64,000 bases of DNA from Otis tarda (Eukaryota > Chordata > Aves > Otidiformes > Otididae). Shown here one piece after another: positions 1 to 64,000 of this stretch; position 1 is the stretch's first letter, and each line of letters opens with the position of its first letter. Where the stretch lies: the NCBI GenBank assembly GCA_026413225.1, contig CM048575.1, positions 834,001 to 898,000 on the forward strand, read 5' to 3'. The position numbers and the translations under genes are program-made. The notes under the pieces were generated by a model. It was not told where the DNA came from. It was given only the letters and a program-made list of their open reading frames with translations, and ran no database searches.

Positions 1-2512
1 GCTGTTATGGGTTTCAAGAAGTCCTGAACTTCTTCAGGTAGGATCGTACTGAGAGCCAGATTAATCACTTTGGGTCAGGAGAACTTCCAAAGCTTTTTAA
101 AAAAAATGGATTAGTAGAGCAAAGCAAGGCACTCAAATGAAATGCAGAGCAGTCTCTGAGGACAAGATGAGCACAGGCAACAGAAAAGGACAAGCAAGAG
201 CATGATTTCAGTGTTCACTGCTGAACTGTTTACCGGCCAATGTGAACAGCACAAACACCAAGCAAAGCACTTTTCATAGGATTTCTTGGAACTATTTTAG
301 GGGATTCCAAAGAAATGACTCTACCAGTGAGAAGTAGAAAAGAATACTCAAGAGTTCCCAGACTTTCACAAGAGCTTGTCCATCTGCTCCAGGAAGAAGC
401 AGGAACCAAACTGCACATCAGACAAAGCTTTAGGTGAGCTGGAAGCCAAGTGAAACAATCTGCAGCTTGCTATGAGTTCGAAACAAGCCAAACCTTGAGA
501 CATTTAAGCTTCAAGGAACAGGAATGCAGAACACATCGCAGTCATCCAAAGACTGGTGGCAGAGACAAAGAGCTGGTAGCAATAGGAATTCCTGACACAA
601 AAGCAGCTGGGCAGAGTGCAGGCAGGGAGCTGCGCCATCGACCGCTGCCAGAGCGGCATTTTAACTTTCCAGTGCTGCAGCTCTCGTTTCCGATGTATTT
701 TTTTAATCCGGGTGATTACCTGAGAAGCTTCAAGGCAGACATAGCAAGCCTTGGGTTATTTTGCCACCCACAGTCCCAGGGTAACCATTAGCATTGACTT
801 CAGGAGGAAAAAAACCTCTCCTTGAGGAAAAATGACTGCTTCTCAAAGAAACCATGAAAGAACAGTTACAGAAACCTCAACCATCTTCAAGGCTACGTCA
901 GCGAGCAATCGAGGAGGTCAAACTTGCTGAAAGAAAGACCAAGTCACTTCCTCTGTGCCGGATGTTACAGGGCAGGGGCCCTGAGCATGCAACAAAGAGT
1001 GAGTCAATGGTAAAAAACAAACAGCAACTGTATAGCTGCAAGACTCCCTCCGTGCCTGTAAATTCCAGAGACATATGACTAAGTTTCCTTTCAAAGAAGA
1101 AATGTTTTCCTAATCAACTGCTTCTGCACTGAGTGCCACACTGAATCAACTCAAACATCACTTAGAAAGGAGGAGCGGGCGCACTGAACATCCATGAGCT
1201 TCTGCCTCTGCCCCTCAGGCACTGGCACATCCCATAAAAATTGAAGAAAGCAGGGGAGGAGACTTCAAAATGCAACTGAAAAGACAAGTAAAGGTGGTTT
1301 ACAGTTTTAAGAAAATTGCTAACCCATATTTTTAATACTTTATCCATTTTCAGCCATTACGTATGGGTGATGCTATTTATACAGACAATGCTCCAAGTAA
1401 AATAGATTTAAAAAATTAAAACCTACATTCACCACCATGGTGAGCAGCTGCAGCTCCCGACTCAGTTCTTCAACTGCTGGGTGGAAAAATTCCCTATTGC
1501 TGAAACTAAAGGGACTGTCAGAAAACTTGGCAAACTCCCAGAAAGCTGTGCTAACACTAATTTGTAATTACTGTTTTGATCAAACACAAGCAAGACCCCT
1601 ATTGTGGGCAAGGTCAGCCACAGGTGACTAACACAGCTGTACCCAAGTAAGACTCAAGGCCCACTGGCCACTGATTTTTGAGCAGAATTCTCAATTAGCA
1701 ATCCTCCTGTTAATGAATCAATGATGACAGCAGGCTTCGAGCTGACGGACCTGAGCAGCGAGCCAGGGCAGCTGCAGGCAGGTGGCAAGCACAGCTCACG
1801 TGCCATGCTGCTGGGCAGGGCCCACGCAGGCGACAGCAGGGCTTCACACACAGCAGAGCTCGCTGCCAAGAGGAACGGCACGACCCGCTCCGCGTCCAGC
1901 AGAGAGAGGACAAGCAGTCACGGGCTTAAATTGTAGCAAGGGAGATTTAGGTTGGGCATTAGATAAAGCCTTCCAACAGGAAGGATAATTAAGTGTAGGA
2001 ATAGATTGCCTGGGGAGGGACAGGAGCTCCGGTTCCTGAAGGTTTTACAAGCGGTGGGAAACATCTGTCATGCTGACCCCACTTTGGGTAGGGGGCGGAT
2101 TAGGCGGCCATTCAAAGAGCCAGCTCTGTTTTCTAACAACTCCCCAAATCCCCCAACTCATCTCCTGCTTTATACTGCTCTGGTTCAGGAGCTGACAACA
2201 GCACAGGAATAAATTTTGTGGAGAATACAGAAGGCTGAGATTCAGAGCCACCAAAGGGCCGTTGATTGCAGGCAGGGCCTGGGCAAGCCTCCTCACACCG
2301 CTCTGCCGGGGTGCTGCCACCCATTTCCACCCCAAACAGGGGCTGCCACTGGGCAGCGGGTTCCACTTGCCAGCCCACAGCTGGCTAAAAAGCAGCCCGA
2401 TGCCCACTAAGCTTGCTCACAAGCCCTGAGGCCCTGGATCTAGTCCAGCGCAAGGCAGCCATCCTCCATCTCCTGCCCCACAGGACTTCGCCGAGACAGA
2501 AAAACACGTTAC
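1..2512 (-). other. Partial last intron of YTHDF2
   Basis: Moderately AT-rich sequence downstream of the main YTHDF2 exon. No YTHDF2 terminal exon, splice-flanked conserved reading frame, RNA gene or recognisable repeat was seen. Open frames here have no family features and are treated as chance. Confidence 0.6.
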
Positions 2513-5500
2513 CTTTTTAACGTTTTCCTCCTCCTCTTGGCGTTTCTCATAGTGTGAGAAGTCATCGAAGATGGAGGTGGTGTGCTTGTAGGTGGCAATG
2601 ATTTTCAACACCTGCTTAGCCTTTTCCAGAGGCACCTCCTGAGTGTCCCTGGAGTTGGTCACTGGTTTATTCTCGTTGTTCTCTAGGCGGATGTGCCGCA
2701 GCTGGCTGTTGGGAACGTCCTTCACAAAAATCCACCTGACATCAAAACGTCCCTTCCACTTGTCCTGGGACCACACACCCGCACACGTATTATAGTCCAC
2801 AGCAGATTTCATTTCTGCTACTCCGCAGAAGTGACCGCTACCGTTGACACTGAACAGTAAGTAAACGGGGCCCTTCCCGTTCATGGAGCGATAAGCTGCG
2901 TCCAGTCTCTTGTTGCCGTGCTCTGTACTGCACCAGATGTTGTATTTAATGGAACGGTGGATATCGTCCTCAGAGTAACTCTTAATGATGAAAACCCGAC
3001 CGTGTTTTGGGTTCCAATCAAAATCCTTGGGGTTGTAGTTGTTGATGGATCTCAGCTTCTCCAAGACCGGGTGCGGCTCCGAAGGAGCAGAACCAGAACT
3101 GGCCTGAGACTGTCCCACTCCATTACCGTCCACCCCGTTTTGACCAAACCCGCTGCCACGATTACGAGGGGCAACCCAGCGGGTGGGCTGAGCCGCTGGC
3201 TGTGGCACAGGCAGCTGGGCTGGCTGCGGCAGTGGCTGAGGCTGCTGCCCACTTGAAGCCTGCGCTACCGGTGTGCTGTTATTGATCTGCTGACCTACGG
3301 GCTGAGGGGACACCTGGGCTGGCTGCTGTCCAATATTCTGAACTAAAGCCTGCGATGGGGCTTTTGCCACAGGCCCTTTGTTATCCCAAGTTCCAATATC
3401 CATGTTATGTTTTATTGGAGGCGGCGGAAGACTTGAACCTGCAATGCCATTCTTGGTCTTCAGCTTGGGCTGCTGCTTAGCGGGTTTGCTAGCGATGTCA
3501 GCCCACGAGGTCGGCTTTGGAGGAGCGATAGTAGCTGGAGGCAAACTGTTAGATGCCACAATATTACTGGTAATGGATCCGCTGCCGACAGCCGAACCAA
3601 CAACTTTCGGGACGCTGCTTGCAACGTCTGTGCTGCCCAGCTTGAGAGCTGCCATCCCTTGGTCGATGGTGTTCATGCCAGGAGCCTTGTTCAGAGTCTC
3701 ATTAGCAAAGGCAGATTGCCCGTCAATCATCGCTCCGCCCAGCGAGCTAGGGGCGTAGGCGTAATTGCTACTATAGCCAGAGCTTTGAGTGGATTGTCCC
3801 TGAGAACTGTTATTCCCCCAAGCCGAAAAGTCAATCCCACTTGGAAAGAAGTTAAAGCCGTGCTGCCCGAGAAATGGAGTGCTGCCAAGGGCCCCTGGCT
3901 GCCCAAACATCGCGTCTGGGAGAAAGTGCGGCTCCCCGTTGCTCAGCTGTCCGTAAGAGGTTAGGTAGGGCATGGGTGGGTCACCCCCCGTTGACCAGGC
4001 AGCTTCACCCAAGGAGTAGGAGAATCCAATGGAAGGACTGTAGTAGTTCGGTAAGTAGGAGTCGGACATTGCAGTGTATGCATTATTCTGAAAAACAAAA
4101 AGCCCAAAAAACAAGTACTGAATAGTTAGAACGAGTTGAATAAATTTCAAGGGACCAGGAATAAAAGCCATCTTAGACTTGCCGTGCCCCACCTCTCCCT
4201 ACCTTAGGGTTGGGCAGACAAACAGGCCTGGCCTTGAAACACCTCCTTTGTTAGAAGAGCTCTAAAAACTGTTTCATTGCCAGAAAGATTAAACACGAAG
4301 GCTCAGCAAGCTTCCCGTGCTGAGATGGGAGCACACCGTGTTCCCGATGCATGGTGTGGGACCGGACTGCCCCAGAGCTCCTGCTCAGGCTATGAAAACA
4401 GTAACTTACCTGGCATCCAGATATTATCTTCTACTTCTTGTAGCTTCTACCAAAGAGGGCTTTTCTCACCTGGGTAATGTACACATCTGCCTTTATTTTG
4501 CTGTTCAGTTGAGGGAGGGTTTGCAGAAAGGATCCAGAGAGAAGAGGAATATGGAGGAAAAAAGTCCAGTGGGAGTGCACTGCCAAAATCACTAACTACC
4601 TTTCACACAAGTCCCTTCCTTAAACTCACTACCCATAAAAACAGCTTTATGCCTCCAATTTCAAGTTTCACAGCTCAAAATATTCCAAGAACCTGCGAAA
4701 GAACCTGGATTTAAAGCTTCATCCTGAAAACACAAACTGCTCCAGTGCTGCAAGCACATCCTAAAAAATACCTGGAAATGGAGAGTAATCAATAGGGTTT
4801 CAACAGGAGCCTTTTATACCACGGTGACAGCAGCAGCACAAGAAAGCAGGCTTCAGATTCAGAGAGGAAAAAAACTGCTGCTCCATGCCTCGGTTTGCCT
4901 TTTAACATCCAAGTAGCCTTTGGGTTACAAAAACAAATGCCTAATTTTACAGTTAGGGAACTCTCAGACATCACCAAGGTTTGCTCACACGAAAAACATC
5001 TGTCATTTTGCATTCAAACCAACGTCCCCTCCAGGGAGCGGTTAAAGCCACCCTAACGGACATTATCATCCAGTAATTAGAACCTAGGTGCAGACAGCCT
5101 CCTGCTATACAGCCGCTTGCATGCCAACCCAACGCAGATGAGATAAAAGTCAGGTTCAGCTCCCATGTAAAAGCTTGGCTCGCAGCAGGCTCTAATCCAT
5201 TTTTCATTGGATCATGTTTTCACGTGCCAAGTGCAGCTCCCAAAGGACTTTGTGCTGTACTAAAATGAGCCTCTATGGAGGCTCTCAAGATGGCTCTGGC
5301 ACCCTCCAGGCTGGTTTGCCTCTCCTGAGTTAAAGGAAAGCAACAGGTTTGGGGCTACCCCAGCTCCACCTTTACAAAAATTAACAGGAATTGTTTAGTA
5401 TAATGTGTTCAGAGACAAGGTTTTAGTTATATAAAACACCAGAAAACTTTCCGGGCCACTTCATAGTGTGATTGCATGAAAACTCAGAGGCATTCTCGCT

Positions 5501-8500
5501 AGCCTTGCCGTTTTACCAAAGTAGGGGTCTCAAAAGCAAATTAGTAACAAAACTAACTCTTAGCCAGGGTACAGCTTCACTAATTGAGGAACTCAGTCCT
5601 GCTACACCCAAACCAGCGAACGGTTTTTAGGGCTCCATCTGTCCAAAAGCACAAATACTGACACTGACTGATTTGTAAGGCAAATGAAGGAACTTAAACT
5701 ATGAATTTGAACCAGCAAAGTCTCCTCAAAAGATAATACCTTCAGTTATACGAGCAACAATATACTCTTCTAGAAATTAGCTTTAATGGAACGTAAACAT
5801 GCTGGCCCGTACCTAAAACCCAAGCCCAGCAGTCAGAGAAACAGCTTCCTCTCCGCAAGCTTTTCCCTGCACGATGCACACCACTGTCAGATTAAGACCT
5901 GTCCCCTTGTCACCTCAAGATATTTCCTTACATGCCGTTAGATGTTCAACTTTGTGAGATGCTTTAATGCAGCCTGTAGAGTATTCACAGCTATGCTCAC
6001 GTAGCAAGGAGGGAGCAGAGGGGTTAAACAACAGCGAGCACCACCAAAGCGTATTTAAGAGGGGCCCCGCTGCTGTTCGCTACCCGAATGTCTAGAACTA
6101 TGCTTTGCTATCAAACGCACCACCTCGCTCTGCTACCCTGCACTCGCACAACTGACACAGCTACTGATTAGTATGCAAATAAAACTTCACCGGCTTTTAG
6201 TTCTCCCCGATGACTAAGGCTTTTTGTACAGTTATTTCCTCAAATTCAATATTCCGCATCACCTCAAGACTAGAAGGAGGGTTTAAGCTTACCTATTATT
6301 GTTGTTGAGCTTTTGTTTTTTAAGCTGTTGAAGAAGCACTGTGTATCTGAGCTCTGAGATACACAGTAACCCAATTTACTAGGCTGACAAGCTGGAAACA
6401 GCCACACCTGAAACAGCAGTGACTGAATGAAGAGCCAAGAAACTTTTCAACTTGGTTACCTCACTCTTGTGTGGAGAGCTCAGAAAGCTATTTCAGAAAC
6501 TGCTTGCGTTACACTGCAGCAGTGGGCTGCATTTAATTCCCATTCTGAGCCGCATCTCTAACTCCCTCTCCCATCTTCAGAAGAGAGGTGCGCACTTTGA
6601 TACCTCGGTATTTCCGAGCCTGGCTGCTTGGCTCAGCAGAACCACGGTCCCCTCCAGACTGAACCCTGGGGTTTTGTTTTCTACTATATCGAGCGTTAAC
6701 ACATGGATGAGAACTGACAAGCAATGCACCACGGCGAGAAACTGAGATAAAGTTACCCTAAAGTTCCATTCAAAGTTAACAGAGCAGTTTTACCTCACTC
6801 CTGCTGAATTTCTGGAGCAACAGCTTTGCTCCACCTCCTGGGGTGCACTCCAATGACTTCCTTATTTTTAAAAGGTATTTCTACCAGTGTGAAACATGCA
6901 AAAAGAAACTAAATATTCAAAAGTTCTTCACTAAGCATGCAAAATAGGGTAAAATATCATGTTGCTTCTAACATTATAGTAACCTGCCCTCTCTTTAGGA
7001 GACTTAAATTAAACTACACTTTGCAGGAAATACTTTCACATTCAGAAGGAAGCTGGAAATCCGTGATGTTAGTTAATTAGAAAAAAACCACACCATTAAA
7101 TGATGGCTACTAGGAAAGCGGCTAGTTTTATTCAAGACTCAAGAAATTAATCACAGTCTCGCCCTATGCAGGTCAAGTTTAGGCTTATAACTTTTTAGGG
7201 AGCTGAATGCAGGAAATTACCTTGATGGACAGGCTGAATACTGAAGATTATGACCAGCTGACAGGACCTTAAAGAATATTTAGCCTCGTATCTTTAGTAT
7301 AAACTAGGAAAATACTTGTTGAAAATTTAACTGAGGGAGAAATCTGTTCCTGTATTCCAACAAAACATGCATAACTTGTCTGAAAAAATACACTGATTAG
7401 TAAAAGTGATCAAAAAAAAACAGGAAGGGAAAACCAGAACAACTTATTCTGTGATTTTTACTACTCACAACTGGAGAGGAAAGAGAAGCCAAGAGAATGA
7501 ACAAACTGCTCCGGTGCTACTACAGATGTTTATCTATAAGACTCACATCTAATCAGCTGAACTCCCATCTGTTATGTGTCACTCTCCTACTGCTCACTGA
7601 GAAAAACAAACAAAAAACAGTTAACAGTGGAGCTAATCTTAAATAGAAAATTAAGAGGAAAAGTATCTGGAAGTCTGACTTTCAGGAGCTGATCACAAGC
7701 TCTCCAGCTCAACTTTTAACTAAAGTTCTCAAAAAGTCTTAACAGCCTTTATCATATGTGTGTCTTGTGGGGTTTTTTGGTGAAAAACAGAGAAAACCCC
7801 ATGACACGCATTTTCAGTTTAGTCAGTGGAGAGATAAGAATGTTGATAGTATCCTCCAAAAGCTCTCGGAGTGTAACTGCATCGCGTGAAGCAATTTCAC
7901 AGCATGATATAGTGCATCTCCTCATGCAGTATAATGAACCAGCAAGGAAATAAGGTCACAACAGTAAAACTGAAAGAGCAGAAATGGTAACTTCAAGACA
8001 GTTACATTGAAAAAAATGAGCTGAACACCAACTGTAGGAAGTCCTTACACTCTCAAAAAGTTGCTAAAACCTTTATACCTCACCCACCACAACCTAACGG
8101 CATTCAGTGTTTTCTGCCTGCAGAAAAACCCGTCTAGAACAGCATATTACGGTAAGGAAGCTGGCAAACATCAAAATGCAGTAAGTGGAGATGGGGAAGC
8201 ACAAAGATGCCAGATTCGCCTTTGCTAGAGAGCGGCAGGAAGCCACCGGGCTCTTGGCGCTTCCTGCCTGTCAGCAGGTACTCACCGGCCGGGCCTGGGG
8301 ACTCAGGTAGGGTTCAAAGTCATCATCATTTAACCCATCCTTCTGATGCACAGATCCGTTTTGCACTGAGGAAGAGACGGAGAGCATTAGAAAGAGCTCT
8401 GCCGGTAAACTCGAACATTCAGCAACTTGAAGCATTTAAAGGCAGACCTTGTCATATAACTGTTGCTCGCTGGCTTAGAACGTAACACACTTAGCCCGAC

Positions 8501-9068
8501 AGAGAGTGGAAAGACACCTCACTGCCGCACAAATGCTCTTTAACCGCAAACTCTCCCCAGCCCCAGGACCAACGACAGTGTCCACAGCCCACGGTTTGTT
8601 TTCCTGCCGGCCACCCCGCTGCCTAAAGCCACCCAGACCTCAGGACACGCCCGGCAAATTTCGGCAGAGATCCTCCCCATCCCTCCTCCCCGGGCACGCT
8701 CCCCGAAGGCACGACTTCCCCATAGGATTCCCCCGTCCTCCCCATTTCCCAGCCCTCCCCGCCGCCCCTGGGCTCTCACCTTTGTTGCCTTGGCCCTTGG
8801 GTCTCTGGCGCCGCATGGGAAGGGAGAGAGAGAAGGAGAGTGGTGAGTCAGGGAGCCCGGCGAGGGCCGGCCCGGCCGCGCCGCAGCACAATGGAGGCGC
8901 GGCCCTGCCAGGGGAGGGAGGGCCGCGGCCCGCCCGGCCCAGCCCGCGTCCCCGCCGCTAGGCCCCAAGCCGCGGCCTCGCTTAGCGGAGCCGGCAAACG
9001 GTGGAGGGGGAAGTCCGGGCGGTGGCGGCGGGGCTTCTTACCTGCTCCAGGAGGCTGCTGGCCGACAT
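2513..9068 (-). CDS. YTHDF2: YTHDF2, m6A reader (last coding exon not in view)
   Basis: Cytoplasmic reader of N6-methyladenosine that directs bound mRNA to deadenylation and decay. Four coding exons join in frame: 9042-9068 (MSASSLLEQ), 8780-8804 (a 25-nt microexon), 8286-8365 and 2513-4087, giving 569 residues. Residues 45 to about 380 are the low-complexity Tyr/Gln/Pro/Ser-rich region. The YTH domain covers about 383-540 and keeps the three tryptophans of the methyl-A cage (W429, W483, W488, equal to human W432/W486/W491). The frame reaches a GTAACG donor after a Val-Lys-Lys, where the human protein has about seven more residues in a separate exon. No such exon was found in 1-2400, so it probably lies left of the window. 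The reading frame running past the donor to 2417 is intron. Start choice rests on the family N-terminus and the CpG-island position. The protein is near-identical to vertebrate YTHDF2 from memory, so identity is very secure. Confidence 0.97.
4088..8285 (-). other. YTHDF2 intron 3 (4.2 kb)
   Basis: AT-richer intron between the third coding exon and the main exon. No conserved coding frame, RNA gene or clear transposon was recognised. Confidence 0.85.
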
Positions 9069-9500
9069 GGCTCCGCGGCGGGGGCTGCTGGCGGGGCGGG
9101 GCAGCGGCGGCGGCTTTGTCCGGGGCGCGGGCGCGGCGCAGCTGCTTGGCGGACTGCGAGGGGCCCGCGGCGGGTGCCTGGCTGGGGCGACGCTCTAGCC
9201 ACCACCCCACCCCCCGCCCGCCCCGCGCCTCTCCTTCCGGCCCGCGTCTATGGTCCAGGCCCGCGCCGCCTCGCGCCCAACACGCGCTCCCCTGGCCGTC
9301 ACGCGGCACCGCGCGCGCGCCGCGCTCCCAGGCACAATGGCGGGTGAGGGGGGGGGGAAGGTGGGAGGGGAGGGGGGCGCGCAGTGCATGCCGGGCCGGC
9401 GGAGAGAGCGGCGGGAACAGCGCCCCCCCTCGGCCGGGCGGGGGTGTGCGGTGGGCCCCGCTCTTAAAGGGCCAGGCGCCCCCGCTGCCCAGCTGCGTTT
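9069..9500 (-). promoter_or_regulatory. YTHDF2 CpG-island promoter
   Basis: Very GC- and CpG-dense DNA directly upstream of the YTHDF2 start codon, with no TATA box in the expected place. It includes a G-rich run at about 9342-9375 that could form a quadruplex on the plus strand. The exact transcription start cannot be read from sequence alone. Confidence 0.7.
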
Positions 9501-9829
9501 TTCCAGCAAAAACGCCCGAGGGGCCGACCCAGCACGTTTGGCCAAGAGAGGGGCGCAGGGGAGGGGCCCGGCCCCGGTCCCCAAAAGGTCCCCGACCTCC
9601 CCCACTCAAAGGGCAGGCTGGAGGGGAGGCTGCTGGGCGCGGGGGGAAGTGGGTCCCCGCTCCAAAATCCACGGGGCCCGGCCCCCGCTGCTCTTCCCCA
9701 ACACCCGGCCCCGCTTCACGGCCGCTGAAACGCTTCCCCGCCGGGGCTGGGGGGGCGGTAGCCGCGACCACCCCTCAACGGCTGCCTCTGGGCCTCTGCC
9801 TTTCGCCTACCCACGAATAAACCGTTGAA

Positions 9830-11218
9830 GCGTGGTTCGATTTTTCCTTTTAATGCAAAAAAATAGCCAAACACATCTTCCCCCTCCCCGCCCGCCCTCC
9901 CCAGGTGTGTTTCCTTTGCTGTTGTTTTGCTTAATATTTCCAGCCAAGCAGCTCCCCCCTCCCAGCCCTCCCAAACCTCCAGCACCCAGCCCTTTTCCCT
10001 CCTCCCATCGCAGCAGGGCCCGAAGGGACCCTCAGCCACTAAAAAAAAAAAAAAAAAAAAATAAAAGAGGGAAAGAGGGAAAACAGCAGAGCGCGCGTTA
10101 TTTCAGCAACGTGCCAGTTCCAATCCTGCCAAGAGATTATAGGAAGAAAGAAGAGAAATACAAAAATAAAACCACGAAACAAGTAGCGACAAGCACGGAG
10201 CAGCCCCAGCACATGGTGTAAACAGAAGCTGCCCCGATCTGGAGTCCGGCTCTCCCAGAAAGCAAGAGCTTGTCATGCTTTGTACACCCCGAAAGGTCCC
10301 GGTGGCGCTGAGCGGCCAAGGGGGAGGTTGTGGTTTTAAGCCAGAGTTGATATTTTTTTTGCCTTTATGCAACAGGCTGAAGTGATCTCAGAGGCTCCTT
10401 GCGGCATTTGTAGCACCCAGCCCAGCCAGGCAGGGAAAGGAATGGGGGAAAAGTGCCATGGGAAGAGGTGGGATTGGGATACGGGGACCCCGACACCGGC
10501 GAGAGGAGGTCCCAGGGCTTTGCAGCTGGGACATCTGGGCAAGGGAAGAGAGGGAGCAAACAAATACAAAAAAAAAAAAACAACCCCAAACAAACATATA
10601 AAAACAATTTGTGTGGAGGAGAGTATGGACAGTAAAGGCAGGGTTACTGTCGTCTTCCCCAAAGCAAGCATAACAATAAAAAAATCCCAGTTGAGGTGAC
10701 AGTGAAGAGTCCGACAGAATTCCCTTCCCTGGGGGAAAATAAAAATACAAATGAGGTACCTGTTCCACCCCAAAGCCATCATCCCTTCCCACAGTCACAT
10801 CAACGCTTCAGCCACGGGTTATTGTCTCTCAGAAATAAAACAACCGGGGCCAGGGCAGGCCCGGAGCAGAAGCACCATGCGCGCGGCTGGGCCATGGCGC
10901 ACTCTCAGCGCCAGGAGCCCTTGTCCAGTTCCTCCCGGTTGGGTTGTTCAGCAGAGATCCAGTTTCTCCTTGACCGTGCAAACGGGCGGTACTGTTCAGT
11001 GCTCCATGGAGATGGAGCCTTTTTCAGGTCTCACGTGTTTCTCCAGCTTTTTTGTTAAAAACAAAAACAAAAACCCAAAAAACATATATATATATTATAT
11101 ACAGTACAATGAAAATATCCATGGAAACAAATGGCGTGGCTGGCAAAGATGCTTAACAAAAAAGCCCAAAATAAAATAAATTCCCAACTCTTCCCCAAAC
11201 TGATGCTTGCCTTCCCCA
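9830..11218 (-). other. GMEB1 3'UTR with probable poly(A) signal
   Basis: Sequence downstream of the GMEB1 stop has no coding frame. An ATTAAA hexamer (minus strand, 9849-9854) is the best poly(A) signal, giving a 3'UTR of about 1.4 kb. It holds a 20-A run at 10041-10060 and an AT dinucleotide run near 11083-11098. The extent is inferred. Confidence 0.55.
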
Positions 11219-14200
11219 CTAGTCCTCCAAGACCACAATCTCCACGTTATGGACCTGGTGTTGGTGATCCTCCACATCTCCCACCACTTTCTCCTCAGTC
11301 CTCAGCTCTGTTTCCAAGATGACAGCTTTGCCCTCTGACTCGTCCGTCTCCGCTTCAGGATCCGGCGCCGGGTCGATCTCTATGATGGTTTGCCCGTCGT
11401 CCGAGGTGCCTTCCACGGCTTGGATGGTGGAAGTGAGGCCAGACTCCATGGCCACCAGTTCCACGGGGTTGACCATGGCTGCCACGTTGGCCAGGGCACC
11501 GCTGTCCTGCATGGCTGCCGAGCTCAGCAGCGCCAGGCTGGAGGACGGGTGGAGAGTGACCGTGTCGGAGGAGCCGGTCTTGGAGGAGGACACCACAGTA
11601 GCGTATCGGAAGAGCTGGGAGCCAGACGGCAAGGTATGAACAGTCACCGGGCTGGAACCTTGGCTAATGGTTGCCACCGGGATGTTGCCCACAGAGAACT
11701 GTTGTCCGACGGGTGCGATGGCGATGGGCGAGATGACCGTGAACTGAGGCTGCTGGATGGGGGTAGAGGGGCTGAGGACGGTGGCAGAGGCCGGGCGCTG
11801 CAGGCGGGGTCTCTTGGGGGGTTTGGGAGCGCTGACGGGCATCAGCACCACGTTCTGGATGGTTTGGGACTTCGCCTTCTGGTCCTTGGCAAGTTTCTTC
11901 TGCTCTTCCAGCTGCCGCTCCAGGTCTGCAAAGAGAATGGCCAAGCAGCACGTTGGGCTAAGGCCAGCACACTGCGGGAGCTCCCAGGGACTCATGGGCC
12001 CCACAAACAGCCATGACACCCCACGTTTGCGACACAAGGTCTCCTAACCACCCAGCTGAGGATGATCTTGCGCTGAAGGAAAAGGCCGGATTCTCCTGCC
12101 TTCTCTCCATACAGACCTGGTCAGTGTTCTGCACCCGCTCAGCCTGCTTTGGCTGGCTGTCAGCGCCGGGATAAGGAACAGCCAGCTACACCAGTTGGCT
12201 GCTTCTACTGGTGAGAAGACGGGTATTTCTGCTCCCCAAACGAGACCCACCTACAAGGGAGAGGGGGCAAACCCCCCTGGGCAGTAGGCACTGCCTCCTG
12301 AGCCTGGCTGCGCCCCCTCCCCGGGAGCCGAGCACCCGTACTGGGGACAGGGAGCAGGACTGCCTGTGTCAGTGAAACATCTCCCTCGCCTGCTGTCTGC
12401 GTGAACATGGGAAGTCAGAAGTAGCACAGTAATCTCATTTATCCAGGGCAGTAGGGGACTAGGACATCCCAGATAAGAACAGGTCCTACAGGACACGGTG
12501 AGGAGGGAGACACATCCAGCAAGCGGCTCTGGGGAATCCAGGTCAGGTTATTGGCTTCAGCTCAGGGGAAGCCGTGCAAGAAACCTGATAGCTCCACACC
12601 AAGACAAGCAGACAACTCAGCACCCCGTACACACAGGAGCTTATTAGCTTGGGCACAGCACGGCACCGCAGGCAGCTCGGTTGACTGCAGCACAGCCCGT
12701 ACAGCAGCACCTATTTCCTAATGCTGGCTGAATTGGACTTGCACACTCAGCACCCTGGCTACAGCAGAGGGCACAGACTTTGGGCTGTCGAATGCCCCAG
12801 GCGACTGCTCACTGCGAGGCAAGGGAGAGGGGAAATTCCATGCAAGCCCGAGGATGGAAAGGGATTGGGATGTATTTGTTCCGGGGTGGCGCATATTGAA
12901 TAACCCAAATATTGGGGGATTATGTCCAAGGAAAGTCACATCAGCTCCCAAGAGCAGCAACAGGATGAGGAGCCTTACTAGGCGCTGACTGTACCTGCCA
13001 GCGTGTAAAGAAACTGCTCTTCTCCTTGCTCTGTCTGGTTTTTCCTGTTGTCCAGAACCTTCTTGACAGTGTCCATTAGGCCAAACGTGTGGGCAACGTT
13101 GTTCAAGACTGCAGCATCTGCAAGGAAAGTGCATGGGGATGAGTGCTCAAAAGATGCTCCGATACACCAAAAATTTTTGTCTGCTTTTTGTAAAACTCTC
13201 TCTCTTCTTCCAAAGGGCTGGCTGAAAAGGCCAGACCCAGCTCCCGCATCCTTCTGACATCCAAGGACTAAATAATCCCATTCTCATGATCAAGAAAATG
13301 AAACAGAGATGTGTCACCCAAGCAGCTCAAAATTGCTGCAAATTAAAGCATAATTTGCAATCACAGAGATACAAACAAGCTCTCCACCCGCAAATCATCA
13401 CCCCATGCTGCTGACAGTGTCATTAACATGCCAGCTTCACCAAAAGCTGTGCGAAATTTCTATTATAATCCACTGACTTCAGTCACTCACAGCTTCCAAA
13501 AGCTGCCATCTACCAGACACAAAGATCCGCCAGCCCAAAGCTAAATTAGAAAATAAAAAAAATATCCTGGGTAAAATGAAGTTTGTGGCTACATGGATGT
13601 TCTCTCAGCAAAAGCATCAGCAAGTGGTGCTCTCACACCCTGTGCTCACAGGGGCACGTGCTGAACTGGATTAGGGAACTGATCCAAGCTAAAAATGACC
13701 CTAAAGAGGGCAGGGGAGTTATTTTTTAAATCAGATCAACTCCCTCATCCGGTTCAGCCCCAAACCCAGGTTTTCTGGCACACGCGAAGATAGAACGAGA
13801 TGTAAGGGGGCAGGACCTGTTTAAGCCTGCACTGTCACGGAGAGAAGTGTTTGAGTAACTCTGGTTTGAGACGTGAATCTGGGCAGGCTTTCATGAGGAC
13901 AGTCACCCGACGGTCTCAGCAAGCTGCCAGCATTATTTTCCTCAGGGAACAGGGTGGCACGGTGCGTCCTTGTGCCCCACGGTGGTGTAAGCAAATGTGC
14001 TTCGCAGTTGGGCAGGCTGAGATCACACCCAGACTCAGCTCCCACAGCTCAGCTAATGAGCGGTAACTCACTCACCACCCTGATTCAACAGCTTTAAGTG
14101 GTGGGGATGGACCTTGTCACTTTTATTTTTTTGCCTGCAGCTGCCCTTTTGAGTATCCGGCAGAGCCAGAGGCTGTGGCTCACAACCTACCTGTCATCTG

Positions 14201-17200
14201 GAAGGGAGACTGACCCAGCCTCTGCTGGACACCTCTTAGAACTTCCTCTATCTCCTTCTGGATGTTGCACACGACCTCTTCCATCAGCCCCACGTCAGCT
14301 ATTCCCTTCCAGAACATCAGCGTGTCCTCTGGTACAAGGAGAGGGAAAAAGACGTCAATGTGTACAAGCACTTGGTGGTTTTTTTCCCCAAAAGGCTACC
14401 TTAAACCTTTCAGGCAAGAGTAACTTTGCAAGACAAATTCTGATTTGGCCATTGGGATGGATATGACATGTAAAAAAAAAAAAAAAAAAAACAAAAACCA
14501 AAACAAAAAAAAAACCTCAAAAGAAGCAAATTCAGGTAGCAAGTCAGTAACATGTTTTCAGGCAGCAGCATGACTCCCAAGGCAACATTTCACTGCCTCT
14601 GTTCATCTTCACAAGACACAGAGCTTAAAATCTTTGTTTGAGGAAATTCTTTCTGTCTAAGCTTCTGTACTGATCCTAAGAGGGACTGCAAGGTACTGCA
14701 GCCAGAGAGATGCAGCCAAGAGAGCTGACAGGGGCCCTACCATGGGGTACAAACAAGACGATGCTCCCCGAGGGTTTCAGTCTAGCTCCAGGCTGACAGA
14801 CATTTACATCCTTCGAATGAACAACAACAAAAAACGCTCCTCGCTGTAACTAGTGGCAACTGATCTGGGAGATCATCCATCAGCCACAAGGCTAGGGCTA
14901 AAGTCCCCCTCCCCCTGCAGTGGTGAGGTGCTTAATTTGCCAGGGACCCTGGTAACTGCTGGGATAGCCAAGGGGCTGGGGGACAGCTCTGTCATTGCCT
15001 AAACTCTCCTTATTTTCAGGATCTCAGTCCCCAGAATGTAACAGGCGAGGAGAAGTGAAGAAAACACCCAATAAGCAGCCTGAGCTTACCCGAGATCTCA
15101 TCTGTGTCCTTTTTCATGCCTTCCTCAGTGGCCATGGTGACGGCAGCTGTCAGAGCCGAGTTCCACTCGATCCCCTCCTCCATGCTTTCCTCTGACAGCG
15201 CGATCTGGGTGATGCTCCCTGCCAGAGAGGCAACGTCAGCTCTCTCTGTGGCACCTGCAGCACCAGCCCCAAATCCCTGCTTTGCTTTCCACCCCCCTCA
15301 CTCCTCCCAGGCTCTTTTTCACTTTCATGGTCAGGTTGTTTGTGCCTGGTTTCTTTCAACCAAATTAGCTAAAAGCAAATATTGCTGCTTCTCATTAGAG
15401 CTGTGATCATGAAAGGCTTTGGGGTTTCTGGAAGGAAAACCACGTTCCCTCCAGAAAGCAAACTGGTATCCTGGTGTAAAAGGAGCAGAAAAGGATCAGA
15501 ATAAAGACGGGAACAAATAAGCCTCAGCCCAGACACCGTTCTCCCCTTGTGTCATCGACAGGGAGCTCTGCACCCTAGAGATGCCCTAATCTCTCAGGAG
15601 ATGACAGGGTCAGGGCCCAAGCTGGTTTAAAGAAGAGAAAATCCTGTTTCTGGATCAAATTTGGGACTAAGCCAACGTGCAGCCACTGGAAGATTTTACC
15701 ATGCGGCCATGGTGCTTTCCAGGAGGTTCTCCTTAGCCTGTGGACAGCTTTGCCACCTCACCCACTCAGGGCCTTAGAGAAACGTAAACCTGCCCAGCTG
15801 CACGATGCGGAATGGCTGGGAGGAGTCTTCTCCTTTAACCTCAGCAAAGAGATCACTTTCTGCTCTGAAGCACAGGATTCCCTGAGAATTTGCAGTTAGG
15901 ATGACAATCAAATCACATCCAGCCATCATACCCCATTCACGGATGTCCAGGTGATGTGGAGCAGGCTGCTCCGGAGGAGGCCAGCATCCCTAAATTTATT
16001 CCTGAGTATCATCTCATGCTTTTGTAATAGACCCTCAAACAGGAAAGACATCAGGAAATGCTGTACGAGCTCTCTCAGGTGTTTGCTCACAGGGATCCCT
16101 TCAGGCTGAGCCTCCCAAGGTACCTCTAGTGACTGCTTAACACCAGCTGCTTTCCAGCCCTCCCACTACTGCAGAGCAGAGCTCCCTGACAGACACTGCT
16201 GAGACCTCTCCGAGCAGACAGGAGAAGCATTTTCCTTCCCAGAAACCAGACCAGTCTCCTGAACAGCAGGACCGCCCTGCTAGAGCTGGGGAGAAGGTGT
16301 AAAGTGTGTGTGGAGAGGGTCAGCCTGAATTGATTAGCCCAGGGAGAGGAGTGTTGGAGGGAAACTCCTGTGACATCGTTAACTGGTTTCCTACCGTCAG
16401 CTGACGTAGGAGTCTGCACCACGCTCTGCTGCCCCGGCACTGGTGCTCTGGCGCTGCTGATCAGGAGATCAAACTTGGTGCTTCGACAGGTGTTGGTGCA
16501 AACTTTGTCATGCTGGTAGAAGTCGATCTGCCCTGAGTCCATCATCTTCCTGTGCAGGGAGCGGGGAGAGAACCAGGCTGATCTCAAATCTCAGCCTGGA
16601 GACAAAAGGGAGTATTCCACGTAGGAGCGCTACAGCCAGGGGAAGGATGGAAACAGGGAGACTCTGCACACAAAACATCTCCTGCAGGGCTTTCAAATGG
16701 CAAATACAAGCCATCCGCCAGCTTCACATACAGGGCTCCAGTCCCTTTTCACTCCCACCAAGTACCAGGTCCCCCAGGCGACACCACTTGTGCAGAGGAT
16801 GAGGAATCCTGCCCCTCTCAGACCCCGGGGCCAGGAGCTCTGCCCCACAGGTGCTGCAGGTGGCTTGCCACGTAAAAGCAGACAAAACACCTGCTTGGGA
16901 TCCTGCAGCTCGAGTGATGAAATGCAAGCCAAATACCTCAGCATGATTCCTCCAAGGCGGATGGCTCTCTTCCAGTCCTTTAGGGTGGATTTCCCAGCCA
17001 GGTGAACAAAATGCTTCGGGCTGATCAGTTGGTCATTGAACTGCCAACGAGATAAACAAAGGCTCAGCAAACACAGCATAACATCGCTTCGGAAGGCTGT
17101 ACAGGAACATCCAACACAGCCAGCCCACAGCTCATCTCAGCCCACGCTTCTACCCAGAAAGAGAAGCTGCTTCTCAAATCCCTACCAGCTTTGATCCCCT

Positions 17201-20200
17201 CAGCACAGCAACGCTTACAACTCCAGAATGGATGTGTTTGCAGGGATGGCCTGCCAGCCATCGGCATTCAAAACACACAGCTCTAGCCAAGAACAGCCCT
17301 GAAGGCTTCTGTACGAGGCACGAACCAAATTAGCTCCTTCTGTGAACACGTATAGTCATCTTGGAGATCGTTACGGGACACTCCCGTCACATCAACTATC
17401 TGAGCAACATCTAGCTGACACAGGTATTCACCCGGGCATCTGTTCTGTCCTGCGCCAGTGACTGTTGTTCCTGCTGAGGGTCAGCAACAGAGCGCTCTCG
17501 CCACAGCAGCACAAGGGAGCTCAGCCTCAGCGCATCAGCTGTTACACAAGCACAGACTCAAGTGGAAAAAGGTAACAGCGATGCAACCTGCTCACTGAGG
17601 GAGTGACAGGAGTGGAGTATCAGGACACCACGGGAAAGAGACTAGGAGGAAAAGCTCTGGCAGATCTCAGGACACACTCCCTGCCTGCCTTCAGCTCTAA
17701 GTCCCTTGTCAAGTGCCAAATACAACTCTGAAATACAAGGTGGGTGACATGCCTTCACTCCTTAACCCTCTCTTCCCCTGCTTCTCTCCATGTTAAAAAC
17801 AACTTTAGCACTAACCATCCAGCATGCTGCAAAGGCAAAGTAACTCGGTACCAGGACAAGGCTCAGACAAAACACACAAAGTAAGAAAGTCTTATGCCAG
17901 AATTTGAGAGCAGAGAAGGAATCAGCTGTGAAAACTCCCTTACCTTTACACACTTGACATTAATTCCTGGACAGACAAACTTCTTCCAGAGCAGGATGGC
18001 TTTGCTCTCCCCGCAGGTTATAGGATAGGCAATCTCGATTTCCTCGTTTGTTTCAAGGGTGCTGGGGTCTGAGGGAGGAAGGGGTGAAAATGAAACCTTC
18101 CACTCAAGATGCTGAAATCTGAGCTGAAAGGTGAGAGCAGAAAGCTTGCAGGTTGTGAGACCTACACTCAGGAAACCAAAAGAAGAGCTGTTCGCAGTTC
18201 GGAATCAGCCCTCTCTTAGTCTTCTCCAGTTACTAGCTCTAACAGCAACTGGCACCTGCTTTTTAATATAGCAACACTCAAAATGAAGCTCATCTACCAG
18301 GAGTATGTGAGATCAGAAATCCAACACATCTGTAAGGCCAGAGGGGTCAATGAGAACAATCTTTGTGGAAACAAAATGCTTTAAAATTTGAAGCACAGCT
18401 ATCTCTCAGATTTCTTGGAGCTCTGGTATCTCTTTAGCAGCGATATCAGATATTTACTGATAATATATTCTCCTCACATGCAGAGTTTCTGCCAATACTG
18501 CCAAAAGACCCACACCCACACGGGAAGCAGAATGCTAGTCAAGATCTAGCAACAGTGCCTAATGACAGGCGCCTTTTCCCACGTTCTCCTCAGGATGGCA
18601 GAGAGCACTCGGAGCCAACCTGCTTGGTTATTCTGAACATCCAACCCCAACTGTCAGGCTGTTTGTCCAGCAAAGAACCAGCAATCAGAGCCTGATGCTT
18701 CAGCTAGCGGCAGACACAACCACCGTCCTCATAACCATCATTCCTGCCTGCCAGCGTCTGCACACCAAGACTGGGGTGAAACCTCGGCTCCCCTGGACCC
18801 CATGGGAGCCCTTACCATTCATTGCAGGAGAGCCAGGATCTCAGTTCCAGGGCTTTGAGACCGAGCAGTAACAGCAGACTCTTAATCCAGAGTATGCCCA
18901 GACCCTGCACCCACATCCATGCCCGGGAAACAGCATCTGCAGGGGCAGAGCCAGAAGGAAGCCCAGCGAACTGGAGGCACCAGCTCAGCGGCGACCAGCC
19001 CTGCAGAGGAGGGGATTCTGCCCACGCCAAGCGGGAACTCACCGATCCCTTCTTCTAGCTTGTGGATGGTGTGGGTTTCCACGGCCACTACGGCGGCGCT
19101 GGCCTCGGAGCCCTCTTGGTAAATCCTGTTGTGAAAGTGTCCATTCATAAAGAAACTACATAAATCACGTAAAATTAAGATTTACAGCATGAGGTTAAAA
19201 ATTTGATTAGTTTCTTCCTATCCTCAAGGGCAGTATTGGTGATGGTTGGACTGGATGATCTTTTAGGTCTTTTCCAATCTTGATGATTCTGTGATTCTGT
19301 GGATTTCGTTTGATACTGTTTCAGTCACAGACTGAAAATACGGTACACATACAAAATACAGTAATAATCCCAAGGACTGAAACATGCAGAGACGTTCCCA
19401 GTCCTGTCATCACATTGCCAGCACCACTGAAGCGGCTCTGCAGCGCGCTTCCCTGCGCCTTCTCCTCTGCTTTCTGATACAGCCACGACAACAGGAAGCA
19501 GAGCTCAATGCCCCAAGATTTCCCTTCCAGCCCCGTGTGACACTGCAGCACGGGTGATCACGCAGGGAAGAGCTACTATCAGGCCTGCAGCTGCCCTGTT
19601 CTGTGAATATTATCAAACTGGAGCCGGTGTATTTACATCCTGATTGATCCAGAGTTAAGATTAAGTGCCTGGTGGCAGCCACTTCTCCGCAGCAGCTGCC
19701 AGGGGTACCACAAAATTCCCTCCAACATCCTGGCTTCGTTGTATTTTAGAAGATGATTTTAGGGGAAGGCTGGCACAGAGCCACACGCGGATTTGGACAC
19801 ACGGGCACAGACCACCACGTACAGGAGCTGCAGTGTGGCAAAAACCCACCCTGTGGCCAGAGAGGGAAGAGGGAAACTGGGAGGATGCGTGGCTGAGGCA
19901 GCACCATGACCACCTTGCTGCTTTGCCCACTGTCACAGCCAGAGACAGCATCGCGTGGACACGTCCCCGCAGGACAATTTCAGTCCTCAGAGGCCCCATG
20001 ACAGTGACACGCACAAAAGCTTTTTTGCATTGTATTTCTCTACCATGCACGGCACAAAACCAATGCAGACCTGGAAAACGCAGCAATGCTCAGTCCCCAC
20101 ACCATGAAAATCTACAGAGACCCCCCCCGCCATCTCACCCCGCACCTCCCAGACGCACCAGTACCATCCGACTCACCCTTGCTGCACCGGCTGCAGCTGC

Positions 20201-20304
20201 AAGATCACTTGGGTTTTGGTATCCTCCGGGTTCTCCCCTTCGTTCCCGTCACTTGGTACAACCACCACATCACCCACAGGGACGCTCACTTCGGCATTCG
20301 CCAT
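11219..20304 (-). CDS. GMEB1: GMEB1, SAND-domain DNA-binding transcription factor
   Basis: Nuclear protein binding glucocorticoid modulatory elements, as a heteromer with GMEB2 in the known family. Nine coding exons join in frame: 20177-20304, 19043-19155, 17944-18068, 16937-17040, 16395-16549, 15090-15218, 14191-14328, 12995-13117 and 11219-11925. They give 573 residues, the length I recall for the human protein. The N-terminus starts MANAEVSVPVGD. The SAND domain spans about residues 85-170, with the DNA-contacting KDWK motif at 143-146 followed by a Cys/His cluster. A helical, Glu-rich oligomerisation region covers roughly 250-370, and a Ser/Thr/Val-rich activation region leads to the family C-terminus ending VVLED. 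The splice phases match throughout. Intron 1 of the coding part carries a CR1 fragment (19238-19305). Confidence 0.96.
19238..19305 (+). mobile_element. CR1 LINE 3' end fragment
   Basis: The stretch reads like the conserved 3' end of avian CR1: 'ggttggactggatgatct', then a pyrimidine-rich segment, then the ATTCTGTG octamer repeated in tandem. That octamer is the usual CR1 terminus. It lies in a GMEB1 intron on the opposite strand to the gene. Only the 3' tail is recognisable, as expected for 5'-truncated insertions. Confidence 0.85.
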
Positions 20305-21843
20305 CTCTCACATGAAGCCCGGCGGTGGTGAGGTGCCGCGGTGCTGCAGAGAGCAAAGCAGAAGCAGGTCTGTGCGGTGGCAGCACCGCTGTCTGTGCGG
20401 GGAGAGAGGCAGGCACCCCTTTGTGAGCATCATCGCCCATTCCCGCTGCAGCAAAGGCCGCGCTAGCAGGGAACACGGGGCCAGCAGAGCAAAGCTCCGG
20501 CTCCAAAGAAGGGACCAAGCATTTTAAATACACCACCAGAGAGAGAGATGGCAAGTGCCAGCACACAGGAGGATTTCTCCTCCCCTCTCGATCACGACAG
20601 CTGGGAACATCTCACCCAGCGATACAAAACTGATCGAGGCAGATCCTCCCACTGCCATCCCACTCCTAACTTCCCAAGCCAGCAGCAGCCAGCAGCTCTC
20701 CCTGGCTCCGCAGCTCCCGGAGCAAACTGGCATGGTGGGTTGTGGTGAGAGCGTGAGAAGGTTTCCGAGATGGAGCATCTCTCCCTGGCTGGCAGCACTT
20801 CCAGCTGCCCTTGCGAAGCCCTGATCTCTCGCTGCCAGGAACGTGCCTGGGCCAGACCCTTCCCACTGCGCACGGGCTACGGAGAAGCCAGTATTCCCAG
20901 GGCAGCCGAGGAGCGGTGCGGGAGGAGATTCTCGCAGGGGGTCACCAAGCAGTGCTGCGCTTGCACAGGCTGTTCCTGCCGCCACACAGGGTGGGGTAAA
21001 GGTGGTTTTGTAACCGCTGGAGGGTCTGGGTCACCCCCTTCTGGGAAAGCGCTCGTGTCCGGATGGGATCTCACGGCAGGCGGTGTGGGCTCGCTGGCCC
21101 ACGGCTGGGACGCGGCGCGACAAGGGAGAGCAGGCGCCCGGCTCCCGGCCGGCTCCAGCCCATGCACCCCCGTGGGGCCCTGTGCCTCCCTGCCCGGCCA
21201 CGGCCTCACCCACTCGGGACACGCCAGACCCCCGCGCGGGGCCGCTCCCCGTGGGACGGCGGGGCCGAGGCTTCCTCAGGATTTCCGACACGGGGGGGGC
21301 CACCGGGAGACGCAGAAACCCCGCCGGCCACCGGCTCCGGCCCGCAGCGGGCAGGGCCCGAGCCCAGGGCAGCACGGGGGGGCGCCCTCCCCGCGCCAGA
21401 GCCCCCAGCCCCAGTAAGGCCGCCGGCCCTCGCTAGGCCGCGGGCCCCGCCGACGGACAGAGGTCACCCCTGAGGTGAGAGGTCAGAGGTCAACGCCCCC
21501 TACAAGGCCGCAGCCCCCCTCCCTCGCGGGGGTCAGGGGTCAGGGGCGGGAGGGGCGGGAGTCGCGCCCCCCCCCCCCCCGAATCCCCCCGGCGCGCGGC
21601 GGCGGCGGGGCGGGGCTGCCCGGGGGAGGGGTGTGGCCTCCCCTTCCCCCCACCCCCCTCGCCCGTCCCCCCCCCGCGGCGCGCGACGTCCGCCCTCGCG
21701 GCGGCGGCACGTACGGCGGCGCGCGCTGGGGCGCCCCCTCCCCTCTCCGCCGGGCCGGGCCCCCGTCTCGCCACGCCACGCCCCGCCCCGCCGCCGCCTG
21801 GCCCCTCCCGGCTCCCGTAGCGCGGCGCCGGGCGGCCCTTACC

Positions 21844-22280
21844 GTCGCCGAGCGGCCGATTCCGGGGGTGAGAGAAGGGAGGGGGGGCGGCGGGGGAGGG
21901 GGGGGAAACGGGCCGGGCAGAAGGGAGCATGCGCAGTAGCCGCCGCGGCCTCGGTCGCCAGCACTTCCGGCCGCCGCCTGCCTTAAAGGGGCCGGCGACG
22001 GCGGGAGCCGCGCGGGCCGCGCTGTGCTGCCCTCTGGTGGCCGCCAGCGGCACTGTCCCTCTGCTGCCCCCGTGAGGCCGGGACACGGGGGCTGGGACCC
22101 CCCACCGCCCGCCCGACCGGGTCCCCTGCTCCGCCCGGGAGCGCCGGCTGCTTGACAGCGAAGCGGCCCAATAGCGGCGCGGGGCCGGGCGGTGGCAGCC
22201 AATGGGCGTGGCGCGGCGGGCGGGGGCGGGCTCAGGGCGGCGGGCGCGGCGGGGCCGGCGGCGGCGGCGGCGGCGGGAGG
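21844..22280. promoter_or_regulatory. Bidirectional CpG promoter, GMEB1 and DCBLD-type gene
   Basis: A CpG-dense block separates two divergent genes. On the minus strand a non-coding GMEB1 first exon ends at 21843 with a GTAAGG donor, preceded by an NRF1-like GCATGCGCA (about 21928-21936) and an ETS-like CTTCCGG (about 21963-21969). On the plus strand the DCBLD-type start codon lies at 22281. A reverse CCAAT-like ATTGG is visible on the minus strand near 22200. The two starts are probably within about 300 bases. Confidence 0.65.
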
Positions 22281-25200
22281 ATGCGGGCGGGCGGCGGGGC
22301 GGCGCGGGGGGCGCTGGCGCTGGCGCTGCTCCGCCGCTGCCTGCTGCTGGGCCCGCTGGGGCTGCGCCCGGCCGGCGGACAGGACGGTGAGTGCGGATTG
22401 CGGGGCACCGGAGGCGGGGGACCCCGCAGCGGGACACGGCACCGAGAGTCCCGTTCCCGCTGGTACCCCCGGGGCTCCCCTTCCCTCGACGGAATGCGCC
22501 GTGACGGAACCAGGACCGGGACTGGGTCTGGGTCCGAGATGCGGACGGGGACCGGGACGGGACGGGTCCGCGGTGCTTGCCTGGCCCGGTACCGAGCCGG
22601 GACGGGCTGCTCGCTGCGTCCGGATGGGGATGGGCAGCCGGTACCCGCTGTCCCTGGACCGGGACCACGCCGGGTCGGGATCCCCACTGTCCACCTGCCC
22701 CGGTACTGAACGGGACAGGTTCCCCGCTGCCTCCGCCACCCCCGCGTTGCCCCGGTCCCGCATCCGGCTGATCTCCCCCGCAGCCCCAGCCCCGCTCCCC
22801 GTGTCCGCTCCCGATACCAGGGCGTCCCGGGTTTGGCTCCGTCCTTTCCCTGGGAACCCCCGATCCCTGGTTTAAGAGGATCGCTGGAGCTTATGGGGAA
22901 CAACCGGGCAGTGGGCTCTATCGCGGGGGTGGCTGTGGGTCCCGGCAGCGTCGCTCTGGGGGGATTGGCATCCACAGGGGTCTGGGAAGGCCCGCAGGGA
23001 ATGTTCAGCCAAACTTTATCCCGAAGATACAGTTTTGCCCTGTGCCGCACGTCCCCAACTCATCCGAGAATGAGAAGAAGAAGGTGGGACATACAAAGCA
23101 TCGGCCCCAGCCAGGGGAAACTGAGGCATGGGCCAGAACGGGATCAGCGGGGGCGCAGAACCCCACGGTGTTTCCCACGTGTGATTTGGGAGATATCCCA
23201 CAGCGGCTCTCCACTCGATCCCAAACCCCTCGGTGGATGCGGGGGAGCTCTCCCGGGGCCGGCAGCGTGCCGGGCTTTTCCCGTAGCATCGCCCTGTTGT
23301 GTCTTTCCTGCATCCTGTGAGAAACCAAACAAATCACTGGCAGGGACGGCCTGGCCGCAGCTTCGCCCTCACCCAGCGGAAATCCAGTTTTCCCATTTTT
23401 TGGCAATTTGGCAATTATTTTGCGTGGCCAGGGGCCAGTCCCCAGCCTCCCCCCGTGGCTCTGCCTTCACCATTCCCGGCCCCTCGCTAGCAAAATCGGA
23501 GCCAAATCCCTGTGTGTGTGTGCAGCTCTCTGCTTATCTCTGGCATGCCCGCTCAGCATGCGCCGGCCACACTCGGGATGCTTTCACCGAGGATTTCCTT
23601 TCCCGGGATGGGTTTTTCCCAGGATGGGTCCTCCCTCCACACCCACTGGCGTGGGGTTGGGGCCGGGGGGGTCCATCCAAGACCCCCAGCTTGGGCACAC
23701 ATGCCATGCTGTCCTGGCTGCAGAGGGTTTTCCATGCAGATCCCAATGGCTCTGAGCTTCGTTGCCAGAAACTCCCCCAAAATACCCCAAATTTCTCTCC
23801 CCCCAGCACAGCAGCGCTTTCCCCGTGTCGTTACCCCTGTCCAGCCTCGCCCAGTTGCCCCCCTGACACCCCTGGAGGGCCTGATCCTTCCCGGCTCTGC
23901 CATAACATGGGCTGCTGCCCAGCTGGGGTGGGAAATCGAGGATTTCCCCTGGTCCCACATCCCTGCCAAGGGGGTGTTCACAGGATAACCCCCCCGATTT
24001 GGCCGCCAGCCCTTTCCGCAGGCTGGATGGGGGCGGGCTCCATCGGGGGGCCTTGGCATCTTCTGCCTCCGGCCCCCCCTTTTTTTAATCCCTGTAGGAT
24101 TTTCCCTCGCTGGCGCTTTGTGTGGTCTCCCAGCGACGCCGAGAGGAGCCAAGGCATGGGCGAAGCCGTGCCCACCATCCCTTTTCTTTCCAGCTATGCC
24201 AGGACAATGCTTGGCAGGAGCAGCAGCAGCTTTTTGGGGATGCATGGGGGGATGAACGATGGACCCCCCCCTCCCCAGCCCATCCAGTGGGACTGAGGGG
24301 TGCTTCCCCCTTCCCCACACCCCAATCCTGCCCCAGCTCCACCAGAAATTCCTGCCGGTTCCTGACACTGGCCGCTTTGAACTCAAATTTCCAGGATATT
24401 CCCTCATGCCCGGGGGTGGCTGGCCCGGAGAAAAACTCCTTTTGTGGTGGGCGCTGGCGTGGCCCCAGGGAGGGGGCGATGGGGGTGCAGCTGCCCAGGG
24501 TCATCCTCAAGGTCAAGGCTGCAGCTGGGGGGTTCCTGGGGGCTGCTCGGTGCTGTACAACCCCATGTGTCGGGGGTATTTCCTCCTTGCATCCTTTTGT
24601 AGCCCCCCAAAACTGGGGTCTGCCTGGCCTGGGGGATGGAGAAGAGCTGGAGGTGCTGGTCTGTGCTGGGTAGCTCTGGGCGAAACTGAGGCAGCTTCAT
24701 CCCTGGGTCTGCCGTGGACTGTCCCCGGTGTGGGGAGCAGCCAGCAAAGCCACCAAAAAATGATAACAAAAACGTTTGAAGGGGCTGCAGGTGCCTGTGG
24801 GGTGTTGATGGGGGCTGTACCGAGTGGGGAAACTGAGGCAGGGAGCACCTCGACTGAGCTCCACCCCCCATCTCTCCACAGGGGACGGCTGCGGCCACAC
24901 ACTGCTGACACCCCACAGCGGCACCCTCAGCTCCAAAAACTACCCTGGCACCTACCCTAACCACACCGCCTGCCGCTGGCGGCTACGGGCCCCCCCGGGC
25001 ACCTCCCTCCTCCTGGCCTTCGGGGACGTGGACCTGGAACCCTCCGAGCGCTGCGCCCGCAGCTCCCTGCTTCTCACAGACCCCCAGGCCGGCACCGCCT
25101 ATGGTAAGGGGGGGAATCTGAGGCAGCGCCTGCTGAGGGGCTGCGGATGGGGCTGAGGGGGGCGAGATCACTTTACGTAAAGTCCTGGATAAGGAGAGGA

Positions 25201-28200
25201 TCAGGAAAATCTAGCTTTTTAGCTGATTTCATCCTGAGGAGGGGGGTATTTGAGGACGGGGATATCCAGAGACAGGGGTATCTGAAGAGGGGGTACCCAA
25301 GGAGGGGGGCTGTTGTCAAGCCCGGTGGGGGCACCCAGCTGGGGACAGGTGCAGCCACCAATTAATTGTCTGCCCAAACGCTTCCAGGATTTTTCCAGAG
25401 AGGTCTTGGAGGGATTTGACAGCACCGGGAGCATGGCACGTGCTGGGGGACACGTCTTGGGAGGGGGAGGAAGCGTCGCCGCAGGGGTGTCAATGGAGAG
25501 GGATGGAGGAACAGCCCCGAGGCCCGGTGAGGGGCAGGGGACGCTGTGGGAAAGGTGGGGCGGAAAGGAGCCAGTTTAGATCCACTGCTGCTCCCAGGAC
25601 TGGGATTTTTCTCTGTTTTCCAGGGCTTTCACCCTTTCTGGGCTGGTACCCAGAGGGGTGACAGCACATACAGTCCCCATCCCCTCTGCCGTGGCCTCGG
25701 GTACATGCTTGTCCCCATCTCCCAGGACCCCAAAGCCCAGAGACTGCCTGGCCCAGGCTGAGGGGTCCCAGAGCAACGTGGGGGCGACGGGACCCGCAGA
25801 CGATGCTCCTGGGGGGCTGGCAGAGGTGGCAGGGCACCCGCAGCCCCTTTGGGTGCCTTTGCCGGAGCGGTGCGTGCCAGTGGGTGGGGGGTGACACTGG
25901 GCCAGGCCAGGATCCCGCTCCCTCGCCAGCAGCTGACGCCGGCCCTCGAGAACTTCCAGATGTTTTTCGGGAAGCGGCCGGAGCAGGCGGAGGCCGTGGG
26001 TTCCCTCCTGCTGACTCAGACCCGGTGTCTGGCACACGGCCTGATCCTGCCTGGGGACACATCGGGGACCCTACGGGGGTGGCAGCCTCCGGCCCGTGGC
26101 TCAGCTGAGGGGTCTCCAGCACCCAGCGGGTCCCCAGAGCCACTGGCCAGGTCCCCTGGGCTCAGCCTCTCGGTTAAATATGACCCAGGCAGGGCGAGGG
26201 TGCGGGTTGGCGTGGGGAAACTGAGGCACAACACAACCCTGCTGGGGGGGTTTCACTGCCAGTACTGTGGGGACACGGGACACAGCGCCCTGTCCCCAGG
26301 GCAATGATTGCATTTGCTCAGAGCATCTCCAGGTGCCCCGAGGCCCCAGTGATGGACGTGAGACAGAGCAGTGACGTGGAACAGAGGGGTGGTCTGGGGA
26401 TTGGGGCCACCTCTTGTCCCCAGTTGGGAGCGGGGATGTCCCCAAGGAACCTGCCTGAGCACTAAGCCGAAGTTTTAATCAGGGAAATGGAGACTGCAAA
26501 TTAATTTGGATTGAAGGGAGGGCGGGACTTAGGAGGCAGCTTCAGCAATGCGAAAGGGGAGATGGGGAGGGGATGGGGACGCAGCCCTCGTTTTGGGGTC
26601 TTGCGGGGTCGTGCTGCGCGTGCAGCAAGGGATGTGGTGGCAGGTGCCCAAAAAGGGCCAGTGACCACCCACGCCGTACCAGCCGTGGTGGATTGAAGAG
26701 GCCCCGGGGGAAAGTGTTTCTGGGAAGCCATGGGGGAGTCCCTGCCCCAATCCTGGAGGTGGGGACATCGCGGGGTGTCCCTCCACGAGCCCGGTCCAGC
26801 TCTGACCCCCGTGCCTGCGGGCTGTGTCCCCCCTGGTGCTGCTTGTGGCTGTGGGGGAACGGTGGGGACAGGACAAGCTGCGGGGGGCTGTGCCCCAGGT
26901 CCCTCCCATAGCAGGGATGTAACCGCTCTGGGGTTACATGGGATCCTGACATGGGATCCTGACATGGGATCCTGACATGGGATCACCCTGAGATGGGACC
27001 ACCCTGGGCACAGCGCAAATGCCTGAGCGCCCTGGCGAGGGCCGAGCCAGAGGAGGTGACACCTTGGGGTCCGGGTGCCCACGCCTGTCCCCGGGAAGCC
27101 CCAGTCCCCTCCACAGCCCCTCCCTGCCAGCAGGGCCCTACTGCAGGAACGCCGTCCCTGCCACCTCGCTCCTGGTGACAAACTCCAGCACCATGACCGT
27201 CCTGTTCAACAGCACCAGCCACCGCTCGGGACGAGGCCTCCTCCTGTCCTACGCCACCTTGCAGCACCCAGGTAGGGAGGAAGGATCCCCCCGGCTGTGT
27301 CGGCCCTCGGGGTGGCAGGGGGCACAGCTGGGGGCGGAGGTTGCTCCTTGCTGACCCCCGGGTGGGCTTCCATCGCCCTGAGCACCCTGAAGGCCCATGT
27401 TCTTCCTGGCTGGGGGTACAACATGGGAGACCCCCAGGTCACTCAGGCAGCCGGGATCCCCCACAGCACCCTGGACCCCCCAGGACCAGGGAGTCATCCC
27501 TCCCTGCCTCTCTGGGACAGGGTGGCCTGGGACCATGGGGGATGCTGTGGGGGTCCCTCACCCTGGGGTGTCCTTGCCTTGCAGACCTGGTCTCCTGCCT
27601 GGTTCGAGGCACCCACTACACCCAGGAAGATGTCAGGTGAGCGGTCCCTGCTTTGGCGTCCCCCACCCCAGCAGTGCTGCCTGATTTTGTCCCGGGTGCT
27701 ATGCTCGCCCTGGAGCTCTTGGGGTGCAACGGTGGCAGGATGGGGAGCAAAGCGGGTGCGCAGAGGTGGTTCAGACGAGGGCGAGCCCTCATCCTGCCAC
27801 CTCACTGTGTATTTCAGCATCTACTGCCCCGCGGGCTGCAAGGACATCGATGGGGACATCTGGGGCAACCCGAGCCAGGGCTACCGGGATGTAAGTGCAG
27901 AGCCTGGCTCTCCCTGCTGCACGGGTCAGCACCCATGGGTGCACCCATTGGGGACAGTTCCCAGCACGCGTGGCTACTGCTTGTCACCCCCTAGCAGACC
28001 GCAGGGGATGGGTTTGGCCATGGGGTGCCTGCTCTCACCCCTACCCTGCTCCCCACAGACTTCGGTGCTGTGCAAGGCGGCGGTGCATGCCGGGGTGATC
28101 GCGGACGAGCTGGGCGGCCAGGTCACTCTGTCCCGGGAGAAGGGGATCACGCTCTACGAGTCGGCCTTCGCCAATGGGCTCCACTCCAAAAGGTGGGCGA

Positions 28201-31200
28201 GAGGTGGGGCTGGGGACCCCGGCTGCGGGACCCGTCTGCGCTGACACTGCAGACCTGCCACCCCTCAATTTTGGAGACCCTCAGGGTTTGTTCACCTGGG
28301 GAGCCCCCCATCTGATGCTCCCCCTGCTTTCCCCCTGCAGGGGATCCCTCTCCGAGAAGCGGCTCATATTCCACAAAGGTATTTTTCCCCATTTCCCCCC
28401 AAATTAATCCACGATTTTGGCTGCCAGACATGGTGCCACCCTCTCCTTGTGCCCAGCCGGGGGTCTCAGGCTCCCACCCTGCTGTCTCCCGTTGCCAGCC
28501 TGCAACGATGTGCTGGAGGTGGCTGCCTTCAACGCCTCGTCCTGGTGGCATGAGGTGGACGCACTGGGCCAGGACCGAGCCTGGGCGGCCGAACGGGCAG
28601 TGCTCGGCACCACCGGCCACTCCTGGGCCGCCGAACCCGGCTCCAACAGTGCCTGGCTGGAGCTGGACCTGGGCACCCGCCGAAACGTCACAGGTGAGTC
28701 CTGACCAGTGGAGCCCGTCCCCATGGCACCCTGACCACTGTCCCCTCCATGGTGACATGGGTGTCAGCCTCACTGACACTCCCAAAACGTGCCCAGAGTG
28801 GTTGCAACCCCTCCGTAACACAAGATGGATTGGAGCTCCTTGTGCCATGGTTATACTGGTGCAAACTGGGATGCAGACAGCACCAGCCCCCCAAGCTTTC
28901 CCCATCCCCCTTTTGTCCCCGCTATCCCTGCCACCCCCCCTCACCCGCAGCCATTTCTGGGACGAACAAGTTAATATTATGCTCTTGCATCTGGTGCCAG
29001 CGAGTGCCTTTTGTTCGGCCGGAGCCTGCCGAAAGCAGGGGCTTTGTGCAGCGGCGGCTGGCGACCGTGGGGAGGAAAATGGGGACATTGTCCGGCCAGA
29101 GGCTGGAGGAGGGAGGAATGCGGAGCTGGCAGCCAGGGCTGGAGGTTATCGGCTCCTGGGGGCAGAGTGGGGAGTCCAACACTCGAATCTACAGCACACC
29201 CAAGCCTTTCCCCAGCCCTGTACTCCCCGACTGACAGCAGGGCCCCCCGTGCCCCGGGCTCACTCCTGCACCAACAGGTATCATCACAAAGGGCTCCTCC
29301 GAGCTGTACGACTCCTACGTGACAGCCTACCACGTCTCCTCCAGCCGCGACGGGAAGAACTGGAGACCGTACAGAGGCAGCGGTGGCCAGGAGGACAAGG
29401 TGGGCATGGCGGGGGGACAGGGATGACAAGGGGACACAGATCCTCTGCCCGCAGATGTGTGGCCATTGGCGCCCTCTCCGCCAGGTCTTTGAAGGAAATG
29501 CCGACAGCCATGGGGAGGTCTCCAACACCTTCATCCCCCCCATCGTCGCCCGCTACGTCCGCATCACACCGCAGAGCTGGCACCAGCGCGTGGCCATGAA
29601 GGTGGCCCTGGTGGGCTGCCAGCTGGCACGAGCCCGCGCGCCCCGGCCCTATGGTGAGCCCCTCCGCGGGACCTCGCACGCCGATGTCTCAAACATCCCC
29701 TGGGGACGTCCACCTCCCTATGCACCCCATGGTGGCCCCACAGTCACGGTCCCCGCTCTGCCTTGCAGTGCCTAGCGACCCCAAGGAGGTCCCTGTCCCC
29801 ACCAGCCGCCCAGCCAGCCACACGCCCATCCCTGGCGTCGCCCTGGACCCGGAGAAAGCAGGTAGGCGCCATGGTAGGGGCTGTCCCTTGGGTGCAGGGT
29901 TTTAAAATCCCCCTGTGACACTGATTTTCTTCCTCTGGTGGCCCCAAGTCGGGTCCTGACACCCATGGGTGCAGAGGGGTGGGATAGGGCACCCAGGGTC
30001 TGATGCTGCCCTCCCTCCGCAGGCTCCACACTGCTGGTGATGCTGCTCATCGGCGGCTTCGTGTTCCTCTGCTCGAGCCTCCTGGTGCTGGCTTTCCTCT
30101 GCCACAGGAAGAGGTGGGTCCCCTCCTGCCCCCCATTTCACCCTGGGGAACCTGGCATCGCGCCCCCCAAAGCATGGCAGCTCCGTTCGGCTGTTTGCTG
30201 GGTACTGAGGGGCGTAGCCCCCCCATGCAGCGGGGGTGAGGAGGCGGGTGGGTGGTGTTGGGCATGGGGTGGCCGGGACCCCTCACCCCCATCTCGCTCT
30301 CCCCTTGGCAGGAAACCGGCAGCGGAGCTGAACTGCGGGATCACGAAAGGTAAAGGGCCCCCAACCGCTCCCCAGGGTCCCAATGCCTGGGGACCAAATT
30401 CAGGAGGGATGCAGCTGGTTTACCCTGGGGGCACCAGTCTGTCCCCGGGGGCTGGTGTGTGACAACCAAGGAGCTTCTGCTCTCTGCTCAGGGTACCCCA
30501 AACTGGAGCTGAGCCAGGTGTGCTCCCTGCGGAGCCTGCCACCCCACGGCACCACGCTGGCCTCCTTCCCCGCAGCTCCTGCGCCGGGGGACCTCAGCCG
30601 GACCCATTCGCCAGGTAATGGGGACATCGGGGTGCGAACGGGTCCCTCAGCCCAGAGCCGGAGCTGTGTCTCCCCCAGTGCATCCTGGGGTGCCAATTCC
30701 TCCCCCCAGCACCACTCTGGTCCAACCCCTGTCCCGCATCATGGTCCTGTGCAAAAGGAAGACCCTGGCAGGGCTTATTATTCATTATTATTATTATTAT
30801 TATTATTCCACCTCAAGCACAGGCGTGGGTGTTGGCAGGCGGCACCAGGAGCCCCACCATGTGCTGGGGCAGAGGGACGTGCCTGTCCCCGCTGCGTTTT
30901 GGCCCATGTCTGCCCAGCTTTCCCCAGCCCTGGGGATCCAGATGTGCCCGTTTTTTTCTCCACCCAGCCCACTCACACCTTGAACAGCACCGTGACCCCC
31001 TCACCGCGGTGGGGACAGTCCCCAGCTCAGAGCCCGGTATCCCCATTGCAGAATACGCTGAGCCCGACCTGGTGCAGCTGAGCCCCAGCAGCCAAACGGG
31101 CCCTTCCACCTTCAAGCCGCTCCCGGATGAGGGCTACACGCTGCCGCTGGTCGTGAGCCACTACGACGTACCGGGAAAATACCACCCGTACGCGGAGCCG

Positions 31201-31422
31201 CTGCCGCCTGAGCCCGAATACGCTATGCCGTTCAGCGAGCCCGAGCCCGCCGCCGCCCGCCGCCTCGCCGGGCCGCCCGCCGAGCCCCCGCTGCGGTACG
31301 ATGCGCCCGCCCGCCGGGCCGAGGGGGCCGCCAGCCCCGGTGGGGACGGACCCTCTCCGGAGGGGGCCCGCTGCCAGCCGGGGGACTGTCCCTTGTCGCA
31401 CGTCTACCACGAAGCCTTGTGA
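22281..31422 (+). CDS. DCBLD-family receptor (CUB-LCCL-discoidin-TM), third paralog
   Basis: Single-pass membrane protein of the DCBLD/neuropilin-like family. Fifteen coding exons close in frame to 654 residues: 22281-22386, 24882-25103, 27134-27271, 27585-27636, 27818-27890, 28059-28192, 28341-28378, 28499-28693, 29278-29399, 29485-29653, 29769-29861, 30023-30113, 30312-30349, 30492-30614, 31052-31422. It has a signal peptide (1 to about 33), a CUB domain with four cysteines (about 38-155), LCCL (about 157-254, with YCPAGC and ADELGGQ), discoidin/F5-8C (255 to about 410, with FIPPIVARYVR), a short stalk, one TM helix (about 449-473) and a tail to 654. The tail has six Tyr-x-x-Pro motifs, the CRK/CRKL SH2 docking pattern of DCBLD1/2. 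The closest remembered sequence is DCBLD2, but the locus differs from both human genes. N-glycosylation sequons occur in the ectodomain. It shares a promoter region with GMEB1. The first and last exons are the least certain. Confidence 0.9.
22387..24881 (+). other. Intron 1 of the DCBLD-type gene
   Basis: GC-rich intron. Its first 400 bases are G/C-tract low-complexity sequence, giving long chance frames on both strands. No second conserved exon, RNA gene or transposon was recognised. Confidence 0.8.
26937..26985. repeat. 13-bp minisatellite, 3.8 copies
   Basis: The unit CATGGGATCCTGA is repeated three times exactly with a fourth partial copy, inside the intron before the second CUB exon of the DCBLD-type gene. 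Near-perfect copies suggest a recent expansion. Confidence 0.9.
30775..30807. repeat. TTA trinucleotide microsatellite
   Basis: A nearly uninterrupted TTA run, broken once by a C, in the last intron of the DCBLD-type gene. It is likely polymorphic. Confidence 0.9.
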
Positions 31423-32002
31423 GGGTGTGAGGAGGGGGAGCCCAGCGGCGCTGGCCCGAGGGTGGGGGGCGAACCTTTTTTTAAGAACAATTTATTTAAA
31501 TACACACGCATGCGGACAGACACGTCTGCGCGCACGCGTTTCCCGCCCTGCGGCGCGCCGTTCTTTACGCACGCGCTTCCAGCTCGTCCCCGAGCAGCGG
31601 GAACCGGTCGCCGGCGGATACCGAGCGCCACTCCTCCCCCCTTCTCTGCCGTTGACGGTTCCCGGGGCGCCAGAACAAGCGGTTACCGGCGGCCCCCTCC
31701 CACAAAAATTATGCTTCCGAAATCTCTTGATGTCGATTCCGCGGGGGCGGCCGCGCGGCCCCCCCGTGCCACACACGGCAGAAGCCCTTTTTAAAGACGC
31801 GCGTGCCGCCCAGCCGCGACCGGAAAGCATCAGAGTATTACTTATGTCACGGCGAGGCTCGCCTCCCGTTTAAATGATAAGGCTCAGATTCCTGTTTCTC
31901 CTCTCTTTCCAAGATCCACGCCTTTTCTACCACTTCTGCTTCTTTTTTTACTCAAAAAGCACAATTTCCCCGCCTCGCCGACCCCTATGATATGCAAATC
32001 GC
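31423..32002 (+). other. 3' flank of the DCBLD-type gene
   Basis: Sequence between the stop codon and the TAF12 promoter. It should contain the 3'UTR, but no AATAAA was found on the plus strand. An AT-rich stretch at about 31485-31502 is the only hint of a processing region. The gene end is therefore unresolved. Confidence 0.45.
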
Positions 32003-32220
32003 GTGGGGCATGCTGGGGCACCTCCTCTCTGTGTCGTCATCGAACGGGGCGTCTTTGGTGGGCGCGGTGGCGCGCGTGCGCAGCCAGGCTCTCTCTTGAT
32101 TGATGGCGCTGTGAAGCGCTTCCGGGTGGTGGGCGGGCGGTGCCCCCGGAAGGGCTCGGGCTGCGCGGTGGAGGGAGCAGCCGGTGGCGGGGCCTGGGTC
32201 TGCTGGCGGGTCATGGGGAG
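32003..32220 (+). promoter_or_regulatory. TAF12 promoter and probable non-coding exon 1
   Basis: CpG-dense block with an NRF1-like GCGCGTGCGCA (about 32072-32082), a YY1-like GATGGCG near 32101 and an ETS-like CTTCCGG near 32120. A GTACGG donor follows at 32221, so a non-coding first exon probably ends at 32220. This order is typical of TATA-less housekeeping promoters. The 1.3 kb to the TAF12 start codon shows no other gene. Confidence 0.6.
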
Positions 32221-33535
32221 GTACGGGGCGAGGGGCCCGTCCCCCGGGGGCGGGCGTTTCCGGCTGCTTTACACCGGTGCTGACAGCCTAAAGCGCGGAG
32301 GGAGGTGGGGGGTGGGCGGTGGGCGCGCGGGCCGTTCCCCGCCGCTCGCCGGGCCTGGCCTGCAGCCGGTGCTCAAACCCCCGCCCGTGTGGTGGTCGGC
32401 AGCCGGGGGTGGGGGCTCCCGGCGCCCGAGGGGTGACCCCGCAGCGCTGACAGGCGGGCCGCCGGCCGGGTGTCGGCTGTCAGCAGCCGTGACGCTTCCC
32501 CGCGGCTTCGGCCGCGGCTCCCCGGCAGCCGGTGCAGACGTTTTGCTCGGGGAGGCGTCGTTCGGTCCTGCAGTGCCGTTTCCCGTGGGCAGCCGTGGGG
32601 CCGGAGGCCTCTTTGAAGCTGGTGTCAGGGACGATGTAGGAAACAAACCGCTCTGAGCGGCGTGCGTGGAGCTGTGCCCTCCCTAAGGTGCCCAGTGTCG
32701 GTGCTTCGGGGGAAACCGCGAAGCTGGGAGCTGCGTCGGGGAGGAAGGAGGTTTGAGTTGCCCTTCAGCGTCTCACAGTCACATCTTGGGGAGAGAAGGG
32801 GCTTTTTTGTTCGTTCCCTTTTAGCTAGTGCAGCTGATGGGTAAGAGCTTGTAACAGGAGGGGCTTTGTCTCACATGGATAATAACTAAAGCAAAAACCA
32901 AGAACTTCCCCAGTTTTCTCTGTTAACAATGAAGAGACACCCAGACCGGCTGGTCCTTTGCTAAACTATTTAAATATTTGGTGAAAATCCTTGTGTCTTA
33001 ATGGAAGTGGGAACCCCCCGAGCTCCAGGACGCGCACCGAAGGTTGGTTTGTTTTTAATCGCGGCTGTAACCCCACGCTGTCGACGCTGATGAGTTACAG
33101 CAGGTCGGTGGAGCTAACTGTAGCCGCCAGAACCTGTTCCTGCTGTGGAGGGAAGCCGCTGTCGCAGAGGTGCAGGCTCACCTGTGAGTCACTGCTGACA
33201 GCAGAGAGATACTCTGTCTTGTGACAGAAAAATGAAATTCGGCCAAATTTCTGCTCCCGCTTCAGGATCCTGGGAGATGCCTCGCCCTCTGCAGCACCCT
33301 ATGCTCACGTACCGCCGGCGGTGGTGTCATATCTTCCGACAGATAAACTCTCTTGCGCCGTAGGAAGAACGATGTGCGCTGTCTTGCGTGAAACTGTTTC
33401 CTCTTGCCGTCTTAGTATAGAATGGGTGATACAAAAAATATCTGGTGTTCCTGTAGGAATGAGAATTCTGTGGAAGAGGAGGAAGCGAGAGTAGGTTAAC
33501 GCTGCCTGCTGACGTTACTGGGAAGGCTTTGGGAA

Positions 33536-36500
33536 ATGGCCTCTCCGTTCGCTGGCCCCACAGCGGTTGCTGATGTAATTAAAGATCTAGACACTCAGAT
33601 AGCTGTAAGTACAGCACCACGGCTTACCCCGGGGCCGGCATGCGGGATTTGTCCCGGGAATCTGCGCATCCCCTTGGTTTTGTGTTTGGTGATCTTGACG
33701 GCAACGCAGAGGGTGCGATAAGATCCCCAAATAAATGAACAAAACGACTTTATGCTAATAAAGTGCTTTCTGCCCAAGGATTTTGGCACTTTTCCCCCTG
33801 CATGGTGGGTAAGAATTCCTGCTGTGTGGATTTGGAAAGCGAGGTGTGGGGTGAACAGCCTGAGATCAGCCTAAAGCTGAGACTAGCACACTGAGACCCT
33901 GCTGAGCTTGTGCTGAGCTCCTTGTCAGGAAATGCCCACTGAGGGGGGATAGGGTGTGAATTGAATGGTTTTCCATCGTTAATTCAGTTCAATTTGAGCT
34001 AGAAACTTGCTCAGAGTGCTACAGAAGTGTGTCTTGGGTATAAATTCCCCTGAAAGGGCTCTGTCTCCGTCGGTGCGGCAGTGCATGAGCGTGCCTTGGA
34101 ATGAAGCACTAAAGCGGCCGCTTCTAAGTCCTCCTGTGTGATTTCTGGTTTGTGGTTTGGTTTGAATTAATCCAGACTAACACAGCTTGCTCTGAAGAGG
34201 GGAACCTGTCTGTAGCTCAGGTAGCAGACTCTCTGTTCATAGCTCTGTATGCTGTAAAGCTGTTTAAACAAACTCCCTTCTCCCTGCGCGGTGTGGGCTT
34301 TCCAGAAGAAGCCTCCGCTCTCAGCGGCCACTTCTCACCCGTCTCTGGGCCCAACAGCAGCTGCTGCAGCCACTACCCGAGAGGCTTTAACATCAAACCG
34401 TTCCTTAAAGGCTCATATCCCGTGACAGACCCGTCTCTGCTGCCCACACTGCTTGTGGGGGTGGAAGGTCCAGGGTTGGGACGAGTTTCCTTTCGCGGAG
34501 CAGGGAGGACAAAGCAGAGCTTCCTTGAGCCTGGATTTTAGAGCCTTCCCGCCATGAAATGTCGTGGCTGCCAGTCAGTCTGTGTGTTAGCTCAGCGGCT
34601 GATAACCTGAATAGCTTCAGGCACTGAAGGGTGAGCCTGGAAGATCTGAGTAACCAGTTAAGTCACAGCGGCCCGGTTCTGGTTCTCTGATAATGGCTCA
34701 GTAAACCTGACCTCGTTTACTGTGGCTGCCGGTTGCCCTGTGTGGGAAGAACAAATCGGAGGTGTGGACATGCATGTGTGTTTCTCTGCCTCCCCACACT
34801 TGTGCTTTCAGAACTGAAAACAAATCCTAATTGTCAAGCCCTCACGGAGGGATTGCTGTGGGTCAGGCCTGAAATGTGGCATTGCCGAAAAACCCAGCCT
34901 GCATCACATGCCCAAGAGAGCCTGAACCTTGTCTTCTCCTGACCTGTGTCTCAGGCACGTGGAGCGCGAAGATGAAGACTCAGACGCCGCGCCTGCCGTT
35001 CCCCTGCATTGCTGCCTTTAGTTAAATCTTCTTTGTGTGGTCTCTGCCTCGAAGCTCTTTGTGGTCCCAGTGGAATGTGTTCAGAGCGGCCCTGACCGGC
35101 GGGTGAGGGGTGGCCGCACGCGTGGGGTTCAGCCCGAGGAACCAGCGGGTGCGTCAGTGCCGCTGCAGGCCTGCCACCTCTTGTCAGCGCGCTGCGCATA
35201 GCCGCCCTGCTTCTCACGGCAAGCTTTGTATTCCGTGTACCAGGGAATGTTGTTTCTTCTTCTAAACATTGCTCCTCCTTACTGCGTCCAGAGAGACTTG
35301 ATCTGTAAACCTCTGGGCCACGTCAGGACACTGCAGTGTTCTCTGGACAAAGACATGATCACCCTGTTGAATTCCTTCTCTGTTTGCTGACAGTGGCTTT
35401 CCTTTCCTTTTCCAGTTGATTGGTTTGGGTCCCCACAACTCCAAGAAGAAGCAGGACCTAGATAAGCTCTATGATCTAAAAGCTAAAGCCCAGCAGATTA
35501 TGAACCAGTTTGGCCCATCTACCTTGATCAACCTCTCCAACTTCTCCTCCATAAAGCCGGAACCAACCAGCACTCCCCCACAGAGCTCCATGGCCAACAG
35601 TACCACCGTGGCGAAGATGCCGGGGACGCCCAGCGCAGGAGGACGGCTCAGCCCTGAAAGCAACCAGGTAATTTCATCACCAACTTCAGGACAACAGGGG
35701 AGATGTTCAGACCTGCTCCTTCCTTAAATTACCAGCAAAAACTTTGCGGCTGGTAAAGCGTTGGTTACATCTTCAGGTGTTTCTTCCCTCCAAGGCGCTT
35801 TCAGGCTGGATGGGGTGTGGACCCTGTAGGTGTAGAGGTTTTTTCAGTCTCAGGAAAATGTATATTTGAGGTGTGATTGGGAAATTCTTTTAAAATGGGG
35901 TTGAGATGGGAGAAATGAGAGTGCAGGTTTGCAGCCTGTGCCTGACTTGGCTGCCAGGAGCTGCTGACTCATGTGTTTGCTTGTCATGCTGTGGAGTCTT
36001 GGATGTGTGTGTAAAATCCACTGCTGCCCAAGGCTCCAGGAGTGCACCCTGATCTCTCTGCAGGCTTCACTGGTGCCCTGGCCTCTCCAGGAAGCGTATG
36101 AGTCCTGCGACACCAAGACAGGTGCAGCAGTTCCACAGTGTATGGGAACCAGGGAGGGCAGGAGCTTCCCCTGCTGTCTCTTAGCCTGCGTCTGACCGGG
36201 CTGGTGGGTCGGGGGTGACCCTCTAAGAGTAGGTGCCCCGCTGTCCAGCAGCAGTAAAATTTCTGCTCCCTGCTGTGGTGGGGCTGAGAGGGTGCTGCCT
36301 TCTGCTCCGGAATAACCCAGCACTCCCATATCTCTCTTCCGTGTGAAACACTGAAGCTGATAAGCGCTAGAGCCGTGGACGTCCTTCCTCCGTGCCCTGA
36401 GCCCAAATTTGGTCACCAATACTTTGTGCTTGCTGTCTGCCTCAAGTCTTCTAGTTCTGGCTTTGTCCGCTCCTGCCAGCAGCCCTGCTCCAGCCAGTGG

Positions 36501-38808
36501 CATTTTAGTGCCAGTTTAGTGCAGGAAATTTATTTATCCTGGCCTGCTGCATTCCACTTCCTGATCAGAGCAACCACTGGTGCTTGAAAATAACTCGTAA
36601 CACCTGATATTTCTTATCTCTGCAGTTCCTGGGCTGATACGCTGTGTCAACACCCGTGACTTGGGCCTCCGCGGAGCGGGGGAGGAGGCCTTTTGTGGCT
36701 GCGCTGCGCGGGCTTTGCCGAAGCAGGGCAGTAAATCATTGCTCTTCTCCCACACGCGCAGGTTTTGACCAAGAAGAAATTGCAGGACCTGGTGCGTGAG
36801 GTGGATCCGAACGAGCAGCTGGATGAAGATGTGGAGGAAGTAGGTACCAGCCCACGGCCGGGGCTGCAGAAGGAGCTGAGCTGGAATTTTTCATGGACCG
36901 GTGGCCCTTTGTCCAAGGCAGGGAGGGCTGGTTCACGTAACGCTTCGGTATTCTCGTTTGTTGCAGCCTTCAGCCATCCGTGTCTGTTTCTGTGTCCCAG
37001 TGTCAAAGGGAATTTTAAAACATCAATTGTAGCAAACTTCTTTGAAATACTAGCTGCTGCGGGCTCATTTTCATGCTTTCCGCGTAATTCCAGCTGCTCG
37101 GCGCTGATAAGACTGCTTGTTGTCCCTGTTCTGCCACAGATGCTGTTGCAGATCGCCGATGATTTCATAGAGAGTGTGGTGACGGCTGCCTGCCAGCTTG
37201 CACGGCATCGCAAGTCCAACACCCTGGAAGTGAAAGATGTCCAGTTACATCTTGGTGAGCGGCTTTTTCTTTTTCTTTTTTTTTTTTTTTTTTTTCTGGG
37301 CACATGCCCATGGCCGTGGTTTTGGGGTGGAAACCCGTGAGTAGCTACAGATTCCTTGCTACTTAATCATCCGAGGATGAGTGGGGTGTCTGCCCCTAAC
37401 CATCCCCTCCCCAAATTTTGCAGTTGTGCAGGTTGTAGCTGTCCATCAGCCTGTGTCAGAAGGTCCCTAGCACGGGGACTGCATCTTTACCGTGTTTAAT
37501 GCTGCACAGCCCTCCGCTGCTCTGCTTTTGGGAAGCTTTTGTAGCTGGTATGCGGATCACCGGCTCCGGGCATGCTGCCGGTGCGTCGGTGACGATGAGG
37601 CCGCTCTTGCGGTGGGCGGTTGGGGTAGACCTGCTGACCTGCCCTCTGTCTTCCAGAGCGTCAGTGGAACATGTGGATCCCGGGCTTCGGTTCTGAAGAA
37701 ATCAGGCCCTACAAAAAAGCCTGCACTACAGAAGCTCACAAACAGGTAAGGAGCCCTCAGTAACGCCGAGAATCACGTGGTGGAAGCCTGATATGGGGAG
37801 AGTGGTCTTGGACTCCTGGCAGGACCGGAATTTGCAGCCTCTTCCAAGTGGTTTGGGCTTGGAATGACTTCAGAGTCTCCTCGCCTGTTTGTGCAGAGAG
37901 GCTTGCGGTTGCCGTGGCTCCCCTGCGGCAGTGCGGTGCTGGCAGTGCTCACGGTCTGAAGGGCAGCCCAGCTTGGAAGGGTGAAAAACCAGCAGAGAGC
38001 TGCAGACAGTAACTTGTCAGCTGCCCTCTTGCAGAAGGGTAGGCAAACGCCGCTGACTGAGTAGAAAATCTGAACCGCGGGGCTCTGTCAGGCTGTGCCT
38101 GGAGTTCCCGGGGCCGTTTTGTGGCTGCAGCCCACTGCTGCGCTCGGGTGTTCTGCGAGCAGAGCGCAGCACCGGCTGTGTCCATGTGTGAGGGTCGCGA
38201 GCCCTGGCTGCTCGCCTCCGTAAGAATTTAAAAGCTGCAAAAATCCTGAAGGCCTGGGGAGGTGTAGCAGAGCGCACACTGTTCTCATGCGGTTTCGGCT
38301 GTAGATGGGAGCTGAGCAGCTCTGGGGTTTTTTTTCCACTTAATTTTGCTTAAACTGAATTGGGCCAGTGCTTTTTAAAGCGTCCGGTGAGAGCCAGCGA
38401 GGAGCTGGAGCTCGTGGATGGCATTGCGTCTCTCCTCCTGCAGCTCCTTCTGCAGCTGCTGGGCAGAGGGAGAGGAGGCTGCAGAGTGGGGTTTGATCCC
38501 CTGCGCTCTTTAATCCCACTGCCCCTCACCATCCTCGGTGCTTTGCTTGCGCGCCCCGGGTGTCGAGAGGAGCGCAGACGCTTGTCTTTTCCTCTGGCGC
38601 TGGTTTGGGACCACGTTAAGATTCAAACGAACTTGAAAGACCTGTGTGGAAACAAGTTGGGCGGTGTCCAGAGAGAACCCGAGATGCCTCATTCCGGCAC
38701 GGCTCCAGGTTGTTCTGCAGTAACCTGGTCTGCGACGCTCGGCTTCCCACCTCTTTCTCTTCCTTCTTACAGAGAATGGCACTGATCCGCAAAACCACCA
38801 AGAAATAG
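33536..38808 (+). CDS. TAF12: TAF12, TFIID/SAGA histone-fold subunit
   Basis: Nuclear histone-fold protein that pairs with TAF4 in TFIID and with its SAGA counterpart. Exons 33536-33604, 35416-35667, 36762-36839, 37140-37254, 37657-37745 and 38773-38808 join in frame to 212 residues. The familiar 161-residue form would start at the internal ATG at 35500 and ends with the family C-terminus ...RKTTKK. Both starts share one frame. The upstream ATG at 33536 has G at -3 and +4 and adds 51 residues. The histone fold covers roughly the last 100 residues (KKLQDLVREVDP, then the long ADDFIESVVTAAC helix, then VKDVQLHL). A plus-strand AATAAA at 39224-39229 gives a 3'UTR of about 430 bases. Identity is secure; which start dominates is not. 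Confidence 0.95.
37266..37295. repeat. T-rich tract in TAF12 intron 4
   Basis: Nearly pure T run just after the donor of the fourth TAF12 exon. A similar 20-A run lies at 14472-14491 in GMEB1. Both are simple slippage-prone tracts without a recognisable parent element. Confidence 0.85.
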
Positions 38809-39245
38809 CCCCTGGGAAGAGCCGGGAGAAGACGCCAGTGCGTTTTGGGATATCTGCCTCTCCACTGAAGCCTCTGCAATGCCATCCATGGGATATTTTT
38901 TTTAATGCTTTACAGAGAAGCATATATTTTTTATTAACGGTGCAGCAATATCTTGACTTTATGAGGAGATCTGCCAAAAACATTCTACGCCCCCTTCCTC
39001 ATCCCCCCTAGGAGCGCAACGTATCTCAAAACAAAGACTTTTCATTTGTGACTCGGAAGTGGTTTGTCGTGTAAATGATTATCCAGGGGACAGAGCATTT
39101 GGTCTTGTGTGGGACAGTATTAGAAGCATCTGTAGAGGTTTTTATTTCCTCCTTCCTGCCCCTACCTGCTCCAGTACTTTGTAATGTCAGTGTTTATATA
39201 AATACTTGCATTTGTTTTACATGAATAAAGAAATTATTAATCTAA

Positions 39246-39964
39246 AACCATGGCACGGCCTTGTGTTCTTCACACAGCATGCGGAGGGGCTGCGAGTGGG
39301 GCGGCATCTGCGTCGCCTGGTTTCTGCCTGTGGTGCTGTTCTGGTAAGAGGTCGCCTGCCCTGCGGTTCAGAGGCTTCCCCGCCTCGCGTGCTTGTGTGT
39401 GCCCGTCCTCCCTGCCCCGCTCGCTCCTGGGGCTATCGGCCTCCCCGTACCCAACGGGGGGAAACTGCCTTGGCTGAAATAATTTGGAAACCAGCGTGGG
39501 CTCTCTCCTCCTCTTGTGTAAGTGCTGGCTAAGGAGACGCCTCGCAGGAGAGGCCAGTCTGAGGGTGCCTGGGGTGGAGGGAAGCTGTTCCCACACCGCA
39601 GCCCTGCTCGGCTGCTGCTGGCGGGGACGTGGGGTTGTTCCCAGCTCGGTGTAGCGAGGAGGAGCGGCTGGTCAAACCAGCCCACCCTGCCCTCCCCAGC
39701 GCGGAGGAGACCCCGCTCCCAGTGAATGGGTTGGGTAGTAAAAGGGGTTTCAGATCCACGCCAATCTGAGGTGAGACTGGGGGACCAGGAGGAGCTGGGG
39801 GGCCGGGAGGACCCATGGTTCCTCTCTAGGGGCTGGGTTCAGCTTTGTATTTGGGTTTGGAGAGAGAATGGGGGTTAGCGGGGGTGACACCCGCCTCTCT
39901 GCAGACCCCTGGCCTGTCCTGTCTGGGGACATTACCCTTCCCCAGGAAAACACGGTCAGGAAGA
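39246..39964. other. Convergent intergenic interval TAF12 / Rab gene
   Basis: About 700 bases between the expected TAF12 cleavage site and that of the RAB39-like gene, which run toward each other. No coding, RNA or repeat feature was recognised. Confidence 0.6.
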
Positions 39965-40105
39965 GACATGAAGAACAGGGGATGTTTAATGCACTCTCGC
40001 TCGCTGCTCCTGCCTGCGCCACAGCTGCTCCATCTCTGTGCGTCGCGGTGAGCAGCGCCCAGCGCGTCCCAGCCTGGCTGAGAGAAGCTGTCGGTGTCCC
40101 TGGCT

Positions 40106-41367
40106 CTAGCACGAGCATCTCTTCCGCTTCTCTTCCTTCTCTGGCGCCTGAGCCTTGAGCGGCACTGGCAGCGGGACGCTGCTCTTCACCCCGTCCCAGG
40201 CCTCGGTGGGAGCCAGCCGCCCCGTTTGCAGCGCCTGGTAGATGGCCAGCGTCAGCATCTGGAAAGCCTGGACCACGTTGCTGGCGTCCTTGGCCGAGGT
40301 CTCGATGTACTGCACCCCCAGCGACGCTGCCAGCTTCTCTGCCTCCCTCCTGCCCACCCGCCGCTGCCCTGCCAGGTCGCTCTTGTGTCCCACCAGCAAG
40401 AAAACGATGCGGAAGGGCTGGACCGTGTCTGTCACCTCCTGGTGCCACTGCCGGACGCTCTCGAAGGATGCGCGGTTCGTGAGGTCGAAAAGCAGCATCC
40501 CCCCCGCCGAGTTGCGGTAGTAGGAGCGAGTCACCGACCTGGGGCACAAGGAAAAACAGGGTGAGCGGCCCTCGGGGCTCCCCCCGTGCCGCCTTGGGCA
40601 GCATCTCTCCTGGCCGTGTCCTGCTCCTGGCACCCGGCGCGTTGCTCCCAAGCTACCATAGAAGCGAGGAGAATCATCCCTTTTCAGGCAGCTCTGTCCC
40701 TGCGTGGCCATCAAAGCTCATCTGTCCCCTGCAGCCATGTCCCCATGAGCTCTCCTGTCCCCAGCAGCCCGGCCGCAGCCCTGGCAGTGTGATGTGAAGG
40801 CTCCCTGCAGCCGAGCTGAAAGCCACTTTGCCCAGCTCCCAGCCTCTTCCCCCAGCTGGTGGGGCAGAGAGGTGCGGGGTGGGGTACCTGTACCCTCTTT
40901 GGAGCGGGAGCCAGGGCTCCTTTCCCTGGGGAACACCCTTGGCTTTGTCTCATCTGGGCCCCTGCAGCCTGCGCAGTGCTGGGCATCATGGTTCCCACCA
41001 GCACAGGGACTGGTGGGAGCACAGCCAGGATCCCCCTGCCCCCCAGATCAGGACCACAACATCCCACCAGGACCCCAAATCTTGGGGGGGAGGCGGGGGG
41101 AGGGGGGCCACACTCAGCTCCATCACCCTCCCCACGCCATGGCTGGACCCACCTGAACCGCTCCTGCCCGGCCGTATCCCAGAACTGCAACTTCACCCTC
41201 AGCCCCGGCTCCAGCTCCACGAACTGGACGTAGAAATCCACCCCCACCGTCTGGTTGACGGCATCCAGGAAGATGCCCTCGGTGTAGCGCCGCAGCAGTG
41301 ACGACTTCCCCACCGTCGAGTCCCCCAACATGATCACCCGGAACTGGTACTGCCACCGCGGCTCCAT
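40106..41367 (-). CDS. RAB39-like small GTPase (tandem paralog of RAB42)
   Basis: Membrane-trafficking Rab GTPase. Two exons, 41153-41367 and 40106-40538, join inside the Arg codon after the G3 box to give 215 residues. Motifs are the P-loop GDSTVGKS, switch I TVGVDF, G3 DTAGQERF, G4 GHKSDL in place of NKxD (as in RAB39/42), G5 ETSAKD, and a C-terminal Cys-Ser-Cys for double geranylgeranylation. The QPFRIVFLLVGHK segment and the GDSTVGKS loop match RAB39A/B better than RAB42. The start MEPRWQYQFRV is chosen over an in-frame upstream ATG because RAB39 proteins start METIWIYQFR. An ATTAAA on the minus strand (39985-39990) gives a short 3'UTR. It might be annotated as RAB42-like or RAB39-like elsewhere. 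Confidence 0.9.
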
Positions 41368-41867
41368 CGGCACCACTGCTGCCTGCCGGGACCCGCTGGG
41401 TGCATGTATGGGCAGGCAGCGCCCGGAGCCTCGGCTCCTCCACCCAAGGAGGCGTTCCCGCTCCACCGTGGGTGCTGGGTGGCCCCTTTTCCTCCCTTTT
41501 TGCCTTGGCTCCATCCAGTTGGAAGCACTCCGCGGGTGCCTGGGCCCCCATTTTTCCCAGGGGGTGGCCCTGGCACAGGAGACTTGGGGGGGTTACTACC
41601 CCACTAGCGACTCCTGCCAAAAGCAGAGCATCCCCTATGTCACGGGTTGGGCACAGCAGTGTGGCCCTGCCGGGGGTCCTGCACTCGGCCCAGCCTTTAT
41701 TTAGTGTGGAAAAGCCTCAGGTTTATTAAAAACACTCTGGCAGGGGAGCATTAATTTTTTCCAGAGCCCCCAAATCAGGCTTGAAATAACACAAGCCCAG
41801 GTGGGGACGCAGGGTGGGGAGAGAAACCCCCACGGGTGGAGGGTCCCGCATGTCCCCCCCATCCCCG

Positions 41868-43182
41868 TCAGCACTGGCAGCGCTCCCGGGGCTCCCCCTG
41901 TGCTGGGGGCTGGCGGCAGCTCTGGCTGGGGATGAGCCTGACGCCCTCGCAGCCCCTGTGAGGGGCGAGGGCCCCCTGACCCAGCGCCTGCTGGATGCTC
42001 CCCGCCAGCGTCTGGAAGGCCAGCTCCACGTTGAAGTTACTGCGGGCCGAGGTCTCCACGAAGGCCATGCCCAGCGCGGCGGCCAGGTGCCCGGCCTCCT
42101 CCGCTGACACGGCTCGCTCGGCCACCAGGTCACACTTGTGTCCCACCAGGACAAAGGCAGGGGGCCGGTCCCCGGCGGCGTCGCGGTACCACTGGGGAAC
42201 GTGCTCGAAGGACGCACGGTTGGTGAGGTCGAACACCAGCAGCACCCCTGCTGCGCTCCGGTAGAAGGATCTGGTGATGGACCTGGGCACAATGGGGGAA
42301 AGGGATTTTGGGGGGCACCCCAGCACTCCCTGCACCCACTTTCCCGGGATGCGTCTCTGGGGACTTTTGGGTCCCAGCTGGAACCTCAGGAACAGGGAGG
42401 TGAACCCGGCCGCGACCATTTGCACCCTTTTCTGGAGGGCTCCAGAGACCGGCGGGGTTTTGCAGAGGCGCTCGGGGCTCCCTCCATCCTCCCCCGACCC
42501 CCCTCCTCCTGGGGATGGGGTAGCACCCACGGGTGGGTGCTGATGGGGCAGACACAGGGCACCCCCAAACTGACCCTGGGGTCCCAGGGATGGGGGCAGT
42601 GCGGGACCCCCGGCTCCAGCCGCAGCGCCCAGCTCTCCAGCCCTTCGCGCCCCCTTTGCGCCTCTTTCACGCGCCCAGGGGCTCCGGGCTGCAGCCTGAT
42701 GCAATCGGGAAGGAAACCACCCAGCCCCAGCACCGCAGGACCAGCACCCAGCCCTGCTGCCTTGGCTGCCCCCCAAAACCAGCTCAAGGTTTCACCGTCC
42801 CCTAAAGTGTCACCGTCCCAGTGAGCCACCGCTGCCTGTCCCTGTGCGCCCGGACAGGGACTTCATCCGCCCTGGGGTGCGGGGACAAGTGAGCAGGGTG
42901 CTGGGGTCCTGCCTGGGGCTGCGTCCTCTCCCCGCCTCACCTGAACCTCTCCTGGCCCGCCGTGTCCCAGAGCTGCAGCTTGGCCTTGCCGGCGGGCGGC
43001 AGCGGGACAGTGCGGCTGTAAAACTCCACACCGACGGTGGGGCAGGGGGTGGCCGTCCCCGCGCCCGGACCCTCGGCAAAGCAGCGCAGCAGCGACGACT
43101 TCCCCACCGCCGCATCCCCCAGCACGATGACGCGGAACTGGTAGTGTCCCTCGGGGTCGGGGTCCTGGGGGGGACTGGTCAT
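41868..43182 (-). CDS. RAB42: RAB42 small GTPase
   Basis: Rab GTPase, 218 residues from exons 42941-43182 and 41868-42282, the length I recall for human RAB42. The P-loop is GDAAVGKSS, followed by a Gly/Ala/Pro insertion before switch I (TVGVEF) where human RAB42 also has a Pro-rich insert. G3 is DTAGQERF, G4 GHKCDL, G5 ETSAR, and the C-terminus Cys-Gln-Cys as in human RAB42. The segments FYR..GVLLVFD.TNR.SFEH, GMAFVETS and IQQAL.QG also track human RAB42. In-frame upstream ATGs at 43191 and 43209 exist; 43182 is preferred for length. AATAAA copies at 41722-41727 and 41697-41702 (minus strand) end the transcript about 330 bases from the start of the RAB39-like gene. Confidence 0.93.
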
Positions 43183-44304
43183 GGTCCCCATGCCGGGGAC
43201 TGCGCACATGGAGGCCAGATTCACCGGCCTGGGCTGGCCGGATCCTGACGCGGCCGCGCTTTGCTGTGCTGGCGGGGCCAAGTCTCCACCCTTGTCCTCA
43301 CCCGGCAGCACCTTCCCTGGGGACAGGGACAGCTCTGGTCTCGCAGCCACCTGGGCAGACAAACAAACCCACCCGGGGAGGAGGGAGAAGCCTTGTCCTC
43401 AGGTGTCTGGGACGCTGTGTTTGGCATTGTCACATGCCAGGTCTGTCCCACTGCCTGGTTTTGGGGACAAAGACAGCCAGGCCGCAGACGTACGAACACG
43501 CTGCCGTAGAGGAGCTGGTGGCCCCCAGGAAGCCAAAATCCTGGAAGAGCCAAGAGGGACGAGCCCTGTGCCAAAGGGGCTCTTGAGTCCCCAACAGGAG
43601 AAGGGAAAAAGGGGCAGAGGCACCAACTCCGCGTCCCCAAGGAGAGAGGTGCTCTCTGCTAACAGCCCGCGTCACCCGCAGCCAGCACAGGGACTCTGCC
43701 ATCGCCCAGCGTGCAGACAGGGAACAGCAGACCCCTCAGGATGGCTCCGGGGCTGTTTGCACCCCCAATTCGCTCTGCACCGTGAGAAAGCGGGTGACTC
43801 AGGTCACCAGCAGAGGATGCTGGCTGCGGCGCGGCGCTGCCTCTGCCTGGGTGGGCGCCGTCCCACGCACATCTTGGATTCCCAGCTCCCACGCTGGAGG
43901 GGAAGCTCCAGCCCTGGGTCCTGCACTGGCTTGGGTGCGAGCAGGAAGGAAAAGGGAAAGACCTGCTCCTGATCCACACAGCTGCATGCAAGGGGCTTCG
44001 CACCAGCTCCCTCAGGCAGGGACTCAGTGTTATGAGGAGCAATAACTTACACAGGAAAAAAAATATAGCCAGGCACATGGATTTCCGGGAGAAAAGCACA
44101 TCCCAGTCACGGAGCAGCTGCCTGGAGACGCAGCCCACCAACACAGCCACAGCAGGACGGACAGAACCATTCTGTGAAGGGTGGCTAAGCTCGGGTGGGA
44201 GGAGTTGCTCAGATTTCCTGAGTTCAAGCCTCCCTCGGCCCGGGTAAGGGCAGTCAGGCACCACCCCAGGCCAACGCACCCCGAACACGAGCACAGGAGA
44301 CACC
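43183..44304. other. RAB42 upstream region
   Basis: Interval between the RAB42 start and the inferred 3' end of the snoRNA host gene. It must hold the RAB42 promoter. No TATA box, second gene or repeat was recognised. Confidence 0.5.
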
Positions 44305-44781
44305 GCAGGAGTTTCAAGTGATTGCTTTTATTCACCCTCAAAATATTTTACATCCAGACGCTCCGCCAAGCTCCTCTCCTGGCAAAGGGACCATTTTTCC
44401 ACACCGAGTGTTTAAACAGGAGCTGGAGCAGTCCCCGGAGCCAGAGATCCCTCTCCCCACGGTGCGGGTGAGTGGAGCACAGCAGGGCTTGTTCCCACCC
44501 GCGGGAGCTCGTGGCTCAGGAAAGAAGCCAGGATCCGGCTACAAAGAGCTCTGGTTTCCGGAGGAGACAGCTGGAAAAGAACGAAGCCTTGCACTGCAGC
44601 ACCAAAACCCTCGGGGACTGGCTCATCCCAGCTACACACCCTGCTTCCACCTGAAGAGGGGATAAAATACAGTCCAGCCTGAATGAAGAGCCTGAGTCAG
44701 CACCGCTTCAGACCTCACCCGCAGTAAGGGATTCCCTGCTCCTCCCTCTCCCCGCACCGCACGGTGATTTCAGCTTGGTCA

Positions 44782-44853
44782 CGCCTGGCCTCAGCCCCAT
44801 ATCCGCAGGACTCATCCAACAGTCTCCAGAGAGGAGTCATCACGGACCAGGCC
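44782..44853 (-). ncRNA. SNORD99: Box C/D snoRNA, SNORD99-like
   Basis: A 72-base C/D RNA in the last intron of the host gene. Box C GTGATGA is at 44837-44843 and box D CTGA at 44791-44794, enclosed by a 6-bp terminal stem GCCTGG/CCAGGC (44847-44852 with 44783-44788). The 13 bases upstream of box D complement CCCCATATCCGCA, which I recognise as conserved 28S rRNA sequence. The box D plus five rule points to the A after the four Cs. SNORD99 is remembered to guide a 28S adenosine 2'-O-methylation. The fold and guide are seen; the name is inferred. Confidence 0.82.
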
Positions 44854-45391
44854 GCACTCAGAGGGCCGGTGCGGTGCCACCAACCTCGCTGACGCGCTGC
44901 CCTAAAGAAAACCGCCTGCCTGATTAAAAACCTGACTAACGAAGCCGATCGTTCCCACCCACAAAGCCTGGATTAAGGACTGGCCACTTCAAGCACAGGG
45001 ACAGTCAGCTTGAGCTGGCCTTTGTTGTTCCAGACTGGTGAGATCGCACTCAATCATCTGGAATTACCCACAAAGGACACTCACGTGCTCCACGTCGCAG
45101 CCTCCCCGCGATTCACGCCCTAAGGAAAGCAAACTGAATCCCTTCACCGGGGACGGGGGCTCGGCCTTTTTTCATTAAGCGAGTAATTCCTGAAAAACAG
45201 GGCCACAGGTAAGTATCTGAAGCAGATGGGTCGCTGTACGCTAGGAATCAACACATCAAACCCAGAGCAAGCAAATCCCAGCCTGCAGGTCTCCACGGCT
45301 CCTCTGCCCTCTATGCCCAACAGCTATCCCTTCTCTTGCCCAGGGGGTTTCCCTCCCACCCCAGCCTTCCCGAAGGAGCAAGGCCAGCACA

Positions 45392-45526
45392 GACTGTCTT
45401 CCAACTGGCCCCTCTCAGAGCAGGACTGCCCCAGCAAAGAGGCCGAGACCAGTTTGAATTTTGTTTTTCCTCCTTTTTCGACCACAAGATCGGTATGCAG
45501 ATCTGATGGGAAAGGGATCTGGAGGG
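45392..45526 (-). ncRNA. SNORA61: H/ACA snoRNA, SNORA61-like
   Basis: A 135-base H/ACA RNA. The 5' hairpin closes with CCTCC/GGAGG and contains CCCTTTCCCATC and the GATCT...GGTCG segment remembered from human SNORA61. An A-rich hinge with a box H (AAAACA) follows. The 3' hairpin closes with AACTGG/CCAGTT and has an upper CCTCT/AGAGG stem. The ACA box lies three bases from the 3' end (ACAGTC). It would guide pseudouridylation in the nucleolus. It sits in a host intron between exons at 45566 and 45189. Confidence 0.82.
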
Positions 45527-46134
45527 ACAGGCTACAGAGCGCCGAGAAGGGCGTTACGTCCTCACCTCGGGTCTATCTGGCAGGCATGCCATCAGCTGAG
45601 CGAGCTCTGAAACACCAAACAACCCTGGAAAACATCACAAACACCCCCAACGTCAGCAGCAGCCTGCAGATTCACGAGTACGCATCACTCACACACCCCC
45701 ACCAGCACCCTTGCAAGAAGAAACACCCCAATTCCTGAAAATCTATAGGAGGGGCGAGTGACAGCAACAGGCAGAAGAGGCCCAGCAGTCAAAGACCTTC
45801 CCGTTGCTCTCGCATGCTGTTGGAGACCTGTGGCTACTGGAGGGAGCCGCAGCTCTTGGATAAACATGCAGAGACACCACTGAGCTCGCCTGGTGAAGCC
45901 TGCTACAGCTCCAGATGAATAATCTTCCTCACCCAAAACAGCAAAGACATATTCCGGGATGTTTTTGGCCACTTCCAGGACTGGGTAGCAGAGTGACCTG
46001 CCGGCTTTGGATCAGATCCGATTCCCAGTTCTGCCACTAGCCAGGCCCAGTGATGCTGGAGAGGGAAAATTCCCTTATCCCACCCATGATCTCAACAGAG
46101 CAAGAAATTAAGGCGAGTCTGCACTTCCTAACAC

Positions 46135-46275
46135 CCTTGTCTGCAGGGCCTAACACCAAGCATGAGCCCTGCAGAGGATCCGCAGCGCTGCAAACAAACC
46201 GTGCCTGCATTATCTGCTACCAGAGGGCAAGCAAACGCTGCTGCTTGCCACTCCGGCCAAGGGAGGCCGTGAAAG
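46135..46275 (-). ncRNA. Candidate H/ACA snoRNA in a host intron
   Basis: A strong 5' hairpin (CCGGAG-T-GGCAAGC with GCTTGCC-CTCTGG, 46220-46256) precedes a box H-like AGATAA (46210-46215). A 3' hairpin closed by TGCAGG/CCTGCA follows, with an inner AGCgCTGC/GCAGgGCT stem, then ACA three bases from the end (46135-46140). The order fits H/ACA RNAs hosted by SNHG12 (SNORA16A, SNORA44, SNORA66), but I cannot assign one. The 5' end and 5' pocket are uncertain. Confidence 0.45.
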
Positions 46276-46587
46276 CCACCAAATCCACTGCATAAGAGCC
46301 TGGAACACACACCTCACCTGCCCAGCACCACTGACCTGAGGCCGTCACCAGCAATCCCACGCGCTGGGATCACCTTCCATGCCAGGATGCTGCTGGGGAA
46401 GAATACAGTTTTGAGCTTCAAGCAGATGACAGAAAAACAATCTTAAAACAACCGAAAAGCCCGGATACCCACCACCTCCCACCTCTTCGTGCACAATTCA
46501 AACCCCAGGAAGCAGGCACTTGGGGTGGGTGCTCTGTTCTGGCGACAGCGCCCACACCCTGCCCCTCCCGGGCCATGTATTTTCCTG

Positions 46588-46720
46588 AAATGTTGCCAGA
46601 CAGTTACGGAGGCTCAAACTGAGGGCGACCGTCAAGGAAAAAGTCTCACTCTCGGCTCCTTTTTGACTGCATCTGCCACACCACCGAGACAGACACAGCT
46701 TCGATAGGGCCGGGCAGGCC
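46588..46720 (-). ncRNA. Weaker H/ACA snoRNA candidate, host intron 1
   Basis: A well-formed 3' hairpin has lower stem GCCgAGA/TCTGGC and upper stem ACGG...CTCA/TGAG...CCGT. An ACA box sits three bases from the end (46588-46593) and a box H-like AAAGGA (46657-46662) lies just before the hairpin. No convincing 5' hairpin was found, so the feature may be half an H/ACA RNA or chance. Confidence 0.28.
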
Positions 46721-47059
46721 CGCAGGGCTCCTCCGCCCAGCAGCCGCCTCTCCCAGGCTGGGTTCTTTAGCTCAGCCCGCTGCGGAGGCCGCTCACTCAC
46801 CCACGGCGGCCCCGCCATCTTCCCCGCACGCCGGGCCCGGCCTGGAAGGGAGGAAGGGAGCAAAGCCTCTCCACAGCCCGCCGCAGCGCCCCGAAACGCC
46901 GCCGCCCGGCCGCGCAGCCCGCAGCGCGCTGATGTGGCGGGCTCGAGCAAACGGAGAGCCCCGGGGGAGGGCGGATGGCGGCGGATTGTCCCCGCGCCGC
47001 GGCCCTCCAACACCACCGCTGCCGCCATTACAGGGAAAGACACACACGCCCCCGCGGTG

Positions 47060-47140
47060 GCCTTTTATAGGGCGGCAGCACGGGCACCGATTGGTTGTTA
47101 GGGCCTTCCCGCAGAGCCTTCTGGGAGGTGTAGTTCCCGC
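47060..47140 (-). promoter_or_regulatory. TATA and CCAAT promoter of the snoRNA host gene
   Basis: On the minus strand, in order: an ACTACA-nn-TCCCAG element resembling the ZNF143/SBS site (47121-47134), a CCAAT box (47090-47094) and TATAAAA (47063-47069). The TATA box lies 30 bases upstream of the CTTTCC start at 47039. A TATA box plus a pyrimidine start is typical of TOP genes. Confidence 0.75.
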
Positions 47141-50100
47141 CGCCTACAGCCCCCCAATCCTTCCATGCCGCCTCCCATGCCACCCTACCCCACCCCGTGC
47201 CACCCCACTCCCCAAACGCGATTCCCTCCTCCGACAGCAGCAGGGGAGGCAGGGGAAATCCCACCCCCAAGCAGCAAGACCACGTTTGGCACCCCCCCCC
47301 TCCCAACTTGAACTGGGGGTGAGCAGCACTCCCCCACCTCACCTACACAAGTCTCCAGTCAAGCTGCACCCCAGCGGTTGCTCTTCAAAAAGCTGAAGGC
47401 AGCAACCACGTTTTTCCTACTTCTTCTTCTCTTTTGGAAGGTGGGAGGGGAACGCCCCACCCTCAGGGAAGGGAAGTTTCGTTTCTTGGAGACAAAAGTC
47501 AATCTGCCAAAACAATACCTCCAACAGGTTCCTGGCTGGTGATCCATAATCAGTGGATTTAAAACAAGAACATCTGCCAAACAGTTGGAAGGGACTGCTG
47601 AAATTTCTGCAGGTACTGATGCTGAAGCCACAGCCACCGTGAGAAATCGAGTTGAAAAGCCCCAGACTGCCTCCTGCCCTTGAGCCCTGGAGAAAGCACA
47701 AAAAGGATACAGGAGAATAATAGTTAGTTTTTAATTTCTTCTGAGCAAAATTCACAGGGTTCGGGAATTGCCCTTTCAAGCTAGTAACCCCACCACAAAC
47801 GTGCCAGATTACCAACAAAATAAGCCCAGCACCTATTTAAAGTAGAAGTCAGGCTAGAAATGAGCCTCAAACCTTGCATGACCAAGCTCTTCTAAAAACA
47901 GCCCTTGCCAAAGCCGGCGGGGACAGGCTACAGGCATCTAGTCCCATCCTCCACCTCCTCCACAGATCTTGCAGTTGCTCTGCCAAATCACGAGGCATTC
48001 CCTGGGCAGTCTGAACGCTCCTTGGCGCAGCAACTCTGTGCAAAAGGAACCTAGAAACCTCCCTGTTAAATCCTAGGGCAGGACCGAAACTGGGAGTTCA
48101 GTGTAGCAAAAAAACCCCACCTCAAAAATTCTGACAACCTTGGTAAACATCCTGTGTTCGGGAAGAAAGCTAAATGGGGAGAATCTGCAAAGAGCAATAC
48201 CAAAAAACAATGGATGCTCAGTAGACCTCAGCCCATTGTGAGAAGATGGATGGAGAGAAGATAGAGCAGAGAAAATCCTGCTGCATGTCTTCAGTGCTCA
48301 ACCACATAGTCAGTGAAGTCCTGATGAAACCTCCCAGCATGGCCGGGAACCTCACATCAGTCTCTTCCGTAGCACAGAATGGGGAGCCAAACACTGGAAG
48401 AGGCTGCAATTCAGGGAGCCAATGCTAGAAGAAGTTGCAATTCCCACTGCCGGACAGGTGGGAGCAGACAACCCACAGGAAAACGCTCTGAAAAACCAAC
48501 AGTAAGGAAAAACAAGCATGAATTGGTGATGCAGGTGGGTTGCTGTGCCTGCGGTTCCTCAGGGGTCCTGCTTGCTGAGGGGACAAGACAAAGCCTGGCC
48601 ACATGCAGGTCAATCTACATTGCCTTACCTGTGTTACCTACCCTTGCTTTGACCCTGGACATCTTATAGCAGAAGCAGCATGATACAATCCAAGAAAAAC
48701 AGAGCAGTAACTCTTCTTACAAAACAGACTGCACTTGGTAAAACCATTTTGACTGGGAACAACAGCTATGAAAGAAAAGTGTAGTAACCTTAAAAAAAAA
48801 AGATACCCTCTGAAGAAATGCTCTAGCCAGGCAGAAGGATAAAGCGAGCTTTGTCAGAATGACATTTTCTGAACTAGCTGTATCGATTTCTAAAAGTAGC
48901 TAATGCATTTAAAATTCATACCCTATCCTTCCATAGAATTGATTTAATGTCTAAGCAAATCCAAGTCAAATCCCGAAACTGGTGTATCCAGTATGCTTTA
49001 CAAGATGCACTGGGAGATAGCAAGGCTGGAAGGTAAAAATTCCTCTCAGATCTTGTTCAGCAGAGGCTGGGGATTAGCAAGCGAGTAATGAGAATTTGAG
49101 TACGCAAAGATCAAACACCTCTGTTCCTTAAAAGGGATTCCAAGAGACATCTAAGGGTGTTCAGTGCTTCTTGGTGTGTGGGATATGAATCTGTCTCCTG
49201 AAACCAGTCCAAGCAACAGGAATTTTCTCTAGTTAGACACACATGGAAAACATAATCACCAGCCCCGTTAGACCCCTTGACCCACACACGGGGCTGCGCT
49301 GGTACAGACCCGCATCTGCTAAAGAAGTGGTTTCAGACTCCTCATCCCATTGGAAGCTGGTCGGAATTTCTCATAGGCCATCTTGCTTACTGTCAAGCTT
49401 TTAATTAAACAGATGCTAATGGCAACAGGGCACCCCGCAGCCTTGCAGCTTACGCTCTGGAAATCACTTCATGCCCAACAGGAATAATGCCCACGTCTTT
49501 CCAGCTCTGCAATTGGTGAAATATTTTTCACTCTCCAGAACTCAAACCATAATCCCAGAGTCCCTGCAATTTAGAGTAATCTAAATTGGATCATCACATC
49601 TTCAACAACTAACATAAAAATAGTAAGAATGTTTGAGTGGTTTTTGTAACTGCTAGTAAACATCGCATGCTGAAAGGCAGAACACTTCATAATCTCAACT
49701 GCAGATTTTGATGCCATTTTCAAGAATTACATAATCCCAGTGAGCTGTGATATCATCTGCCTTGGATTTCTTGCCTTTAGCACATAAAGACAAAAGCAGA
49801 ATCTACCTTACTACACGGAGTCCTTGTCTTTCATCTTGTGTTACACTAAATGGTAATTAATCAGAGCTTTTCCTGTAGCCATCCATGAGAAACAAAATCC
49901 CACACTGTTTAACTTGGATTCCAAAACACAGACCCTAAAAATCCAGGTGACCGGCTGTTTTGTAGTTCCACATAAAAGTCTCCCTTGTGCTGCAGATGCT
50001 GCAATAATGGCCAGGAGCTGAAAATGAACAGTAAGATGAATAAGTGATACTCAGGAAAAAAGCGCACAGAGATTAACAGCTCAGCAGAACATGGGCTGAG

Positions 50101-51690
50101 ATTCTCACAAACAACCCCAAAAGGCTGGCTCACACATCAAGGGAACGTGGCCCAAAGCCTCACGCCAACCTCTCTCCTAAAAGGAAATGCAGGAGCTATT
50201 TTAAGCTCTGCAGCACCAGTAAACAGGCTTCAGTGGGTAATCTCTGCTGGCCTCTGCACTCCCAAATTGTAACAGAACAGCATAGAAAGTGTTTAACAGC
50301 AGAACATAAAGAAAATCTTCTTTACATCACCTCTGAAATGCCATTCTATTGAACAGGCATCGTCTGAGTGTTCAGCACCGCTGACTGGCTACGTCAGAAG
50401 GGAAAAGCACTCTGCTCTCCTCCACCTCTCTGTTGCCTCTGAAACACTACCAGCACACACACTGAATGTTCATCGCCGTAAATTCAGAGTAACGGAAGGT
50501 TAGGATGCTGTTAACAGCCCACAGCACAGTCAGATGCACAGCAGGAGGAAAAAATTCATGGCAGATGAGAATGCAGGGGTTCAGTAGTCATCTAGTTCCA
50601 CTTGCTCAGAAATATGCTAAATCCAGTGTATGTCACCATCCCCCTGATATTCACAGTGCGTTTACCATGGCAGTTGATAAAAAGACCACAGAATGACAAA
50701 TATATCGTAATTATGGACACAAACAAAGGTGTAGTAGAAGAAGGCTTTATGAAAGTATTTAAATTTTGTGGCAAATCTCTGCATCAACATGGGCAGGGAG
50801 GCAACCAAATGCTTTGCAGTAGCAATTTCAGTTACCAAACTATTTCTTGGATAGACATTTATTACAGGTAGTTTATCTCTTCCTATTTCTCAAAGAGTTT
50901 AAGGCACAAAAGCCTGAAAAGGGCTTATAACATGAACATAAGTGCTATTATTTTGGCTGTCACCTCTAACGCAACATAACGTTAGCTTAAATATATTGCT
51001 TGTCCATCCAGCTTATACAACATCCAGTAGAAAAATGCTTTCCAGATGAGCAACAATTTGTTGCACAATATATCGATTAGATTGCTCTGACCCGTTTTTA
51101 CTGCGAGATCTTCAGTTTCACCATATTCACTCTGACAGGACAGTGGAAGACGCTATGAAATCTTAACAGCTTAATGAGACATCAAGGTGTGTCCAAAATG
51201 AAAAAGGCACGATACACGAAATAACATTTAAACAAGGTTGCTGGTAAAAGTGTTTGAAACTGCTTGATTGATGGGGAATTATTTCCTCATACACAGGTGG
51301 AGAGGGAAGCCAAACGTGCGAGAGACCACCAGGTGGAAGGCATCGGTCTGTAGTAGTTTTAGGGCGCTCCTTCCTGTCTTTATGCTCCCAAGTGTTCTTC
51401 AGGCAGATTGCTTAAGAACGCCGAGCTGTAAACTTGCTAGCTCAAGATCACAGCTTAGGTTAAACAGAACATAAGCTTTCATCTACATGATTTTTTCCCG
51501 TCCTCAAGTTACAGCAACCTTACCCAGTCACTAGAAAGCTTTTGTGACATTTCAGTGGCATCCAACAACGATTTTTTAAAAAAACACATTCACGAGAATT
51601 GGATCAAATGACTGAAGACAGTTAAATGGGCAGGAAAACAGAAAGATGGGCAGGAACCAAAATGCAAAGGGTAATTTTACTTAAAAGACC
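47140..51690. other. Gene-free interval, snoRNA host promoter to TRNAU1AP 3' end
   Basis: About 4.5 kb with short chance frames only. No splice-supported exon, conserved protein frame, tRNA or confident repeat was recognised. A stretch near 47930-48090 is faintly CR1-like on the minus strand. Confidence 0.55.
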
Positions 51691-52022
51691 AACTTTTTTA
51701 TTGTACGTTGGAGTAGAGTCTTTCCCCTGTGCCATCTCGTTGAAAGTTTATAAATTACAATTCCCAAGAAGTATTAAGAGTTCATTTCAAGACAAAAGGA
51801 ATAAAACCGCTGCAGTTCTAACTTTCACCATGAATAAAGGTTACCGTGATGCTCCTATGATACTCATTCCGTACAGGAAAGGCCACAGTTCTCCCGTACT
51901 TCCAGTAACAGACCTGGCTGGAGAAAGGGCCACCCCTCACTACCGCAGGATCCAGGTGCAGCGTAACAGTCTGGAGTGCACTGGCGGGCTTGTCACACAG
52001 ACACAGAGCCTCAGCAACGAGG
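51690..52022 (-). other. TRNAU1AP 3'UTR with AATAAA
   Basis: Non-coding sequence after the TRNAU1AP stop. A minus-strand AATAAA at 51707-51712 predicts a 3'UTR of about 330 bases. Confidence 0.7.
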
Positions 52023-63431
<11,409 letters not shown>

Positions 63432-64000
63432 CTTAACACAGACACAGGAGAGGAGAGAGAAAGATTCCAGATTTAAAACATGTTTGAGGAGGAATATTAT
63501 ATTTTTAGATAACTAGTACGAAATTTGCTTTAGCTGCAATACTTAGAACAATTCCTTTTTCAAAGTATAAACATTAGCTACCAAAAAGAAGCTAGCGAAG
63601 TAACCATGGCTCTCAAGTAGAGCGATAGCCCCTACTTACCAGTAAGTCATGTCAATATGAGCACATAGAAAATAGTTTTGCTCACAATTAGTTTACTTCG
63701 TACTTTCATGGACTATATAAATTTTCCCACTCAAGTTTAAACAATTGAAAACTGAAATGACAACATTTACAGGAATACGAAGCTACTTTTTTTTCTGCGT
63801 ACAGTCACTCATTTTATTCCAAATGAACTCAAAGGGTCTCGTATTGCTCTTTCTAAGTCAGACTTCCCACCTCTGCCAGCATCATGTAGCTGCACCAGTG
63901 CAACCATTAACACAGCCTAGTCACTGAAGCCTTCAGCCCAGCAGGTGTAATTCCTAGACGGACCGTACGGCATGCATACGCCGCTCTGAATGAGTGCTGA

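Follow-up and report, generated by a model that had tools for sequence, protein, structure and literature searches.

The window, a 64,000-nucleotide stretch of Otis tarda DNA (C24:834001-898000 of the assembly), features a third gene of the DCBLD receptor family, for which we use the working name 'DCBLD3'. The gene is very probably live and most likely represents the 2R ohnolog of DCBLD1, kept in this lineage within a four-way paralogon whose human 1p35-like arm is C24. It is also likely, with somewhat less assurance, that 'DCBLD3' was born in 2R, was kept in birds (perhaps also in reptiles and fish) and was lost towards humans; early vertebrates would then have had no fewer than three members of the family. 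We know of no DCBLD gene at human 1p35. Ohnologs that are kept in birds and lost in mammals are a common pattern, which limits the surprise of the result.

If this reading is true, a family that is taken as two has a further member, and knock-out results for mammalian DCBLD1 and DCBLD2 are not directly transferable. The third member would tell which tail motifs persist over deep time, since four YxxP motifs are common to all three proteins, and it would serve as a natural comparison when the specificities for ligands and adaptors are worked out. The excerpts of a 2020 paper that deal with the family introduce it as two proteins, DCBLD1 and DCBLD2, and describe them as scaffold receptors that are investigated in development and in the repair of vessels (PMC8015000); heart-valve disease and cancer are further fields of study named in literature excerpts. 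The name 'DCBLD3' gave no hit among 5.39 million papers, no third bird DCBLD appears in the literature passages searched, and database annotations may carry a '-like' record. A single mention of 'dcbld1l' in gibel carp presents it as a gene fragment and says nothing about its evolution (PMC8448357).

Gene Structure and Neighborhood

The third DCBLD gene consists of 15 exons at window positions 22281-31422 of the forward strand. The earlier note had claimed 15 exons coding for 654 residues, and this model was rebuilt with an open frame and with GT-AG at 14 of 14 introns. The spliced exons comprise 1965 bases, that is 654 codons and a TGA with 0 internal stops, and the remaining two frames of this spliced string contain 11 and 7 stops over the same number of codons. 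The GC content at codon positions 1, 2 and 3 is 0.66, 0.55 and 0.86, respectively. A retrocopy is ruled out by the 14 introns. The exons are listed below; the agreement in length with the paralogs at exons 3-6 was partly favored by the method, because candidate paralog exons were ranked by their closeness to the lengths of the third gene.

22281..22386, + strand: exon 1, start codon and signal-peptide-like leader (open frame with GT donor; leader identified by eye)
24882..25103, + strand: exon 2, first part of CUB (exon identity 50% with DCBLD1 on C3 and 56% with DCBLD2 on C1)
27134..27271, + strand: exon 3, second part of CUB (138 bases, as in both paralogs)
27585..27636, + strand: exon 4, around the LCCL start (52 bases, as in both paralogs)
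27818..27890, + strand: exon 5, LCCL (73 bases, as in both paralogs)
28059..28192, + strand: exon 6, LCCL (134 bases, as in both paralogs)
28341..28378, + strand: exon 7, LCCL-discoidin linker (38 bases versus 41 in both paralogs)
28499..28693, + strand: exon 8, discoidin start (7 residues shorter than in the paralogs)
29278..29399, + strand: exon 9, discoidin (spliced open frame, Pfam)
29485..29653, + strand: exon 10, discoidin end (spliced open frame, Pfam)
29769..29861, + strand: exon 11, extracellular stalk (spliced open frame)
30023..30113, + strand: exon 12, transmembrane helix beginning at residue 448, then a basic stop-transfer stretch (open frame; helix judged by eye)
30312..30349, + strand: exon 13, juxtamembrane tail (spliced open frame)
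30492..30614, + strand: exon 14, tail (spliced open frame)
31052..31422, + strand: exon 15, tail with six YxxP motifs and stop (spliced open frame, motif scan)

The gene had been placed between GMEB1 and TAF12, and the neighboring stretches of the window agree with this placement. Nine of the ten neighbor stretches examined with Pfam gave a match, and the one without a match is a GMEB1 stretch. The genes are given the names of the human proteins that we take them to encode, by comparison with analyst-supplied human sequences.

2597-2998, - strand: YTHDF2, exon of the YTH domain (Pfam and human protein)
16.4-18.0 kb, - strand: GMEB1, exons of the SAND region (Pfam and human protein)
21251..22750, no strand: CpG-island-like stretch (GC 0.78-0.83 and CpG observed/expected 0.79-0.92 in 500-base windows)
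35.5-37.7 kb, + strand: TAF12 (Pfam and human protein)
40.2-41.3 kb and 42.0-43.1 kb, - strand: two Rab-type GTPase genes (Pfam and human proteins)
52.0-63.4 kb, - strand: TRNAU1AP (Pfam and human protein)

The CpG-rich stretch lies between GMEB1 on the reverse strand and the third DCBLD gene on the forward strand, and it is possibly a promoter shared by the two.

Domain Architecture

Pfam searches of the 654-residue protein revealed CUB at residues 39-149 (4.4e-16), LCCL at residues 167-242 (1.1e-15) and F5/8 type C at residues 279-398 (6.9e-27), all above the curated cut-offs. This order of CUB, LCCL and discoidin is the order of the DCBLD family. The discoidin domain is followed by a single hydrophobic helix, which starts at residue 448, and by HRKRK at residue 475, both determined by eye. 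The ectodomain features 10 cysteines (residues 39, 66, 93, 113, 160, 176, 180, 202, 256, and 405), and the alignment places all ten in the same columns as cysteines of DCBLD1 and DCBLD2 from this genome. In both paralogs the exon taken as exon 8 has 21 more bases, so that the third gene lacks 7 residues where the discoidin domain starts. The earlier note had called all phases, cysteines and domains intact; the open frame and the ten cysteines bear this out, and the 7-residue shortfall adds a footnote to the statement on the domains.

The same shortfall is consistent with a gene that still reads open and is unexpressed or decaying, as is the result that AATAAA, ATTAAA, AGTAAA, TATAAA, and AAGAAA were not found within 878 bases 3' of the stop codon. 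Such a gene would nevertheless have kept 654 open codons, GT-AG at every intron, a CpG-rich start, and the ten ectodomain cysteines together with four aligned YxxP motifs since a very old split, which makes an unexpressed or decaying gene very improbable.

DCBLD1 and DCBLD2 in the Same Genome

The genome searched comprises 1.198 Gb in 116 contigs. Among the 68 of 129 candidates scored, which gave 66 matches, the 654-residue protein matches two loci besides itself in all three domain parts, one at C3:72.41-72.45 Mb on the reverse strand and one at C1:93.69-93.72 Mb on the forward strand. The further loci among these scored candidates matched in one part each, mostly CUB or discoidin. A search of the genome for the LCCL family, in which all 14 candidates were scored, gave 11 matches, of which three are the third gene and the C3 and C1 loci. 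The gene on C3 is 74% identical to human DCBLD1 and the gene on C1 is 79% identical to human DCBLD2, with analyst-supplied human sequences. Matches to GOPC, also with an analyst-supplied sequence, are located ~15 kb from the last exon of the C3 gene, and the passage of a published chicken list that covers chromosome 3 gives GOPC and DCBLD1 together (PMC6678660). By sequence and by the neighboring GOPC, the C3 gene is DCBLD1; by sequence, the C1 gene is DCBLD2. The earlier note had proposed a separate third receptor and had named a species without DCBLD1 and DCBLD2 genes of its own as a case against it; both genes are present, on C3 and C1, and the third gene is thus distinct from them. A search of viral contigs with the 654-residue protein gave 7 pattern stretches with no relative among them.

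From DCBLD1 and DCBLD2, splice-consistent readings were obtained for exons 2-10 and for the last exon, and exon 1 was left out of the comparisons. The paralog exon scan imposed the intron phases of the third gene, so the agreement in phase is imposed as well. The option taken was not the nearest in length, or has a length unlike that in the third gene, for DCBLD1 exons 8 and 10 and DCBLD2 exons 2 and 10. Exons 11-14 of both paralogs were partly found by the splice scan and were left out of all comparisons. In that scan the transmembrane exons are plausible and the remaining candidates for exons 11-14 are weak; one stretch from the exon 11 scan resembles what we take to be the DCBLD2 tail.

Sequence Distance and Phylogeny

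The ectodomain of the third gene is identical to that of DCBLD1 at 186 of 370 positions (50%) and to that of DCBLD2 at 160 of 373 positions (43%), and DCBLD1 and DCBLD2 of this genome are identical to each other at 182 of 379 positions (48%). Compared with the 74-79% identity to the human orthologues, these values suggest that the third gene split off well before the parting of birds and mammals. Five of five whole-ectodomain trees place the third gene outside the pair formed by DCBLD1 of this genome and human DCBLD1 (analyst-supplied sequence), with bootstrap values of 75-99. The support is 75/68 with a mixture model and 98/97 with LG+G4 in the five-row tree without an outgroup, and 92/93, 99/98, and 90/92 in the trees with outgroups.

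These results bear on whether the third gene is a recent, fast-evolving duplicate of bird DCBLD1 or DCBLD2 that moved to C24, a nesting that the earlier note had named as evidence against its reading. The branch of the third gene is long, with 1.23 or 0.74 changes per column versus 0.14-0.24 for the DCBLD1 tips, and trees that force the third gene together with DCBLD1 of this genome or with human DCBLD1 retain p-AU values of 0.083 and 0.080, respectively, under the mixture model, which is disfavor short of formal rejection. Both observations would fit a recent duplicate; however, the stem of DCBLD2 is about equally long (1.26 or 0.69 changes per column), and the distance between the third gene and DCBLD1 is close to that between DCBLD1 and DCBLD2. 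The alignment columns argue in the same direction. Both DCBLD1 rows are alike against the third gene in 108 columns, the third gene is like DCBLD1 of this genome only in 20 and like human DCBLD1 only in 16, which indicates that it has no special affinity to the DCBLD1 of its own genome. The third gene also has introns and is located in a block that is paralogous with that of DCBLD1. A recent bird duplicate was rejected as unlikely on identity, block pairing and the trees, in all five of which the third gene branches outside DCBLD1 of this genome and of human.

The position of the third gene relative to DCBLD1 and DCBLD2 depends on the root. In the rooted trees a grouping of the third gene with DCBLD1 receives 46/15, 48/33, and 71/76, and the alternatives are not rejected (p-AU 0.22-0.27); the rooting is weak, since the outgroup rows were assembled as chimeras from parts of neuropilin-2, factor V and LCCL, and the program flags long branches throughout. 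The trees are compatible with all three rootings, including one in which the third gene is an old paralog that predates 2R or is closest to DCBLD2, so that the C24 site is ancestral and the third gene does not have DCBLD1 as its direct 2R partner. The last exon, which is slightly nearer to that of DCBLD2 (39/114) than to that of DCBLD1 (31/116), favors this alternative and was counted against the ohnolog of DCBLD1. The 33 columns that unite both DCBLD1 and both DCBLD2 rows against the third gene were likewise counted against a sister relationship with DCBLD1. In contrast, 31 columns unite the third gene with the two DCBLD1 rows and separate it from the two DCBLD2 rows, 10 show the reverse, and the tree of the CUB domain alone groups it with DCBLD1 (91/99). 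The LCCL-only tree sets DCBLD2 apart with 98/100 and leaves the place of the third gene relative to DCBLD1 unsettled, and its position is also unsettled in the F5/8C-only tree, in which the outgroup branches are very long. Against an origin before 2R or next to DCBLD2 there is, in addition, the location of DCBLD1 in the block that matches C24, whereas DCBLD2 is not near the family members found. Taken together, we regard that origin as unlikely, and an ohnolog of DCBLD1 as the better account.

Chromosome Block Pairing

The ohnolog of DCBLD1 proposed here draws on the pairing of two chromosome blocks. Whole-genome searches with five gene families found the C24-C3 pairing in four of them: SESN, SERINC, NKAIN, and HDAC are each represented on C24 and again on C3 at 69.0-76.6 Mb, around DCBLD1 (72.4 Mb). 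The choice of families followed the expectation that they would pair, based on the list in the earlier note and on background knowledge, and does not constitute a blind scan. For comparison, C24 and the 10 Mb surrounding DCBLD1 account for 0.7% and 0.8% of the genome, respectively. The members of the four families are located as follows.

NKAIN: C24 at 2.25 Mb, C3 at 69.0-69.3 Mb, C21 at 14.4 Mb, C2 at 125 Mb
SERINC: C24 at 2.35 Mb, C3 at 70.2 Mb, C21 at 6.5 Mb, and others
SESN: C24 at 4.75 Mb, C3 at 76.6 Mb, and two others
HDAC: C24 at 7.32 Mb, C3 at 74.0 Mb, and others

The fifth family, YTHDF, has genes on C24, C21, and C2, and the whole-genome search found no copy on C3. All five families have further copies elsewhere in the genome. 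The other two arms of the paralogon are marked by NKAIN and YTHDF, at C21:14.4 Mb and C2:125 Mb, and no three-part DCBLD match was found on C21 or C2 among the 68 of 129 candidates scored. The 1p35/6q22 pairing thus exists in this genome and contains both DCBLD loci, on C24 and C3, and the HDAC and SESN pairs that had been put forward earlier were both recovered. DCBLD2 is located on C1, outside the quartet of C24, C3, C21, and C2, and may be either a duplicate from before 2R or an ohnolog that has moved. The claim that the third gene is a 2R ohnolog of DCBLD1 was strengthened by the block pairing and by the branching outside DCBLD1; its sisterhood to DCBLD1 in the rooted trees reaches at most 71/76.

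Tail Motifs and Proposed Function

The 174-residue tail features six YxxP motifs, at residues 533, 560, 569, 578, 588, and 614, versus 1.65 expected, and 20 of 20,000 composition shuffles reach six. The four motifs YAEP533, YDVP569, YAEP578, and YAMP588 align with sites in both paralogs. In DCBLD1 and DCBLD2, the tyrosines of YxxP are phosphorylated by Fyn/Abl, which drives binding of the CRKL SH2 domain, according to the relevant excerpt of one study (PMC6029619), and the excerpts of the family paper add that regulation by FYN and ABL extends to 14-3-3 and further partners (PMC8015000). By analogy with these two receptors, the third protein is predicted to be a type I single-pass scaffold receptor at the cell surface, with CUB, LCCL and discoidin outside and the YxxP tail inside. 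Src-family or Abl kinases would phosphorylate the YxxP tyrosines, the phosphorylated motifs would dock the SH2 domains of CRK/CRKL, and this docking may tune adhesion or growth-factor signaling. Expression of the gene and a ligand for its ectodomain are likewise presumed.

Comparison with Known Receptors

Neuropilins (NRP1 and NRP2) share two of the domains, and the CUB and F5/8C domains of the third protein are recognized in PDB chains. The NRP2 matches cover CUB twice and F5/8C twice and contain no LCCL, and a neuropilin identity for the third gene is ruled out by its LCCL and its single discoidin domain. In the PDB-chain alignment, the Asp on which the C-end-rule pocket of neuropilins depends corresponds to a Gly of the third protein, and the neuropilin way of binding a VEGF tail is therefore not expected in the third protein.

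DCBLD2 (ESDN) has the same architecture as the third protein, with 43% identity in the ectodomain and a common tail block around YAEPLP and PEYA.P. DCBLD2 differs in its location on C1, at a distance from those members of the paralogon that were found, and in its longer last exon. DCBLD1 features the same CUB-LCCL-discoidin-TM architecture and YxxP tail, 50% identity in the ectodomain, and a location in the paralogous chromosome block. Compared with DCBLD1, the third gene is at a separate locus, its last exon is shorter, and the start of its discoidin domain is 7 residues shorter. Its tail contains six YxxP motifs versus the eight given for human DCBLD1 in the excerpt of the phosphorylation study (PMC6029619).

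Paralogous regions and neighboring genes

The C24 contig, which carries the third DCBLD gene, forms one arm of a four-way paralogon in the Otis tarda genome, in which NKAIN copies mark all four arms and YTHDF copies mark three of the four.

C24; C3:69-77 Mb; C21:14.4 Mb; C2:125 Mb: paralogon arms (markers NKAIN and YTHDF)

Sestrin genes are located on C3, C24, and C1, and a fourth is found on C5. Three human sestrins are known, thus the C5 gene may be another ohnolog that was retained in the Otis tarda lineage.

C5:673667-676947, + strand: fourth sestrin-family gene

The TAF12-TRNAU1AP interval features a tandem pair of Rab-family GTPase genes, presumably one RAB42-like and the other RAB39-like.

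Window 40241-41343, - strand: first Rab gene, two exons recognisable
Window 41994-43137, - strand: second Rab gene, two exons recognisable

Since RAB42 is the sole Rab gene known from the equivalent human site, one of the two may be a further gene without a counterpart there.

Discoidin domain

Compared to DCBLD1 and DCBLD2, the third DCBLD gene is seven residues shorter, in frame, where the discoidin domain begins.

Window 28499-28545: in-frame seven-residue shortening
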